Origin: Cypionkella psychrotolerans
GTDB taxonomy: Bacteria; Pseudomonadota; Alphaproteobacteria; Rhodobacterales; Rhodobacteraceae
Reading direction: 5' to 3'
DNA length: 64,000 bases
NCBI RefSeq assembly: GCF_001294535.1
Contig: NZ_LGIC01000031.1
Location: forward strand, 124,001-188,000
Part shown: in pieces, positions 1-64,000 of the stretch
Position numbering within the stretch: the first letter of the stretch is position 1
Layout of the letters: every line of letters begins with the position of its first letter
Program-made: the position numbers and the translations under genes
The notes under the pieces: generated by a model
The model's database searches: none
Seen by the model: only the letters and a program-made list of their open reading frames with translations
Told to the model about the DNA's origin: nothing

Positions 1-431
1 CTATACTTTGGCATCACCGATTCCGGCACCACCGCCTGCGGGTCGATCAGGTGATCGACATGCCAAGCGTCCGAGTATTTGCCGCCCACTCGCGCCAAAT
101 CCGGCCCGGTGCGCTTGCTGCCCCATTGGAACGGATGATCATACATCGACTCGGCGGCAAGGCTATAATGGCCATACCGCTCCACCTCATCCCGCATCGG
201 CCGGATCATCTGGCTGTGGCAGTTGTAGCAGCCCTCGCGGATGTAAATATCGCGCCCTGCAAGTTCCAACGGCGTGTAGGGGCGCACCCCTTCCACCTTT
301 TCAATGGTGTTCTGCAAGTAGAACAGCGGTGCGATCTCTACGATACCGCCGATGGTCACCACCAACAGGCTGAGAACCATAAGCAAGGTCGCATGGGTCT
401 CAATCTTTTTGTGTTTGTCGAGAAAAGCCAT
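1..431 (-). CDS. ccoO: cbb3-type cytochrome c oxidase subunit II (CcoO), partial at left edge
   Basis: This is the N-terminal part of the membrane-anchored mono-heme c subunit of the cbb3 terminal oxidase, which passes electrons from soluble cytochrome c or CcoP to CcoN. The start at 431 gives [20 protein letters not shown], a single N-terminal membrane segment (about residues 14-36). It is followed by the heme c attachment site CYNCHSQ and the CcoO-typical run [18 protein letters not shown]. The reading frame is still open at base 1, so the gene continues outside the window. It lies directly downstream of ccoN in the usual ccoNO order, with 15 bp between them. Identification is firm; only the 3' end is missing. 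Confidence 0.95.
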
Positions 432-446
432 ATCCATGCCCTCCGG

Positions 447-2054
447 TTATTCAGCAGGAACGGCGTTGTTCGCGTTGATCACTGCCCTTGCAGGCTGTGC
501 GCGCACCGTCATCCACAGGTTAAAGGCCATGATCAGCGCCCCGGTCAGGAACATCCCGCCGCCCAGACCCCGCACTACATACATGGGGAACTTCGCGGCC
601 ACCGTGTCGGCAAAAGCGTTCACAAGGAAGCCATTGGCATCGACTTCGCGCCACATCAGGCCTTCCATGATCCCGGTCACCCACATCGAGGACGCGTAAA
701 GCACGATCCCAATCGTCGCCAACCAGAAGTGCCAGCTGACCAGTTTCAGGCTGTAAAGGCTTTCGCGGTTCCACAAACGCGGTGTCAGGAAGTAAAGCGC
801 CCCGAAAGTGATCATGCCGTTCCAGCCCAAAGCGCCGGAATGAACGTGACCAATCGTCCAGTCAGTGTAATGCGACAGGCTGTTGACGGCCTTGATGCTC
901 ATCATCGGGCCCTCAAACGTGCTCATGCCGTAGAAGCCGATGGAAACCACCATCATCCGAATGATCGGATCGGTGCGCAACTTGTCCCATGCGCCCGACA
1001 GCGTCATCAGACCGTTGATCATGCCACCCCAGCTTGGCATCCACAGGATGATCGAGAACACCATGCCCAAGGTACCCGCCCATTCCGGCAAAGCGGTGTA
1101 GTGCAAGTGGTGCGGACCGGCCCAGATATACAGAAAGATCAGCGCCCAGAAGTGGATGATCGACAGCTTATAGCTATAGACCGGACGCTCGGCTTGCTTC
1201 GGCACGAAGTAGTACATCATGCCAAGGAAGCCCGCGGTCAAAAAGAAGCCCACCGCGTTGTGGCCATACCACCACTGCGTCATCGCATCCTGCACGCCCG
1301 AGAACACCGGGACCGATTGCGAGGACAGAATACTGACGGGAATAGCCATGTTGTTGACCAAATGCAGCATCGCCACCGTGATGATCATCGATAGCAAGAA
1401 CCAGTTGGCGACATAGATATGCGGTTCACGGCGTTTCCACAGCGTTCCCATGAACACCAAAAGGAAAGCCACCCAAACAATCGTGATCCAGATGTCGATA
1501 TACCAGACGGTTTCGGCATATTCCTTGCCCTGCGTGCCGCCCGTGATGTACGAGGTTGCCGCCAGAACGATCATCAACTGCCAACCCCAGAACACGAACC
1601 AGCCCAGATTGCCGCCCCAAAGCCGCACACCACTGGTGCGTTGCACGATGTAAAACGAGCTCATGATCAGCGCGTTACCGCCAAAAGCGAAGATCACCGC
1701 AGAGGTGTGCAGCGGACGCAGACGACCAAAGTTCAGCACACCATCGGTGATGTTGCCCAGGTTCAGCGACGGAAACGCCAACTGAAATGCAATGACCACG
1801 CCCACCAGAAACCCCACCACGCCCCAGAAGGTCGTCGCAATCACCCCGGCGCGCACCACGCCGTCCATATATTCATTTGCCGGATGCAGCCGCACCTCGC
1901 CCACATGCCGGATCTCCCACAGAAAGGTGAGAGAAGCGGCGATCATGACGACGATTGCGTTCACCATATACGGCAGATCATGCGCGAAATTGGCCGCGAT
2001 CGCGGCCAGAACCGCGATCGTGCCAAGCACGATCAGTTTAACGTAATCCCACAT
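447..2054 (-). CDS. ccoN: cbb3-type cytochrome c oxidase subunit I (CcoN)
   Basis: This is the catalytic subunit of the high-affinity cbb3 oxidase. It reduces O2 at a heme b3/CuB centre in the cytoplasmic membrane and pumps protons. At 535 residues it is a normal length and is predicted to cross the membrane about 12 times. Candidate metal ligands are visible: H116 in RPLHTSAV, H265 in [12 protein letters not shown]315/H316 in [10 protein letters not shown], and H403/H405 in [13 protein letters not shown]. The frame is open 45 codons further upstream, but that extension is polar and atypical. The start at 2054 ([11 protein letters not shown]) matches the family. A perfect FNR box about 120 bp upstream points to induction at low oxygen. 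Confidence 0.97.
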
Positions 2055-2172
2055 TTTGCGTCCCTTCGACTTTGGTCCGGTCCGCTGCTTTATCCGGCTT
2101 TTAGAGCCAGACTCAGACCACGGCCAACGCTTTTGACTGATCCGCTTCTGGCAGTCCGGACCGATGTGGGCC

Positions 2173-2186
2173 TTGATCCATATCAA
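2173..2186. promoter_or_regulatory. FNR/FnrL box (perfect palindrome)
   Basis: TTGATCCATATCAA is an exact match to the anaerobox consensus TTGAT-N4-ATCAA. It lies in the divergent region between ccoN and the usp gene. The known logic of this family is activation of cbb3 oxidase under oxygen limitation by FNR/FnrL. Confidence 0.9.
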
Positions 2187-2203
2187 CAAACCCCCATCTA
2201 AAG

Positions 2204-2217
2204 TTGATCGAGGTCAA
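2204..2217. promoter_or_regulatory. Second, one-mismatch FNR box
   Basis: TTGATCGAGGTCAA matches TTGAT-N4-ATCAA except for one position (G for A). It lies 31 bp from the perfect box and about 64 bp upstream of the usp start. The two boxes may serve the two divergent promoters separately, or both may act on one of them. Confidence 0.6.
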
Positions 2218-2280
2218 GGCGGTGCGCTGTGCCGCAAGGCATAGTCGCGCCATGACACCACCCAAAGGGGAGACCGTGTG

Positions 2281-3129
2281 ATGGACTACAAAACGATTCT
2301 GACCGTGCTGACCAACCCCACCGACGCCAAACTGGCGATCAGCGCCGCAGCAAGGCTGGCCCGCGCGCAGGACGCTCATCTTGATGTGCTGGTGCTGGGC
2401 GTGGATCGCACCCAGATGGGCTATTCCTACATTGGCACCGGGGCAGTTCTGATGCAGGTCGGTATTGACCGCGCCGAGGCCGACGCCAAAGCGCTGGAAG
2501 TTGAAGCCCGCGCCGCTCTCGCCGCCGAAGGCCCCGATCTGCGCTTCAGTCTGGAAACCGTGATCACCCAACTTGGCGCGCTGACCGATCTGGTCTCCAG
2601 CCGCGCCCGCTTTGCCGATCTGGTGGTGCAGCCGCGCCCTTACGGTCCCGGTGCCACCTCTGACGCCGAGGCCGTGGTCGAAGCCGCGCTGTTTGACGGC
2701 AAAGCCCCGGTTCTAGTGCTGCCCGCCGCGGGTTTAGGCAAATACACCCAGCCCAAACGCATCGTGTTGGCTTGGAACCAAAGCGCCGAGGCCATGGTCG
2801 CCGCCCGGCGCGCCTTGCCCTTCCTGAAATGCGCCGACAGCGTCAACATCACGGTGATCGACCCGCCGACGCAAGGCGAGGAACGCTCCGATCCCGGTGG
2901 CATGCTCTGCCAGCTTTTGACCCGCCACGGCGTCCATGCCGAGGTTTCAGTCCTCGCCCGCACCCTGCCGCAAACCTGCGACGTGCTGACCCGCCACGCC
3001 ATCGACCAAAACGCCGATATGCTGGTGATGGGCGCCTACGGCCATTCGCGGCTGCGCGAGGCGATCTTGGGCGGCACCACCCGCTACATGCTGGAACGTG
3101 CCGAAATCCCGGTGCTGATGGCGCACTAG
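2281..3129 (+). CDS. Universal stress protein (UspA family, tandem domains)
   Basis: This 282-residue protein is built of two Usp-type Rossmann domains. The first begins YKTILTVLTNPTDAKLAISAA and the second near residue 150 (KRIVLAWNQSAEAM). The second carries the ATP-binding signature GAYGHSRLREAILGGTTRY (G-x2-G-x9-G-S/T type); the first has lost it. The ATG at 2281 follows the purine-rich AAAGGGGAGA. An in-frame GTG at 2278 is also possible. The gene is divergent from ccoN and shares its FNR boxes, an arrangement known for cbb3-linked usp genes in Rhodobacter relatives. This suggests a role in adaptation to low oxygen, but the exact function is unknown. Confidence 0.9.
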   Translation: MDYKTILTVLTNPTDAKLAISAAARLARAQDAHLDVLVLGVDRTQMGYSYIGTGAVLMQVGIDRAEADAKALEVEARAALAAEGPDLRFSLETVITQLGALTDLVSSRARFADLVVQPRPYGPGATSDAEAVVEAALFDGKAPVLVLPAAGLGKYTQPKRIVLAWNQSAEAMVAARRALPFLKCADSVNITVIDPPTQGEERSDPGGMLCQLLTRHGVHAEVSVLARTLPQTCDVLTRHAIDQNADMLVMGAYGHSRLREAILGGTTRYMLERAEIPVLMAH

Positions 3130-3136
3130 CCCAAAC

Positions 3137-3167
3137 AAAAACCCCGGCCACAAGGACCGGGGTTTTT
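3137..3167. terminator. Bidirectional intrinsic terminator
   Basis: The 11-bp stem AAAAACCCCGG/CCGGGGTTTTT has a 9-nt loop. A-tract and T-tract flanks make it usable on both strands. It lies between the convergent usp and trcR genes. Confidence 0.9.
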
Positions 3168-3180
3168 AATCACCTAAAGA

Positions 3181-3927
3181 TCAACGACGCACATCGTCGT
3201 CTTCATCCTCGTCATCATCATCGCCATGCGGCAGATTGAAGAAGCTATCGGCATCCGAGAAATCAGCTGGCTTTTCTTCCTGCTCCTCGCGGGTGAACTG
3301 CGCCAGACCGGAAGGCATTTTCGCCTCAGTATCCATCCCCAGCGACTGCTCGGTTGACACCAGCTTGCGCCGTTCGTCATCGCTCATCACCGAGCCTTCC
3401 GCCGCCTTCTTGCGCACCGCAATCTGCACGGCGGCATCCAATTCAGACTGCTTGCACAGCCCCAGTGCCACCGGATCAATCGCAGTGATGTTGTTGATGT
3501 TCCAATGCGTCCGCTCACGGATCGCCGCAATCGTAGGCTTCGTGGTGCCGACCAGCTTGCCAATCGCGCCATCCGACAATTCCGGGTGGAACTTCACCAG
3601 CCACAGGATCGAGGCCGGACGGTCCTGCCGCTTTGAGAGCGGCGTATAGCGCGGCCCACGGCGTTTTTCTTCACCAACAGCCGAGGCATTAAACTTCAGC
3701 TTCAGCTTATACAGCGGATCCTTCTGGCCCCGCTCAATCTCGATCGCGTCCAACTGGTTGTTGCCAACCGGATCGAACCCCTTCACCCCGGTCGCCACAT
3801 CGCCATCGGCAATGCCCTGCACTTCCAATTCATGCATCCCGCAAAACTCTGCCACCTGGCGGAAGGTCAGCGTGGTGTTGTCCACCAGCCAAACGGCGGT
3901 CGCTTTGGACATCAAAGGCTTCGACAT
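3181..3927 (-). CDS. trcR: DUF1013 cell-cycle transcriptional regulator TrcR-like
   Basis: The 248-residue cytoplasmic protein matches the alphaproteobacterial DUF1013/TrcR family. The N-terminus MSKPLMSKATAVWLVDNTTL is typical. Two helix-turn-helix-like stretches are visible, around residues 20-40 (LTFRQVAEFCGMHELEVQGI) and 105-140 (HPELSDGAIGKLVGTTKPTI). The C-terminus is extremely acidic (a D/E-rich tail of about 12 residues). In Caulobacter the family is linked to RNA polymerase and cell-cycle transcription. The gene is monocistronic, flanked by the shared terminator and by the divergent RNase T2 gene. Confidence 0.88.
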   Translation of the reverse strand: MSKPLMSKATAVWLVDNTTLTFRQVAEFCGMHELEVQGIADGDVATGVKGFDPVGNNQLDAIEIERGQKDPLYKLKLKFNASAVGEEKRRGPRYTPLSKRQDRPASILWLVKFHPELSDGAIGKLVGTTKPTIAAIRERTHWNINNITAIDPVALGLCKQSELDAAVQIAVRKKAAEGSVMSDDERRKLVSTEQSLGMDTEAKMPSGLAQFTREEQEEKPADFSDADSFFNLPHGDDDDEDEDDDVRR

Positions 3928-4080
3928 CGGAAATCTCCTCAGCGTTTGCCCACGCAGACAGGCGGGCCTTTACAAATCTTCCCCGAGCCGGGAAAACGGC
4001 TGCGACCGAGGCCGCGAAGTTTTCGTTTTCAGGGAAATCTTCGCCCATATACTGCGGTTTTCGACAAAGGGAAAGTGGTA

Positions 4081-4719
4081 ATGCGTCAACTGGCCTTAGT
4101 GATCGCGGCGATTTGTTGCGCTGGAATGGCGCAAGCCCAAGGCGAGAAAGCAGGCGATTTCGACTATTACGTCATGTCGCTGGGCTGGTCCTCCAACTGG
4201 TGCGCCCTCACAGGCGACGACCGAAGCGACCCGCAATGCGACGCCGGGCGCGGCCTGACATGGACCCTGCATGGGCTCTGGCCGCAATTTGAGTCCGGCT
4301 ATCCCTCCGACTGCCGCACTGTCCAGAACGACCCCAACCGCAACGATTCCGCCCAGATGGCCGACATCATGGGCGGCGCGGGCCTCGCGTTCTACGAATG
4401 GAAAAAACACGGCCGCTGCTCCGGCCTCTCCGCCAAATCCTACTATTCCACCATGCGCAAAGCCTACAAAACCGTGGTGATCCCACCAATCTTCGCCAAA
4501 ATCAGCAAAGACTTGCACGTCCCCGCCTCAGTGATCGAAGACGCCTTCGCCGAAGCCAATCCCCAGATCGCCCGCGATCAGATGACCGTCACCTGCACCC
4601 AAGGCATGATCCAAGAACTGCGGATTTGCCTGACGAAAGACTTGGAACCACGTCGCTGCGGTGCGGACACGATCAAGGATTGCACGCTGAAAGATGCGGG
4701 GTTGGAGGCGGTGCGGTAA
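4081..4719 (+). CDS. Secreted ribonuclease T2 family protein
   Basis: The gene encodes a 212-residue RNase T2, an endoribonuclease acting through a 2',3'-cyclic phosphate. Residues 1-19 form a Sec signal peptide ending AQA, so it should act in the periplasm or outside the cell. The two conserved active-site segments are present: WTLHGLWPQ (catalytic H64) and YEWKKHGRC (E106, K109, H110). Six or more cysteines could form disulfides. The ATG at 4081 was chosen because the signal peptide begins there. The frame is open upstream, but that stretch is low-complexity and overlaps the divergent trcR gene. Confidence 0.92.
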   Translation: MRQLALVIAAICCAGMAQAQGEKAGDFDYYVMSLGWSSNWCALTGDDRSDPQCDAGRGLTWTLHGLWPQFESGYPSDCRTVQNDPNRNDSAQMADIMGGAGLAFYEWKKHGRCSGLSAKSYYSTMRKAYKTVVIPPIFAKISKDLHVPASVIEDAFAEANPQIARDQMTVTCTQGMIQELRICLTKDLEPRRCGADTIKDCTLKDAGLEAVR

Positions 4720-4930
4720 AACGCCCTTCGATCCCACCACACAGAGGGCCGCTCGCGGCGGCCGGGTGGGCGAGCAACAGTCATTCTAGGCGATTTATAG
4801 AGCAACCAATCCCACAGAAGTTCTAAGCGGTACAGCTCAAAGCACCCGCCCGAGGGGGCGGTTGGGCGCTGCCCAGCGGCGCTAAAGCGCCTTGTTTCCG
4901 GGCTGGAAATTTACCTGAAAAGCTTCAGTC

Positions 4931-4950
4931 AAAAAAGGACAGCCGTCCTT
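4931..4950 (-). terminator. Intrinsic terminator of the 56-residue protein gene
   Basis: Read on the minus strand, the 6-bp stem AAGGAC/GTCCTT with a 4-nt loop is followed by TTTTTT. It begins 2 bp past the stop codon of the small gene. Confidence 0.8.
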
Positions 4951-4952
4951 CG

Positions 4953-5123
4953 TCATTTCGCCTCAGCCGCCTTCGCCGCCGCGGCCGCCTTCATCCGCGC
5001 CACCAGTTCTTCCTTGCTGGCCTTGCCGCCGGTCGCAGATTTCTCAGCGCCGAGTCCCTTGCCAACCCGGTGCTTCGGCACGTTCTTGTCGCCCTTGGGA
5101 TTGCCCGATTTGCCGTAATCCAT
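4953..5123 (-). CDS. Small conserved-looking basic protein, 56 residues
   Basis: The frame starts MDYGKSGNPKGDKNVPKHR, continues with VGKGLGAEKSATGGKASKEE, and ends in an alanine/lysine-rich helix. The protein is very basic, with no signal peptide or membrane segment. Support comes from codon use like its neighbours and from a convincing intrinsic terminator immediately after the stop. I recall similar short proteins in Rhodobacteraceae, but no function is known to me. It has its own transcription unit between the RNase T2 and PfkB kinase genes. Confidence 0.75.
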   Translation of the reverse strand: MDYGKSGNPKGDKNVPKHRVGKGLGAEKSATGGKASKEELVARMKAAAAAKAAEAK

Positions 5124-5243
5124 AGTGTCGCCTCATATCCAACAGTGTTGCCTTAGGTCATGCCCGAATCCACCGCCTCCCGCAACCCACAGCGAAAATC
5201 TCAAGCCCAATTGAATATCAGGCCCAAAACGAAGCCTTCACAG

Positions 5244-5280
5244 CTTCATCTTGGCCCAAATACTCCCTGCGGAGCTTCTT
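5244..5280 (-). repeat. Rhodobacterial intergenic repeat, copy A
   Basis: The minus strand reads GCTCCGCAGGGAGTATTTGG followed by GCCAAGATGAAG. The core 'CTCCG...GGGAGTATTTGG' recurs at four further intergenic sites in this window, near 15.6, 15.7, 40.95 and 52.35 kb, always outside genes. Confidence 0.6.
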
Positions 5281-5356
5281 AGGTCAGACCGGGGGCAAAA
5301 GTTAACAAAACCTTAAATTGAGCACATCAACCCATTGATAAGTATCATATAAATTT

Positions 5357-5373
5357 GGTCCCGAGTCGGGACC
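5357..5373 (-). terminator. Hairpin at the 3' end of the PfkB kinase gene
   Basis: The perfect 7-bp stem GGTCCCG/CGGGACC has a 3-nt loop. On the minus strand it is followed by AAATTTATAT, an AT-rich but not pure T tail. It begins 4 bp downstream of the kinase stop and probably terminates the nth-kinase operon. Confidence 0.6.
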
Positions 5374-5376
5374 ACC

Positions 5377-6360
5377 CTAAATCAGCCCTTCACCCGCAAA
5401 CAAATCCGCCAAATTCGCCTCCGGTCGCGCCCCGAAATGCCCGATCACCTCCGCTGCCGCGACGCAACCCATCCGCCCCGCAACTTCCAAAGACCGCCCC
5501 GTCGCGATCCCATACAAGAACCCAGCGGCGAACTGATCGCCCGCCCCGGTCGCATCAACCGGCACCACCCGGCGCACCGGAACCACGGCCCGCTCCTCGC
5601 CCCGAATGACGATCACCTCGTCCCCCGACCGCGTGCAAACCACCAGCCCGGCATCCCCAGCCGCCAACTTCAAGGCCGCGTCCAGATCGGTCTGATACAG
5701 GCTCGACCACTCATGCTCGTTGCCGATCACATAATCCAGATCCTTGACCAACCGGCGGAAATCTCCCCGATGCCGATCGACACAGAACGGGTCCGATAGC
5801 GCAATCCCCGCCTGCCCCCCCGCCGCTTGACACAGCTTCGCCGCCCGCTCAAACGCCTGCATCCCCTTCGGCTTGTCGTAAAGATAGCCTTCAAGGAACA
5901 GCACCGCCGCGTCCCCCGCGACCTCATCCGAGACATCCTCTGGCCCGAGTTCCGAGGAAATCCCCAGATAGGTGTTCATTGACCGCTCCCCATCCGGCGC
6001 CACAAAAATCATCGAACGTGAGGTCGGCAACTCCCCCCCCGCCACCGGAGCATTGACAAAATCCGTGCCTCCCTCGGCCATCGAAGTCGCATAAAACCGT
6101 CCCAAAGCATCATCATGCACCCGCCCAATGAACGCCGTGGTCAGCCCCAGATTGCCCAGACCCGCCAAAGTATTGGCCACAGACCCACCCGGCGCCTGCA
6201 CCCGTCCTGCCATTGCCGCATACAAAAGCTCGCCGCGCTCGCGCTCGACCAGTTGCATGATACCCTTTTCGATGCCCATCATCTCAAGAAAACTGTCGTC
6301 CGCCTGCGCGAACACATCCACAATAGCATTGCCGATGCCGACAACCTGATAGCGTTTCAT
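5377..6360 (-). CDS. PfkB-family carbohydrate/adenosine kinase
   Basis: This 327-residue ribokinase-fold kinase uses ATP to phosphorylate a sugar or nucleoside. It begins with the Gly-rich strand YQVVGIGNAIVDV and has the substrate-lid region APGGSVANTLAGLGNLG around residue 57. It ends with the PfkB signature VDATGAGDQFAAGFLYG, whose Asp is the catalytic base. The overall pattern is that of the alphaproteobacterial adenosine-kinase-like subgroup, but substrate cannot be read from sequence. The start overlaps the nth stop by 4 bp (ATGA), so the two are co-transcribed. Confidence 0.9.
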   Translation of the reverse strand: MKRYQVVGIGNAIVDVFAQADDSFLEMMGIEKGIMQLVERERGELLYAAMAGRVQAPGGSVANTLAGLGNLGLTTAFIGRVHDDALGRFYATSMAEGGTDFVNAPVAGGELPTSRSMIFVAPDGERSMNTYLGISSELGPEDVSDEVAGDAAVLFLEGYLYDKPKGMQAFERAAKLCQAAGGQAGIALSDPFCVDRHRGDFRRLVKDLDYVIGNEHEWSSLYQTDLDAALKLAAGDAGLVVCTRSGDEVIVIRGEERAVVPVRRVVPVDATGAGDQFAAGFLYGIATGRSLEVAGRMGCVAAAEVIGHFGARPEANLADLFAGEGLI

Positions 6361-7001
6361 AGGGTCTTTTCCTCGAACAGGCAGTCATCAGCAATCGGGC
6401 AGATGCCGCATTTGGGTTTGCGCGCGATGCAGATATACCGCCCGTGCAAGATTAGCCAGTGATGCGCGTGGCGCTGAAATTCGGCAGGGACGTTGTCTTC
6501 AATCGCGCGCTCGACTGCGGTCTCATCTTTCCCCGGAGCAATGCCGGATCGGTTGCCCAGCCGGAAGATATGCGTGTCCACCGCTTGCGAGGGCTGGCCG
6601 AACCACATGTTCAACACCACGTTGGCGGTTTTGCGCCCCACCCCCGGCAAAGACATCAACGCGGCGCGGCTAGAGGGCACTTCGCCACCAAAATTGTCGA
6701 TCAAAAGCTGCGAAAGCTTGATCACGTTCTTCGCTTTGTTGCGATACAGCCCAATGGTCTTGATATGTTCGATCACGCCGTCTTCGCCTAAAGCCAGCAT
6801 TTTGGCAGGCGTGTCAGCAATGGCAAACAGCTTTCGGGTAGCCTTGTTCACCCCCACATCGGTCGCCTGTGCCGACAAGGCCACGGCTACGACAAGGGTA
6901 AAGGCGTTGGTATGCTCCAATTCCCCCTTCGGCTCGGCCTCCAAGGCTTGGAACCGGGCGAAAATGCGCTGCATGGCGGGGTAATCAAGCTGGCGTGTCA
7001 T
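6357..7001 (-). CDS. nth: Endonuclease III (DNA glycosylase/AP lyase)
   Basis: The 214-residue base-excision repair enzyme removes oxidised pyrimidines. The helix-hairpin-helix LPGVGRKTANVVL carries the catalytic lysine K124, and the catalytic Asp is D142 in VDTHIFRLGNR. The C-terminal 4Fe-4S loop is complete (C191-x6-C198-x2-C201-x5-C207). The start at 7001 (MTRQLDYPAMQR) is preferred over one 13 codons upstream because family members begin near here. It is the first gene of a two-gene unit with the PfkB kinase. Confidence 0.96.
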   Translation of the reverse strand: MTRQLDYPAMQRIFARFQALEAEPKGELEHTNAFTLVVAVALSAQATDVGVNKATRKLFAIADTPAKMLALGEDGVIEHIKTIGLYRNKAKNVIKLSQLLIDNFGGEVPSSRAALMSLPGVGRKTANVVLNMWFGQPSQAVDTHIFRLGNRSGIAPGKDETAVERAIEDNVPAEFQRHAHHWLILHGRYICIARKPKCGICPIADDCLFEEKTL

Positions 7002-7103
7002 CGCCCCGATATGCCCGATGCCAAACAGCCGAGCAAGCATAAGCGCAGGAATCGGGTCGCGAATACCTCACCGTGGCCTTATCTTGGGTGCAAGGAGACA
7101 GTT

Positions 7104-7934
7104 ATGACCGATCAATCCAGCTATCACTACGCCGTCATTGCCCGCGCCTTGAAGATCATTGACGCGGGCGGTCCCGGGCAAAGCCTTGATGATCTCGCCG
7201 CCCAGATGGGCATGAGTGCTGCACATTTTCAGCGCACGTTTTCGCAATGGGTCGGTGTCAGCCCGAAACGCTACCAACAATATCTGACGCTGGACCATGC
7301 CCGCCGCCTACTCGCCGACCGCTTCACCGTGCTGGAAACCGCCCATGCGGCAGGCCTTTCTGGGGGCGGTCGCCTGCATGATCTGTTCCTGACATGGGAG
7401 GCGATGAGCCCCGGCGATTACGCCACCGGGGGTGCGGGTCTGCTGATCCGCTGGGGATATTTCCAGACTCCGTTCGGCGAGGCTTTGGTGATGGCCACGG
7501 ATCGCGGCATCTGCGGCCTTGGATTTACCGAGGAATTTGGCCGCGATTGGTCAATGAATGATCTGACTGCCCGCTGGCCGCAGGCGAGCTATATCGAGGA
7601 TCAAAGCATTGCGCCGCTGGTCAACGAGGCCATGGCGGGCCGCGCGGCTCGCCTGCATCTCATCGGCGCACCCTTCCAACTGAAGGTGTGGGAGGCTTTG
7701 TTGCAGGTGCCCTCAGGCCATGTCACCACCTATTCCGAACTGGCGGGGGCTGTCGGCCACCCGACGGCGCAGCGGGCGGTGGGTACGGCTGTTGGGCGCA
7801 ATCCAATCAGCTTTCTGGTGCCCTGCCACCGTGCTTTGCGAAAATCGGGCGGCTTGGGCGGCTATCATTGGGGCCTTCCGGTCAAACGCGCGATCCTTGC
7901 ATGGGAATCCGCGCGTGAGGATGCAAGGGTCTGA
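7104..7934 (+). CDS. Ada-type methylated-DNA--cysteine methyltransferase with AraC domain, lacking the N-terminal zinc domain
   Basis: This 276-residue protein joins an AraC-type helix-turn-helix domain (about residues 10-105; MGMSAAHFQRTFSQWVGVSP) to an O6-alkylguanine-DNA alkyltransferase domain (about 115-270). The alkyl-acceptor C241 lies in the canonical PCHRALR. The N-terminal phosphotriester-accepting Cys4 zinc domain of E. coli Ada is absent. The protein can therefore repair O6-alkylguanine but cannot be activated through that domain. AAGGAGA six bases upstream of the ATG fixes the start. The gene is divergent from nth, another repair gene. Confidence 0.92.
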   Translation: MTDQSSYHYAVIARALKIIDAGGPGQSLDDLAAQMGMSAAHFQRTFSQWVGVSPKRYQQYLTLDHARRLLADRFTVLETAHAAGLSGGGRLHDLFLTWEAMSPGDYATGGAGLLIRWGYFQTPFGEALVMATDRGICGLGFTEEFGRDWSMNDLTARWPQASYIEDQSIAPLVNEAMAGRAARLHLIGAPFQLKVWEALLQVPSGHVTTYSELAGAVGHPTAQRAVGTAVGRNPISFLVPCHRALRKSGGLGGYHWGLPVKRAILAWESAREDARV

Positions 7935-8069
7935 TCTCGCCCTTACGCCATTGTTTCACATTTGCGCGATAAATTGCCAGTGACGCGCGGGAACCATGCC
8001 CCCCGATCCGCGTTGCTGTATACACGGGATTGAGGCCGAAGCGGCCCACCCAGCAGATTAGAGGCAGCT

Positions 8070-8723
8070 ATGAAGTTCAAATCCCCGGTTATCATATCCA
8101 CCGTCGCGCTGTTGGCGCTGACCGCCTGCGTCAATCCTGATGCTTATCCAAATGACCCAAATGCCCGCGCGAAAAACGGCGCGATCGTTGGCGGCCTGTT
8201 GGGCGCTGTCGCGGGCGGCACCAGCAAAGGCGACGACCGTCTAGCGAAAGCTGTGATCGGTGGCGCTTTGGGTGCGGCCGTTGGTGGTGCGATTGGTTCC
8301 AGCTTGGACGCGCAAGCGGCTGACCTGCGCGGTTCGCTTTCTTCCAACGTTTCGGTCACCAACAACGGCCAGTATCTGGTTGTAAACATGCCGCAAGACG
8401 TGCTGTTCGCCAGCGACAGCGCCACCTTGCGCCCTGACCTTACTTCGGACCTGCGCGCCGTGGCTTCGTCGCTGAACCGTTATCCGAATTCAACCATCGA
8501 AGTGATCGGTCACACCGACAACACCGCATCGGCGGCGTATAACCAAGACCTGTCGCAGCGTCGCGCCTCGGCTGTGGCCAATGTGCTGATCGGTTCGGGT
8601 GTGCCTGCGCGTCGCGTCGCCGCCTATGGCCGTGGCGAAGATCAACCGATTGCCTCGAACCTGTCGGCATCGGGCCGCGCGCAAAACCGTCGCGTCGAAA
8701 TCATCATTCGTCCGACCAAGTAA
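8070..8723 (+). CDS. OmpA-family peptidoglycan-binding lipoprotein
   Basis: The 217-residue protein has a lipoprotein signal with lipobox LALTAC (lipidated C20). A glycine-rich segment at about residues 38-80 (IVGGLLGAVAGG, IGGALGAAVGGAIGS) resembles a glycine-zipper. The OmpA C-terminal domain (about 100-215) has the binding motif EVIGHTDNTASAAYNQDLSQ and a typical NRRVEI end. It probably anchors the outer membrane to peptidoglycan, like YiaD/YfiB-type proteins. The gene is monocistronic, with a terminator downstream. Confidence 0.92.
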   Translation: MKFKSPVIISTVALLALTACVNPDAYPNDPNARAKNGAIVGGLLGAVAGGTSKGDDRLAKAVIGGALGAAVGGAIGSSLDAQAADLRGSLSSNVSVTNNGQYLVVNMPQDVLFASDSATLRPDLTSDLRAVASSLNRYPNSTIEVIGHTDNTASAAYNQDLSQRRASAVANVLIGSGVPARRVAAYGRGEDQPIASNLSASGRAQNRRVEIIIRPTK

Positions 8724-8740
8724 GCTTCGGATTATGGCGC

Positions 8741-8770
8741 AAAGGGCCGGGGAAAACCTCGGCCCTTTGT
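8741..8770 (+). terminator. Intrinsic terminator of the OmpA-like gene
   Basis: The 9-bp stem AAAGGGCCG/CGGCCCTTT has a 10-nt loop, 17 bp after the stop codon. Confidence 0.8.
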
Positions 8771-8801
8771 CATTGCGGCCTTTGTGATTGAGACGCAGCC
8801 G

Positions 8802-8826
8802 GATTGGTCATATATTTGCACCAATC
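8802..8826. promoter_or_regulatory. Candidate GntR operator (inverted repeat)
   Basis: GATTGGT-N11-ACCAATC is a perfect 7-bp inverted repeat ending 14 bp before the GntR start codon. FCD-type GntR regulators often bind TTGGT/ACCAA half-sites, but usually with a shorter spacer. Autoregulation is an inference. Confidence 0.4.
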
Positions 8827-8840
8827 AGCTGGAGCCATTC

Positions 8841-9608
8841 ATGCCCTTCCTCAAAATCGACGCGGAGAAACTGTCGCAATCGGTGGTGCAGCAGATCGAA
8901 CTGTTGATCCTGCGTGGTATCTTGCGCCCTGGCGAGCGTCTACCGTCCGAGCGAGAATTGTCTGAACGCATGGGCGTCTCACGGCCCAGTTTGCGGGAAG
9001 CCGTGGCGGATTTGCAGGCGCGGGGGTTGCTCTCCAGTCGCCCCAATGCTGGTATTTTTGTGGCCGAAGTTTTGGGGTCAGCCTTCTCGCCAGCACTCGT
9101 TGGCTTGTTTTCCGCGCATGAGGAAGCGGTGTTCGATTACCTCGACTTTCGCCGTGACATGGAGGGGTTAGCGGCAGAGCGTGCAGCGCGACTGGGGTCA
9201 GACACCGATTTGGCGGTGATCGCCGCGATTTTCGCCAAGATGGAGGCAGCCCACGCCAAGCGCGACCCGTCGGATGAAGCAGAGTTAGACGCGAATTTTC
9301 ACATGGCAATCATCGAGGCCAGCCATAACGTGGTGATGCTGCATATGATGCGATCGATGTATGATTTGCTGCGGCAGGGTGTGTTCTACAACCGTCAGGT
9401 GATGTTCAAAAATCGGCTGACCCGTGATCACCTGTTGGATCAACACCGTGCGATCAACACGGCCATTCAGGCCCGTGACCCAATGGTAGCGCGCGAGGCG
9501 GTGGCGACACATCTGGGCTTTGTTGAGGCTGCGATGGCCGATCAGATCAAAGCCAACCGGAATGAGGCGATTGCCCGTCAGCGCTTGCAGCATGAGCAGT
9601 CGAAATAG
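8841..9608 (+). CDS. FadR/PdhR-type GntR transcriptional regulator
   Basis: The 255-residue regulator has an N-terminal winged helix (about residues 10-75; LRPGERLPSERELSERMGVS followed by RPSLREAV). The C-terminal FCD ligand-binding domain (about 95-235) keeps the metal-binding D-x3-H (DANFH) and a later histidine in DQHRAI. FCD domains of this type sense small carboxylates. The start at 8841 was chosen over an upstream ATG because GGAG lies in front of it. No adjacent metabolic genes reveal the effector. It converges on the ATP synthase operon. Confidence 0.88.
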   Translation: MPFLKIDAEKLSQSVVQQIELLILRGILRPGERLPSERELSERMGVSRPSLREAVADLQARGLLSSRPNAGIFVAEVLGSAFSPALVGLFSAHEEAVFDYLDFRRDMEGLAAERAARLGSDTDLAVIAAIFAKMEAAHAKRDPSDEAELDANFHMAIIEASHNVVMLHMMRSMYDLLRQGVFYNRQVMFKNRLTRDHLLDQHRAINTAIQARDPMVAREAVATHLGFVEAAMADQIKANRNEAIARQRLQHEQSK

Positions 9609-9624
9609 GTCGGTAGAAATGAAA

Positions 9625-9650
9625 AAGCCCGGCGCAAAGACCGGGCTTTC
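9625..9650. terminator. Terminator between GntR gene and ATP synthase operon
   Basis: The 9-bp stem AAAGCCCGG/CCGGGCTTT has an 8-nt loop. On the minus strand it is followed by five T residues, so it chiefly ends the atp operon. It can also stop transcripts from the GntR gene. Confidence 0.85.
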
Positions 9651-9667
9651 CCAATACTTCCAGATGC

Positions 9668-10234
9668 TTAGTGGAACTTAGCGTCAACCGTGGCAATCGC
9701 CGCGTCAATCGAAGCCGAGGCAGTTTCCGCAGTTGCCTGCTTGGCCAGAACTTCGCCCGCCGCAGCCACCGCCACCGAAATCGCGCTTTCACGGATTTGG
9801 CGCAAAGCCGAAGCTTCTGCCGAAGCGATCTGCTCCTCTGCCGCTACCAGACGGCGCGCGATCGAGTCTTTCAGATCAGCCTTGGCTTGCTTGGCAGCTG
9901 CCTCAGCTTCTTCTTTGGCGGAGGCGATGATGCGGGCGGATTGCTCCTGCACCTCTTTGTGCTTGGCATCGTAGGACGCTAGCAGCGCCTTGGCTTCGTC
10001 ACGCAGGGCGCGCGCCTCGTCCAACTCAGCCTTGATGCGGGTTGCCCGCGCATCCAGCGCGGTGGCCAGTTTGGCCGGAACCCCGGTGTACAGCAGGATG
10101 CCCACGAAGATCAGGAAGGCCAGCAACACCACGAAGTTGGTGTTGCGCAGACTGACCAGTGGTTCGCCATGGTTATTGCCGGTCAGAACCGCGACAACGC
10201 CAAGCAACGCGATGATGTAAAAGATCTTTTTCAT
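9668..10234 (-). CDS. atpF: F0F1 ATP synthase subunit b
   Basis: The 188-residue b subunit forms part of the peripheral stalk. It has a membrane segment near residues 33-50 (NFVVLLAFLIFVGILLYTGV) followed by a long, Ala/Glu/Lys-rich coiled coil to the C-terminus. It is the last gene of the F0 operon atpI-atpB-atpE-atpF'-atpF, 4 bp after b'. The two-b-subunit arrangement is typical of Rhodobacterales and other photosynthetic lineages. Confidence 0.94.
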   Translation of the reverse strand: MKKIFYIIALLGVVAVLTGNNHGEPLVSLRNTNFVVLLAFLIFVGILLYTGVPAKLATALDARATRIKAELDEARALRDEAKALLASYDAKHKEVQEQSARIIASAKEEAEAAAKQAKADLKDSIARRLVAAEEQIASAEASALRQIRESAISVAVAAAGEVLAKQATAETASASIDAAIATVDAKFH

Positions 10235-10238
10235 CGCG

Positions 10239-10787
10239 TTACCCTTTCAGCCGAGCAGTGACTGCCGCTGTGATCGACCGGGCATCCGCCGTGCCGCCCA
10301 AAGCTGCCACCAGTTCTTTGGCGGTGTCTTTTGCCACTTCCGTGATGGCTGCTTGCGCGCCAGCCCGGATTTCATCAATCCGGCCCGCCGATTCTGTGGC
10401 TTTCGCCGCGATCTGGGCATCGGCCTTCGTGATGGCTTTGTTCAGGTCAGCCTGAATCTCGGCCTTGGCTGCCGTGACGATTTTGCCTGCTTCGGTGCGG
10501 GCCGAAACCAACGCATCGTTATAGGCCTTCTCGGCTGCAACAGCCTTCTGCTTCAACTCTTCGGCTGCCGCAAGATCGTTGATGATCGTGCCGCGCCGGG
10601 TGGCCAAAGTGCCGCCGATGCGTGGCAAAGCCACCAGCTTCAGCACGAAGAAGATCACCAGCAGGGTGACGACAAGCCAGAAGATCTGGTTTACGAAATG
10701 GGTCGGGTCCAGCTGCGGCATACCTGCCTTAGCGGCCTCGTGCGCAACTTCCGTTGCGGCTTCAGTGGTCGTGGTCGTGGTCGCCAT
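10239..10787 (-). CDS. atpF': F0F1 ATP synthase subunit b'
   Basis: The 182-residue second b-type stalk subunit has an acidic/alanine N-terminus. Its membrane span lies near residues 31-50 ([20 protein letters not shown]), followed by coiled coil. The start at 10787 is supported by GGAGGG eight bases upstream and by the [11 protein letters not shown] start; an in-frame ATG 11 codons upstream lacks such a site. It lies between atpE and atpF and forms a b/b' heterodimer with the latter. Confidence 0.93.
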
Positions 10788-10870
10788 TTTGCCCTCCGTC
10801 GGACCCTTTTTGAAGTTCAAGGGCGCCGCGCAATGGCGGCACCCCTGACCGTAAGGATGCGAGCGTCAGA

Positions 10871-11110
10871 TCAGACTGCGAACATCAACAGCAGAGCGAC
10901 GAGGAACGAGAAGATCCCCAAAGCTTCTGCGAAGGCCAGACCGATGAACAGGGTCGCGGTTTGCGAGCCAGCTGCCGAAGGGTTGCGCAGAGCGCCCGCC
11001 AGGAAGTTGCCAGCAACATTGCCAACGCCGATTGCGGCAGCGCCGGAACCGATAGCGGCCAGACCAGCGCCGATGAATTTGCCGAGTGCGGCTGCGGTTG
11101 CGAGATCCAT
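10871..11110 (-). CDS. atpE: F0F1 ATP synthase subunit c
   Basis: The 79-residue proteolipid of the rotor ring has two membrane helices. The Gly/Ala-rich first helix contains [16 protein letters not shown]. The proton-carrying carboxylate is E62 in [11 protein letters not shown]. The polar loop ARNP is present as LRNP. It is located between atpB and atpF' as expected. Confidence 0.97.
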
Positions 11111-11170
11111 GATATTCTCCTTACGATGGAATAGGTTAGATTAGGTTACGACATAGCGTTAAGTTCGGGG

Positions 11171-11959
11171 TTAGTGGCCCGGATGCAGCGCATCTTTCAG
11201 GTAAACGCAGGTCAGGATGGTAAAGACATAGGCTTGGATGAAGGCCACAAGAACCTCCAGCGCGTAGATTGCGGTGATCGCCAGAACCGACACCGGGGTC
11301 ACCAGCACGCCAATCCCTGAAATCAGGATCATCGGCGCAAAGGCGGCGAACACTTTCATAACTGCGTGGCCTGCCATGATGTTGCCCGCCAAACGAATGG
11401 AATGGCTGACTGGGCGCACGAAGTAGGAAATCAACTCGATCACCGCGATGATCGGGCGCAGGATCAGCGGCGCGTCTTTCATCCAGAACAGGCCAAGGAA
11501 GTGGAAGCCGTGCTTCCAGAAGCCCAGCAGGGTGACGAACAGGAACACGCCCACGCCCATGATTGCCGTGACCGCGATATGCGAGGTTGGTGAGAACGAC
11601 CCGGGCAGCAGGCCGAGCAGGTTCGAGAACACGATGGTCAGGAACAGGGTCATCACCATCGGGAAGTATTTCGCACCATCTTGACCAGTCACATCGACGA
11701 CCATGTTATGCACAAAATCATAGCCGAGCTCGCCCACCGACTGCATCCGCGACGGGATCAGCTTGCGACCAGCCGAGCCCACAACGAAGAAAATCACCAC
11801 GGCTACAGCGGCCAACAGCAGCCAGACGGTCGCGTTGGTGACGGTGTACCAGTGGATCGGGCCATCGCCAAACAGCGGATGAACCTCAAACTGCTGGAGC
11901 GGATGGAACGACAAACCACCTTCTTGCGCTTCGGCTGCCACGTCAGTCTTCCTCTTCAT
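11171..11959 (-). CDS. atpB: F0F1 ATP synthase subunit a
   Basis: The 262-residue membrane subunit forms the proton half-channels. The essential arginine is R189 in [14 protein letters not shown]. The C-terminal helix segment is [20 protein letters not shown]. The start at 11959 overlaps the atpI end by 17 bp, implying translational coupling. The frame remains open upstream, but that part lies within atpI. Confidence 0.97.
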
Positions 11960-12305
11960 CGTCGGCCACCGGAGTGGCGTTTTGTTGCGGGTCAACCGCC
12001 GCAGCGGTCGCTTTATCCTGCATCTCTTTTGCCGAGCGCAGCATGGTTTTGACCCCTGCCGCAAACCCCGCCAACACGAACAGCACGAGGAATATCGGCA
12101 TGGTCCCAAACAAGGTATCCAGTCCGTATCCGATGCCGAAACCGATCAGAAGACCGGCCACAAGTTCTATCACCATGCGCCATGCCAACTGGGCCTGACG
12201 ATGGTTATCCTCTTGCGCAGAGCGCCGGGGCGCGGCGGCGGCTTTGGCGGTTTCAATCCGCTTTTCGAGGGCGGCAAGGCGCTCACGATCTGCGTCGGAT
12301 ACCAC
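11943..12305 (-). CDS. atpI: ATP synthase accessory protein AtpI/AtpZ
   Basis: The 120-residue protein has a charged N-terminus, two membrane helices (about residues 43-60 and 70-85, [16 protein letters not shown] and [18 protein letters not shown]) and an acidic tail (DDEEED). Family members help assemble the c-ring or carry Mg2+. It is the first gene of the F0 operon. Confidence 0.88.
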
Positions 12306-12462
12306 GGCAAAAGCCTCCAGAGGGTTGGGGGATACCTACGGATTGGGGGGCTGTGAGTCAAGCGGGGAAAGTGCGGCTTAACCATTTGATTTTACTTCAT
12401 ATTACAGCACCGCGTTGAAAACCTAGTCTACGATTTATCTGCGATTGCAGCGCCTTGCATAT

Positions 12463-12478
12463 TCAACCATTTGGTTGA
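12463..12478. promoter_or_regulatory. Operator of the ArsR-family gene
   Basis: TCAACCA-TT-TGGTTGA is a perfect 7-bp-arm palindrome centred 39 bp upstream of the ArsR start codon. CAACCA/TGGTTG palindromes are typical of this ArsR subfamily, so autorepression is the likely role. Confidence 0.8.
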
Positions 12479-12509
12479 CGATCCTGTGAGGCCTTGTGAT
12501 AGTCGTGTC

Positions 12510-12860
12510 ATGGCCGCCAATCTTGATACCGTTTTCTCAGCCCTTGCCGACCCGACGCGGCGGACGATTTTGGCTATGCTGCTGGAAGATGATATGGCCG
12601 TCACCGATGTGGCTGAGCCGTTTCAGATGAGTCTGACTGCGATTTCCAAGCATCTGGGTATTCTGACAGAAGCTGGATTGATCAGCCGCGAAAAACGTGG
12701 GCGGGTGATCTGGTGCAAGCTAGAGCCGGACGCGATGCGCAATGCATCGGTGTGGATGCAGGGCTTCGGGCAATTCGAGCCGGTTGATCTGGACGCCTTC
12801 GAGCGGTTTTTGGAGGGCGAATTGGCGGAAGCGGATGCCGAAGCCGAGACGCAGGGTTAA
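12510..12860 (+). CDS. ArsR-family winged-helix transcriptional repressor
   Basis: This 116-residue ArsR/SmtB fold protein begins DTVFSALADPTRRTILAMLL. Its recognition helix is near FQMSLTAISKHLGILTEAGL and its wing is REKRGRVIWCKLE. It lacks the paired metal-binding cysteines of arsenic sensors. It resembles the subfamily that usually sits beside SRPBCC/AHSA1 genes, but no partner follows here. The start at 12510 fits the family N-terminus. A perfect operator lies just upstream. Confidence 0.88.
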   Translation: MAANLDTVFSALADPTRRTILAMLLEDDMAVTDVAEPFQMSLTAISKHLGILTEAGLISREKRGRVIWCKLEPDAMRNASVWMQGFGQFEPVDLDAFERFLEGELAEADAEAETQG

Positions 12861-13112
12861 TATTTTGATTTTACGTTGGAATGTCTGCGATACCCCCTTT
12901 TGACGCGCGGCATGACGTCGGCACTACGCTGGCTTTCGCCGCGCAATCTGATGTTTACGGCACGCATAAACCGAGGCGCGCCAAGTCCGGAAAAGAAACC
13001 CACTGTTTCCCTCGTTGTAAAAACGGCCCGAAACTAACGCTAGTCGGACATTTTCCCGCCGCGATTCAACTCCAGATTGGGCCCATCGAAACGAAAGCCG
13101 CAGGAGACCACC

Positions 13113-13280
13113 ATGAAATTCGGATACGCCCTGTTCGCCCGCTTTGGCCTGTTCGCCCGCAAGGCCGAAGCTGGTCCTGACATGTTCGAGATGCGGTTAG
13201 AACGCACCCGCACCCGTGAGGCGCGGCGTGAAGCCCAGCCGATGCTGTTCAGAACGAGACTGTCACCCCTGGAAGCTTAA
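13113..13280 (+). CDS. Small basic protein of unknown function, 55 residues
   Basis: The frame MKFGYALFARFGLFARKAEA is followed by an Arg/Glu-rich stretch (RLERTRTREARREAQ). CAGGAGA lies six bases before the ATG, a good ribosome-binding site. It has no recognised domain. Its last 32 bases overlap the 3' end of mipZ on the other strand. It could be a real small protein or chance; conservation would decide. Confidence 0.4.
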   Translation: MKFGYALFARFGLFARKAEAGPDMFEMRLERTRTREARREAQPMLFRTRLSPLEA

Positions 13281-14058
13281 GCTCTTTCATCAGGTCGCGC
13301 AGTTCTTGCCGGGCTGCGATGTTGGACAGGTTCAGCTGATCCACCCCGGTATCTTTGAGATCCAGCAGGGTCAGACCGCGCGGGAACAGTTCGCGGAAGA
13401 TCACCCGCTCGGAAAAACCGGGCGAGACGCGGAAGCCGATGCGCTTGGAAAGTTCCTCCAGAGCAGCCCCGACCTTCTTCTTGTTGTGCATCTGTTGAGC
13501 GCCCAACCGATTGCGCAGCACGATCCAGTCGATGGGCTTCAGGCCCGCCTGTGCGCGCAACTGCCGCGCATTCCAGACCATTTCAGAATAGATTGAGGGG
13601 CCTTTGACTTTGCCAGTTTCGGCATCGACGCGGGCGAGCAGATCGAAGTCGATAAAACTATCGTTCAAAGGCGTGATCAGCGTATCGGCGAGAGAGTGCG
13701 CCACCTGAGACAGCCGGGTGTGGCTGCCGGGGCAGTCGATCAGGATGAAATCGGACACTGCTTCGAGTTGCGCCACCGCCGCTGACAGCCGCGCGTCAAA
13801 AGCGTTCTCGCCTTGCGCCAGCGATCCGGCCTCAATCTCGGGCAGATCGCGATAATCGGGGGTGGGCAGGTCAAGACCCGCGCGGGCAAGGAAGGCGCGG
13901 CGGTTCTCGACATAGCGACCGAAGGATTTCTGCCGCAGATCAAGGTCCAAAGCCCCAACCCGATGCCCCATCCGGCACAATGCGGTTGCGACATGCATAC
14001 AGGTGGTCGATTTACCCGAGCCGCCCTTTTCATTGCCGACAACGATAATATGCGCCAT
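13249..14058 (-). CDS. mipZ: Division-plane positioning ATPase MipZ (ParA family)
   Basis: The 269-residue P-loop ATPase has a deviant Walker A with two lysines, NEKGGSGKSTT (K11, K16). It also has the Walker A' ALDLDLRQKSFGRYVENR and the Walker B-like FILIDCPGS. The RQ-x-S...ENR stretch and the C-terminal half (WIVLRNRL, NKKKVGAALEELS) are MipZ-like rather than plasmid ParA-like. In alphaproteobacteria, MipZ forms gradients from the ParB-bound origins and blocks FtsZ near the poles. It is a single gene with no parB beside it. Confidence 0.9.
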   Translation of the reverse strand: MAHIIVVGNEKGGSGKSTTCMHVATALCRMGHRVGALDLDLRQKSFGRYVENRRAFLARAGLDLPTPDYRDLPEIEAGSLAQGENAFDARLSAAVAQLEAVSDFILIDCPGSHTRLSQVAHSLADTLITPLNDSFIDFDLLARVDAETGKVKGPSIYSEMVWNARQLRAQAGLKPIDWIVLRNRLGAQQMHNKKKVGAALEELSKRIGFRVSPGFSERVIFRELFPRGLTLLDLKDTGVDQLNLSNIAARQELRDLMKELKLPGVTVSF

Positions 14059-14128
14059 GCCGCTTGTCCCCTTTGGTCTATCAGGCTTCCTATACGGATA
14101 GCGGCGGAAAGGGGAAGCGGGAAGTTGC

Positions 14129-14557
14129 TTATGAAATCGGCTCAGGTCCTTCGCAGCGCTGCACCATGTTGATGCACTGATTGGCAGGCCAGTCGGTGCG
14201 GTGCCAGCAATAGCGGTCGGGGTTGATCAGGAGGCGCAACTCCCAGACCACAAGCGCGCCGCTGGGGGTGCGGCCATCGTCATCATCGAACTCGATTTCA
14301 GCCCCATCCGGCGTCGTCCGCCGGATAGTGAACGCGATATCCGAGCCAACAAAATATTGCCCATCCACATCGAGGACCAACACCTCAATCGCACCGCGCT
14401 GGCTATCTTGCGAGAGGGTCAACCGTTGCCGCGTCCATTCGCAGCTTTCCATCACAGGGTGCGGATCGCCATATAGTCCGGGCAGACGCTGAAACGCGTC
14501 TGCTTTTGCGACGCAGGGCGTGGCGCATAACAACAAGGCGGCTAAAACGCGAGACAT
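14129..14557 (-). CDS. Secreted protein of unknown function
   Basis: The 142-residue protein has a Sec signal peptide at about residues 1-19 (MSRVLAALLLCATPCVAKAD). The mature part is acidic and beta-rich, with four or more cysteines (CEW, CWH, CIN, CEG) that could form disulfides in the periplasm. There are no recognised domains. It is flanked by mipZ and rpmE on the same strand but separated from rpmE by a terminator, so it has its own promoter. Confidence 0.7.
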   Translation of the reverse strand: MSRVLAALLLCATPCVAKADAFQRLPGLYGDPHPVMESCEWTRQRLTLSQDSQRGAIEVLVLDVDGQYFVGSDIAFTIRRTTPDGAEIEFDDDDGRTPSGALVVWELRLLINPDRYCWHRTDWPANQCINMVQRCEGPEPIS

Positions 14558-14605
14558 GCTGCCCCCTTACCGCAAAATTGCGGCGAAATCTTGGAGCATC
14601 AAATG

Positions 14606-14633
14606 AAAAAGGGCGCCTCCGCAGAGACGCCCC
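14606..14633 (-). terminator. Terminator after rpmE
   Basis: On the minus strand, stem GGGCGTCTC/GAGGCGCCC (one mismatch) with a TGCG loop is followed by TTTTTC. It closes the rplS-rpmE unit. Confidence 0.85.
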
Positions 14634-14654
14634 AATCTGTGCAGCGGTGTGGGA

Positions 14655-14876
14655 TCAGAAACCCAGACCGGCGTATTTGTTCTTGAACTTCGACACGCGG
14701 CCACCGGTGTCCATCAGTTTGGCCGAGCCACCGGTCCAAGCCGGGTGTGCCAGCGGGTCGATGTCCAGCGCCATTTGGTCGCCTTCTTTGCCCCAAGTGG
14801 TTTTGGCTTGGAACAGGGTGCCATCGGTCATTTTGACGGTGATGGTGTGATAGTCGGGGTGAATTCCGTCTTTCAT
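14655..14876 (-). CDS. rpmE: 50S ribosomal protein L31
   Basis: The 73-residue protein starts [20 protein letters not shown] and ends [11 protein letters not shown]. It is the zinc-free form, without the CxxC motifs. It lies 11 bp after rplS, in the usual alphaproteobacterial order. Confidence 0.97.
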
Positions 14877-14887
14877 CGCTCTGCTCC

Positions 14888-15262
14888 TTACTCGGCTTTG
14901 GGTTTGTAATTGGTGTCTTCGACGATCCGGGCCGATTTGCCGCGACGATCGCGCAGATAATACAGCTTGGCGCGGCGCACGCGGCCACGACGGACCACCT
15001 CGATGCTGTCGATGTTGGTCGAATACAGCGGGAACACACGTTCCACGCCCTCACCAAACGAGATTTTGCGGACGGTGAACGAAGCTGCGATGGTCGAGCC
15101 GCCTTTACGGGCGATGCAGACGCCTTCGTAGTTCTGCACGCGCGAGCGGGTGCCTTCGGTCACTTTATAGCCGACTTTCACGGTATCACCGGCTTTGAAA
15201 TCCGGGATTTTCTTGCCGAGCGCAGCGATCTGCTCGGCTTCAATGATGGCGATCAAATTCAT
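14888..15262 (-). CDS. rplS: 50S ribosomal protein L19
   Basis: The 124-residue protein has the L19 signature [18 protein letters not shown] and the basic segment [20 protein letters not shown]. It sits at the 30S-50S interface. It is followed by rpmE. It is separated from trmD by an unusually long 430-bp gap, so it probably has its own promoter. Confidence 0.97.
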
Positions 15263-15606
15263 CGCAGTTCCTTTGTTTGCAGGGTTTTCCCCGACGTGAT
15301 GCAGCCGTAGAGCTTCTGGTCTTCGATCGGGTCGCCACAGAATTTTGTGACCCCGCCAGAGATGCGGCTAGCTTTTGAAGTCCGAATTTCGGGCCAAACT
15401 TGCGGAAGAAGGCAAGCATTGCGGCCAAAAGGAATCGGGCCCGATAGGCTTTTGACCCCGGACTACGGGCGTATAGGGTTTGTGGGGGGATGGGTCAAGA
15501 GGCCTTGGGTGTCCACGCGTGGACAAGGGTGGCGTGTATGTAAAATCAATGGGTTAGCATTGGGTTGATAAGGATTTGTTAACGGTTGGAGTGCGGAAAT
15601 CGCGAA

Positions 15607-15641
15607 GCCTCCGGCGGGGTTATTTGAGCAGAGAGGATGAC
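15607..15641 (+). repeat. Rhodobacterial intergenic repeat, copy B
   Basis: GCCTCCGGCGGGGTTATTTG followed by AGCAGAGAGGATGAC. It shares the 'CTCCG.GGGG-TATTTG' core with copy A and the 'CAGAGAGGATGAC' tail with the copy near 40.96 kb. Confidence 0.6.
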
Positions 15642-15651
15642 CCAAGGAATT

Positions 15652-15684
15652 TGCTCTTTTTGAAATACTCCCCGCGGAGCGTAC
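15652..15684 (-). repeat. Rhodobacterial intergenic repeat, copy C
   Basis: On the minus strand GTACGCTCCGCGGGGAGTAT is followed by TTCAAAAAGAG. It faces copy B, 10 bp away, forming an inverted pair. Confidence 0.55.
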
Positions 15685-15694
15685 AACCGATCCA

Positions 15695-16528
15695 CTAGGC
15701 TTTCCGCCGCAAATAAGCCTGCCACAGATCAGGCCGCCGGGTCTTGGTGATCTCCTCGGCCTGCGCTTGGCGCCATTTGGCGATGGCGGCGTGGTTGCCG
15801 GATTGTAGCACTTCGGGGATCGGCAGATCATTCCAGATGGCGGGGCGGGTGTATTGCGGGTGTTCCAGCAGGCCGTCGGAAAAGGATTCCTCTACCGTCG
15901 ACTCTTGATTTCCCAGCACTTTCGGCAGCAGGCGCACGGTGGCGTCGATCAGGGCGGTGGCCGCGATCTCGCCCCCGGTCAGCACGAAGTCGCCAAGGGA
16001 GACTTCTTCGATGTCGTGGTGATCGAGCAGGCGCTGATCGACGCCTTCAAAGCGACCGCAGAGCAGCGTGACGCCATCGCAGGCGGCAAAGCGGCGGGCC
16101 ATGGCTTGGTTGAACGGCTTGCCGCGTGGGGAAAGGTAGATCACCGGCCAGCGATTGCGGTCGCGCGGGGTGTGCTGGGCCGCATCGGTTAGGGCCGCGT
16201 CCAGCACATCGGCGCGCAAAACCATGCCCGCGCCGCCGCCTGCGGGCGTGTCATCAACGTTCAGGTGCTTGCCCTGCCCGAAGCTGCGCAGGTTGATCAC
16301 GTCGAGCGCCCACAACCCCAAATCCAGCGCTTTGCCGGTCAGCGAAATCCCCAAAATGCCGGGGAAGGCATCGGGCATCAGGGTGATGATTTTGGCGCGC
16401 CATGCATCTTTGACGTGCAAAGGCTCCTCCATCAAATCGCGCGGCTTCAGGCTGGCGCGGATCGAAATGCGGCCATGCGATTTGCTGGGTGGGGTGTCAC
16501 TGGCGGGCGTGTCGGGTGTGTCGGTCAT
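15695..16528 (-). CDS. trmD: tRNA (guanine-N1)-methyltransferase TrmD
   Basis: The 277-residue SPOUT methyltransferase makes m1G37 in tRNA. The SAM knot is visible as VDDTPAGGGAGMVLRADVL and LLCGRFEGVDQRLLDHH, followed by EVSLGDFVLTGGEIAATAL. The product is about 30 residues longer at the N-terminus than E. coli TrmD, with a Thr/Pro-rich lead-in (MTDTPDTPASDTPPSKS). It starts 32 bp inside the 3' end of no known domain and lies directly after the unknown membrane protein gene. Confidence 0.95.
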   Translation of the reverse strand: MTDTPDTPASDTPPSKSHGRISIRASLKPRDLMEEPLHVKDAWRAKIITLMPDAFPGILGISLTGKALDLGLWALDVINLRSFGQGKHLNVDDTPAGGGAGMVLRADVLDAALTDAAQHTPRDRNRWPVIYLSPRGKPFNQAMARRFAACDGVTLLCGRFEGVDQRLLDHHDIEEVSLGDFVLTGGEIAATALIDATVRLLPKVLGNQESTVEESFSDGLLEHPQYTRPAIWNDLPIPEVLQSGNHAAIAKWRQAQAEEITKTRRPDLWQAYLRRKA

Positions 16529-16559
16529 ACTGGCTTTTAGCCTGTCGCGGGCACCCCTG

Positions 16560-17459
16560 CTAGGCCAAACCATCCTCGGGTTGGGCGGCATTTGTCGCGG
16601 CGATCAGATCGCGCAACGGGGTTTCGGCGGCGGAATTGAGGTATTTCGCCAGCCATTCCGCCAGCAGATCGGAGCTGGGGGACTTGCCCCAGATATCCGG
16701 GTCTTGCGGCATGGCAGCGCGGAGGCGGGTGGCGAACAGGCCGATCAACTCGGGGTCTTCGGGCAGCAGAGCCAGTGCCAGCGTTGGACCGTCGCCGTGC
16801 ACATCGGTGATCAGGGCCGGATCGGTGCTGTGCAGGATCAGGGCGATGATTTCGGCGCGGGCGGCACCTGTACGGGCGCGTTCAAACAAAGCGGTGCGGA
16901 TAAAAGCGGGGTCGGCATGGGCAGATAGCGCCAGCAGGTGTTGGGCCACGGTGGCAGGGGTGGTGTCATCGGGCAGATCGGCCAAGGGAGCGATCATGCG
17001 GCGCGCGGTGTTCAACTCGCTGCGTTCCACCGGATTGCCCGGATGGGCGACTTGATCAATGGCGTGATCGAGAAATGCGTTGGTTTCATTGATCTTCCAC
17101 GGGTCCCAGATCATCCGGGCCAGAGGGATCGACAGGAAGGAAATCGCGACGGGCAGCATTTCGGAATAGGGTGGCACGAAACCCAAGGCTCCGCCGATGC
17201 CGCGACCGACACCGAACAGCAGGGCCACGAACAGCAGTTGGATGGCGGCGTTGCTGAACAGGGTGGCCCAAGCCTGATACTGGGTCCAGTCGTGGAACTG
17301 GCGCGGCCAGTTTTGCGGGCGAATGATGAATTGCCAGAGTACGAACAGCAGGGTGAAGACTGGCACCAAGGGCCAGCCATAGCCGCCCAAGCCCGCCATC
17401 AGCGGCCCGATGTAAAGCAGAGCGGTTGCGCCCATCAGCCATCGCATACGGTTGTGCAT
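16560..17459 (-). CDS. Membrane protein of unknown function between rimM and trmD
   Basis: The roughly 299-residue protein has four likely membrane helices in its first 115 residues (WLMGATALLYIGPLMAGLGG, LVPVFTLLFVLWQFII, AIQLLFVALLFGVGRGIGGA, MLPVAISFLSIPLARMIW). A soluble alpha-helical half of about 180 residues follows, made of short helical hairpins. I do not recognise the family. The ATG at 17459 is directly preceded by an in-frame GTG that could also start it. Its place inside the rimM-trmD operon suggests co-expression with tRNA and ribosome maturation genes. Confidence 0.75.
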   Translation of the reverse strand: MHNRMRWLMGATALLYIGPLMAGLGGYGWPLVPVFTLLFVLWQFIIRPQNWPRQFHDWTQYQAWATLFSNAAIQLLFVALLFGVGRGIGGALGFVPPYSEMLPVAISFLSIPLARMIWDPWKINETNAFLDHAIDQVAHPGNPVERSELNTARRMIAPLADLPDDTTPATVAQHLLALSAHADPAFIRTALFERARTGAARAEIIALILHSTDPALITDVHGDGPTLALALLPEDPELIGLFATRLRAAMPQDPDIWGKSPSSDLLAEWLAKYLNSAAETPLRDLIAATNAAQPEDGLA

Positions 17460-17555
17460 CACGCCCCCTTACAGCCCTGCGCAGAGTGGCGTGGCGGCGG
17501 ATTTTAGTCTAGCAGTTTTTGATTTGATCACACGTCGCTTGCCCTAAAGCGGTTT

Positions 17556-18065
17556 TTAATCAAGACCTTCTGGCGGATCGACGATGATGCGGCCAGCGGT
17601 GAGGTCTACCGTGGGGACTGCTTTGAGCGTGAAGGGCAACAGCAAGCCGGATTTCAGGCCGGGGCCTGCAATTTCCAACAGATCGCCCGCGCCGTGGTTG
17701 TGTACGGCTTGCACGCGGCCAAGTTCTTTGCCGCCAGTGTCGAACGCGGCGAGGCCGATCAGATCGGCGTGGTAAAATTCATCATCGGGCAGGTGGGGGA
17801 GTTTTTTCTTGTCAACATATAGGCTTATGCCTTTCAGGGCATCGGCCTGTTCTTTGGTTTCCACGCCTATGATGCGCGCGCCAAGACCGCCTGCGACGGG
17901 GCGGGTCAGTTTGATTTTGTAGGTGGTTTGGCCGTCTTCGCTGTAAAGCGGGCCATAAGACGCGATGGCTTCGGGGTCGGTGCAGAAGCTTTTCAGCCGC
18001 ACTTCGCCTTGCACGCCGAAAGAGCCTGCGATGGCGCCGACGCAGATGTGGTCTGGGTTGGGCAT
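17556..18065 (-). CDS. rimM: Ribosome maturation factor RimM
   Basis: The 169-residue factor acts in 30S subunit maturation with S19. The N-terminal RimM domain starts [20 protein letters not shown]. The PRC-barrel part includes [20 protein letters not shown] and ends near [20 protein letters not shown]. It lies between rpsP and the unknown membrane protein gene, as in related genomes. Confidence 0.95.
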
Positions 18066-18132
18066 GAGACTCTCCGATGCTAAGATGCGGCCCCCGGATG
18101 GGAGCCGCAGTTTTCAGGAATCAGCAAGCTGA

Positions 18133-18483
18133 TTATTCAGCAGCTGCCGGTGCTTCTGCGCGCGCGGCTTTCTTCTTGGTCAGTTCGGCCATACGTTTGC
18201 CTGGGACGGCCGATTTCGGGTTCGAGCGGACCTTTTTCGCCAGCACACCAGCGGCTTCCAGCATACGCGCGATACGGTCGGTTGGCTGAGCGCCTTGGCT
18301 CAGCCAATATTGCACGCGCTCCATATTCATTTTCACGCGCTCTTCGCTGTCTTTGGCCAAGAGCGGGTTATAGGTGCCCAGCTTTTCCAGGAAGCGGCCA
18401 TCGCGCGGGTTGCGGCTGTCGGTGGCGACGATCGAATAGTGCGGGCGCTTTTTCGAACCACCGCGGGCGAGGCGAATTTTCAT
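18133..18483 (-). CDS. rpsP: 30S ribosomal protein S16
   Basis: The protein of about 116 residues begins [20 protein letters not shown] and contains [13 protein letters not shown]. The C-terminal tail is Ala/Lys/Glu-rich. An ATG two codons upstream (MSMKIR) is equally possible and sits closer to the GGAG ribosome-binding site. It is preceded by the chorismate mutase gene and followed by rimM. Confidence 0.96.
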
Positions 18484-18531
18484 GGACATGGTGTAGTCTC
18501 CTTAGGTTTGGTTGGAACCGCGTGTCTGCGG

Positions 18532-18828
18532 TTATTTCTGAAGTTGTTCGTGATGCCTGATGACTTCGGAGATGATGAAGGTCAGGAATTTCTTGGCGAA
18601 TTCGGGGTCGAGGTCGGCTTCTTTCGAAAGCCATTCCAGCCGTTCGATCTGGCGCGCTTCGCGGCTGGGATCGGACGGGGGAAGATCGTGTTCGGCTTTC
18701 AGACGCCCCACGGCTTGGGTGCGCTTGAAGCGTTCGGCAAGGGTGTAGACGAGGATCGCATCGAGGCGGTCGATGCTCTCGCGGTGGTCTTTCAACAGTT
18801 CGGCGGCGATGGTGGTGGCGTCGGTCAT
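18532..18828 (-). CDS. Chorismate mutase (AroQ type)
   Basis: The 98-residue all-helical enzyme converts chorismate to prephenate for phenylalanine and tyrosine synthesis. The AroQ pattern is visible: HRESIDRLDAILVYTLAERF, then VGRLKAEHDLPPSDPSREAR. K and R residues fall at the expected active-site positions, with a C-terminal EVIRHHEQLQ. Its start overlaps the GNAT gene stop by 4 bp, so it is translated with the acetyltransferases. Confidence 0.92.
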   Translation of the reverse strand: MTDATTIAAELLKDHRESIDRLDAILVYTLAERFKRTQAVGRLKAEHDLPPSDPSREARQIERLEWLSKEADLDPEFAKKFLTFIISEVIRHHEQLQK

Positions 18829-19355
18829 TGTAGGGACTCCGGGGCGGGGTGACGCCAGATTTGGCTGGCACCGAAGGTTTCGTGGATGAAATCGCCGTCG
18901 CGAGTGCAGCCCATGCGCTGCGCCAGCGCCTGACTGCGCAGGTTATTATCGGCGATCAGGCTGATGGCGGTTTTCCAGCCAAGGCTGTCATAGGCAAAGT
19001 GGCGGGCAGCGCGGGCGGCTTCGTGTGCCAGGCCTTTGCCTTCGGCCTCAGATGCCCAGATCGACCAGCCGAGTTCGGGTTCTGGCCAGCCTTCGGGGAA
19101 CCACGGGCCTGCCATACCGAGGGCGGCGTCGGTGGTTTTGTCGGCCAGAATGAACATCGAATAGCCACGATGCAGCCAATGCCCGGTTAGATGGCCAAAG
19201 CTGCGCCAAGCCTGCGCGCGGCTGACGGGCCCACCGACATAGGCGCTGCGGGGCGAGGCGAGGAAAACCGCCATCGCCTCAAAATCCGACGACTTCGGCC
19301 CACGCAGGCGCAGGTTTGCGGTTTCGATCACCGGGATGCCCGTGAGTTCGATCAT
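18825..19355 (-). CDS. GNAT-family N-acetyltransferase (RimJ/RimL type), copy 1
   Basis: The 176-residue acetyl-CoA-dependent transferase begins IPVIETANLRLRGPKSSDFE. It carries the acetyl-CoA loop region (EAEGKGLAHEAARAARHFAY) and a terminal ALAQRMGCTRDGDF typical of ribosomal-protein acetyltransferases. It is a diverged tandem paralogue of the next gene upstream, sharing the WPEPELGW/YPEPELGW segment. It overlaps neighbours by 4 bp at both ends. The substrate is unknown. Confidence 0.9.
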   Translation of the reverse strand: MIELTGIPVIETANLRLRGPKSSDFEAMAVFLASPRSAYVGGPVSRAQAWRSFGHLTGHWLHRGYSMFILADKTTDAALGMAGPWFPEGWPEPELGWSIWASEAEGKGLAHEAARAARHFAYDSLGWKTAISLIADNNLRSQALAQRMGCTRDGDFIHETFGASQIWRHPAPESLQ

Positions 19356-19888
19356 ACCAGTCTCCGCAGATCGTGGCGGATCACCACATCGGTGGCGTCC
19401 GCGCCGGGGGCATCGGTTTGCACGCCGCCAAGGCGCAGGCCAAGCGCGATGGACCGGGCGTTGCCGGGGTCGATGTAGTTGTCGATATGATCCCACCCAA
19501 AGGTATCATGCGCCCAAACCATCACAGCGCGGGCGCCTTCGCCGGCAAGGCCACGGCCTTCGGCGTGATCGACCACATACCAGCCGAGTTCGGGTTCGGG
19601 ATAGCCCATCGGTTGATAGACGCCAACTTCGCCAAGGTATTCGCCGGTCTCGCGATCATCCATCGAGAACGGACCAAAGCCCATCAGCGGCCATTGACCT
19701 ACCTCGGATGCGAAAATCCGCCACGCCTGCTCGGCAGTAAAAGGCCCACCTTCCCAGATCGCACGGTCGGAGGCGTAGAACGCTTGGCGGTGCGCGAAAT
19801 CTTCGAAACGCGGCATACGCAGACGCAAACGCTCGGTCGCAAGGACCGGCGCTGTGGCGTGGGCGATATGCTGCGGACGGGTGATCAT
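19352..19888 (-). CDS. GNAT-family N-acetyltransferase (RimJ/RimL type), copy 2
   Basis: The 178-residue paralogue of the downstream acetyltransferase contains VLATERLRLRMPRFEDF, EPELGWYVVDHAEGRGLAGE and the terminal ALGLRLGGVQTD. It starts within the last bases of ffh (4-bp overlap), so translation is likely coupled to the signal-recognition-particle protein. Duplication followed by divergence is the simplest origin for the pair. Confidence 0.9.
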   Translation of the reverse strand: MITRPQHIAHATAPVLATERLRLRMPRFEDFAHRQAFYASDRAIWEGGPFTAEQAWRIFASEVGQWPLMGFGPFSMDDRETGEYLGEVGVYQPMGYPEPELGWYVVDHAEGRGLAGEGARAVMVWAHDTFGWDHIDNYIDPGNARSIALGLRLGGVQTDAPGADATDVVIRHDLRRLV

Positions 19889-21384
19889 TTCTTCTTCATC
19901 AATCCCGAAAGGCTGGAGGGCAGCGACAGACCGCGCGGCATACCGGGGAATCCGCCGCCCATGCCGAGACCTTGTTTCATGCCTTTGGCGGCTTCGGCCA
20001 TGGCTTCGGGCGACATGTTGGCCATATCGGGCATCCCGCCCTTGGCACCAATCATCTGCTTGATGGCGTTTTTCATGGCACCACCTTTGCCCATTTTCTT
20101 CATCATATCGGCCATTTGCTTGTGCTGCTTCAGAAGCTTGTTCACTTCTGACACCTCAAGCCCTGCTCCGGCGGCAATGCGCTTTTTACGCGACGCGGCC
20201 AGCAGATCGGGGTTGGCGCGCTCTTTCTTGGTCATCGAATTGACCAAGGCGATCTGATGGGTCAGCATTTTGTCGTTAAAGCCCGCAGCTTCGGCTTTCT
20301 TGGCCATGCCGCCCATGCCGGGCATCATGCCCATCACGCCCTGCATCCCGCCCATTTTCTGCATCTGTTCAAGTTGGCTTTTCAGGTCGTTCATGTTGAA
20401 CAGACCCTTGGCGAAGCGCCGTGCCATCCGCTCGGCTTGTTCGGCCTCAAAGGTTTCGCGGGCCTTTTCGACCAGCGCCACAATGTCGCCCATGCCAAGG
20501 ATGCGGCCTGCAACACGTTCAGCCTCGAACGTCTCCAGCGCATCCATCTTTTCGCCAAGACCGACAAAGCGGATCGGCTTGCCGGTGACAGCGCGCATCG
20601 AAAGCGCGGCACCGCCGCGACCGTCGCCGTCCATCCGGGTGAGGACAACCCCCGAGATGCCGACTTTGGCGTCAAATTCCGAGGCTACGTTGACCGCATC
20701 TTGCCCGGTCAGACCATCGACCACCAGCAGGGTTTCGCGGGGCTGGGCGATGTCGCGGACGGCTTGGATTTCCGCCATCAGCACTTCGTCGATGTGCAGA
20801 CGGCCAGCGGTGTCGAAGAACACCACGTCATAGCCCCCCATCGCGGCTTGGGTTTTCGCGCGTTTGGCGATCTGGACGGCGGATTCGCCTTTGACGATCG
20901 GCAGGCTGTCGACGCCGACTTGCGCAGCGAGGATCGCCAACTGCTCCATAGCCGCCGGGCGGTTGGTGTCGAGCGAGGCCAACAGCACGCGCTTGCCGTT
21001 GCGCTCTTTCAGGCGCTTGGCCAGCTTGGCGGTGGTGGTGGTCTTGCCCGAACCTTGCAGACCGACCATCAGGATGGCGGACGGCGGGTTGTCGATTTTC
21101 AGCGCTTCGGGTTCATCATCGCCCGCCAGCACGCGCACGAGTTCGTCGTGGACGATCTTGACGACTTGCTGGCCGGGAGTGATCGACTTGGTGACAGCTT
21201 GGCCAATGGCGCGGACTTTGACGGCTTTGACGAAATTGCGCGCGACTTCCAGCGACACGTCTGCATCCAGCAGGGCAGTGCGGACTTCGCGTAGCGCGGT
21301 GTCAACGTCGGCTTCCGAGAGCGCGCCGGCCTTGGTCAAGCGGTCGAACACGCCACCAAGGCGTTCTGACAGGCTTTCAAACAT
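19885..21384 (-). CDS. ffh: Signal recognition particle protein Ffh
   Basis: The SRP54 GTPase of about 499 residues delivers ribosome-nascent-chain complexes to the membrane. It has an N domain (residues 1-90) and a G domain with P-loop GLQGSGKTTTTAKLA, DTAGR and TRMDGDGRGGAA. The methionine-rich M domain (about 320-460) binds 4.5S RNA and signal peptides. The C-terminus carries an extra Gly/Met/Pro-rich tail ending LMKKK. GGAGAG precedes the ATG; an in-frame GTG directly before it is possible. It is the first gene of the ffh-GNAT-GNAT-chorismate mutase-rpsP run. Confidence 0.96.
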   Translation of the reverse strand: MFESLSERLGGVFDRLTKAGALSEADVDTALREVRTALLDADVSLEVARNFVKAVKVRAIGQAVTKSITPGQQVVKIVHDELVRVLAGDDEPEALKIDNPPSAILMVGLQGSGKTTTTAKLAKRLKERNGKRVLLASLDTNRPAAMEQLAILAAQVGVDSLPIVKGESAVQIAKRAKTQAAMGGYDVVFFDTAGRLHIDEVLMAEIQAVRDIAQPRETLLVVDGLTGQDAVNVASEFDAKVGISGVVLTRMDGDGRGGAALSMRAVTGKPIRFVGLGEKMDALETFEAERVAGRILGMGDIVALVEKARETFEAEQAERMARRFAKGLFNMNDLKSQLEQMQKMGGMQGVMGMMPGMGGMAKKAEAAGFNDKMLTHQIALVNSMTKKERANPDLLAASRKKRIAAGAGLEVSEVNKLLKQHKQMADMMKKMGKGGAMKNAIKQMIGAKGGMPDMANMSPEAMAEAAKGMKQGLGMGGGFPGMPRGLSLPSSLSGLMKKK

Positions 21385-21583
21385 CACGCTCTCCTAGATC
21401 AAAACCCCGATATGGGGCGCTACGGCGGGTTTCCCAAGGCCAATGCGAAACAGCACCTGTGGGCGCAACGCGCTGACAGGTGGCGATCCCGGCATAAGCC
21501 AAGGGACCGGAAGCGGTTGCCTCCGGGGGAATTGGTTCGGGCGATACGCGGTTGGGGGGGCAGAGTCAAGCAGGGCTGGGTGA

Positions 21584-22090
21584 TCAGCGTTTTTTCGGAC
21601 GCTTTTGGGTCTGCCCGGTCTTTTGGTTCAACCAAGTGTTGATTTGTTGCACCGCTGTCTTTGCTTCTGATCCCGAGCGGAAGATTGCGGATAGGGGGAG
21701 TGGTGGGCCAGAGGTGAAGCTCAGCACGGCGCGGTGACTTGGCCCGGCCCTGCTGTCGCCGTCATTGGCGCTGGTTTCCAACACCGCCTTGGTCACCTCG
21801 GCCAAGGGACGGCTTTGCTCGCGGGCACCTAAGACACCGATGCTGCGCAGGGTCAGCGAATTGCTGGGGCGGTCGAACACCGCCACCTCTTGCCGCACGA
21901 AGACGATGAACACCACGCCGAACAGGCCAAACAGCAGCGCGAGGACGGTCAGATCGCTGTGATCGTTTGAGAAGAATTTGGCCAGCCAGATCGCCGCGAA
22001 CAGCAGCATGGCAGCGGCGATCCCGATGCCCATCAGCACCGGTCTTTTGCGCAGCACCAAGCGATCCGGCGATGAGGAAACAAGCTTCAT
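21584..22090 (-). CDS. Two-helix membrane protein of unknown function
   Basis: The protein of about 168 residues (MKLVSSSPDRLVLRKRPVLM) has two adjacent membrane helices (about residues 20-38 and 46-64). A soluble PH-domain-like beta-rich part of about 100 residues follows. The ATG at 22090 has AGAGG in front; a GTG eight codons upstream is an alternative. It has no recognised family and is a single gene. Confidence 0.65.
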   Translation of the reverse strand: MKLVSSSPDRLVLRKRPVLMGIGIAAAMLLFAAIWLAKFFSNDHSDLTVLALLFGLFGVVFIVFVRQEVAVFDRPSNSLTLRSIGVLGAREQSRPLAEVTKAVLETSANDGDSRAGPSHRAVLSFTSGPPLPLSAIFRSGSEAKTAVQQINTWLNQKTGQTQKRPKKR

Positions 22091-22236
22091 GATGGCCTCT
22101 GGCGGCTTGAACACCCTGACCTTAGCATCCGCCTAAGCAGCGCTTCGGGCAAGCCTTATGTCTAAGCCGACAAACCCCTTGCTTTATCTGCAGCCTTTGC
22201 TGATTTATGTGCGCAAATGCACAGGGGATCTGCTCG

Positions 22237-23118
22237 ATGGATAACTGGGACGAGATCAGGACGGCGTTTCAGGTGGCGCGGATGGGCACGGTCTCTGGGG
22301 CGGCCGAGGTGATGGGGGTGCATCATGCCACGGTGATCCGGCATATCGACAGTCTGGAAAAGCGGTTGGGGGCGAAGCTGTTTCAGCGCCATGCGCGCGG
22401 TTATACGCCGACGGAATCCGGGCGGGATTTGTTATCGGTGGCGCAAACCACCGAGGATCAGTTTGGTCAGCTGGCCAGCCGGATCAAGGGTCAGGGCGAG
22501 ACCGTGGCGGGCGAGTTGGTGGTGACCTCAATCACCGGGATTGCACATCTGCTGGCGCCGGTTTTCGCGACCTTCCAAGAGGCGCATCCGGCGGTGGTGA
22601 TCCGGTTTCTGACCGATATGCGGCTGTATCGGCTGGATTATGGCGAAGCGCACGTGGCGATCCGGGCGGGGGCGACGCCGCAAGAGCCGGACAATGTCGC
22701 GCTGCCCTTGGTGAAGATGCAGTTCGGGCTTTATGCCTCGAAAGCCTATGTAGCACGGCATGGGCTGCCGAATGGCGAAGCCGAGCTGGTGCTGCACCGT
22801 TTCGTTGGCGTTGATAACCTTGATAACCGCGCGCCGTTCTATCGCTGGCTGCGGGAACGAGTGTCGCAAGATCGGCTGACCTTCCGCGTCAACGAGCCTG
22901 CGGCATCGGAAGCGGCGGTGAAGGCGGGGATGGGGCTGGGGTTCATGCGGGCGCATGAGGCGCGGCTGGACCCCGATCTGGTCGAGGTGATGGCACCGAT
23001 CCCGGAATGGGACTCGCCGCTCTGGATCGTGACGCATGTGGATTTGCACCGGACCTTGAAGGTGCAGAGCTTCCTGAGCTGTTTGCGGCAATCGGCGGCA
23101 ACGTGGTGCAGCGCTTGA
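22237..23118 (+). CDS. LysR-family transcriptional regulator
   Basis: The 293-residue regulator has an N-terminal winged helix (TAFQVARMGTVSGAAEVMGV, then HHATVIRHIDSLEKRLGAKL). The effector-binding domain begins near residue 90 (GELVVTSITGIAHLLAPVFA). The start at 22237 was chosen because AGGGGATC lies upstream. The next gene, an EamA-type exporter, overlaps its 3' end, so LysR may control export of a metabolite in cis. Confidence 0.88.
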   Translation: MDNWDEIRTAFQVARMGTVSGAAEVMGVHHATVIRHIDSLEKRLGAKLFQRHARGYTPTESGRDLLSVAQTTEDQFGQLASRIKGQGETVAGELVVTSITGIAHLLAPVFATFQEAHPAVVIRFLTDMRLYRLDYGEAHVAIRAGATPQEPDNVALPLVKMQFGLYASKAYVARHGLPNGEAELVLHRFVGVDNLDNRAPFYRWLRERVSQDRLTFRVNEPAASEAAVKAGMGLGFMRAHEARLDPDLVEVMAPIPEWDSPLWIVTHVDLHRTLKVQSFLSCLRQSAATWCSA

Positions 23119-24017
23119 GGCTTTGGGCCACATTAAGCCCACCCCAACGTGGCCATGTTGCGATGTTGGCGTTTTCAGCCCTGGTCGCGGGCAGCTTTAG
23201 TCTGGGGGCAATGGCGGCCCCGCATGTCTCGCCCGCGGCCTTGACGGTGGCGCGGTTTGCTTTGGCAGGGGCTCTGGTGGGGCTGGCGGCATTTCTCACC
23301 GTGGGGGTGCCGCGCAAGACATGGGCGGCACCGTGGCGTTATGTCGTCTTGGGCGGGTTGCTCGCGTGTTATTTCGTGCTGATGTTCTGGGGCTTGCAGA
23401 CGGCGGAAGCCGTGCCGACGGCGGCGGTGTTCACGCTGACGCCGTTGATGGCGGCAGGGTTTGCCTGGCTGCTGTTGGGGCAAATCACCACCGTCCGGAT
23501 GGGTTTGGCCTTGGCGATCGGGGCTGTTGGCGCGCTGTGGGTAATCTTTCGCGGTGATCTGGCAGCTTTGGCGCGGTTTGAGGTTGGACGCGGCGAGGTG
23601 GTCTATTTCTTCGGCTGCATTGCACATGCGCTTTATGCGCCGATGGTGCGAAAACTGAACCGGGGCGAGCCTGCATTGGTGTTCACCTTCGGCATGATGC
23701 TGGCAGGCTTTGTGATTCTGTGCCTGTGGGGTTGGCGCGATGTGCTGGTGACGGATTGGGCCGCCCTGCCCGCTATCGTGTGGATTTGTTTGGTTTATGT
23801 ATCGGTCGCGGCCTCTGCGATGACCTTTGTTTTGCTGCAATTTGCCACGCTGCGACTGCCTTCGGCCAAGGTGATGGCCTATACCTATTTGGTGCCAAGC
23901 TGGGTGATCCTGTGGGAAATCGCGCTTGGCCGCGCAGCACCGCCGATAAATGTGCTGGGCGGTGTCATTCTAACCGCTTTGGCTTTATTCCTGCTGTTGA
24001 AGGATGAAACGGCATAG
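23106..24017 (+). CDS. DMT/EamA-family transporter
   Basis: This inner-membrane protein of about 303 residues has ten predicted helices in two EamA repeats. The first spans about residues 15-145 and the second 150-300; the last helix is VLGGVILTALALFLLLKDET. Members export amino acids, purines or other metabolites. The start is uncertain: GTG at 23103 or 23106 overlaps the lysR stop, and ATG at 23163 would remove part of helix 1. It is co-transcribed with lysR. Confidence 0.85.
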   Translation: MQRLRLWATLSPPQRGHVAMLAFSALVAGSFSLGAMAAPHVSPAALTVARFALAGALVGLAAFLTVGVPRKTWAAPWRYVVLGGLLACYFVLMFWGLQTAEAVPTAAVFTLTPLMAAGFAWLLLGQITTVRMGLALAIGAVGALWVIFRGDLAALARFEVGRGEVVYFFGCIAHALYAPMVRKLNRGEPALVFTFGMMLAGFVILCLWGWRDVLVTDWAALPAIVWICLVYVSVAASAMTFVLLQFATLRLPSAKVMAYTYLVPSWVILWEIALGRAAPPINVLGGVILTALALFLLLKDETA

Positions 24018-24018
24018 C

Positions 24019-24032
24019 GTAAACGTTTTCAC
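24019..24032. promoter_or_regulatory. LacI-type operator upstream of xylB (half-degenerate)
   Basis: GTAAACGTTTTCAC closely resembles the perfect palindrome GTGAAAACGTTTTCAC found at 29787-29802. The right half is identical and the left half has lost two bases. Confidence 0.5.
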
Positions 24033-24040
24033 AACTGGCA

Positions 24041-24054
24041 TGTTAGCGCTAATA
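24041..24054. promoter_or_regulatory. Second LacI-type operator upstream of xylB
   Basis: TGTTAGCGCTAATA contains the perfect 10-bp palindrome TTAGCGCTAA with the central CG typical of LacI-family sites. It lies 35 bp before the xylB start codon and 22 bp from the other operator-like site. A LacI-type XylR is the usual xylose regulator in alphaproteobacteria. Confidence 0.65.
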
Positions 24055-24088
24055 GTGCTGGATGCGATCGGTTCTGGAGGGGACACAT

Positions 24089-25525
24089 ATGTATATCGGG
24101 CTCGATCTGGGCACCTCGGGTCTGAAGGGCATCTTGATGGATGACAGCCAGCAAGTGCTGGCCGAAGCCACCGCCCCCTTGACGGTGGAGCGCCCGGCGG
24201 AGGGGTGGTCAGAGCAGGCCCCGACCTCGTGGATTGCAGCGGCGGAGCTGGTGCTGGGCAAATTGGCCGAGCATGGCTTGGGGGCGGTGAAGGGCATCGG
24301 GCTTTCCGGCCATATGCATGGCGCGACCTTGCTGGACGCATCAGATGCGGTGCTGCGCCCCTGCATCCTGTGGAACGATACCCGCAGCTTTGCTGAGGCG
24401 GCAAGCTTGGATGCCAAGCCAGAGTTCCGCGCTCTGTCCGGTAATATCGTGTTCCCCGGCTTCACCGCGCCGAAACTCGATTGGCTGCGCAAGCACGAGC
24501 CTGCGATCTGGGCTAAAGTCGCCAAGATCCTGCTGCCGAAAGATTATCTGCGGCTGTGGCTGACGGGCGAGCATGTGTCTGAGATGTCAGACGCCGCTGG
24601 TACGGCTTGGCTGGATACCGGCAAGCGCGCGTGGTCGGACGTTTTGCTGGCGGATACCGGGCTTTCCCGCGCGCAGATGCCGCGTTTGGTGGAAGGCTCA
24701 GAGATTTCTGGGGTGCTTCGAGGTGCGTTGGCCAATCGTTTCGGTATGCCTGCCGGCGTGGTCGTGGCCGGGGGTGGTGGTGATAACGCGGCCTCGGGCG
24801 TTGGTGTCGGTGTGGTGCGGGCGGGCGAGGCGTTTGTGTCTTTGGGCACGAGCGGAGTGTTGTTTGCCGCCAATGATGGCTATCAGCCCGACCCTGCGAC
24901 GGCGGTGCATACGTTCTGCCACGCCCTGCCGAACACCTGGCACCAGATGGGGGTGGTTCTGGCTGCGACCGATGCTTTGAACTGGTATTCCAAACTGGTC
25001 GGGGCGGATGCCGCGACCTTGACGGGCGAAGTCGGCCCGCTGCAAGCGCCGGGTAAGACGGTGTTCCTGCCCTATCTGGGGGGGGAGCGCACGCCGTTGA
25101 ATAGCGCCTCAATCCGAGGCGCGTTCACCGGCTTGGAACATGCCACCGACCGCCAAGCGGGCACCCGCGCGGTGTTGGAGGGCGTGACCTTTGCCTTCCG
25201 CGATTGCCGCGACGCTTTGGCCGCGACGGGGACGAAGTTGGAGCATTTGCTGGCGGTGGGCGGCGGTTCGCGGTCCGACTACTGGCTGCGCGCGATTGCC
25301 ACCGCTTTGGATTGCCCGGTCAGCCTGCCAGTTGCGGGTGATTTTGGCGGAGCATTTGGCGCGGCCCGCCTTGGCCTGATGGCCGCGACCGGAGCTGGAG
25401 CTGAAATCGCCACCCTGCCCGAAATTGCGCGGGAAATCCTGCCCGATCCGAAACTGAAAGACGCCTTTGATGCGGGCCACGCCCGCTATCGTGCTGCACA
25501 AACCGCCATAAGGAGCCTCGCATGA
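24089..25525 (+). CDS. xylB: Xylulokinase
   Basis: The 478-residue FGGY kinase converts D-xylulose to xylulose 5-phosphate. The N-terminal phosphate-binding loop is [17 protein letters not shown]. The FGGY substrate region contains [13 protein letters not shown] and [13 protein letters not shown]. The C-terminal ATP motif is [30 protein letters not shown] precedes the ATG. Its stop overlaps the xylA start by 4 bp. Confidence 0.95.
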
Positions 25526-26823
25526 CCGATTTTTTCAAGAACATCCCGCAGATCAAGTATGAGGGCGAAGGCTCGACCAACGAGTTTGCTTTCCGGCATT
25601 ACGACCCCGATGAGGTGCTGCTGGGCAAGCGGATGGAGGATCATCTGCGCTTTGCCGTCGCCTATTGGCATTCGTTCGCATGGCCGGGCGGCGACCCGTT
25701 TGGCGGCCAGACCTTCGATCGCCCGTGGTTCGGCGACACCATGGCGCTTGCCAAGCTGAAGGCCGATGTGGCGTTTGAGATGTTCGATATTCTTGGCACG
25801 CCGTTCTACGCCTTCCACGACGCCGATGCGCGACCTGAGGGGGCGACTTTCGCCGAATCCCTGCGCAACCTTGAAGAAATCGTGGATTATCTTGGAGAAA
25901 AGCAATCGAGCCACAAGGCCAAGTTGCTCTGGGGCACCGCCAATATGTTCAGCCACAAGCGCTGGATGTCGGGCGCTGCCACCAACCCGGACCCGGAAGT
26001 TTACGCCTATGCTGCCGCCACGGTGAAATCCTGTCTGGACGCGACGCATAAGCTCGGCGGCGCGAATTATGTGCTGTGGGGCGGGCGTGAGGGTTACGAG
26101 ACGCTGCTGAACACCGATCTGAAAGCCGAGCGCGCCCATGCGGGCCGGTTCCTGCAGTCGGTCGTCGAGTATAAGCACAAGATCGGCTACAAGGGCGCGA
26201 TCCTGATCGAGCCGAAGCCGCAAGAGCCGTCGAAGCATCAGTATGATTACGATGTGGCGACGGTGTACGGATTCCTGAAGGATTTCGGGCTGGAGAAAGA
26301 GGTTCAGGTCAACATCGAGCAGGGCCATGCGATTTTGGCGGGCCACTCGTTTGAACATGAAATCGCCTTGGCCTCGGCCTTGGGGATTTTCGGCTCGATC
26401 GACATGAATCGCAATGATTACCAATCCGGCTGGGACACCGACCAATTCCCGAACAACCACGCCGAAAAGGCGGTGGCGTTCTATGAGATCCTGCGGGCGG
26501 GCGGTTATACCACGGGTGGCACCAACTTTGACGCCAAGGTGCGGCGTCAGTCGCTGGACCCGGAGGATCTGATCCTCGCGCATGTCGGCGGCATGGATAC
26601 CTGCGCGCGGGCGCTGAAAGCAGCGGCGTATCTGCTGGAGGATGACACGTTGGAAGCGGCGCGGCGCGCGCGCTATGCGGGCTGGGAGCGTGAGGGGGCG
26701 AAGGCGATGCTGACGCAGCCGTTGGAAGTGATCGCCGAGGCGGTGATCAAGAACAACATCAACCCGCAACCGCGCTCGGGCCGTCAAGAACGGCTGGAGA
26801 ACTTGTGGAACCACTACATCTGA
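25522..26823 (+). CDS. xylA: Xylose isomerase
   Basis: The 433-residue class II enzyme interconverts D-xylose and D-xylulose. Catalytic H and D occur in [13 protein letters not shown]. Metal ligands lie in [35 protein letters not shown] and [19 protein letters not shown]. It follows xylB by overlap, giving a xylBA operon. The transporter and regulator are not in the window. Confidence 0.97.
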
Positions 26824-26837
26824 GTAGCGGCTAAGAA

Positions 26838-27806
26838 CTAGATAAGCGCGGCCAGCGGAGGGATGCCTTCGCTGGCTGTGACGCTTTTTAGCGCGGCAGC
26901 GGCGGCGCGGTGGCCAAGGTGAAGGGCTTGCTCGGCGGTCCAGTTTTCGTGGATGGCGTAGATGATGCCTGCGCAGAAGGCGTCTCCGGCACCGACGGGG
27001 CTGAGGATTTCAGCGGGATTTATCGGCTCGGGGCTAGACCAGAGCGCGGATTCGTCCAGCCAGAGGGCGAGGGTGCCGGTGTGCAGAATCACGGTTTTAG
27101 CGCCTTGGGCTTGCAGGGCGGTTGCGGCTTCCAAGATGCGGGCGCGGTCGTCGGGGGCAATGTCGGCGCGGTTGGTGGCGCGGGCGGCTTCGATTTCATT
27201 CAGGAATAGGTAATCTGTGTGTGGCAGGATGGCTTTGACGGTAGCGGCAAAGCGCGGGGTGGCGGATGAGACCAGATCAACGCACGTGATCATGCCTGCG
27301 GCTTGGGCGCGGGCAAGGATGCGGGCGGCGGGGGTTTCTCCGTTGGGTTCCACCGTGTCTAGGGTGGCGAGCAGGTTGGGGTAGCCGAGGTAGAAGATTT
27401 TAGCATTTTGGGCGGCGATGGCTTCGATGGGGATGTCAGCTTCGCTGAGCGCGTCATTGGCGCCGGGATGGTAGAAGAAGGTGCGGCTGTCACCGGGGAC
27501 GTTCATCACTTGGGTGTGGGCGGTCGGGTGGTGCGGGGTTTGCTTTAGCCAGCCTGTGTCGATTTTGGCGCTCGCACAGGCGGCAAGGCAGATTTGCGCA
27601 TGGGTGTCGGTGCCGATCAGACCCACAGCGTACAGCGGCAGGTCGGTCTGGAAGGCGGCGAGGTCTAGGACGACGTTGGCGGCACCACCACCTACCCCGG
27701 TGGCTTCGTGCTGGATACGGACGAGATCACTTTTCTGCGGCCAAGCCTCGATGCTGTGGATGATATCGACGATCCAGTTGCCCGCGCAGGCGATGCCCTT
27801 TCTCAT
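26838..27806 (-). CDS. PfkB-family sugar kinase
   Basis: The 322-residue ribokinase-fold kinase has the N-terminal strand IACAGNWIVDIIHSIEAWP, the substrate/lid loop GVGGGAANVVLDLAAF, and the ATP/catalytic motif SPVGAGDAFCAGIIYAI. It is last in a three-gene minus-strand operon (aldolase, Gfo/Idh/MocA oxidoreductase, kinase) and overlaps the oxidoreductase stop by 4 bp. The substrate is unknown; the context implies a sugar that is oxidised or epimerised, phosphorylated and cleaved. It converges on xylA with only 14 bp between the stops. Confidence 0.9.
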   Translation of the reverse strand: MRKGIACAGNWIVDIIHSIEAWPQKSDLVRIQHEATGVGGGAANVVLDLAAFQTDLPLYAVGLIGTDTHAQICLAACASAKIDTGWLKQTPHHPTAHTQVMNVPGDSRTFFYHPGANDALSEADIPIEAIAAQNAKIFYLGYPNLLATLDTVEPNGETPAARILARAQAAGMITCVDLVSSATPRFAATVKAILPHTDYLFLNEIEAARATNRADIAPDDRARILEAATALQAQGAKTVILHTGTLALWLDESALWSSPEPINPAEILSPVGAGDAFCAGIIYAIHENWTAEQALHLGHRAAAAALKSVTASEGIPPLAALI

Positions 27807-28942
27807 GCGTAGTCCACGCTGACAGTGCGGTTTTCTTTGCCTGCGGTCAGGGCGGCGGTGAGGATAGCGTGATGGGCTGCCGCCTCGGACGGGTGAGCGC
27901 AGGGGAAGCCTGCGGCGTCTCCGCCCGCGAGTTCGTCGATATAGGCGGCCCACATTTGCTGGATGGCATCGGTGAAGCCGAATTCAAAAATACCGCCGGT
28001 GATGCCGGGGAACAAGGGCGTGTAGCCGAGATCTTCGGTTTGCCACGTCTGGGTGCCGCCGTTTTTGTAGTGCATGAACTGCCACTGCCGAGGCGATTTG
28101 GTGGTAAAAAAGGCGCTGCCTTTCATGCCAAGGACGCGGAGCGACCAAGTGTTGGCTTCGCCCGGTGCGATGCGCCACGTCTTTAGCACCATTGGGAAAT
28201 TGCCATAGGTGGTGGGGACGCGGGCGGTGATGGTGGCGTTGTCCCAAGTCTCGCACGGCACCAGATTGCCTTTGCCATCGGGGCGTTGGCTGACACGTTT
28301 CACAAGGCTCGCTTGCACAGTATCGGGGCGCCAGCCGAGGCGGAGCGGGACGTGCAGAACATGCATCCCCAGATCGCCCATGCAGCCATATTCGCCGTTC
28401 ACCGCCTGCATCCGCTTCCAGTTGATCACCTTGTCGGGGTTGATATCGGAGGAATGCAGGAAGCTGGCTTCGACTTCGAGAATATCGCCAGCCGCGCCGG
28501 ACCATACGAAGTCGATGACCTTTTGCGCGCCGGGGTAGAACGGCATTTCCGACGAGCAGCGCACGGTAAGTTCTGGGTGAGCTGCGATGGCGGCCATGAT
28601 GCTGCGGTTTTGGGCGAGGTCCATGCCGAAGGGTTTTTCGCCGAACAGGTGTTTTCCGGCGTTGAGAATGTCGGGATAGATTTGGGCGTGTAGGACGTGG
28701 GGAACGGCGCAGTAGACGGCATCCACGTCAGGGTTTTTCAACAGGTCGTGATAGTCGGTGGTGGTTTGAATCTCACCCAGATGGGTGGCGAACCAATCCA
28801 TCAGCGCGGGGTTGGTGTCGCAGACCGCGACGATGCGCGGTTTGGCTTTGGGATTGGCCAAGTGCAGCCAGCGCGCGGCGGCGGAGGCGAATTCGCGGCC
28901 CATCAGGCCACACCCAATGATACCGAAGCGGATTTCTTTCAT
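27803..28942 (-). CDS. Gfo/Idh/MocA-family oxidoreductase
   Basis: The 379-residue NAD(P)-dependent sugar or inositol dehydrogenase has the Rossmann motif FGIIGCGLMGREFASAAAR. The family EKP motif occurs as HLFGEKPFGMDLAQN (about residue 110). The C-terminal substrate domain contains GCMGDLGMHVLHVPL, with the expected D/H pair. It is the middle gene of the aldolase-oxidoreductase-kinase operon, 4 bp after the aldolase. The start at 28942 fits MKEIRFGIIG; the frame is open a little further upstream. Confidence 0.92.
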   Translation of the reverse strand: MKEIRFGIIGCGLMGREFASAAARWLHLANPKAKPRIVAVCDTNPALMDWFATHLGEIQTTTDYHDLLKNPDVDAVYCAVPHVLHAQIYPDILNAGKHLFGEKPFGMDLAQNRSIMAAIAAHPELTVRCSSEMPFYPGAQKVIDFVWSGAAGDILEVEASFLHSSDINPDKVINWKRMQAVNGEYGCMGDLGMHVLHVPLRLGWRPDTVQASLVKRVSQRPDGKGNLVPCETWDNATITARVPTTYGNFPMVLKTWRIAPGEANTWSLRVLGMKGSAFFTTKSPRQWQFMHYKNGGTQTWQTEDLGYTPLFPGITGGIFEFGFTDAIQQMWAAYIDELAGGDAAGFPCAHPSEAAAHHAILTAALTAGKENRTVSVDYA

Positions 28943-28946
28943 CGCT

Positions 28947-29771
28947 TCAGGCCAGATGCTTGGCGGCGTCGGTGGCGCTGGCTTTGTCATGCACAATCGC
29001 CATCAAGGCGCGGGTCATGCCGCCGGGGTTGGCGTGTTGCACGACATTGCGGCCATAGACGATGCCGCGCGCGCCTTGTTGCATCAGCTCGTGCGTGCGG
29101 GCGAGGATTTCGGCGTCAGAAACGCGACCGCCACCACGCACCAGAACCGGGATGCCTTGGGCGATTTCTATGACGCGATGGTATTCGGAAACATCGGTGC
29201 AGGGATCGGCTTTGATGATATCGGCGCCGAGTTCAGCGGCTTGGCGGACGAGGGGCAGGATTTTGGCGATGTCACCATCAACCATATAGCCGCCCTTGGC
29301 ATTGTCTTGCATCACAAGCGGTTCGACCATCAGCGGCATGCCGTAGATTTCACATTCGCGCTTCAGGGCGTTCACGTTCCGCACACAATCGCGGTAAAGT
29401 TCGGGTTGATTGGGCAGGAGCAGCAGGTTCACCACAACACAGGCGGCGTCGAGGACGAGGCCTTGTTCGACCGGGCGGTCGATGACTTCGGAGTAAAGGC
29501 TGCGCGGCAGCGGGGTGCCGTAGACGTTGGCGATATCGGTGCGCAAAACCAGCGCGGGGCGGTTTTTGCCGGGGATGGCTTGCAGGATTCTCGCGGTGCC
29601 GGGGGGGAGCTGGATGGCATCGGGGGCGGCGGCTGCGACGGTTTGGATGGATTTTGTCATGTTTTCGATGCCGCCAAGGAAGGAGGCCTCATTGAACATG
29701 CCGTGGTCGATGGCAACATCAAAGCAGTTGCCCGAGGGCGCGAACAGGCGGTTGAGGCGAGCGGTGTTCAT
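28947..29771 (-). CDS. DhnA/LacD-type class I aldolase
   Basis: The 274-residue TIM-barrel aldolase belongs to the FbaB/LsrF/DeoC-like group. The N-terminal FDVAIDHGMF and the Schiff-base lysine K187 in GADIIKADPCTDV identify it, with the phosphate loop near LVRGGGRVSD. It is the first gene of a three-gene operon with the oxidoreductase and PfkB kinase, directly behind a perfect LacI-type operator. It probably cleaves the phosphorylated product of those enzymes. It is not a standard fructose-bisphosphate aldolase by context. Confidence 0.88.
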   Translation of the reverse strand: MNTARLNRLFAPSGNCFDVAIDHGMFNEASFLGGIENMTKSIQTVAAAAPDAIQLPPGTARILQAIPGKNRPALVLRTDIANVYGTPLPRSLYSEVIDRPVEQGLVLDAACVVVNLLLLPNQPELYRDCVRNVNALKRECEIYGMPLMVEPLVMQDNAKGGYMVDGDIAKILPLVRQAAELGADIIKADPCTDVSEYHRVIEIAQGIPVLVRGGGRVSDAEILARTHELMQQGARGIVYGRNVVQHANPGGMTRALMAIVHDKASATDAAKHLA

Positions 29772-29786
29772 GGCTTGATCCTGCTA

Positions 29787-29802
29787 GTGAAAACGTTTTC
29801 AC
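29787..29802. promoter_or_regulatory. Perfect LacI-family operator
   Basis: GTGAAAACGTTTTCAC is a complete 16-bp palindrome with a central CG. It lies 15 bp upstream of the aldolase start codon on the minus strand. A related site precedes xylB. The regulator gene is not in the window. Confidence 0.8.
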
Positions 29803-29918
29803 AATCGGTATCGGTGGGTGTGGATTCTGTCAACGGCAAAGGAAAATCCTGACATGGCGAGGGTTTGCTTGGCGGTTGCAGATGGTCTAGCCTTGGCGTG
29901 AAATGGCAGGAGATGGCG

Positions 29919-31286
29919 ATGGAATGGCAGCAGTATCTGAACGCGGAGCAGGCGCGGTTTGTGCAGGAATTGCTGGCGTTTGTGCGGATTCCGTCGGTTT
30001 CGGCCAAGCCCGAGAATATCCCGGATGTGGTGCGGGCGGCGGAATGGGTGGCGGCGCGGTTGACGGCGGCGGGGGTGGACGGGGCCGAGGTGCTGCCGAC
30101 GGCGGGGCATCCGGTGGTCTGTGGGCATTGGCTGCACGCGGGGGCCGATAAGCCGACGATCCTGATCTATGGGCATTTCGATGTGCAGCCTGCAGAGCCG
30201 TTTGAGCTGTGGGACAGCCCGCCGTTTGAACCTGAGGTGCGCGATGGCAAGGTCTGGGGGCGCGGGGCTTCGGATGACAAGGGCGGCATGTTGGTGCCCA
30301 TTCTGGCGGTGGAATCGCTGCTGAAAACCACGGGGCGCTTGCCAGTGAATGTGAAGTTTTTCTTTGAGGGGCAGGAGGAGATCGGCTCCCCAGATCTGCC
30401 ACCTTTTGTGGCGGCCAATGTGGATCGGCTGACGGCGGATATGATTTTCTCTGCCGATGGGCTGCAATATGCGCCAGATCAGCCACAGATCGTTGAGGCG
30501 TTGAAGGGGTTGGTAAAGGCCGAGATCGTGGTGCGGGGGCCAAGATCGGACCAACACTCGGGCCTGCATGGCGGTGGGATTGCCAATCCGGCGATGGCTT
30601 TGGCGCATCTGCTGGCGTCGATGAAATCGGCAGACGGGCTGGTGACGGTCGATGGGTTCTATGACGATGTGGTGGGGCTGACCGAGGCGGATCGGGCGGC
30701 GATTGCGCGGATCCCCTATGATGAGGCCAGCTATCTGGCGGAAACCGGTGCGTCTGCGGTGTTTGGCGAGCCGGGGTACACGACACGCGAACGGCTGTGG
30801 GCGCGTCCGACGCTGGATGTGAACGGGTTGACGAGCGGGTGGCAGGGGATTGGCTCGAAAACCGTGCATCCGGCAGAGGCGCGGGCGAAGATCACCTGTC
30901 GGTTGGTGGCAGCGCAGGATCCTGCAAAGATTTTAGCAGCTTTGGAAGCGCATGTGCAGGCGCATTGCCCCGCCGGGGTGACGGCTGAACTGGAGCCGGG
31001 GTCGGGCGGCGCGGGGCCGTTTTTGGTGCCATCGGGTCATAATGCGACGGGGATCGCGACGCAGGTGTTGGAGGAGGTTTACGGTAAAGCCCCGTATCGC
31101 ACGCGGTTGGGAGGGTCTATTCCGGTGATGACGACCTTGCTGGAGGTGCTGGGGGTTCATGCGGTGATGTTTGGATTTTCGCATGATGACGAGAACCTGC
31201 ACGCGCCGAATGAGTTCTTCCGGCTGGAAGCGTTTCGGTTGGGCCAAGCGGCTTATGTGCGGCTGTTGCAGCGGTTGGGGGCGTGA
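29919..31286 (+). CDS. M20-family metallopeptidase (dipeptidase)
   Basis: The 455-residue zinc peptidase binds two metals: H and D in ILIYGHFDVQPAEP, D in GRGASDDKGG, the catalytic/metal E pair in FFEGQEEIGSPDL, and the C-terminal H in DDENLHAPNE. The inserted dimerisation domain spans about residues 180-340. It resembles carnosinase/PepV-like dipeptidases. GGCAGGAG is placed for the ATG at 29919; an ATG two codons earlier is too close to it. It is likely cytoplasmic, with no signal peptide. Confidence 0.92.
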   Translation: MEWQQYLNAEQARFVQELLAFVRIPSVSAKPENIPDVVRAAEWVAARLTAAGVDGAEVLPTAGHPVVCGHWLHAGADKPTILIYGHFDVQPAEPFELWDSPPFEPEVRDGKVWGRGASDDKGGMLVPILAVESLLKTTGRLPVNVKFFFEGQEEIGSPDLPPFVAANVDRLTADMIFSADGLQYAPDQPQIVEALKGLVKAEIVVRGPRSDQHSGLHGGGIANPAMALAHLLASMKSADGLVTVDGFYDDVVGLTEADRAAIARIPYDEASYLAETGASAVFGEPGYTTRERLWARPTLDVNGLTSGWQGIGSKTVHPAEARAKITCRLVAAQDPAKILAALEAHVQAHCPAGVTAELEPGSGGAGPFLVPSGHNATGIATQVLEEVYGKAPYRTRLGGSIPVMTTLLEVLGVHAVMFGFSHDDENLHAPNEFFRLEAFRLGQAAYVRLLQRLGA

Positions 31287-31298
31287 GGCGACAGGCGC

Positions 31299-31316
31299 GG
31301 TGCGCTGAAGCGCACC
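31299..31316. terminator. Hairpin between convergent M20 peptidase and GntR genes
   Basis: The perfect 7-bp stem GGTGCGC/GCGCACC has a TGAA tetraloop and is followed by CTACG. This sequence type recurs in many proteobacterial genomes as a palindromic repeat. Here it probably blocks read-through in both directions. Confidence 0.55.
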
Positions 31317-31336
31317 CTACGCATCAGGACAAAGCA

Positions 31337-31987
31337 TCAGGACAGCGCCGCCAGTAGGTCCATGGCGGTGATTTGGTCGAATTGGACGTGGCGGTGCATC
31401 AGGGTCTCGGCCCCGGCTGCATCGCGGGCGAAGATCAGCGTGGCGATGGCGCGGTGCTCAGTGGCAGAGGTGGCGATGGCCCCGGCATAGCGGTAGCGGG
31501 CACGGTAATAGGCCAGAAGCTTGCGGGCATTGGTTTTGATCATCTCGGTCAAGAACGGGTTGCCTGCGGCCAGCGCCACACATTCATGAAAGCGCAGGTT
31601 CAGCTGGTAATAGGCATCGGGGTTGGCGTCGCCTTGTTCGGTCGAGAATGTCTCACAGGCTTGCACGGCGGCTTCTAGCGCTGTGGCCCAAGACACCGAC
31701 AGACGGCGGGCGGCGAGGCCTGCGGCTTGACCTTCAAGTTTGGCGTGAACTTCGAGGATGGCCAAGAATTCCTCAAGGCTGGGGCGGAACACTGTCGCCC
31801 CCTTGCGCGGCAGGCGGCGCACAAGGCCCATGGCTTCGAGTTGTAAGATAGCTTCACGGACGGGGGTGCGGGAGACGGTGAATTCGGCGACCAGTTCGGC
31901 CTCATCAATCAGATCGCCGGGGTTGAGGCGGCCTGTGTCGATCCACGATAGGATCTTATTGGTGAGGGTTTCGGTTTGGCCTGCCAT
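31337..31987 (-). CDS. GntR-family regulator with FCD domain
   Basis: The 216-residue regulator has an N-terminal winged helix (LNPGDLIDEAELVAEFTVSR, then TPVREAILQLEAMG). The C-terminal FCD domain (about residues 75-205) has metal-ligand candidates in LNLRFHE and TEHRAI. It has no adjacent partner gene on its strand. The convergent M20 peptidase is the only close neighbour, so its target is unclear. Confidence 0.87.
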   Translation of the reverse strand: MAGQTETLTNKILSWIDTGRLNPGDLIDEAELVAEFTVSRTPVREAILQLEAMGLVRRLPRKGATVFRPSLEEFLAILEVHAKLEGQAAGLAARRLSVSWATALEAAVQACETFSTEQGDANPDAYYQLNLRFHECVALAAGNPFLTEMIKTNARKLLAYYRARYRYAGAIATSATEHRAIATLIFARDAAGAETLMHRHVQFDQITAMDLLAALS

Positions 31988-32320
31988 GTCTGATCAAAAG
32001 ACCGAAAAGGCTGTCAGGTAAAGGGGGATAGCCGGAATACTTCATGTAACGTCCGGTTGATTGTTTCGAAAATGCAACCAATGGGAGATTGACGCGTAAT
32101 GGCTTCCGCGCCATGGCTGCACGAAAGAAGATGATCTGTAGCGCGAAAGCCGCAAATGTAGCTGAAATGAGGGGGAAATCTGACAAATTCAAGGCACGCT
32201 CGGCCGAACCACTAGAAATCGCATCGCGACCTTTGTATCCCTATCAGCAATCAGCCCCCGAAAGTGGGGCGAATAACACGCCGGGCACGAAAGCCTGGGT
32301 TTTTGAGGCGGAGCAGTAAG
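31988..32320 (+). promoter_or_regulatory. Long leader/promoter region of the adhesin operon
   Basis: These 333 bp lie between divergent gntR and the adhesin gene, with no convincing coding frame. Two stem-loops lie close to the start codon. One is GCCCC(C)GAAAG(T)GGGGC at 32254-32270. The other, CCGGGC-ACGAAA-GCCTGG, is followed by GTTTTT at 32281-32304. The second resembles an intrinsic terminator placed immediately before the ribosome-binding site, suggesting control of read-through. Confidence 0.5.
32281..32304 (+). terminator. Attenuator-like hairpin in the adhesin leader
   Basis: The 6-bp stem CCGGGC/GCCTGG (one G-U pair) with loop ACGAAA is followed by G and five T residues. It ends 17 bp before the adhesin start codon. 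Its position inside the leader makes it a candidate conditional terminator. Confidence 0.45.
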
Positions 32321-35300
32321 ATGGTAAAAGCGATTGATTTCGCGGTCCGCAATGTTGCGGGCGGCGCGCAGCATGGCAGTGTCGCAGGCAACAGCCAAGG
32401 CAATTTCATTCAGGTTGGTTCGGGCGATAGCGTTTCACTGAACCTCTCCCGCGCAAGCGTGGTGGGCTATGAGCAGCAGGGCGGCGATTTGCTGGTCAAG
32501 CTGTCGGATGGCCGCAGCATCGTGCTGAGCAACTATTTCAACGAACAGCCGGGAGATGTGAACCATCTCTATCTTTCCTCGGATGGCGAGATCACCGAAG
32601 TGATCGTCCACGAGGGTCAAGGCGGCGTGCTGGCGGCGGATTACGGACCGGTCAGCGGCTGGGACAAGTGGAGCCCGCTCGACGATATGCGCTTTACCCA
32701 AGCGGATAGCATCTCGGATGTGGCGATGGTGTCGAACGAGCCTGCTGGCATGGCGCCGTTTGTGCCGGGCCTTCTGGGCTTGGGCGGTTTTGGCGCGATT
32801 GCTGCCGGGGCTGGCGCGATTGCTGTGATTGCTGGTGGCGGTGGTTCGGGTGGTGGCGGTGGTGGTGGCACGCCTGACACGACCCCGCCTGCGGTGGCTG
32901 TGACCGAGGGCACCAAATCGGTGAACCATGTTGAGAATGCCGCAGATTATGTGAATGGCGTGGTGATCGCTGGCACCAGCGAGCCGGGTGCGAAGATCGA
33001 CGTTTTGGTCAATGGCCATACGCAGACTACCGTGGTGGATAGCACTGGGCACTGGACAGTGACCTTCCCGACGAAGGAAGTGGATCCCGGCGAATATGAA
33101 ATTCCGGTGGTGGTGAAGGCCACCGATGCAGCGGGCAACAGCACGACCTGGAACGATGTTCTGGTGGTCGATACCATGCCGAACCCGATCGACTTTGATG
33201 CAGTGACGGGCGACGACAAGGTGAACTTTGTCGAGAATTCGACCGGATTGGTGGTGGCAGGCACCTCGATTGCGGGCGCGACTTTGGATGTGACGCTGAA
33301 TGGCGTGACGAACACGGTTGTGGTCGGCTCGGACGGGCATTGGACCACGACCTATCCGACTGGCACCCTGCCCGCTGGGGAATATACCCAAACGATTACC
33401 GCGACTTCGACGGATAACCACGGCAATACCTCGACCTCGACCCATACGTTCGCGGTGGATACCGAGACTTCGGTGGCCTTCACAGGCACGCCGGGTGGCG
33501 ACGGCATGGTGAACGCAAGCGAAGCGGCAGCGGGTGTGGTGCTGAACGGCACAGCGCAGGCGGGGGCATCGGTTTCGGTGGCATGGAATGGCACGACGCT
33601 GACCACGACCGCCAATTCGAGCGGAGTGTGGTCGGTGACCTATCCGGTGGGCTCGGTGACGGCGGGCACTTATACGTCGACCGCAACGGCGACGGCGACC
33701 GATAGCTTTGGCAACACCGCGACGGCAACCCAAGTGGTGAATGTCGACACTGAAACCTCGGTGACGGTGAACAATGGCCAGTCGGGCGGCGATGATGTGA
33801 TCTCTGGCGCTGAAGCTGCCGCTGGGGTGGCGTTGACCGGCACGGCGGAAGCTGGTGCTACGGTTGTGGTGACGATGGGCGCGGTTAGCCACACTGTCAC
33901 GGCAAGCGCTTCTGGCGCTTGGACCGCAAATTTTGCGGCCAGCGAAGTGACACCCGGCACCTATGACACGGTGGTTTCGGTGGTTTCGACCGATCTTGTA
34001 GGCAACAGCGCATCCACCACACATAACATCCATGTCGACACCCAGACTTCGGTTGCGGTGAATGCGGGCCAAGCTGGCGGCGATGATCTTGTCAACGCGG
34101 CAGAGGCAGCGGGCGGGCTGGTTTTGACTGGCACGGCGGAAGCGGGCGCTCAGGTGACGGTGGTGTTCCAAGGTGCGACCAGAATCGTAACCGCCAGTTC
34201 GACAGGGACTTGGAGCGCAAATTACACTGCCAGCGAAGTGCGCAGCGGCACCTATGACTCGACGGTGCAGGTGTCTTCGGTGGATGCGGTTGGCAATACC
34301 GCGACCACCACGCACAGCCTGCATGTTGACACCGAGATCGCAGTGGCGATCCCGGCGGGTCAGGCGGGCGGCGATGATGCAATCTCGGGCGCTGAACAGG
34401 CGGCTGGGCTGGTGCTGAACGGCACGGCGGATGCAGGGGCGACGGTTGTTGTTACCATGCAAGGCGTCAGCCATACCGTGACCGCAAGCGCTGCTGGCAC
34501 CTGGAGCGCGAATTTCGCGCCTAGCCAAGTGGCGGCCGGGACTTATGACTCGGTCGTGACGGTGCGGGCAACGGATGCGGCGGGCAACGTGGCAACCGCG
34601 TCGCATACCGTGCATGTCGATACCGAAACCAATGTGGCGATCACTGTCGGCCAAGCGGGCGGCGATGACATCATCAGCGGCGCGGAAGAAGCGGTTGGTG
34701 TGGCGCTGACCGGGACGGCCGAAGCGGGTGCAAGCGTGGTTGTGACGCTGGATGGTGTGAGCCATACCGTTATCGCCAGCAGTGCAGGCACTTGGACTGC
34801 GAATTTCTCGACCAGTGAAATCCGCTCGGGCACTTATGCCACGACCGCGACGGCTGTGGCGACCGATGCTTTGGGCAACACCGCCAGGACCAGCCATGTG
34901 GTGAATGTCGATACCGAGGTGGTGCCGTTTGACCGTGCGACCCTGTCGACCGGAGCGGATGTGATCCTGAACGCGGCAGAGGCCACCAGCGGTTTGACCG
35001 TGACGGGCCATGTTGAAGCGGGCTCGTCGGTGATGATCAAGTTCGGCAGCGGCGCGCAACATGCGGCCACTGTTGCAGCCGATGGCAGCTGGAGCTTCAC
35101 CATTCCGGCGGGCGAAATCCCGGCGGGTGAGAACTCGGTGACGCTGACGGCGGTGGCGACGGATCATGTTGGCAACGTCTCGACCCTGACCGAGCAGGTT
35201 GCGGTGGATACCATCGTGCGCAACTTCAGCCATGTTGAGGTGATTGCGGGCGACGATATTTTGAACGCAGCTGAACGCGCGGCTGGCCTGACGCTGACCG

Positions 35301-36088
35301 GCACGTCTGAGCCGTTCTCGACCTTGGTGCTGCATCTGGCCAATGGCTCGGAAGTGACGGCTTCGGTCGGCGCGGATGGGCTGTGGAGCGCGACTTTCCC
35401 GGCATCGTCCCTTCCGACAGGTGAGGGTGACACCACGGTCACGGTGACGGCAACGGATCATGCGGGCAATACTGCCAGCTATACCGACAGCTTCCACTAT
35501 GACACCGTGATGCCGAATGATCCGTGGATCACCAATGACGCGGGCAGCGGAAACGTGATATTTGGCGTTGCGACGGCAGTATCGCCGGATGACCTGACCT
35601 ATCACGCGGTCGCGGCGACGGGCGCAGCGACCATGCTGCAAGACCTTGGGGGCCCTCCCGATGCCGCAATCAATTCGGTTCAAAGCCACTGGGCGTTCTT
35701 CGGCACTCCGGTGGCCGATGGCAGCTATCTGGTGATCAACGACACCGATGCGGCGGGCAACGAGCAGAGCACTTTGTATCTGCGCTCGACCACCGATGTG
35801 ACGGTGGATCTGAACCGCGAAGGTCTGCATGGCTTTGACTTCGGCACCATCGACCTGACGTCTTCGAAAGCGACTTTGACGCTGACCGAGGCGCAGATCA
35901 ACAGTCTGACCGGGGCGGATCACCAGATGGCGATCCGCGGCGGTGCGGATGATCACGTCAATATCGTGGGTGCGGTGGCAGGGGCGCATCAGGTGGTGAA
36001 CGGCGAGAGCTACACGCTCTACACGCTGGGCAGCAGTGGGGCTTCGGTGTTGGTTGACGACGATATCCACGTCAATACCGCTGTTTGA
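32321..36088 (+). CDS. BapA-like repeat adhesin exported by type I secretion
   Basis: This 1255-residue cell-surface or biofilm adhesin starts with a BapA-prefix-like beta region (about residues 1-110). Next come a hydrophobic Gly/Ala stretch (150-171) and a poly-glycine linker. About nine Ig-like repeats of roughly 96 residues each (about 187-1064) follow; most end VDT, with inner motifs GGDD, LTGTAEAGA and TDAAGN. The C-terminal 190 residues differ and probably hold the secretion signal. No RTX nonapeptides are obvious. The protein is acidic and cysteine-poor. Dedicated TolC, ABC and HlyD genes follow directly, which fixes the export route. Confidence 0.88.
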   Translation: MVKAIDFAVRNVAGGAQHGSVAGNSQGNFIQVGSGDSVSLNLSRASVVGYEQQGGDLLVKLSDGRSIVLSNYFNEQPGDVNHLYLSSDGEITEVIVHEGQGGVLAADYGPVSGWDKWSPLDDMRFTQADSISDVAMVSNEPAGMAPFVPGLLGLGGFGAIAAGAGAIAVIAGGGGSGGGGGGGTPDTTPPAVAVTEGTKSVNHVENAADYVNGVVIAGTSEPGAKIDVLVNGHTQTTVVDSTGHWTVTFPTKEVDPGEYEIPVVVKATDAAGNSTTWNDVLVVDTMPNPIDFDAVTGDDKVNFVENSTGLVVAGTSIAGATLDVTLNGVTNTVVVGSDGHWTTTYPTGTLPAGEYTQTITATSTDNHGNTSTSTHTFAVDTETSVAFTGTPGGDGMVNASEAAAGVVLNGTAQAGASVSVAWNGTTLTTTANSSGVWSVTYPVGSVTAGTYTSTATATATDSFGNTATATQVVNVDTETSVTVNNGQSGGDDVISGAEAAAGVALTGTAEAGATVVVTMGAVSHTVTASASGAWTANFAASEVTPGTYDTVVSVVSTDLVGNSASTTHNIHVDTQTSVAVNAGQAGGDDLVNAAEAAGGLVLTGTAEAGAQVTVVFQGATRIVTASSTGTWSANYTASEVRSGTYDSTVQVSSVDAVGNTATTTHSLHVDTEIAVAIPAGQAGGDDAISGAEQAAGLVLNGTADAGATVVVTMQGVSHTVTASAAGTWSANFAPSQVAAGTYDSVVTVRATDAAGNVATASHTVHVDTETNVAITVGQAGGDDIISGAEEAVGVALTGTAEAGASVVVTLDGVSHTVIASSAGTWTANFSTSEIRSGTYATTATAVATDALGNTARTSHVVNVDTEVVPFDRATLSTGADVILNAAEATSGLTVTGHVEAGSSVMIKFGSGAQHAATVAADGSWSFTIPAGEIPAGENSVTLTAVATDHVGNVSTLTEQVAVDTIVRNFSHVEVIAGDDILNAAERAAGLTLTGTSEPFSTLVLHLANGSEVTASVGADGLWSATFPASSLPTGEGDTTVTVTATDHAGNTASYTDSFHYDTVMPNDPWITNDAGSGNVIFGVATAVSPDDLTYHAVAATGAATMLQDLGGPPDAAINSVQSHWAFFGTPVADGSYLVINDTDAAGNEQSTLYLRSTTDVTVDLNREGLHGFDFGTIDLTSSKATLTLTEAQINSLTGADHQMAIRGGADDHVNIVGAVAGAHQVVNGESYTLYTLGSSGASVLVDDDIHVNTAV

Positions 36089-36103
36089 TCAGGGAAACGG
36101 GCG

Positions 36104-37432
36104 ATGCCCAAGAACAGCAAGAACGGGTCCGGGAACGGGGTGAAATACCTCGTTCCGGCGCTGGCAGGGCTTGCTCTGCTGGCGGGCTGCATGGGGGGGG
36201 CGAAGGCACCTTCGATGCTGCAAACGCATGAGCAGGCGGGGCAGAGTGCGGTGGGGGCTCTGGGGCAACCTGCGGGATCGGGCCTGATCGGAAATTTACA
36301 GGGGCGACGCTCGGTTTTGCCGCCGGGAGGCGCTTATGCGAAAGTGTCCGACGCGGTGATCCATGCCAGCGCTGGCGCGGCAGAGGCCGAGTTGCGCGTG
36401 GCGCGGCTGAAGGCGAATGCGCAGTCGAAGAACTGGCTGCCGTCGATTGGACCTTCGGTGAACCTGTCCTCGCTGGGTGGGTTGGCAGCAAGTTTGTTGC
36501 TGGAGCAGGCTTTGTTCGACAACGGGCGGCGTAAAGCTGAGCGGGCGTTTGCTTCGGCTGATGTCGAGGTGGCGGCGGTCAGCCTGTCCACCGCGATGAA
36601 TCAGCGGGTGTTTGAGGGGTTGTCGTATTACGTCAATGCCCAACGGGCGCGGGCGCAGGCCGTAGTGGCGCAGGCGGCCGCGGGCCGTTTGCAGGAATTC
36701 AACGCGATCATGGGCAAGCGCGTGGCGGGCGGTCTGTCGGATGGATCAGAACAGCAGGTCTTGAACCAACGTGTTGCCGAAATGCAGGCGACGGTGGCGG
36801 TGGATCTGCAGACCGAGTCCAGCCAGATAGCGCAACTGGCGGCTTTGGCCGGGCAACCTTTGGGCGGGATCAGCGGCTTGGATGCGCTGCCCGATCTGGG
36901 CCAATCCACTGCCGAGCCTTTGGCGGTGGTGAAAGCGCGGGGTGAAGGCGCGCGGGCGGTTGCACAAGCGCAGATACAACTCGCCGGGTTGAAGTTTGGC
37001 CTGTCGGCGACGGCGGGTCTGGATGACGGCGGTGTGAACCCCGGCGTTCGGCTGAATGGCGCGGGGCTGTTGAACCCCGGCGCGAAGGACAACATCGCGG
37101 CATTGCAGCAAACCGGGGATGTGGTGGATCGTCAGACGGCGGAAGCCGCCGAAACCGCCAATCGCCGTATTGTCTCGTTGCAGCAGCAGAAGGCCAATTT
37201 GGCCTCGCGCCGGGCGCAGGGCGATGAGGTGCTGCGGCAGACGGCGGCAAACCTTGATCTGTTCACGCAGCAATACAAGGTCGGGCGGCGGACTCTGCTG
37301 GAGTTGGTTGGCCAATACGACGCCTATGCGCGGCTGCAGCGCGATCAGGCCTCGCTGGGCTATGACATGGCACTGATTGATCTGGAAATCGCCCGGGATC
37401 GTGGGTTGTTGGTAGATGGGGCACGGATGTGA
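36104..37432 (+). CDS. TolC-family outer-membrane lipoprotein of the adhesin secretion system
   Basis: The 442-residue outer-membrane channel component carries a lipoprotein signal (about residues 14-29, LAGLALLAGC, lipidated Cys). The rest is long amphipathic helices with TolC/OEP character (EAELRVARLKANAQSKNWLP, and QYKVGRRTLLELVGQYDAYA near the end). It lies 15 bp after the adhesin and overlaps the ABC gene start. TolC partners of adhesin systems (LapE-like) have this position. Confidence 0.88.
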   Translation: MPKNSKNGSGNGVKYLVPALAGLALLAGCMGGAKAPSMLQTHEQAGQSAVGALGQPAGSGLIGNLQGRRSVLPPGGAYAKVSDAVIHASAGAAEAELRVARLKANAQSKNWLPSIGPSVNLSSLGGLAASLLLEQALFDNGRRKAERAFASADVEVAAVSLSTAMNQRVFEGLSYYVNAQRARAQAVVAQAAAGRLQEFNAIMGKRVAGGLSDGSEQQVLNQRVAEMQATVAVDLQTESSQIAQLAALAGQPLGGISGLDALPDLGQSTAEPLAVVKARGEGARAVAQAQIQLAGLKFGLSATAGLDDGGVNPGVRLNGAGLLNPGAKDNIAALQQTGDVVDRQTAEAAETANRRIVSLQQQKANLASRRAQGDEVLRQTAANLDLFTQQYKVGRRTLLELVGQYDAYARLQRDQASLGYDMALIDLEIARDRGLLVDGARM

Positions 37433-39732
37433 ATGACCGGGTTGTGGCCTTCGATATCAATGCGGGCCGGGTGGCTGCGGCTGGAGATATTGCCGCGCGT
37501 AGTGGCTCGGATGCGCGGGTGCCGCAGGGTCGGCACAACGCGCGGGCGCTAAGCCGGGCGCAACTGGCCACGGTATATGCCGGGCTCTGTGGTGTCGATC
37601 TGGCGGTGTCTGATGTGGTCGAGCAGATTCAGCTGGCCTCGGACGCGGGGCAGTTGGGCCTGCCGGAAGTGGCGCGGGCGTTGCGCAGTTGCGGAATTGC
37701 GGCGCAGGTGGATGCTGTGGCTACCCCTGCAGTTGGGCACTGGCCAGCTTTGGCCGAGATGACCTCGGGCCAGATCGTTTTGGTTCTGGGTGAGACGGCC
37801 GACGGCGTTGAGGTTTATGACACCAGCGTCGATAATATGCGCGCCGAGGTGCCGCATGAAGATTTCGCGCAGGTCTATGCGGGCCGGATTTTGCGGGTGC
37901 GCACCTCCGTTAAAGAACTTGAGACGCGGCATGTTGAGGCCGCGAAAACCCCGCATTGGTTCTGGGGTGAGTTTACCCGTTACAAACGGCAGTTGGGCGA
38001 GGTCGCTGCGGGGTCGCTGGTGGCGAACCTATTGGCAGTGGCGGTGTCGCTGTTCTCGATGCAGGTCTATGATCGGGTGATCCCGTATCAGTCGGAACCG
38101 ACGTTGTGGGTGCTGGCACTGGGCGCGATGCTGGCGATTGTGCTGGAAGCCGCTTTGAAGCTGGCGCGCTCGGGGCTGATGGATACGACGGGCAAGCGGA
38201 TTGAACTTTCCGTGCAGGCGCGGCTGATGGACAAGCTGTTGGGGATGAAGCACGGGCCGGGGCAGCGCAGCCCGTCATCGCTGTTTGCCGCGATGCGCGA
38301 GTTTTCCTCGGTGCGCGAGTTTTTCACCGCAACCACAATCGGCACGATGGCGGATTTGCCGTTTATCCTGATTTTCCTCGCCTTGGTGGCCTCGATTGGC
38401 GGCAATCTGGTGTGGATTTTGATTGCGGGCGGCGCGCTGATGGTGCTGCCGGGTTTCCTGTTTCAAAAGCGCATGGTGGCTTTGACGGCGGCAACGCAGG
38501 GCGCTTCGACCCGTGCAGCACGGTTGCTGTATGAAGCGATCTTTGAGGCCGAAACCGTCACCACCCAGCGCGGGGAAGACCGGATCAAGCGGATTTGGGC
38601 GGAACTTTCCACGCTGTCGGCGGTGAAATCATCCGATCAGCGGCATCTGACGGCGATGCTGGGCTATTGGGCGCAGGGTGTGCAGCAGGCGACCTATGTT
38701 CTGGCGGTGGTCGCCGGGGCTTATCTGGTGTTTGCTGGCGATTTCACGGTGGGCACGATCATTGCCATCGGGATTCTGACCGGTCGGACTTTGGGGCCAT
38801 TGGCCTCGCTTTCCTCCACCATGTCGAAATGGACCAATGTGAAGGCCGCTTTGGACGGCCTAGAGGCGATTGTAGGGTCCAATCAAGCCGAGGAAACCGG
38901 ACGTCACTATCTGCGCCGCGACAAGCTGGTGGGCGCGTTTGAGTTGCGCAATGTCGAGTTCCGCTATGATCCGAAAGCGGCGACGACTGTTGAAATCAAC
39001 GGCCTGTCGATCCCGGCAGGGCAGCATATTGCGGTGCTGGGCGCGAATGGCTCGGGTAAATCGACGTTGTTGCGCGTGCTGGCTGGGCTTTATGAGCCTT
39101 CGGCGGGGCGCGTTTTGATCGACGGCGTTGACCTCAACCAAGTACATCCGCGCGATTTGCGGCGAGGCGTTGGCTATCTGGGGCAGGAAGTGCGGCTGTT
39201 TGCGGGCACGCTGCGCGACAACCTGAATATGTCTCAGCTAGAGCGCAATGATGACCGTCTGTTCGCTGCGCTGGATTTTGCAGGACTGGGGCCGTTTGTG
39301 CGCAGCCATCCGAGGGGCCTCGATCTGGAGATCCGCGAGATGGGCGAAGGTCTGTCGGTGGGTCAGCGTCAAAGCATCGGCTGGGCGCGGATTTGGCTGC
39401 AAAACCCGCGCGTTGCGATTTTGGATGAACCGACGGCGGCGCTGGATCAGACGCTGGAGACCACTCTGGTTAGTCGGCTGAAAACTTGGTTGGACGGGCG
39501 GACCGCGATCATCGCCACGCACCGGGTGCCGATTTTGCAACTGACCAACCGGGTGGTGATCATGCAGAACGGGCGATTGGTAGTCGATGGGCCTAGGGAA
39601 GCCGTGTTGGCACATCTGAACAATGGTGGCGTGGCAGCGCAGGCCCCTGCCCCGGCAGCTGGGGTTGCAATTGGCAGCGTCACGTCGGTGAAAAAGCCAT
39701 TCACCATGCAGGTCGGGGGGGCGAAGCCATGA
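37429..39732 (+). CDS. Type I secretion ABC transporter (permease/ATPase, LapB-like)
   Basis: This 767-residue half-transporter has three parts. The N-terminal C39-like domain (about residues 35-160) has no peptidase-type Cys motif and probably acts only in docking. Six membrane helices (about 185-460) follow. The ATPase domain has Walker A GANGSGKSTLL (about 538), signature LSVGQRQSIG (about 642) and Walker B VAILDEPTAALD. The GTG start at 37429 overlaps the TolC-gene stop. The lack of the catalytic Cys fits export of an uncleaved adhesin. Confidence 0.93.
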   Translation: MNDRVVAFDINAGRVAAAGDIAARSGSDARVPQGRHNARALSRAQLATVYAGLCGVDLAVSDVVEQIQLASDAGQLGLPEVARALRSCGIAAQVDAVATPAVGHWPALAEMTSGQIVLVLGETADGVEVYDTSVDNMRAEVPHEDFAQVYAGRILRVRTSVKELETRHVEAAKTPHWFWGEFTRYKRQLGEVAAGSLVANLLAVAVSLFSMQVYDRVIPYQSEPTLWVLALGAMLAIVLEAALKLARSGLMDTTGKRIELSVQARLMDKLLGMKHGPGQRSPSSLFAAMREFSSVREFFTATTIGTMADLPFILIFLALVASIGGNLVWILIAGGALMVLPGFLFQKRMVALTAATQGASTRAARLLYEAIFEAETVTTQRGEDRIKRIWAELSTLSAVKSSDQRHLTAMLGYWAQGVQQATYVLAVVAGAYLVFAGDFTVGTIIAIGILTGRTLGPLASLSSTMSKWTNVKAALDGLEAIVGSNQAEETGRHYLRRDKLVGAFELRNVEFRYDPKAATTVEINGLSIPAGQHIAVLGANGSGKSTLLRVLAGLYEPSAGRVLIDGVDLNQVHPRDLRRGVGYLGQEVRLFAGTLRDNLNMSQLERNDDRLFAALDFAGLGPFVRSHPRGLDLEIREMGEGLSVGQRQSIGWARIWLQNPRVAILDEPTAALDQTLETTLVSRLKTWLDGRTAIIATHRVPILQLTNRVVIMQNGRLVVDGPREAVLAHLNNGGVAAQAPAPAAGVAIGSVTSVKKPFTMQVGGAKP

Positions 39733-40910
39733 GCCTTGCCACCTATGACGAAGGCTTTGCCGAAAAGACTCGCGGCCCCAGCCGCACGATCTGGATGATT
39801 GTCGTGGTGATGGTGGTGTTCGTGGCTTGGGCCTCGGTGGCTTGGGTCGATGAGATCGTGCGGGCGCAGGGTGAGGTGGTATCCTCCAGCAGGCCCCAGA
39901 TCATCCAGAACCTTGAGGGTGGGATTCTGGCGGAACTGAATGTCGCCGAGGGCGATGTGGTGGAGCCGGGGCAGACATTGGCGCGGCTGTATGGCACGCA
40001 ATATCAGGCCGCGGTGGATGAGTTGTCGGATGAAATCGCCACCTTGGAAATCCGCCGTTTGCGGCTGGAGGCCGAGATGAATGGCGCGCCAGGGTTTGAC
40101 GTGCCGAAGATATTTGCGCAGAGGGTGCAGGATGTTGTGGCCTCGGAAAAGGCGCTGCTGACAGCGCGTCTTAGCGAATATGACGCGCGGGTGGGTGGCG
40201 CGCAGGCGGTATTGGAGCAGACCTCCAAAGAGGCGGAACTGCTGGAGAAAATGTATAAGCAAGACATCGCGCCGCTGATCGAAGTGACGCGCGCGCGCCG
40301 GGATAATTCGGACGCGAAGAACAAGCTGTCAGAGGCGCGCACCACCACCGAGATGGAGCGGGCGACGGATTACGCCAAGACCGAAAGTGACCTCGCGGGG
40401 CTGCGGCAAAAGCTGAAACTGGCGCAAGACCAGTTGTCACGCACCGTGCTGGTGGCGCCAATGAAGGGGGTGGTGAACAAGCTGTCGATCACCACGATTG
40501 GCGGCGTGGTCAAGCCCGGTGAGGAAATTTTACAGATCATCCCGCTGGATGACGCTTTGTTCATCGAGGCGCGGGTGAAGCCGCGCGACATTGCCTCGGT
40601 GCGCGAAGGCTTGGACGCGACGGTGAAGCTGTCGGCCTATGATTACACGATTTATGGCTCGTTGAAGGCCAAGGTGGTGTTCATCTCGGCCGATACGTTC
40701 AAGGATGAACGCTCGCGTGATCCGAATGGCGATCCGCACTACAAGGTGACGCTGGCGGTGGATCAAAGCAAGTTCACTGCGCGGCAGAAGGGGCTGGAGA
40801 TTAAGCCCGGTATGCAGGCAGATGTGGAGTTGGAGACGGGTGGCAAGACGATTCTGACCTATCTGACCAAGCCGCTCTATAAGTCGAATGAGGCTTTGCG
40901 GGAGCGGTAG
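39729..40910 (+). CDS. HlyD-family membrane fusion protein (LapC-like)
   Basis: The 393-residue periplasmic adaptor links the ABC exporter to the outer-membrane channel. It has a cytoplasmic N-terminus, one membrane helix (about residues 21-41, IWMIVVVMVVFVAWASVAWV), and a biotinyl-lipoyl-like half (SRPQIIQNLEGGILAELNVA). A coiled-coil hairpin spans about 95-240, and the second lipoyl half and beta-barrel follow (VVNKLSITTIGGVVKPGEEI). It overlaps the ABC gene by 4 bp and ends the operon. Confidence 0.94.
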   Translation: MSLATYDEGFAEKTRGPSRTIWMIVVVMVVFVAWASVAWVDEIVRAQGEVVSSSRPQIIQNLEGGILAELNVAEGDVVEPGQTLARLYGTQYQAAVDELSDEIATLEIRRLRLEAEMNGAPGFDVPKIFAQRVQDVVASEKALLTARLSEYDARVGGAQAVLEQTSKEAELLEKMYKQDIAPLIEVTRARRDNSDAKNKLSEARTTTEMERATDYAKTESDLAGLRQKLKLAQDQLSRTVLVAPMKGVVNKLSITTIGGVVKPGEEILQIIPLDDALFIEARVKPRDIASVREGLDATVKLSAYDYTIYGSLKAKVVFISADTFKDERSRDPNGDPHYKVTLAVDQSKFTARQKGLEIKPGMQADVELETGGKTILTYLTKPLYKSNEALRER

Positions 40911-40930
40911 TTTGCTTGGCTAAGCTAAGC

Positions 40931-40985
40931 GCCGGGGGTTTCACACCCCCAGACCCCTGTGGGATATTTGTGCACAGAGGATGAC
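40931..40985 (+). repeat. Rhodobacterial intergenic repeat, copy D
   Basis: GCCGGGGGTTTCACACCCCC is followed by CCTGTGGGATATTTGTGCAC and AGAGGATGACC. It shares the 'GGATATTTGTGC-CAGAG' block and the leading GGGGGTTTCA with the copy near 52.35 kb. It follows the secretion operon and may help terminate it. Confidence 0.6.
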
Positions 40986-41094
40986 CAAGCAAGGCATCAC
41001 GCGGCTTTTGGGAAATAGCTAAAATCCAATCGCTTAAGCCTTGGTAAAGCCTGTTCGGCTATACCTGACCGTGGGTGTGAAACATGGGTGTGTG

Positions 41095-41940
41095 ATGGCC
41101 GGGCAATCAAATGCCGCGCCAGTCATCATCAAGCGGAAGAAAATTATCAAAGCCAGCGGTCACCACGGTGGGGCGTGGAAAGTGGCCTATGCTGACTTTG
41201 TGACGGCTATGATGGCCTTCTTCATGCTGATGTGGCTGTTAAACGCGACGACGGAAAAACAACGTAAGGGAATCGCGGATTACTTCAGTCCTACGATTGC
41301 GATCAGCCGGGTTTCCGGGGGCGGCGACAGCATGTTCGGGGGGGACTCGACGTTCTCCGAGGAGGCGCTTGCTCAGAATGGCACCGGGGCCAGCCTCGCG
41401 CAGCCAACCGAAAGTGACAAGGCGCGTGGCGAGTCTGGTTCGGCCGAGAAGGATGCAGACTCGGCGGCAGAACAGGGCCGGATGGCTCAGATCGCGCAGA
41501 CTCTGATGGCGCAGGGCGGCGAAAGCATGACCATGCAGCGAATGCTGCGGCATGTGGTGACTAAGGTCACAGATGAGGGCTTAGTGGTTGAAATATTTGA
41601 TCTTCCGGATGCACCCTTGTTCTTGGATAACACGGCGGAACCCACGGGGGAGACTCGGAAGATTGCCGGGTTGATCGCCGAAGTGTTGGGCCTGGCTGAG
41701 AATAAAATCGCGGTGAACGGCCATCTGCGCACCTTGCCAATCACCTTGAAAGACAACCCCGCTTGGGATCTTTCCACCGCGCGGGCGCAGGCGATCCGGG
41801 CCTTGCTGGAAAGTGATGGCATTGCCAGCGCCCGGATGGCGCGGATCAGTGGCCATGCCGACCGCAAGCCCGCCACGCAAGATCCGACGGCAATCCGTAA
41901 CAACCGGTTGGAGATCATTCTGCTGCGCAAGGACCGATGA
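41095..41940 (+). CDS. motB: Flagellar motor stator protein MotB
   Basis: The 281-residue stator subunit has its single helix with the proton-carrying aspartate D34 in VAYADFVTAMMAFFMLMWLL. An OmpA-like peptidoglycan-binding domain follows (about residues 150-280, ending SGHADRKPATQD and NNRLEIILLRKD). A low-complexity polar linker joins them. motA is not adjacent. The ATG at 41095 was chosen over a GTG immediately upstream. It is transcribed toward flgE. Confidence 0.93.
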   Translation: MAGQSNAAPVIIKRKKIIKASGHHGGAWKVAYADFVTAMMAFFMLMWLLNATTEKQRKGIADYFSPTIAISRVSGGGDSMFGGDSTFSEEALAQNGTGASLAQPTESDKARGESGSAEKDADSAAEQGRMAQIAQTLMAQGGESMTMQRMLRHVVTKVTDEGLVVEIFDLPDAPLFLDNTAEPTGETRKIAGLIAEVLGLAENKIAVNGHLRTLPITLKDNPAWDLSTARAQAIRALLESDGIASARMARISGHADRKPATQDPTAIRNNRLEIILLRKDR

Positions 41941-42032
41941 GATGCGTAAAATTTGAACTGTTAGGGCGATCTTAAGGCGCATCAGGCAGGTTCGATCTGA
42001 CAAAAGGTCGAGGCTGCAGAAAGGCGCTTTCC

Positions 42033-43388
42033 ATGACGATTTCCTCATCAATGAACGCGGGAGTGGCGGGGCTAAATGCCAACGCCAACCGACTTGCGAC
42101 GATTGCCGACAACATCGCGAACTCGTCGACTTATGGCTACAAACGAGCCGAGACGGATTTTCATTCGGTTGTGCTGAATGGCAGTGCGCAGTCCAGCTAT
42201 TCGGCAGGCGGAGTGCGGGCCTCGAATATGCGGTTGATTGATGAACGCGGGCCGCTGATTTCGACCGCCAATGCCACCGATCTGGCGATTGATGGCCGGG
42301 GTTTTCTACCAGTGACCGATGCCGGGTCGCTGGATAGCACCGACAGCACCTATCCGATTTCACTGGTGACAACTGGTTCGTTCCGCCCGGATGCCAATGG
42401 GGTGTTACGTACCGAAACCGGGCTGGTGCTGATGGGCTGGCCTGCCAACCCGGATGGCGGCCTGAACACCTATCCGCGCGATACGATGGCGGCGCTAGAA
42501 CCAGTGCGCATTAACGCCAACCAATATATCGGCAACCCGACGTCAGAAATGACACTGGGCGTGAACCTGCCCGCCTCCGCCAGCATTGCCGGGGCTTCGG
42601 GCGATCCGCATGATCTGACGGTCGAATATTTCGGCAATCTCGGCACCTCGGAATCGCTGGATTTCAGCTTTACCCCGACAGTGCCCGCCACCGGGGCCTC
42701 GAACGCTTGGACGATGACGGTGCGCGACAGCGCCTCGGGGGGGGCGGTGATTGGCGAATATACGCTGACCTTTGATCCCTCACAGTCAGCGGGTGGCACG
42801 TTGGCCTCGGTCACGGCGGTGTCAGGCGGGGCCTATGATCCGGCAAGTGGCACAATCCCACTATCGGTAGCGGGTGGCGGCATTTCGTTGAAAGTGGGTG
42901 AGCTTGGCCAACCGAATGGGATGACCCAGCTGTCCAGCAGCTTCGCCCCGGTGTCGATCAGCAAAAACGGCTCTCCCGTCGCCAGCCTGACCTCGGTTGA
43001 GATTGATGAAAAGGGCGATCTTTACGCGATTTATGATCAGGGCTTCACCCGGCGGATTTACCAGATTCCGGTGGTGGATGTACCAAACCCGAATGGGTTG
43101 ATGGCGATGAACAATCAAACCTATCAGATCTCAGCGGCCTCTGGCCCGTTCTATTTGTGGAATGCAGGTGATGGACCAACCGGCACAGTGGTGGGCTTTT
43201 CGCGCGAGGAATCCTCGACCGATGTGGCGGCGGAACTGACGCAATTGATCCAGACCCAGCGCGCCTATTCCTCCAACGCCAAGGTCATCCAGACCGCAGC
43301 GTTGTCTTTGGCGTTGGCCACCGATTTACCCGTCGAAATCTCCGACTGGGTTTTGTTCATATTGTGGTTGATGCTTTTCATGGTCTGA
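42033..43388 (+). CDS. flgE: Flagellar hook protein FlgE with C-terminus replaced by fusion
   Basis: The N-terminal and central parts are normal for a hook protein: GLNANANRLATIADNIANSS near residue 12 and the FlgE beta domains through LMAMNNQTYQISAASGP. The C-terminal helix is intact only to TQRAYSSNAKVIQT. The expected last dozen or so residues (a VDEMLQE-type ending) are missing. Instead 30 residues follow, ending in the hydrophobic VLFILWLMLFMV, encoded by the antisense of a flagellin gene. The switch occurs at an 8-bp sequence, CCAGACCG (43289-43296). The product is probably non-functional because the hook needs its terminal helix. Confidence 0.88.
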   Translation: MTISSSMNAGVAGLNANANRLATIADNIANSSTYGYKRAETDFHSVVLNGSAQSSYSAGGVRASNMRLIDERGPLISTANATDLAIDGRGFLPVTDAGSLDSTDSTYPISLVTTGSFRPDANGVLRTETGLVLMGWPANPDGGLNTYPRDTMAALEPVRINANQYIGNPTSEMTLGVNLPASASIAGASGDPHDLTVEYFGNLGTSESLDFSFTPTVPATGASNAWTMTVRDSASGGAVIGEYTLTFDPSQSAGGTLASVTAVSGGAYDPASGTIPLSVAGGGISLKVGELGQPNGMTQLSSSFAPVSISKNGSPVASLTSVEIDEKGDLYAIYDQGFTRRIYQIPVVDVPNPNGLMAMNNQTYQISAASGPFYLWNAGDGPTGTVVGFSREESSTDVAAELTQLIQTQRAYSSNAKVIQTAALSLALATDLPVEISDWVLFILWLMLFMV

Positions 43389-43429
43389 AGCGCAACCATG
43401 GCACTGTTATTGGTCAAAATGGACGACAT
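43265..43429 (-). pseudogene. fliC: Flagellin 5' remnant (first 47 codons), fused to antisense flgE
   Basis: On the minus strand from the ATG at 43429 the frame reads MSSILTNNSAMVALQTMKSI, then NHNMNKTQSEISTGKSVANA and KDNAAVW. This is an unmistakable flagellin N-terminus with AAGGAA ahead of it. After Trp47 the sequence becomes antisense flgE and stops within eight codons. The remaining flagellin, normally a few hundred residues, is absent from the window. The break coincides exactly with the flgE break. Confidence 0.92.
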
Positions 43430-43651
43430 TGTCTGTTCCTTCGCGATCTGCCTGCGCTTTGCGCCCGGCATGGTGCGCCATCCTGCGATGGCTGATTTGG
43501 CGTTCTACCCGCTGCATCCAGAACCCGTTTCAGATCGAAGCCTGTTCCAGATGCGCCACCCCGTCGTGGGATGCAGATTGAATAAACAGCCAAAAGTTCT
43601 AACAGAATTCTAATGCCGCCCGACAATATGCGGCGGATTTGAAGCAAACCT

Positions 43652-43981
43652 TCACAACCGCCGCGACAATTCGCGCTGGCCACTCGGGCCCGAGCGTTGG
43701 CCGTTCTCGTCATAGGTCACCAGCCCGCTTGCGATTTGCCGCACATCCTTCATGCGTTGAATGGCTGCACGCACGCCCTTGGCCGCCGCACCCGCACTGA
43801 TCGCGTTGCGCTCCGCTCTGCGTTGCAGCCGCCACAGCGCCTTCTCGTCCAAATGCTGCGGTAGATTGGCCAATGCCGTATCCAACGCAGGCGAAAGCTG
43901 CCCCAACGCGTAATAATCCGCCGCCAGAATCGCCACGTGCATCGCTTCCATTAAGCTTTCAATCTGCATCTCAGGCTGCAT
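43652..43981 (-). CDS. FlgN-like flagellar protein (putative chaperone)
   Basis: The 109-residue protein is all helical (IESLMEAMHVAILAADYYAL, then an Arg/Ala-rich second half with RNAISAGAAAKGVRAAIQRM). The spacing of leucines and the RNA...A..G motif recall FlgN-type hook-filament chaperones. It overlaps the 3' end of the FlgJ-like gene and points toward the flagellin remnant. The assignment rests mainly on position and helix pattern. Confidence 0.6.
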   Translation of the reverse strand: MQPEMQIESLMEAMHVAILAADYYALGQLSPALDTALANLPQHLDEKALWRLQRRAERNAISAGAAAKGVRAAIQRMKDVRQIASGLVTYDENGQRSGPSGQRELSRRL

Positions 43982-44255
43982 GATCTTGTCCTTTCGTCAT
44001 GGCGTGAAACAACTGTTCGGCCAGCCCGATGCCACCCTTTTCAACCATCTGCCGGGCCTGTTCATCGCGCAGGAAGGATCCAAACTGATCCTCACCAATA
44101 CCTCCGCCGAAACTCTCCGGGGTTTTGCCAACCCCCGCATATCCCAGCATTTCTGACAGAAAACTGGCCTCCAGCGCTTTGGCCTGCACCATCATCGGAT
44201 TGTCATCGGCAGTCTTACGGAAGGGCTGCATGGGCGGGGTGGAAGAAATCTGCAT
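43971..44255 (-). CDS. FlgJ-like rod-binding protein (CheL type)
   Basis: The 94-residue protein matches the N-terminal rod-binding half of FlgJ: AKALEASFLSEMLGYAGVGK, then DQFGSFLRDEQARQMVEKGG and IGLAEQLFHAM. The muramidase half is absent, as in other alphaproteobacterial flagella. CAGGAGC five bases upstream supports the ATG at 44255. It is divergent from fliK, with about 108 bp shared promoter. Confidence 0.85.
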   Translation of the reverse strand: MQISSTPPMQPFRKTADDNPMMVQAKALEASFLSEMLGYAGVGKTPESFGGGIGEDQFGSFLRDEQARQMVEKGGIGLAEQLFHAMTKGQDHAA

Positions 44256-44363
44256 CAAAAGCTCCTGATCCTTCGGATTTTTCCTAGTATCGGCGATGGC
44301 GGTAAACAGGTGGTAACCAATCAGCGGAATAAAGGGACTCAGAGCGGTAGAAGTCGGTGAGAG

Positions 44364-46325
<1,962 letters not shown>

Positions 46326-46401
46326 AGGTTTTCGCGTTCCGTTTGAAAAGCGAAGCCGCTGAAGTCAACCTATCTCGAAAAGCTCTTGAAAGGAGCATCC
46401 G

Positions 46402-47055
46402 ATGGAAACCTCCACTGTCACCACCGCCCAGACAACGGCCAATAGGACTCCTTCCAAAGCCGCCATCTCGGCAGATTTTGATACATTTCTAAAGATGATG
46501 ACGACGCAGATGAAGAACCAAGACCCGACGAAGCCGATTGATTCGGCAGATTACGCTGTGCAACTGGCGACCTTTTCCGGGGTCGAGCAGCAGACCAAAA
46601 CCAACCAACTGCTGGAAGGCCTGACCAGCCAGTTCGGCGTTCTCGGCATGGCGCAGCTGGCGGCTTGGGTCGGGCAAGAGGCCCGCTCTGCCGCCCCGGT
46701 CTATCTGGGCGACGATCCCGTCACCATCAGCTATCAGCCCAAAATCCACGCCGATCGCGCGGTTCTGGTGGTGAAAAATGCGCAAGATCAGGTCATCTCC
46801 CGCGAAGATGTCTCGCGAGAGGGCGGAACCTATCAATGGCTTGGCGCGGATGCAGCCGGAAATCCTCTGCCGAATGGCATCTATTCCCTCAGCCTTGAAA
46901 GCTATAGCGGCACGCAGCAGTTGGGCGATGCCGCAGCCGTCGAATCCTATGCAAAGATCCTTGAGGCACGCGGCGGGGCCAATGGCCCTACACTGGTTTT
47001 GGCGGGCGGGGTCGAGGTAAACGCCACAGAAATCACTGCCCTGCGCGTGCCTTAG
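46402..47055 (+). CDS. flgD: Flagellar hook assembly scaffold FlgD
   Basis: The 217-residue hook-cap protein has the N-terminal signature DFDTFLKMMTTQMKNQDPTK, then PIDSADYAVQLATFSGVEQQ. The FlgD Ig/tudor part begins near residue 85 and has GGTYQWLGADAAGNPLPNGIY. AAAGGAG lies ahead of the ATG. It is last in the fliK-flgD unit. Confidence 0.95.
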   Translation: METSTVTTAQTTANRTPSKAAISADFDTFLKMMTTQMKNQDPTKPIDSADYAVQLATFSGVEQQTKTNQLLEGLTSQFGVLGMAQLAAWVGQEARSAAPVYLGDDPVTISYQPKIHADRAVLVVKNAQDQVISREDVSREGGTYQWLGADAAGNPLPNGIYSLSLESYSGTQQLGDAAAVESYAKILEARGGANGPTLVLAGGVEVNATEITALRVP

Positions 47056-47151
47056 AGCGGGTCAGGTTTTGATAGAAACATGCTTATCGAAAACGCGCTC
47101 GAGCATCTGCGAGAGGTCGCGATTTTCGATTCAATCTAAACCTGACACGCT
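47056..47151. repeat. Palindromic intergenic element between flgD and ubiB
   Basis: The imperfect 14-bp terminal inverted repeats AGCGGGTCAGGTTT and AAACCTGACACGCT enclose 68 bp and fill nearly the whole gap between the two convergent genes. The structure resembles a small non-autonomous palindromic or MITE-like element. It could also act as a terminator. Confidence 0.55.
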
Positions 47152-47155
47152 TTAG

Positions 47156-48685
47156 CTACAGGATACGCCCCAGCCAAATCCCCAAGGCGAACACCACAAA
47201 CGCCGCCAAAACCAGCCGCAGCGCGAATAACCGGGGCCGGGTTTTCACAGGCGGCGGGCTTTCGGCCTGCGCGATCAAAGCCGCTTCCACCAGTCGCGGC
47301 AAACGCGGCCCAAACCGCGCCAACACCCGCGCCGTCTGCGCCAGATCGCGCAGCAACGCGAGTGGTCCGACATTGCGGCTGACATAGGTTTCCACCACGG
47401 GCTTTGCGACCTGCCAGATGTTGATATTCGGGTCCAAACTGCGCGCGACACCTTCCACCACCACCATCGTGCGCTGCAACAAGATCAGCTCGGTGCGGGT
47501 TTCCATGCCAAATCTCTCTGTCACTTCAAAGAGATAAGATAACAGCCGCGCCATCGACACCCGCGTGGCCTCTAGACCGAAAATCGGCTCGCCCACCGCG
47601 CGCAAAGCCCGTGCAAACTCGTCAATATCGCGGTCTGGCGGCACATAGCCTGCCTCAAAATGCACCTCGGCCACCCGGCGATAATCACGACCAATGAAGC
47701 CCATCAGAATTTCCGCATAGACCCGGCGGGTATATTCATCAATCCGCCCCATAATGCCAAAATCATAGGCGATCAGATTGCCATTCGCCGCCACTTTCAG
47801 ATTGCCCTGATGCATATCGCCATGGAAAAATCCGTCGCGCAGCGCATGAGACAGAAACAGTTGCAGCACCCGCGCGCCCAACGCCTTGCGATCCAAACCC
47901 GCCGCATCCAGTGCTGCGTTATCGGCCAAATTGATCCCCTCGGCCCAATCCAGCGTCATCACCGAGCGGCCCGACAGATCCCACACCACTTTCGGCACCT
48001 GAAACCCGGCGTCATTCTTGGTGTTATCGGCAAATTCCGAGGCCGCAGAGGATTCCAGCCGCAAATCTAACTCACCCAGCACCACGCCTTCAAAATGCGT
48101 GATCACATCCAACGGTCGCAACCGCCGCGATGAGGGCGACAAAAACTCAATCGTCCGCGCCGCAAAATAGAACGCGTCGATGTCGCGGCGAAACGCCCGC
48201 TCAATCCCCGGCCGCAGCACCTTCACCGCCACATCCTGCCCATTGCTGCGCAGCGTCGCGCGATGCACCTGCGCGATAGATGCCGCCGCCACAGGCTCGG
48301 AAAAGCTCGAAAACACCTCATCCACCGGCAGCCGTAATTCTTCCGCCACCATTGCCTTGGCCACAGCAGTCGGGAAGGGCGGCAGCTTATCTTGCAGATA
48401 TTTCAACTGCAGAGCCAATTCTTCGCCGACAATATCCGGTCGTGTCGATAAAATCTGACCGAACTTGATATAGGCAGGTCCCAACGCCGTCAGCGCCCGC
48501 GTTATGGGCGGCAAGGCGAGATCACCCTGCAACCCCAGCCACTTAAACGGCCAACCCAGCATCCGTGCGGCAAAGCGCAGGCGCGGCGTCACCTGCATCG
48601 CCTCCAGCGCCACCGCCATCGCTCCAGTGCGCTCAAACGTCGCCCCGGTGCGGATCAGCCGCCAGATATTATGCGGTCCTCTCAC
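47156..48685 (-). CDS. ubiB: Ubiquinone biosynthesis kinase-like protein UbiB
   Basis: The 509-residue membrane-associated atypical kinase/ATPase is needed for ubiquinone synthesis. The family KxGQ motif occurs as [12 protein letters not shown]. Other motifs are the invariant Lys (VAVKVLRPG), the catalytic loop HGDMHQGN and the metal-binding YDFG. Two C-terminal membrane helices end [20 protein letters not shown]. It overlaps the ubiE stop by 4 bp. Confidence 0.95.
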
Positions 48686-49425
48686 AGTTTCCAGCCTGAA
48701 TGCAGCGCCGCGATGCCCATTGTCAGGTTGCGATATTTCACCTGATCGAACCTAGCGCTGCGGATCATGCTGGCAAATGCCTCTTGTTCGGGGAATTTAC
48801 GGATTGACTCGACCAAATACTGATACGATTCCCGATCCCCCGCCACCACCTGCCCCATCACTGGGATCACGTTGAAGCTATACTTATCATAAACCCATTG
48901 CGCCAAGTCATTGGGAATCCGCGAAAACTCCAGCACCATCAGCCGCCCGCCGGGGCGCAGAACCCGGTAGGCCTCGCGCAAAGCATCGCCAATCCGCGTC
49001 ACATTCCTGATGCCAAAGGAAATCGTGTAGACATCAAACGAATTGTCCGCAAACGGCAGCGCCATCGCATCGCCCACCACCCAATCGAGCCGCGCCGCCA
49101 TCTGATCCGCCTCGGCTCGTTGCCGCCCCGAGACCAGCATCGACTCGGTCAAATCGCACACAACCGCCGTCGACCCCTCCGCCCGCCTCATGAACCGAAA
49201 CGCCACATCCCCGGTGCCCCCCGCCACATCCAGCAGCCGCTGACCGGGCCGCGGCGCCAGCCAATCCATCATCGCGTCTTTCCACAACCGATGCATCCCG
49301 CCCGACATCAGATCGTTCATGATGTCATACTTGCTGGCCACCCGGGTGAACACGCCATGCACCATGCCGGCCTTGTCGGCCTCGGGCACGGTTTGATAGC
49401 CGAAATGCGTGGTGCTGTCGTTCAT
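48682..49425 (-). CDS. ubiE: Demethylmenaquinone/ubiquinone methyltransferase UbiE
   Basis: The 247-residue SAM-dependent C-methyltransferase has the SAM motif [35 protein letters not shown] ahead of it, and the UbiE signature [12 protein letters not shown]. The start at 49425 ([14 protein letters not shown]) fits the family; the upstream open frame lies inside mutM antisense. It is divergent from mutM and followed by ubiB. Confidence 0.96.
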
Positions 49426-49516
49426 CTCTTGCCGTCCTGTGATTGCACCCCCCTTATAGGGACGCACGGCCAAACCCTCAATGCGCCGATCTGTCACCGC
49501 CCGAAGCCGAGGTTCC

Positions 49517-50362
49517 ATGCCCGAACTGCCCGAAGTCGAAACCGTCCGCCGAGGCCTTTTGCCCGCCATGGAGGGCCGCCTCATCACCCGAGCCGAGGTC
49601 AACCGCCCCAATCTGCGCTGGCCGCTGCCCTTGAATATGGCCGAACGCCTGACGGACAAGCGCGTTCTCGCCCTGCGCCGCCGCTCAAAATACATCCTCG
49701 CCGACCTCTCCTCCGGCGAAACCCTGTTGATTCACCTTGGCATGTCGGGCCGGATGCTCGTTTCGGGCATCACTCTTGGCGATTTTTACCACGACCACGC
49801 CGCCCCCGAGAAACACGACCACGTTGTCCTCCACTTAGAGGGCGGCGCGCGCGTCACCTTCAACGACGCCCGCCGCTTTGGCGCGATGGATTTGCTGCCC
49901 ACCCTCACCGCCGAAAGTCATCCGCTGCTTGCTGAAATCGGCCCCGAACCTCTGGGTAACGCTTTCGACGAATCCTATCTCTCGGCGAAACTCAAAAACC
50001 GCAACAGCCCCATAAAATCCGCCCTGCTCGACCAACACCTCGTCGCAGGCCTTGGCAATATCTACGTCTGCGAAGTGCTCTACCGCGCCCGCATCGCCCC
50101 CAACACCCGTGCCGGAAGCATCGCAAACGCAGGTTCACTTGTGCCGATCATCCGCGAAGTGCTGCTTGAGGCCATCGAAGCAGGCGGCTCCAGCCTGAAA
50201 GACTACCGCCGCACCGATGGCGAGCTGGGCTATTTCCAAAAAGCCTTCGCCGTTTATGGGCGCGAAGGCCAGCCTTGCCAAACCCCCGGCTGCACCGCCA
50301 CAATCGCCCGCATGGTGCAATCGGGGCGCTCGTCCTTCTACTGCCCCACCTGCCAAAGCTAA
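49517..50362 (+). CDS. mutM: Formamidopyrimidine-DNA glycosylase (MutM/Fpg)
   Basis: The 281-residue glycosylase/AP lyase removes 8-oxoguanine. The catalytic N-terminus [13 protein letters not shown] is intact once Met is removed, with Pro as the nucleophile. The helix-two-turn-helix lies near [18 protein letters not shown]. The C-terminal zinc finger has C-x4-C and C-x2-C (CQTPGC, CPTC). It is followed after 9 bp by an enoyl-CoA hydratase gene. Confidence 0.96.
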
Positions 50363-50371
50363 GGAACCGAC

Positions 50372-51145
<774 letters not shown>

Positions 51146-51172
51146 AGCGAGTCGTCACCCACACACCACGCC

Positions 51173-51193
51173 GCCCCGGCCCTGAGCCGGGGC
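51173..51193. terminator. GC-rich hairpin between enoyl-CoA hydratase and corA
   Basis: The perfect 8-bp stem GCCCCGGC/GCCGGGGC has a 5-nt loop between convergent genes. No T-tract follows, so it may be a weak terminator or a structural repeat. Confidence 0.45.
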
Positions 51194-51222
51194 CTCGCCT
51201 TATCGCCATAACTGCCAAACCG

Positions 51223-52185
51223 CTAAAGCCAGCCCTTCCACCTAAAAAACGCATAGGTCAGCACCGCCGACCCCACCATTATCACCAGCGCCATCGGATA
51301 GCCCAGTTTCCACGCCAATTCCGGCATGAAATCAAAGTTCATCCCGTACAGGCTGGCGATCAGCGTCGGCGGGCTAAACAGCACCGCCACCACCGACACA
51401 ATCCGGACCGTGGTGTTCTGCGCGAGGTTAATCCGCCCCATCGTCGCATCCGACATCAGCCCCAGCCGGGATGACAGAAAATCCGCATGCACCTCCAGCG
51501 CCTCAATGTCACGCAATTGGCCTTTCAGCACCATGCCCAACCCTTCGGTGCCCAGCCGATGCCCCAGCATCTGATCGACATAGTTCAGCGCGCGCCCCAA
51601 AGTCAAAAGCGCCAGCCGCACCCGGCCCAGCCGCTCACCCTCCGCCCCCAGACTGCTCAAAGCGCTTTCTAGATCCTTTTGCTGATGCCCCTTTGCCCCC
51701 GGGTGATACGTCTGACGCGACACCTTATCCAAACCTGTCCCCGCGATTTCCAAATGGTCCGCCAGCCGCCCGATCACCTCCTCGATCAGCCCCAGAAAAA
51801 TCCGATCCGGCGTCGAGCAACCCAAAGAACTCTTGCCCGCCCGCGCCGGATAAGTCTCAAACGGACGCGGCGCATGATGCCGTACCGTCACCAGCCGCGC
51901 TTTGGACACCGCAAAGCACACCGGGCTCATCACCTGTTCGCCCGCCGCATCCTGCCCCGGTAAAACCACGGTCAGATAGTCAATCTCATCCTCATGGTAG
52001 AGGCGGTTTGAGATTTCGATTTCTTCCATATCCGTCAGCGTCGGCACATCGAAGGCCAGCGCGCGCACGGCCGCTTCTTCTTCAGGCGTCGCGCGAAACA
52101 GATCAATCCACTCCGCATGTTCCAGCACCGCACCCTCGGGCAGCACCTCCAACCGCTTGTTGGCAAAATGATACGCCGTCAGCAT
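51223..52185 (-). CDS. CorA-family magnesium/divalent cation transporter
   Basis: The 320-residue protein has a large cytoplasmic N-terminal domain with a long helix and two C-terminal membrane helices. The signature GMN is present in LIASLYGMNFDFMPE, between the helices. The charged C-terminus ends RWKGWL. The start at 52185 (MLTAYHFANKRLEV) matches CorA family starts. It is a single gene. Confidence 0.93.
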   Translation of the reverse strand: MLTAYHFANKRLEVLPEGAVLEHAEWIDLFRATPEEEAAVRALAFDVPTLTDMEEIEISNRLYHEDEIDYLTVVLPGQDAAGEQVMSPVCFAVSKARLVTVRHHAPRPFETYPARAGKSSLGCSTPDRIFLGLIEEVIGRLADHLEIAGTGLDKVSRQTYHPGAKGHQQKDLESALSSLGAEGERLGRVRLALLTLGRALNYVDQMLGHRLGTEGLGMVLKGQLRDIEALEVHADFLSSRLGLMSDATMGRINLAQNTTVRIVSVVAVLFSPPTLIASLYGMNFDFMPELAWKLGYPMALVIMVGSAVLTYAFFRWKGWL

Positions 52186-52301
52186 TTGCGCCCTCCGCAA
52201 GACAATCCCCTTGCCTAACGCCAAATGCCGCTATGGCCAAGCCACCGTTTTGCGCAGCCTAGGTTCCCACCAACCGCGCTCAATCACTTCGACTTGTCTA
52301 A

Positions 52302-52395
52302 AATGCCATCTCTGCGCGCAAATATCCAACGGGTTTGCCATTGGTTCGCCACCGGTCCGAGAACCAATGGCATGAGGGGATGAAACCCCCGGCGG
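52302..52395 (-). repeat. Rhodobacterial intergenic repeat, copy E, with large hairpin
   Basis: On the minus strand it reads CCGGGGGTTTCATCCCC, then a 12-bp-arm hairpin (TGCCATTGGTTC/GAACCAATGGCA, 52336-52372), then GTTGGATATTTGTGCGCAGAG. The outer blocks match the copy near 40.96 kb, while the inner hairpin is an insertion or variable part. It follows the 3' end of the nicotinate-like operon. Confidence 0.6.
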
Positions 52396-52409
52396 CCAGT
52401 CCCAAATCC

Positions 52410-52994
52410 CTACCGCAATCCGTCTTTCCCCTCGGCCGTCTCATGGGTCAAACCGCCCACACGCGCCAAAGGTCGCCCGCCATCGGTCACCGCCACCGCC
52501 ACCATAATCTCGCCAGCCCGAGGCGCATCATTCAGCCGCACCTCAATCGCGTCGAAATGGCTGCGCACAAAGGCCGCATCCTTATGCCCCAAAGGCACAT
52601 CCAAAACCTGCCCCGGCCCGCCCATCTTCTTCGATGATGGCACCAGTGCAGCCCCGCCACCCACCGCCACCCGCAACGGCGCGCCCAGCTTCGGATGCAG
52701 AATCGCGGCGGCATGTTCCAACTCGCCCGCCTCTCCAACCATCGCCGCCTTACCATAACTCTGCGCCTGCGTAGGCAAAATCCCCAAGGCCGCCACGCAG
52801 CGATCCCCCAGCAATGCGCCCAACTCGGCGCCAATATCCATCAGCGCCGTCAGATCCGCGACATACCGCCCCGCAAATGGATTGGCGATCACCGCCACCG
52901 CCACCGCCTTGCGCGCGGCAGGAGCCACCACCTGCCCGGCCTCCATATGAGTTTCCTCAACCCAGACCGCAATCTTGCGAATATCCGCGCTCAT
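52410..52994 (-). CDS. DUF1185 'amino acid synthesis' family protein, copy 1
   Basis: The 194-residue protein of the DUF1185 family has unknown biochemical role. It starts IRKIAVWVEETHMEAGQVVA and contains the conserved VIANPFAGRYVADLTALMD, GYGKAA-like QSYGKAAMVGEAGELEH, and the end VRLNDAPRAGEIMVAVAVTD. It is a tandem paralogue of the next gene (roughly half identical by eye), overlapping it by 4 bp, so the pair may form a heteromer. Its place in a Mo-hydroxylase/6-hydroxynicotinate-reductase operon suggests a step in N-heterocycle catabolism. Confidence 0.85.
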   Translation of the reverse strand: MSADIRKIAVWVEETHMEAGQVVAPAARKAVAVAVIANPFAGRYVADLTALMDIGAELGALLGDRCVAALGILPTQAQSYGKAAMVGEAGELEHAAAILHPKLGAPLRVAVGGGAALVPSSKKMGGPGQVLDVPLGHKDAAFVRSHFDAIEVRLNDAPRAGEIMVAVAVTDGGRPLARVGGLTHETAEGKDGLR

Positions 52995-53575
52995 CTTAGG
53001 CCATCCTCACCTCTGATCTGGCTCGCTTCCAGACCGCCCATCCGTGAATGCACCCGTGGCCCGGTGGTCATCACCAAAACCACCATCAACTCGCCAGCAC
53101 GAGGGCTATCGTTCATCCCCACCTCCATCGAGTCAAAATGGCTGCGGACATAGGCCGCGTTCACATGGGTAATCGGCACATCCAGCCGCGCGCCAACCCC
53201 GCCCACCTTCTTCGCCGAGGGCACGATGGCCTTCGCGCCACCCAGCACCTCACGCATCGCATAGCCGCCCGGAGCGTGCCACAAAGCGCCATGCTCCAAC
53301 TCGCCACCGCTGCCAACCAAAGTGGCCTTGCCATAGCCCTCAATCGCCGAGGCATCCCCGCCCAGAACTGCGAGCAGCCTTTGCGCCATCATCAGCCCCA
53401 ACGGCTTCAGATCCTCCATAAACGGCTGCAAATCCTCAACATATTTTCCCGCGAACGGGTTCGAAATCACCGCCATAATCGCCCCCCGCTTCGGCGGATT
53501 GGCCGATACTGGTCCGCCTTCATGGAAGATTTCCTCCACCACAGTGGCGATCTTACGCACAACAACTTCAGGCAT
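52991..53575 (-). CDS. DUF1185 'amino acid synthesis' family protein, copy 2
   Basis: The 194-residue paralogue of the downstream gene contains VVRKIATVVEEIFHEGGPVS, VISNPFAGKYVEDLQPFMED, GYGKATLVGSGGELEHG and MNDSPRAGELMVVLVMT. The conserved NPFAGxYVxDL, YGKA and GELEH motifs are shared by both copies and are candidates for the active site. It overlaps the UPF0280 gene end by 8 bp. The function is unproven. Confidence 0.85.
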   Translation of the reverse strand: MPEVVVRKIATVVEEIFHEGGPVSANPPKRGAIMAVISNPFAGKYVEDLQPFMEDLKPLGLMMAQRLLAVLGGDASAIEGYGKATLVGSGGELEHGALWHAPGGYAMREVLGGAKAIVPSAKKVGGVGARLDVPITHVNAAYVRSHFDSMEVGMNDSPRAGELMVVLVMTTGPRVHSRMGGLEASQIRGEDGLR

Positions 53576-54431
53576 CACACAGGCTCCCGTCAGGAATTAA
53601 ACTCAACGCAGCCTGCCCGACCATCCGAGCCTGCCCCTTCAAAAACAGCGCCGCCGCCAGAGCCAGCCCGCGCCCACAGATATCTTCTGCCACAGCGACA
53701 CCGCGCTCCAGCGCCTCAGCCACTTCTTCAGTACTCAACGCCCCCACCGAAACCGTCACCAGCCGCGCGCCCAAATCGCTATCCGGCTGCAAACCGACAG
53801 CAGGCGCGCGCCCAACCCCCGGATGCCCCGGCACATCCACCGCGTTGCAGATCATCGTCGCCGCCACATCCGCTTCCGCCGCAGACCGAGCCAACACCGT
53901 CACCGCATCAGCAATCCCCAGCGAGAAGCTCCGACCGCCCCAGCCACTCGTCGCCACACCCCGCGCGCCGTCACCAAATCCCACATCAATCCGCCCCAAA
54001 GCCGCACCATCCAGCCCCGCCACTGCCATCCGAAACCGCGCGCCTTGCGCCAAATGAAACGCAATATCCCCGCCATTGTTGACATAAGCCCGCGTCAAAG
54101 GCCCAGCCGCAACCATCGCCGCCAGAACCTCCTCCGCCACTGCCCCCGCCACCGCCGCCATCGGCGTTACGAATACCGCTGAATGAGGCCGCACGGCAGA
54201 CACCATCCGCCGCGCCGCCAGTCCGACAGGAACTTCACCCACCTCTTGCCGCAGCAAAGCCAACTCCGCCACCAACTCGTCCAAAATCGTCTCAAATCGC
54301 ACCCGCGCCGCCTCAAACGCCAAATCCCGCGCGCCCTCCGCCCCGATGATCAGATCAATCGGCCCATGCTGCAAATGCAACCGTTCCCGATCCGGCAACA
54401 GGCGCGCAACTGCCCCCATCACCGCCCCCAC
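53568..54431 (-). CDS. UPF0280 family protein (ApbE-like fold)
   Basis: The 287-residue protein contains the UPF0280 hallmarks VNNGGDIAFHLA and GVATSGWGGRSFSLGIADAV, with a final region CGRGLALAAALFLKGQARMV. The family is structurally related to the flavin transferase ApbE, but no activity is established. It overlaps both the reductase gene and the DUF1185 gene, so it belongs to the same operon. A redox-cofactor or ligand-binding role in the pathway is an inference. The start could lie at the first or the fifth codon (MGAVMGAVARL). Confidence 0.85.
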   Translation of the reverse strand: MGAVMGAVARLLPDRERLHLQHGPIDLIIGAEGARDLAFEAARVRFETILDELVAELALLRQEVGEVPVGLAARRMVSAVRPHSAVFVTPMAAVAGAVAEEVLAAMVAAGPLTRAYVNNGGDIAFHLAQGARFRMAVAGLDGAALGRIDVGFGDGARGVATSGWGGRSFSLGIADAVTVLARSAAEADVAATMICNAVDVPGHPGVGRAPAVGLQPDSDLGARLVTVSVGALSTEEVAEALERGVAVAEDICGRGLALAAALFLKGQARMVGQAALSLIPDGSLCDA

Positions 54432-55879
54432 GGGAAATTCCGCGCATCCTGCGGATCACGCCCCTCACCGGGCTCCACCCGCCGCACGGCAGCCCCCATC
54501 ACCGCTTCAACCGGCTGCACATGTTCCAAATGACCGCCCAAAGCCGCGTAATCCGACAGCCGTAGCGTGAACTCAATCGGTGCCACCAAAGCCGGAGTCG
54601 GCACATAACCAAACGAATTGGCGGGCATCGCCATCACATCCGCCATCACCGTAATCCCGCCCCCCGGCCAGACATAAGCTGAGGCCCCGCCACACGACAC
54701 CCGCGTCAAAGCCGCCTTCACCGATTGCGTCAAGCGCACCGGATTGGTCGTCACCCCCGCCCGCAAAGATCCGCCGGCCCCACCCATAAACAGCACCGAA
54801 CACACCGAAGGCTCGCAATTTTCAGCAATCCGCTCCGCCGAAGCCCGGATTACCGCCGGAGCCTCCACCGCCCGCGGCACCAGCGTGTCATCCAGCTCAT
54901 AATAGGCCCACTGTTCGCCCGTCGTCGACACCATCAGCATCCGCAACCCCGGCCAAGCCACCTTCGGATCGAACGCATTGAGAATCGTCAACGGATCATC
55001 CACATCGGTGCCGCCCCAGCCCGTCCCCGGATGCGCCACCTGAAAATACCGCCCCGGAGTCGAGCGCCGCCCTTTCATCTTGATCCCCGTCGGGGCCACA
55101 TCCAGCAGCTTCCCCGCCTGATGCTCTGACAAAACCCCGGTGATATGGTCATCAACAACAACAACCTCATCGAGATGCCCGACCCACTGTTTGGCAAACA
55201 TCCCAATCGTCGCCGAGCCACACCCAACCCGCATCAGCTTTTCCGGCACGCCATTGATAATCGGCGCCTGCCCCGCCTGCAAAACCACCGTCGCGCCATC
55301 GTCAATCGCCACCTCCACCGCTTCCCGATTGCACAGCCGCATCAGCGCATCACAGGTCACCCGGCCCTCTTTCTTAGACCCCCCCGTCAGATGCAAAACG
55401 CCGCCCAGCGACAGCATGGAAGACCCATATTCCCCCGTCATCACATGCCCGATCGCCTCGCCATCGACCCGCACATAGGCCCTCTCGGCCCCGATATGCC
55501 GATCGGTGTCGATCTTCACCTTGACGCCGCAATAGCTGAAAATCCCCTCGGTCACGACCGTGACCATATCGACGCCTTCAACCGCCTGAGACACGATAAA
55601 CGGCGCAGGCTTATAATCCGGATACGTCGTCCCCGCCCCCACCGCCGTGATAAAAGGGCGATGGCCCTTGATCACATCGCCGTCCCAATCCTCCTGCTGC
55701 CCATCCAGAAACGGCACAGCCACCGCCCCCGATTGCAACACGGTCAACGGATCCAGCCGCACCAAAACCCCGGCATGGTTGGCATAGCGATCACAAGCCC
55801 CCGCCCGCCCGTTCGCGATGTAGCACATCACCGGGCAGGCATCGCAGCGGATCTTTTCCGGCGTCACAGCTTCATTCAT
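54419..55879 (-). CDS. 6-hydroxynicotinate reductase-like iron-sulfur protein
   Basis: The 486-residue protein resembles 6-hydroxynicotinate reductase, which uses reduced ferredoxin to saturate the pyridine ring. The N-terminus carries a cysteine cluster, C12-x2-C15-x3-C19-x9-C29 (RCDACPVMCYIANGRAGACD), likely an Fe-S site. Other cysteines occur in GIFSYCGVKVKID, MRVGCGSATIG and TRVSCGGASAYVW. It overlaps the Mo-hydroxylase and UPF0280 genes. The real substrate may be nicotinate-derived or a related heterocycle. Confidence 0.82.
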   Translation of the reverse strand: MNEAVTPEKIRCDACPVMCYIANGRAGACDRYANHAGVLVRLDPLTVLQSGAVAVPFLDGQQEDWDGDVIKGHRPFITAVGAGTTYPDYKPAPFIVSQAVEGVDMVTVVTEGIFSYCGVKVKIDTDRHIGAERAYVRVDGEAIGHVMTGEYGSSMLSLGGVLHLTGGSKKEGRVTCDALMRLCNREAVEVAIDDGATVVLQAGQAPIINGVPEKLMRVGCGSATIGMFAKQWVGHLDEVVVVDDHITGVLSEHQAGKLLDVAPTGIKMKGRRSTPGRYFQVAHPGTGWGGTDVDDPLTILNAFDPKVAWPGLRMLMVSTTGEQWAYYELDDTLVPRAVEAPAVIRASAERIAENCEPSVCSVLFMGGAGGSLRAGVTTNPVRLTQSVKAALTRVSCGGASAYVWPGGGITVMADVMAMPANSFGYVPTPALVAPIEFTLRLSDYAALGGHLEHVQPVEAVMGAAVRRVEPGEGRDPQDARNFPWGR

Positions 55880-58616
55880 AACCAGCCTCCTTCAACGCCG
55901 CCCGCACCCGTGAAGGCGTCGCAGGCACCCGTGTCATCGCCACCCCCGTCGCATGACGGATCGCATTCAGTATCGCGGGCGCAGTCGGGATCAGCACATG
56001 CTCGCCCAGCCCTTTCGCGCCATAAGGCCCATGCGCATCGGCCTCCTCGATGATCAGGGTTTCAATCGGCGGCACATCCCCAATCGTCGGGATCAGATAA
56101 TCATGGAGATTTTCCGTGCGTCCCGGCAGATATTCCTCGGTCAGCGCCATGCCCAACCCCTGCGCAATGCCGCCCTGCACTTGGCCTTCCACCAACAGCG
56201 GATTGATCGCCCGGCCCACATCATGCGCCGCCACAAACCGCAGCGGCTTCACCAGACCCAGCTTCAGATCAACCTCCACCACCACCAAATGTGCCGCATA
56301 ACCAAACTGCGCGTAAGGCGAGCCCTGCCCATTGGCATCCAGCGGCAGCGTCGGCGGATCATAGCGTTCCTCGGCGCGCATCACATAACCCTCAGCGTCC
56401 TGGGGCAGATCGGCCAACTCCACCCGATGCACCCCCGCGCCGTCCGTCACCTCCACCACGCCCACATCAAACCGCAACACCGCATCCACCGCCGCATTGC
56501 ACCGCTCAAGGATCATCGCCCGCAAGGAAATCCCCGCCAACCGCGCCGCATTTCCGCTCACAAACGTCTGCCGCGAAGCCGAGGTTTTCCCCGCATCCGG
56601 CGTCACATCGGTATCCGACCCGACCAGCAGCAAATCCCGCACATCAGCCCCCAAAGCCGTCGCAAAGATCTGCGCGATCACGGTATTGGAGCCCTGCCCA
56701 ATATCCATCGCGCCCTGATGCAGCACTACACCCCCATCCGGTCGTAGCCCCGCCTTGATCGTCGAGGGGTTGGGCAGTGAGGTATTGCCACAGCCATACC
56801 AGCCCGAGGCAATCCCCACCCCGCGCCTCAACCCCTTGTTCTTAGCGTTAAAAGCCGCCACCTCCGCCTTGCCCGTCTCCCAGGCCGGCTGCAAAGCCTG
56901 CAAACACGCCTTGATCCCGACGCCTTGCGCAAACACCTGCCCGCACACCGTCGGCTCGCCGTTGTCCAACGCATTCAGCAACCGGAACTCCAGCGCATCC
57001 ATGCCCAACTTGTCTGCCAACGCGTCAAACAAGCTCTCCTGCGCAATCGCCGACTGCGGCACGCCAAAGCCCCGAAACGCGCCTGACGAGGGGCAATGCG
57101 TATGAATGGCCCGCGACTGCGCCAGATAATCCGGCACCAGATAAGGGCCAGAGGCATGCACAGGCACCCGGTTCGCCACCGTCGGCCCCCAAGACGCATA
57201 GGCCCCGGTGTTGAAATCGCCCTCAAACCGCATCCCACTCAGGCGACCGTCCTGCGTCGCCCCAATCCGCAAATGAATAGCCGAAGGATGCCGCTTCGTT
57301 GTCGATTGCATCGACTCGGCCCGTGAATAAGTCATCCGCACCGGCTTGCCGGTTTTCAAAGCCGCCAAAGCCACAAACGGCTGCACCGAAATATCCAACT
57401 TCGAGCCGAACCCGCCACCCACCGCCGTAGGCACTATCCTGATCGCCTCTCGCGGCATCGCCAAAATCTCGGCCATGGAATCAAGGTCCATCACCGGGGC
57501 CTGCGTGCAGGCATAAATCTCCACCCGCCCATCCACCACCTGCGCAAACCCCGCCTCAGGCTCGATATAGGCGTGTTCGACAAAGCCGCTCTCAAACCGA
57601 GCCTCGACCACCACATCGGCCCGTTTCAGCGCCGCGTCCGCATCACCCCGTTTTACGAACCCACCGCACATCAGATTGCCCGCACGCCCCGCGTGCAACA
57701 ACGGCGCGCCCTCTGCCAAAGCCTCCGCCACCGTCTGCACGCTCGGCAAAACCTGCCACGTCACCGGGAAACTGGCCGGATCAAACGCAGCCATAACCTC
57801 TGCCGAACCCACAACCGCCGCGATAGCCTCCCCCCGAAAGCGGGCCTCGGCTTCCGCAAACACCGGCTGATCCACAAACGCCGGAATAACGCCAAACACA
57901 TTGCGCCCCGGCACATCCGCAGCCGTCAGCACACAGTCCACCCCCGGCAACCCGGCAATAAACGTCTCTAAATCGCCAAAAACAAACCCCGCGCGGGGGT
58001 GGGGCGAGCGGATCACCTTCACCACCAACGCCCCCTCTGGCGCCACATCATCACCAAACGCCTCGCGCCCCTCCACCTTCGCCAGCCCGTCCAGCCTACG
58101 CATCGCCACGCCAACGCCGCCCGAAACCGCAGGCGCAGCAGCCCCCGACCCCGCCGCAACCACCGCATCAATAATCTTGCGATACCCGGTGCAGCGGCAC
58201 AAAACCCCGCCCAAAGCATCCTGAACCTGCCCAGCGTCAGGCTGCGGCACGTCGCGCAGCAAAGCCACCGCCGACACCATCATCCCCGGCGTGCAGACCC
58301 CACATTGCGCCGCCTGATGATCCTGAAAACTCGCCACCAAAGCCCGCCCTTGCGCGCCATCCAACAGTCCTCGAACCGTCTCAACCCGCTTCCCCGCCGC
58401 CTGATGCGCCGCCATCAGGCACGCACAAACCACATCGCCCTCGACCAAAACCGAACACGCCCCGCAATCGCCCGCATTGCAGCCAATCTTCACCTCCCGC
58501 GCGCCCAAGCGTTCGCGCAAAGCATAAGACAACCGCTCGCCCCGCTCCGGCGCGACCCGTACCGCGCTGCCGTTCAGCACAAACCCCACATCCGCGATGG
58601 CCCGAAAATTATCCAT
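55872..58616 (-). CDS. Molybdenum hydroxylase, fused 2Fe-2S and Mo-binding subunit (xanthine dehydrogenase family)
   Basis: This 914-residue protein fuses the small Fe-S subunit to the large molybdopterin subunit. The Fe-S part has C46-x4-C51-x2-C54...C66 and the second cluster C105-x2-C108...C140-x-C142 (CGVCTPGM, CRCTGYRKI). The Mo part (about residues 170-914) has TAVGGGFGSKLD, SSGAFRGFGVPQ, MDIGQGSNTV and the active-site Glu in GAKGLGEHVLIPTAP. It would hydroxylate an N-heterocycle next to nitrogen. It overlaps the FAD subunit gene start region and the reductase gene. Confidence 0.9.
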   Translation of the reverse strand: MDNFRAIADVGFVLNGSAVRVAPERGERLSYALRERLGAREVKIGCNAGDCGACSVLVEGDVVCACLMAAHQAAGKRVETVRGLLDGAQGRALVASFQDHQAAQCGVCTPGMMVSAVALLRDVPQPDAGQVQDALGGVLCRCTGYRKIIDAVVAAGSGAAAPAVSGGVGVAMRRLDGLAKVEGREAFGDDVAPEGALVVKVIRSPHPRAGFVFGDLETFIAGLPGVDCVLTAADVPGRNVFGVIPAFVDQPVFAEAEARFRGEAIAAVVGSAEVMAAFDPASFPVTWQVLPSVQTVAEALAEGAPLLHAGRAGNLMCGGFVKRGDADAALKRADVVVEARFESGFVEHAYIEPEAGFAQVVDGRVEIYACTQAPVMDLDSMAEILAMPREAIRIVPTAVGGGFGSKLDISVQPFVALAALKTGKPVRMTYSRAESMQSTTKRHPSAIHLRIGATQDGRLSGMRFEGDFNTGAYASWGPTVANRVPVHASGPYLVPDYLAQSRAIHTHCPSSGAFRGFGVPQSAIAQESLFDALADKLGMDALEFRLLNALDNGEPTVCGQVFAQGVGIKACLQALQPAWETGKAEVAAFNAKNKGLRRGVGIASGWYGCGNTSLPNPSTIKAGLRPDGGVVLHQGAMDIGQGSNTVIAQIFATALGADVRDLLLVGSDTDVTPDAGKTSASRQTFVSGNAARLAGISLRAMILERCNAAVDAVLRFDVGVVEVTDGAGVHRVELADLPQDAEGYVMRAEERYDPPTLPLDANGQGSPYAQFGYAAHLVVVEVDLKLGLVKPLRFVAAHDVGRAINPLLVEGQVQGGIAQGLGMALTEEYLPGRTENLHDYLIPTIGDVPPIETLIIEEADAHGPYGAKGLGEHVLIPTAPAILNAIRHATGVAMTRVPATPSRVRAALKEAGYE

Positions 58617-59454
58617 TCGCCCGAACCCCCTGCGCCACCAGATCGCCCAACAGCCGAGAAACCATCTCCACCACCGCCTCCAGCCGATACTCCCCCGACC
58701 CGCGCACATCCGCAATCGGCGCCAACCCCGCCAAACTTGCCACATCCACAGGCAAAACCGCCCCCACCGAAAGCCCCTCTAACCGGGCCTCCAACACCGA
58801 CAACCGCCGCGCCACAGGCGAGCACGCCCCCACCGCCACGCGCGCATCCACGATCCGCCCAGCCTCAACCCGCAAACTCGCCGCCACCATCGCAATGCTG
58901 ATCACCAAATACCGCCGCGCCCCCAGCTTACGAAATCCCGCCACCGTCCCCGCCGCCAAATCAGGCACGAACACCGCCGAAACCAACTCATCCGCCGCCC
59001 GTGCCGTCCGCCTCACCCCCGTCACGAACTCCGCCAAAGCCAGCCACCGCAACCCGCGCCGCGACACCAGTTCCACCTCGGCCCCCAAACACAACAACGG
59101 CGGCATCCCATCCGCCGCAGGCGAGGCGTTGCATAAATTGCCCGCCAGCGTCCCCGCGTTCTGGATCTGCAAAGACCCCACTTCCCGCGCCGCCGCTTTC
59201 AGCCCATCAAAAGCAGCCGGCAAATCGGCCCCCACAACATCGCTCCACCGCGTCACAGCCCCCAACCGCCAGCCACCCGGCACGCGAGAAATCCCGCGAA
59301 ACCCCGGCAGCCCGGTCACATCCAGCAACGACACTTTCGGCAAAACCTCACCCGCCTGCGGAAACCAATCGGTTCCCCCCGCAATCACCGACACGCAGCC
59401 ACGCTCCAGCGCTGCAAACGCATCCGCCATATTGTCAGGGCAAAGATAGGCCAT
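58609..59454 (-). CDS. Molybdenum hydroxylase FAD-binding subunit
   Basis: The medium subunit of about 281 residues passes electrons from the Fe-S clusters to its FAD. FAD loops are VIAGGTDWFPQAGEV and GTLAGNLCNASPAADGMP, and the C-terminal CO-dehydrogenase-type domain begins near residue 175. The start at 59454 (MAYLCPDNMADAF) is preferred; upstream in-frame ATGs at 59472 and 59508 run into the promoter repeats. It is the first gene of the minus-strand catabolic operon and overlaps the next gene by 8 bp. Confidence 0.9.
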   Translation of the reverse strand: MAYLCPDNMADAFAALERGCVSVIAGGTDWFPQAGEVLPKVSLLDVTGLPGFRGISRVPGGWRLGAVTRWSDVVGADLPAAFDGLKAAAREVGSLQIQNAGTLAGNLCNASPAADGMPPLLCLGAEVELVSRRGLRWLALAEFVTGVRRTARAADELVSAVFVPDLAAGTVAGFRKLGARRYLVISIAMVAASLRVEAGRIVDARVAVGACSPVARRLSVLEARLEGLSVGAVLPVDVASLAGLAPIADVRGSGEYRLEAVVEMVSRLLGDLVAQGVRANG

Positions 59455-59475
59455 CGCAGGAATCCCCGGCATCAA

Positions 59476-59496
59476 AACATGTTTGCATACGAATAA
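59476..59496. promoter_or_regulatory. Duplicated promoter motif, copy 1
   Basis: The core AACATGTTtGCaTACGAATA lies 22 bp upstream of the FAD-subunit start. An almost identical copy, in the same orientation, is at 59568-59588. It is probably a regulator-binding site for the divergent catabolic genes. Confidence 0.55.
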
Positions 59497-59567
59497 GAAG
59501 CCGTGCAACCATTTCTGTCAAACGCTATCTTGCACCCACCTCACCATCCCCCTTGATCGCCTCAATA

Positions 59568-59588
59568 AACATGTTAGCCTACGAATAA
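59568..59588. promoter_or_regulatory. Duplicated promoter motif, copy 2
   Basis: The core AACATGTTaGCcTACGAATA differs from copy 1 at two of 21 positions. It ends just before the TAGGAGG ribosome-binding site of the amidohydrolase gene. The copies are 92 bp apart start to start. Confidence 0.55.
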
Positions 59589-59602
59589 ATTAGGAGGCCA
59601 AA

Positions 59603-60808
59603 ATGTCCGACCAACCCACAAAACTGGTGATCCGCAATATCGGCTTGATGCTGTCGGGCCGGATGGAGCAACCCATCCTCGACGCCGATTGCCTGATCGC
59701 CGAGAACGGCAAGATCACCGCTTGGGGGCGCGAGGCCGATCTCGACACCGAACACGCCACCACCCTGATCAACGCCAATGGTGCCACCCTCACCCCCGGC
59801 CTGATCGACAGCCATGTGCATCCGGTGATCGGCGATTACACCCCGCGCCAACAGCAGTTGCATTGGATCGACTCCACCCTGCACGGCGGCGTCACCACGC
59901 TGATTTCGGCCGGAGAAGTCCACATGCCCGGCCGCCCGCGTGACGTTATCGGCCTCAAGGCGATGGCGATTGCCGCCCAGCGCTGGTATGAAAACTTCCG
60001 CCCCTCGGGTGTCAAAGTCATGGCAGGCGCGCCGGTCATCGAACACGGCATGGTTGAGCAAGACTTCAAAGACCTTGCCGATGCAGGCGTCAAACTGCTG
60101 GGCGAGGTTGGTCTCGGCACCGTTAAAGATGGCAAAACCGCGCAGCAAATGGTCAACTGGGCGCGCAAATATGGCATCCAAAGCACCATCCACACCGGCG
60201 GCCCGTCGATTCCCGGCTCGGGCCTGATCGACGCCGATATGGTGCTGGAAACCGGCACCGACGTGATCGGCCATATCAACGGCGGCCACTCGGCGCTGCC
60301 CGACGATCAGATCATCTGCATTTGTGAAAGCTGCAAAGCCGGGCTGGAAATCGTTCACAATGGCAACGAACGCGCCGCCCTGCTGACCCTGAACACAGCG
60401 CGTGAGTTGAAAGAGCTCGACCGCATCATCCTCGGCACCGATGGCCCCGCCGGATCAGGCGTGCAACCCCTCGGCATCCTGCGGATGATCGCGATGCTGT
60501 CCAGCCTCGGCAATATGCCCGCCGAATTGGCGTTCTGCTTTGGCACCGGCAACACCACCCGCCAGCGCAACCTAGACACCGGCATGATCGAAAAAGGCTT
60601 CTGCGCCGATTTCGTTCTGATGGATCAAGCCCAGCACACCCCCGGCAAAACCATCCTCGAATCTATCCAATTCGGCAACCTGCCCGGCATTGGCATGACC
60701 ATCATCGACGGTGCCATCACCAGCCAACGCAGCCGCAACACGCCCCCCGCTTGGCGCATCCCCTCGGTGGAGCGTCAACCCGCGCCCAGCGCTGGCTCTG
60801 GGCACTAG
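59603..60808 (+). CDS. Enamidase-like amidohydrolase
   Basis: The 401-residue metal-dependent hydrolase belongs to the amidohydrolase superfamily and resembles enamidase (6-oxotetrahydronicotinate hydrolysis to 2-formylglutarate). The metal and active-site pattern is GLIDSHVHPVIGDY (H71, H73), KLLGEVGLG (E168), TIHTGG (H197), HINGGHSALP (H224, H229) and LGTDGPAG (D280). It starts behind TAGGAGG and is divergent from the Mo-hydroxylase operon. The combination of Mo-hydroxylase, ring reductase and enamidase fits one pathway. Confidence 0.85.
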   Translation: MSDQPTKLVIRNIGLMLSGRMEQPILDADCLIAENGKITAWGREADLDTEHATTLINANGATLTPGLIDSHVHPVIGDYTPRQQQLHWIDSTLHGGVTTLISAGEVHMPGRPRDVIGLKAMAIAAQRWYENFRPSGVKVMAGAPVIEHGMVEQDFKDLADAGVKLLGEVGLGTVKDGKTAQQMVNWARKYGIQSTIHTGGPSIPGSGLIDADMVLETGTDVIGHINGGHSALPDDQIICICESCKAGLEIVHNGNERAALLTLNTARELKELDRIILGTDGPAGSGVQPLGILRMIAMLSSLGNMPAELAFCFGTGNTTRQRNLDTGMIEKGFCADFVLMDQAQHTPGKTILESIQFGNLPGIGMTIIDGAITSQRSRNTPPAWRIPSVERQPAPSAGSGH

Positions 60809-60856
60809 CCCACCACCCCCGCTTCTGTTTAGCTGCCGCGAACCAAGGGGAACACC

Positions 60857-63073
60857 ATGCTGAAACACACCACCGTCTCGACCGCCCGCGCGTGGAACTC
60901 TTGGTCCGACCGCCCCGGCGAGATGGTGTTCCTCCCCCTCGGCATCCGCGTCACCCCGCTGCTGTATTCGTCCCGCCTGCGCCAATGCATCAAACTGGAA
61001 CCGCGCAACGACACCCTCCGGCTTGGCCGCCACAGCATCGACGGCTCAATCATCGAGTTCGAAGCCGACCTCGCCGGAACGACCCTCGCCTTCGCCACCA
61101 CAAAGCCTAACCCCTTTACCTTCCGCACCAAATGGACAGCGCCCAAAACCGCCGAATGGGGCCTGCGCTTCTGGGTCAACATCGCCATCTCCGCCGAAGA
61201 CGGCACCCAAGCCAGCTTCGATCCCGCCCAAAACGTCACCCTGCTGCAATCCGGCGACCGCTTCACCGCCATCGCCACCGAACACCCTCCGGTGCAAGTC
61301 ACCGGCCACGAATCCCTGGACGCCCTCTGCGCCGATTACGCCGAAAACGGCTATTTCACCCGCGACAGCCGCGCCACCACCGCCCCCGTCCTCGCCCTCC
61401 GCTTTAACCTCGAAATGATGCGCTCCGGCACCTACGCCGCCGCCGTGGCCGACAGCGCCCCGCTGGCCATCGCTGCCGCGAAAGCCGCGCTTGCAGCCCA
61501 ACAACCCAGCCCCGACGCCACCACACCTCACGCCGAATCCCTGTCAGCCATCCGCGACATCGTCGGCTGGAACACCATCTGGGATGCCACCAACAACCGC
61601 CCCTACACCGCCGTCACCCGCATCTGGAACCTCGGCACCTTCGCCGTCTGGCACAACGACCAAACCTACGCCGCCCTATTAGCAGGCATCTTTGACACCG
61701 AACTTGCGCGCGAAAACCTCGCCACCGCCCTCTCCGCCGCCACTCCCCAAGGTAACTTCGCCTGCATCTCGACCTCACGCGACACATGGGTCGATCGCAG
61801 CCAACCGCCACTTGGCAGCCTGATCGCATGGCAACTCTACCAACGCTCTGGCGAGCGTTCGATTCTAGAGCAATGCTACCCCGCAATGGCCCGCAACCAA
61901 CGCTGGTGGCGCGAAATGCGCGACCCCGATGGCACAGGCCTGATCTCCTGCGGCAGCTCTGACGTGGGCGAAGCGCTATACAAAGGTACCGCCTTTGGCG
62001 CGCGAAACGAAACCGGAATGGACAACTCCGCCACCCATGACGAGGCGATCTACGACCCCGAAACCCGCAGCCTCTCGACATGGGATCTCGGCCTGAACTG
62101 CGTCATAGCCCTAGACGCCGAAATGCTCAGCCTGATAGCCTCAGCCCTGAGCCGCCCCAATGAGGCCGCCGAATTCGAAACCCTCGCGACGACCCACCGC
62201 GCCCTGATCCAAACCCATCTTTGGGACGAAACCCGCCAAATTTTCGCCAACCGCCAACGCCACGGCGCTTTCGTCAAATCGCTTTCCCCTACCAGCTTCT
62301 ACCCCCTCCTCTGTAACGCAGCCACCGCCGAGCAAACCACTCATCTTCTCCGCCACCTGTCGAACCCCACAACCTTCGCAGGTAAATACCCTCTGCCCAA
62401 CGCCACCCGTGACGCCCCCGCATATCTCGATAACGTCTACTGGCGCGGCCGCATCTGGCCGAACGTCAACTACCTCGTCTGGCTCGCTCTGCGCCGCACC
62501 GGCCACTACCCCGAAGCCACCCTCTTGGCCGAACAGAGCCTAAACCTGTTCCTGCAAAACTGGCGTACAAACCGCATCGCCGCCGAAAACTACAACGCCA
62601 CCACGGGCGAGGCGATGGACCAAGGCGACACCGACCCGTTCTACATCTGGGCCGGATTGCTGCCGCTGATGGCCGTCTCGGAACTGATCGACTTCGACCC
62701 ATGGGCGGGCCTCACCCTCACCAACACCGCCCAACCCACCCAATGCGGCCCGATGGTTTCCCCCTTCGGCCCGCTTTCCGTCACGGTCGAAGACGCCACC
62801 CTCACCGCCACGATCAACACCCAACCCGCCCTCTCCTTCACCTTCCCCGGCACCCTGACAAACCTACACCTGCACCCCAGCCGCATCACCGCCACCCTGC
62901 ACCACGTCACCACCGCAGGCCGACTGACCCTCCACCGCCAAACACCCGAGCCCCCCCTCCTCGCCCACCTCAACGGCGAGGTGATTCGCAGCCTCCCAAT
63001 CTACGGCGGGTTCACCTTTGACATCACCCCCGCAGACCAGGGCGCAAAACTCGACGTGATATTTCCGAACTAA
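60857..63073 (+). CDS. MGH1/GH63-like (alpha/alpha)6 glycoside hydrolase
   Basis: The 738-residue protein has an N-terminal beta-sandwich (about residues 1-200). An (alpha/alpha)6 barrel (about 225-620) contains SRDTWVDRSQPPLGSLIAWQ, DNVYWRGRIWPNVNYLVWLA and IAAENYNATTGEAMDQGDTD. A small C-terminal beta domain follows. The Arg-rich VYWRGRIWPN block and the AENYN glutamate are typical of MGH1/GH37/GH63-type inverting hydrolases. No signal peptide is visible. The substrate is unknown, and nothing ties it to the neighbouring catabolic operon except proximity. Confidence 0.82.
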   Translation: MLKHTTVSTARAWNSWSDRPGEMVFLPLGIRVTPLLYSSRLRQCIKLEPRNDTLRLGRHSIDGSIIEFEADLAGTTLAFATTKPNPFTFRTKWTAPKTAEWGLRFWVNIAISAEDGTQASFDPAQNVTLLQSGDRFTAIATEHPPVQVTGHESLDALCADYAENGYFTRDSRATTAPVLALRFNLEMMRSGTYAAAVADSAPLAIAAAKAALAAQQPSPDATTPHAESLSAIRDIVGWNTIWDATNNRPYTAVTRIWNLGTFAVWHNDQTYAALLAGIFDTELARENLATALSAATPQGNFACISTSRDTWVDRSQPPLGSLIAWQLYQRSGERSILEQCYPAMARNQRWWREMRDPDGTGLISCGSSDVGEALYKGTAFGARNETGMDNSATHDEAIYDPETRSLSTWDLGLNCVIALDAEMLSLIASALSRPNEAAEFETLATTHRALIQTHLWDETRQIFANRQRHGAFVKSLSPTSFYPLLCNAATAEQTTHLLRHLSNPTTFAGKYPLPNATRDAPAYLDNVYWRGRIWPNVNYLVWLALRRTGHYPEATLLAEQSLNLFLQNWRTNRIAAENYNATTGEAMDQGDTDPFYIWAGLLPLMAVSELIDFDPWAGLTLTNTAQPTQCGPMVSPFGPLSVTVEDATLTATINTQPALSFTFPGTLTNLHLHPSRITATLHHVTTAGRLTLHRQTPEPPLLAHLNGEVIRSLPIYGGFTFDITPADQGAKLDVIFPN

Positions 63074-63331
63074 ACCAGCCGCTTCCAAACCCTGCAAAAA
63101 AGATTTGACAGAAGCTTCCGGCAAAATAACAGTATGTACGCCAACAAATAATTGCCGTCGGGAGAATGGCTTGTTGGCAGGGAGAACCGGGCCAAAAGCC
63201 CACCAATCCATCGAAAACCAGCATTTGCCGGAGGCCCAGCCATGCCGCCGCGCCCCAAGCCTGCTTGCCGTCAGCCCAGCGACGGTTCACCATAACAACG
63301 GCCCAGCAATCGGGCCTAACGGAGGTCTGAT
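63074..63331 (+). promoter_or_regulatory. Structured-looking 5' leader of the ABC substrate-binding protein gene
   Basis: This 258-bp stretch lacks coding potential. It contains several possible helices: CGGCAA/TTGCCG (63119-63124 with 63152-63157) crossing GCCAACAA/TTGTTGGC (63140-63147 with 63171-63178), a pseudoknot-like pairing. Two hairpins follow, GGGC-CAAAA-GCCC (63189-63201) and GGCCC/GGGCC (63300-63316), the latter just before GGAGG. It does not match a riboswitch class I know. Confidence 0.35.
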
Positions 63332-64000
63332 ATGTCGAATTTCTCAAGACGCGACACGCTGCGGCTGCTGTCTGCCGCCATCGCTGCAGTAGGCGCATCC
63401 ACCGCTTTGCCCGCCCGCGCCGCTGGTGGCAAAATCACCGTACTGAACTGGAAAGGCTACGGCACCGATGAGGCTTGGTCGTTGGAAGCCTTCCAGAAAG
63501 CCACGGGCATCGAAGTCGTCCATGATTACTTCTCGTCCGAGGCCGAAAGCCTGACCAAAATGCGCACCAATCCCGGCGCTTATGATGTGGTCCTGCTGAA
63601 CTCCGCCCGCGTCTCGACCGCCGCCACCGAAGGCCTGATCGAGCCTGCGGATCTGTCCAAAGTCCCGAACGCCGCCGACGTGAACCCCGACCTTCTCGCC
63701 AACCCGAACTTCACCATCGACGGCAAAGGCTATGCGGTGCCGTGGGTTTGGGGGATGACCTCAATTGCTGCGCGTGAGGGTATTGCCATCGCCAGCTACA
63801 AAGACCTCGCCGCCCCCGCCTATGCCGACCGCTTCGCGATGGACGACGATGCGATGATCGCCGTCGCCATGGGCGCTTTGATGACCGGGCAGGATATCAA
63901 CGATCCGCAAGACCTACCTGCCATCACCGAGGCGCTGAAATCGCTGAAACCCAATGTCAAAATGCTGTGGTCGTCCGAAGACCAATGGAACAAATCCTTC
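63332..64000 (+). CDS. ABC transporter substrate-binding protein, PotD-like, partial at right edge
   Basis: The first 223 residues are present. A twin-arginine-type signal (SRRDTLRLLSAAIAAVGAST, cleavage near ARA) sends it to the periplasm. The mature part starts GKITVLNWKGYGTDEAWSLE and has the spermidine/putrescine-binding family pattern (AGEY-type NPGAYDVVLL, YAVPWVWGMTSIA, DLAAPAYADRFAM). GGAGG seven bases upstream fixes the start. Polyamine or a related cationic ligand is likely. The rest of the transporter lies outside the window. Confidence 0.9.
   Translation, partial: MSNFSRRDTLRLLSAAIAAVGASTALPARAAGGKITVLNWKGYGTDEAWSLEAFQKATGIEVVHDYFSSEAESLTKMRTNPGAYDVVLLNSARVSTAATEGLIEPADLSKVPNAADVNPDLLANPNFTIDGKGYAVPWVWGMTSIAAREGIAIASYKDLAAPAYADRFAMDDDAMIAVAMGALMTGQDINDPQDLPAITEALKSLKPNVKMLWSSEDQWNKSF

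Follow-up and report, generated by a model that had tools for sequence, protein, structure and literature searches.

Site-specific inversion systems switch flagellin in bacteria, and in E. coli lacI, deletion hot spots lie between short direct repeats. Losses of the fla1-type flagellum are a third point of comparison: passages of a survey of 306 Rhodobacterales genomes (PMC12363192) report 218 fla1-type clusters and 51 taxa with none, describe a fla1 tree that mirrors the species tree and call the losses independent, and a table in the same paper gives the gene order fliC-flgN-fliK-flgD. Its main text makes no mention of truncation, pseudogenes, relics, residual genes or breakpoints.

Here we analyse a 64,000-nucleotide stretch of the Cypionkella psychrotolerans genome (the window), in which the hook gene flgE is joined to the start of a flagellin gene read in antisense. 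As at the lacI hot spots, the pattern is one of recurrent deletion between short, imperfect direct repeats, although here the repeats lie 25 kb apart, many genera are involved and the homology, which is weak, is bettered at other sites. Like the flagellin-switching inversion systems, the event has a precise joint that turns flagellin off, but it is a deletion, the segment is gone and no shared recognition arms were identified. The locus also resembles the sporadic losses of PMC12363192, in which a chromosomal, vertically inherited cluster disappears from scattered lineages, sometimes with another flagellar system present; unlike in that account, the flgE-sparing losses found here share one joint to the codon, and the passages there describe none. 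Among the matches listed in the literature on flagellar clusters, loss and deletion, a search with subscription journals mostly outside its scope, we recognised no such shared joint.

A hook gene joined to an antisense flagellin start

The locus is a remnant of a fla1-type cluster, with motB and flgE to the left of the joint, fliC, a flgJ-like gene, fliK and flgD to the right, and the gene order kept:

41041 to 41940, plus strand: motB, kept left of the scar; Pfam MotB_plug and OmpA.
42033 to 43388, plus strand: flgE', 451 codons, made of hook codons 1 to about 422 and then in-frame antisense flagellin; matched by Pfam.
43290 to 43300, no strand assigned: the joint, with CAGACCGC common to both partners in the relative G001 and the crossover at or just right of CAGACCGC.
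43265 to 43429, minus strand: flagellin stub, with its start codon at 43427-43429, 47 flagellin-like codons, seven more from antisense flgE and a stop at 43265-43267.
43430 to 43519, minus strand: retained fliC leader, containing GCGCAAAGCGC at 43454-43464; compared in joined and unjoined loci.
43652 to 43981, minus strand: FlgN-like gene, by position only; no Pfam match.
43971 to 44384, minus strand: FlgJ-like rod-binding protein; Pfam Rod-binding.
44364 to 46325, plus strand: fliK; Pfam Flg_hook.
46402 to 47055, plus strand: flgD; Pfam FlgD and FlgD_ig.

The hook frame runs to SSNAKVIQT, continues as AALSLALATDLPVEISDWVLFILWLMLFMV and then stops, while the reverse complement of 43289-43429 reads as 47 flagellin codons, MSSILTNNSAMVALQTMKSINHNMNKTQSEISTGKSVANAKDNAAVW, at the head of a stub frame of 54 codons. 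Pfam recognises Flg_bb_rod, FlgE_D2 and Flg_bbr_C in flgE' and, in the stub, positions 1-44 of the 139 of Flagellin_N. G001, the closest relative found, aligns to the window on both flanks of the joint, one BLAST segment ending at 43297 and the next beginning at 43289, and the 8-bp stretch common to both partners there is CAGACCGC (43290-43297). The original prediction, a fusion of flgE to 47 codons of antisense flagellin, is thus confirmed by the reading of the frames, by Pfam and by the BLAST segments. The 8-bp breakpoint that it placed at 43289-43296 stands in so far as a short stretch fits both partners, but the stretch that the partners share in G001 lies at 43290-43297, and other lineages cross about one codon further to the right.

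Two features beside the joint are worth recording. Within the retained leader, GCGCAAAGCGC forms a small palindrome with an A-rich loop, and GC-arm/AAA elements resembling it occur upstream of many flagellin starts, joined and unjoined. Just left of motB, 32264-40910 holds a type I secretion block in which outer-membrane efflux, ABC transporter and HlyD genes come after a repeat-rich ORF of 1274 codons; this ORF differs in length from that of G001, window positions 33754-34827 being without a partner, and in locus L005 the block is missing and the gene of window position 31337 adjoins motB.

Between the same two points, three relatives carry extra DNA of nearly constant length (G001, 25,233 bp; G005, 25,254 bp; G007, 25,245 bp). 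In G001, Pfam identifies in this interval FlgK, a Flagellin_C protein in the flgL position, FlgI, FliP, a FliN-type protein, FliF, FliL, MotA, an SLT protein, FlhA, FliR, FlhB, FlgH, FlgA, FlgG, FlgF, two small rod proteins, FliI, a DUF1217 protein, FlbT, FlaF and the rest of FliC, along with some ORFs without a match. The scar seems to record one deletion of about 25 kb between flgE and the convergent fliC, in which the core of the ancestral fla1 cluster was lost; that one event truncated both a hook and a flagellin gene, as had been proposed, agrees with the longer intervals of the three relatives.

Searches of the window's genome with DNA of the G001 region (best 40 of 168 and best 40 of 247 candidates scored) returned the flanks only, plus short scattered matches to one repeat-like stretch. 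The genome has no FlhA, no second Flg_bb_rod protein over the cut-off and no flagellin start other than the stub, and thus lacks the FlhA, rod proteins and flagellin of a working fla1 cluster. As it has no FlhA, no other flagellin and no second rod or hook protein, the cell should build no flagellum. We infer a cell without a flagellum, which fits the non-motile state suggested at the outset; of the second flagellar set suggested along with it, these searches found no sign.

Recurrence across the Rhodobacteraceae

The same joint is carried by 17 genomes, the window's included. Two congeners match the full 131-bp joined sequence (G003, 86%; G012, 87%). Among 75 named loci with a readable flgE end, flgK lies directly downstream in 70, and the other five have an antisense flagellin start at the same register: L005 (= G003), L070 (= G012), Shimia sp. 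CNT1-13L.2, Roseicyclus sp. M30B42 and Marivivens niveibacter. A search for the joint pattern in 394 family genomes, about one per genus, matched 13, or 12 after removal of G219, which we left out of the counts because it is a one-mismatch chance match: the 13 kb read at that place contain no flgE, and the genome's own flgE is intact elsewhere. Read backwards, the pattern gave no hit in the 394 genomes among the matches listed, which puts the joint above chance expectation.

A fla1-type FlgE was present at E <= 1e-70 in 302 of the 394 genomes. We read the downstream state of 130 fla1 flgE loci sampled from the matches listed for this FlgE, a set that excludes some intact loci and the joined genomes G312, G171, G398, G170 and G188 (read separately), and found flgK in 128, the joint in two (G000 and G184) and nothing else. 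The 75 named and 130 sampled loci overlap in genomes, and their counts are not additive. Among the loci read, only two states exist downstream of flgE, flgK or the joint, in a survey that is blind to deletions removing flgE itself or starting inside flgK or beyond.

The surroundings recur as well. In the other 16 joined genomes, motB lies left of the joint in 15 (in the exception, G012, the contig ends first), and the flgJ-like gene, fliK and flgD flank it in all. FlhA is missing from 11 of the 17; in the other six it is encoded outside the joint region, as expected of a separate flagellar system. A flagellin match was found in each of the 60 unjoined genomes searched. Relatives with the same joined sequence had been named as a finding that could undo the original prediction, if theirs were an intact functional locus; joined relatives do exist, but their joints are repeated losses, not an intact flagellar locus. 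The single scar had mainly been read correctly as a deletion, and the point of interest beyond one window is that it recurs throughout the family.

Position of the crossover and a probable repeated origin

The codon that follows IQT in flgE, codon 422, helps to place the crossover. Over 97 locus rows, in which some genomes appear twice, it is Val in 86, Ala in 10 and Leu in one, the Ala carriers being the window, its nearest kin and one further locus. Among joined loci the window has Ala422 and the other 16 have Val422. Had flagellin supplied Val422, it would need Thr46, which occurs in none of the 51 unjoined flagellins read; with Val422 kept, the crossover in the non-window lineages must lie about one codon right of the 8 bp first described. 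Codon comparison thus puts it at about window register 43298-43300 in those lineages, with stub codons 46-47 derived from flgE, the window itself being ambiguous. Every joint appears to bear the flgE codon 422 of its own lineage. Thr46, present in all joined genomes except the window, was also considered as a mark of common origin or of convergent selection and dropped, as it is explained by flgE Val422 as against Ala422 in the window's kin.

On an FlgE tree of 119 rows, 17 of them joined, the joint requires at least 13 changes of state, 11 of which are forced by well-supported branches, with 12-13 over bootstrap trees; a quick tree of 92 rows gave 13 changes, nine of them forced. The joined rows show mild clustering (a value as low arose in 5 of 500 shuffles) and include three groups of joined sisters, which may be a sampling effect because the unjoined rows come mainly from a search seeded with the window's protein. 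We infer that the joint probably arose anew in many lineages; the clustering, and the stub neighbours described below, would leave room for inherited joints in some.

Several other origins of the shared joint have to be weighed against such repeated deletion. The original prediction saw an assembly or chimera artefact as the main alternative, and the window's genome is indeed a draft (5.08 Mb in 93 contigs, with completeness rated at 100% and contamination at 2%, the joint lying within a 245-kb contig). An assembly or library artefact is nonetheless next to negligible because 17 genomes share the joint, three of which (G298, G171 and G398) are listed as one contig each, and because the genes in question are lacking from a genome with a full completeness rating. 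Convergent genes and a precise joint would also suit the edge of an inversion, as first suggested, or a reversible phase switch, but inversion should join flgE to sense fliC where antisense is observed, the boxes at the two sites are direct rather than inverted repeats, and the segment was found elsewhere in the window's genome in neither orientation, leaving inversion as improbable as an artefact.

A single old joint, inherited or handed from one lineage to another when short DNA recombines homologously, for example through gene transfer agents, would account for the identical register in all 17 genomes and for the joined sisters on the FlgE tree. It would also suit the stubs: for 8 of 17 joined genomes the closest stub sequence comes from a second joined genome, versus 5 of 51 unjoined ones. 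The flgE end, however, is nearest to a joined genome in just 1 of 17, and the window's flanks match G001 right up to the joint, G001 being nearest on both sides (flgE end, 0.93; stub, 0.98). Such lineage-specific flanks, together with Ala422 in the window and Val422 elsewhere, each fitting the flgE of its own lineage, argue against the spread of one ready-made joint, which the number of changes on the FlgE tree also disfavours. The fla1 tree given in PMC12363192 as mirroring the species tree points the same way, and we regard an old joint as very unlikely.

Breakpoint choice and the fate of the remnants

Repeated deletion, the reading we prefer, has to account for the use of one breakpoint, and the homology at the joint is ordinary. 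Exact matching extends over no more than 8 bp in G001, 7 bp in G005 and 4 bp in G007. In 48 kb of G001 there are 18,247 direct-repeat pairs of at least 8 bp lying at least 10 kb apart, and the flgE 3' end alone offers 52-69 such registers in G001, G005 and G007. When matches between the flgE 3' end and fliC were ranked, the box at the joint topped the list in 4 of 27 genomes and had a median rank of 15 among about 1383; under a stricter mismatch cost the values were 3 of 27 and 22. Box homology is above average yet not exclusive to the joint, and these counts and ranks rule out the joint as the best homology on offer. Since its homology is ordinary, short homology alone leaves the reuse of the breakpoint unexplained. 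The microhomology-mediated deletion of the original prediction therefore survives in part: a repeat is found at both ends with one copy left at the joint (8 bp in G001, an imperfect box in the others), but repeat strength does not explain why this joint was chosen or why it recurs.

An identical joint every time is what site-specific recombination would produce, and this was found; similar arms flanking the core, which it would also call for, were not, as the flgE and fliC sites within each of G001, G005 and G007 are unlike outside the box over the 35 bases shown. Local folds are ordinary at either site, which removes hairpins as a cause. Pairing between the inner ends of the segment was stronger than in shuffled sequence in three Cypionkella-group genomes (z -2.1 to -2.8), but over 36 of the 37 pairs it was no general feature, with a mean z of -0.71 versus -0.18 for shifted windows and the lowest window in 10 of 36.

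Our best explanation overall, which we think probable, is a single deletion of the fla1 core that has recurred across lineages at the box, aided by a hot spot or a sequence-specific activity. Protein conservation would keep in both flgE and fliC an imperfect box, about 11 bp long, that reads CAGACCG followed by T or C and ends in NG or NGA. Recombination from box to box, with the crossover on the flgE-distal side of the box, would then remove the fla1 core between flgE and the convergent fliC and leave flgE' and the antisense stub. Because the homology of the box is not special, we propose that the site has some property of a hot spot or is the target of a sequence-specific activity. The event may be recent in the window's lineage, or the remnants may still be under constraint.

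The candidates left for the recurrence are a sequence-specific agent, a hot-spot property and selection on the product, and the finding of a single register inclines us towards the first two. Selection on the product would mean that flgE codons 1-422, perhaps with motB, flgD, fliK or the fliC leader, are useful outside the flagellum, so that only deletions sparing them persist and those from box to box are favoured. Consistent with this, flgE' is one open frame in 15 of the 17 joined genomes, for most of them FlgE resembles unjoined FlgE no less than unjoined FlgE proteins resemble each other, the stub has diverged further in some (0.63 and 0.65 versus a mean of 0.757, sd 0.028), and no third type of joint lies beside flgE in the 75 named or 130 sampled loci. 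A filter on the product should, however, also permit nearby in-frame joints, and young deletions would account equally well for the open frames. Long FlgE branches in G134 (0.61), G137 (0.73) and Marivivens niveibacter (0.33; loci L157, L152 and L047) speak against retention, as does the 0.85 FlgE-identity bin, in which MotB identity is 0.587 for joined pairs (3 pairs) versus 0.752 for unjoined ones (10 pairs); in most identity bins the relation between FlgE and MotB identity is alike for joined and unjoined pairs. Moreover, we know of no route out of the cell for FlgE without the export apparatus. We consider retention of the product possible but doubtful. Either the deletions are mostly young or flgE' retains a function.

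An agent at the box could also be imagined in a stronger form, which we put forward tentatively and consider unlikely: a putative sequence-specific activity of the Rhodobacteraceae would excise the 25-kb core from the flgE site to the fliC site. Switches to life without a flagellum would then be frequent, irreversible and for the most part short-lived, and the scarred genomes would be lineages sampled in that condition. In this widespread family the fla1 flagellum is known to have been lost repeatedly, which has been read as independent gene loss. If all flgE-sparing losses use one joint, then either a specific event at the DNA level would drive the loss or a filter for a particular product would act on it, and the joint would provide a simple marker for flagellum-free variants in sequence data.

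With G005 as outgroup, the window branch (G001 branch in brackets) has 5 (6) nonsynonymous changes in flgE, 2 (3) in motB, 4 (7) in flgD, 4 (3) in the flgJ-like gene and 29 (19) in fliK; in flgE, motB and flgD this is no excess. Along the window branch flgE' showed no relaxed selection; in comparisons of joined genera, dS is for the most part saturated. Relative to G001, flgE has 96% identity and a dN/dS of 0.06, and fliK 75% and 0.53, fliK being fast-evolving in unjoined pairs as well. The fliK frame (44364-46325) contains a run of Thr-Pro repeats. In the two joined genomes in which flgE' is broken, G298 and G012 (L149:8800-10061 and L161:4070-5313), the frame is interrupted near codon 290-297, by decay or sequencing error. 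The three genomes with long FlgE branches encode an FlhA at another site, as would be expected had a different flagellar system taken over at an earlier time.
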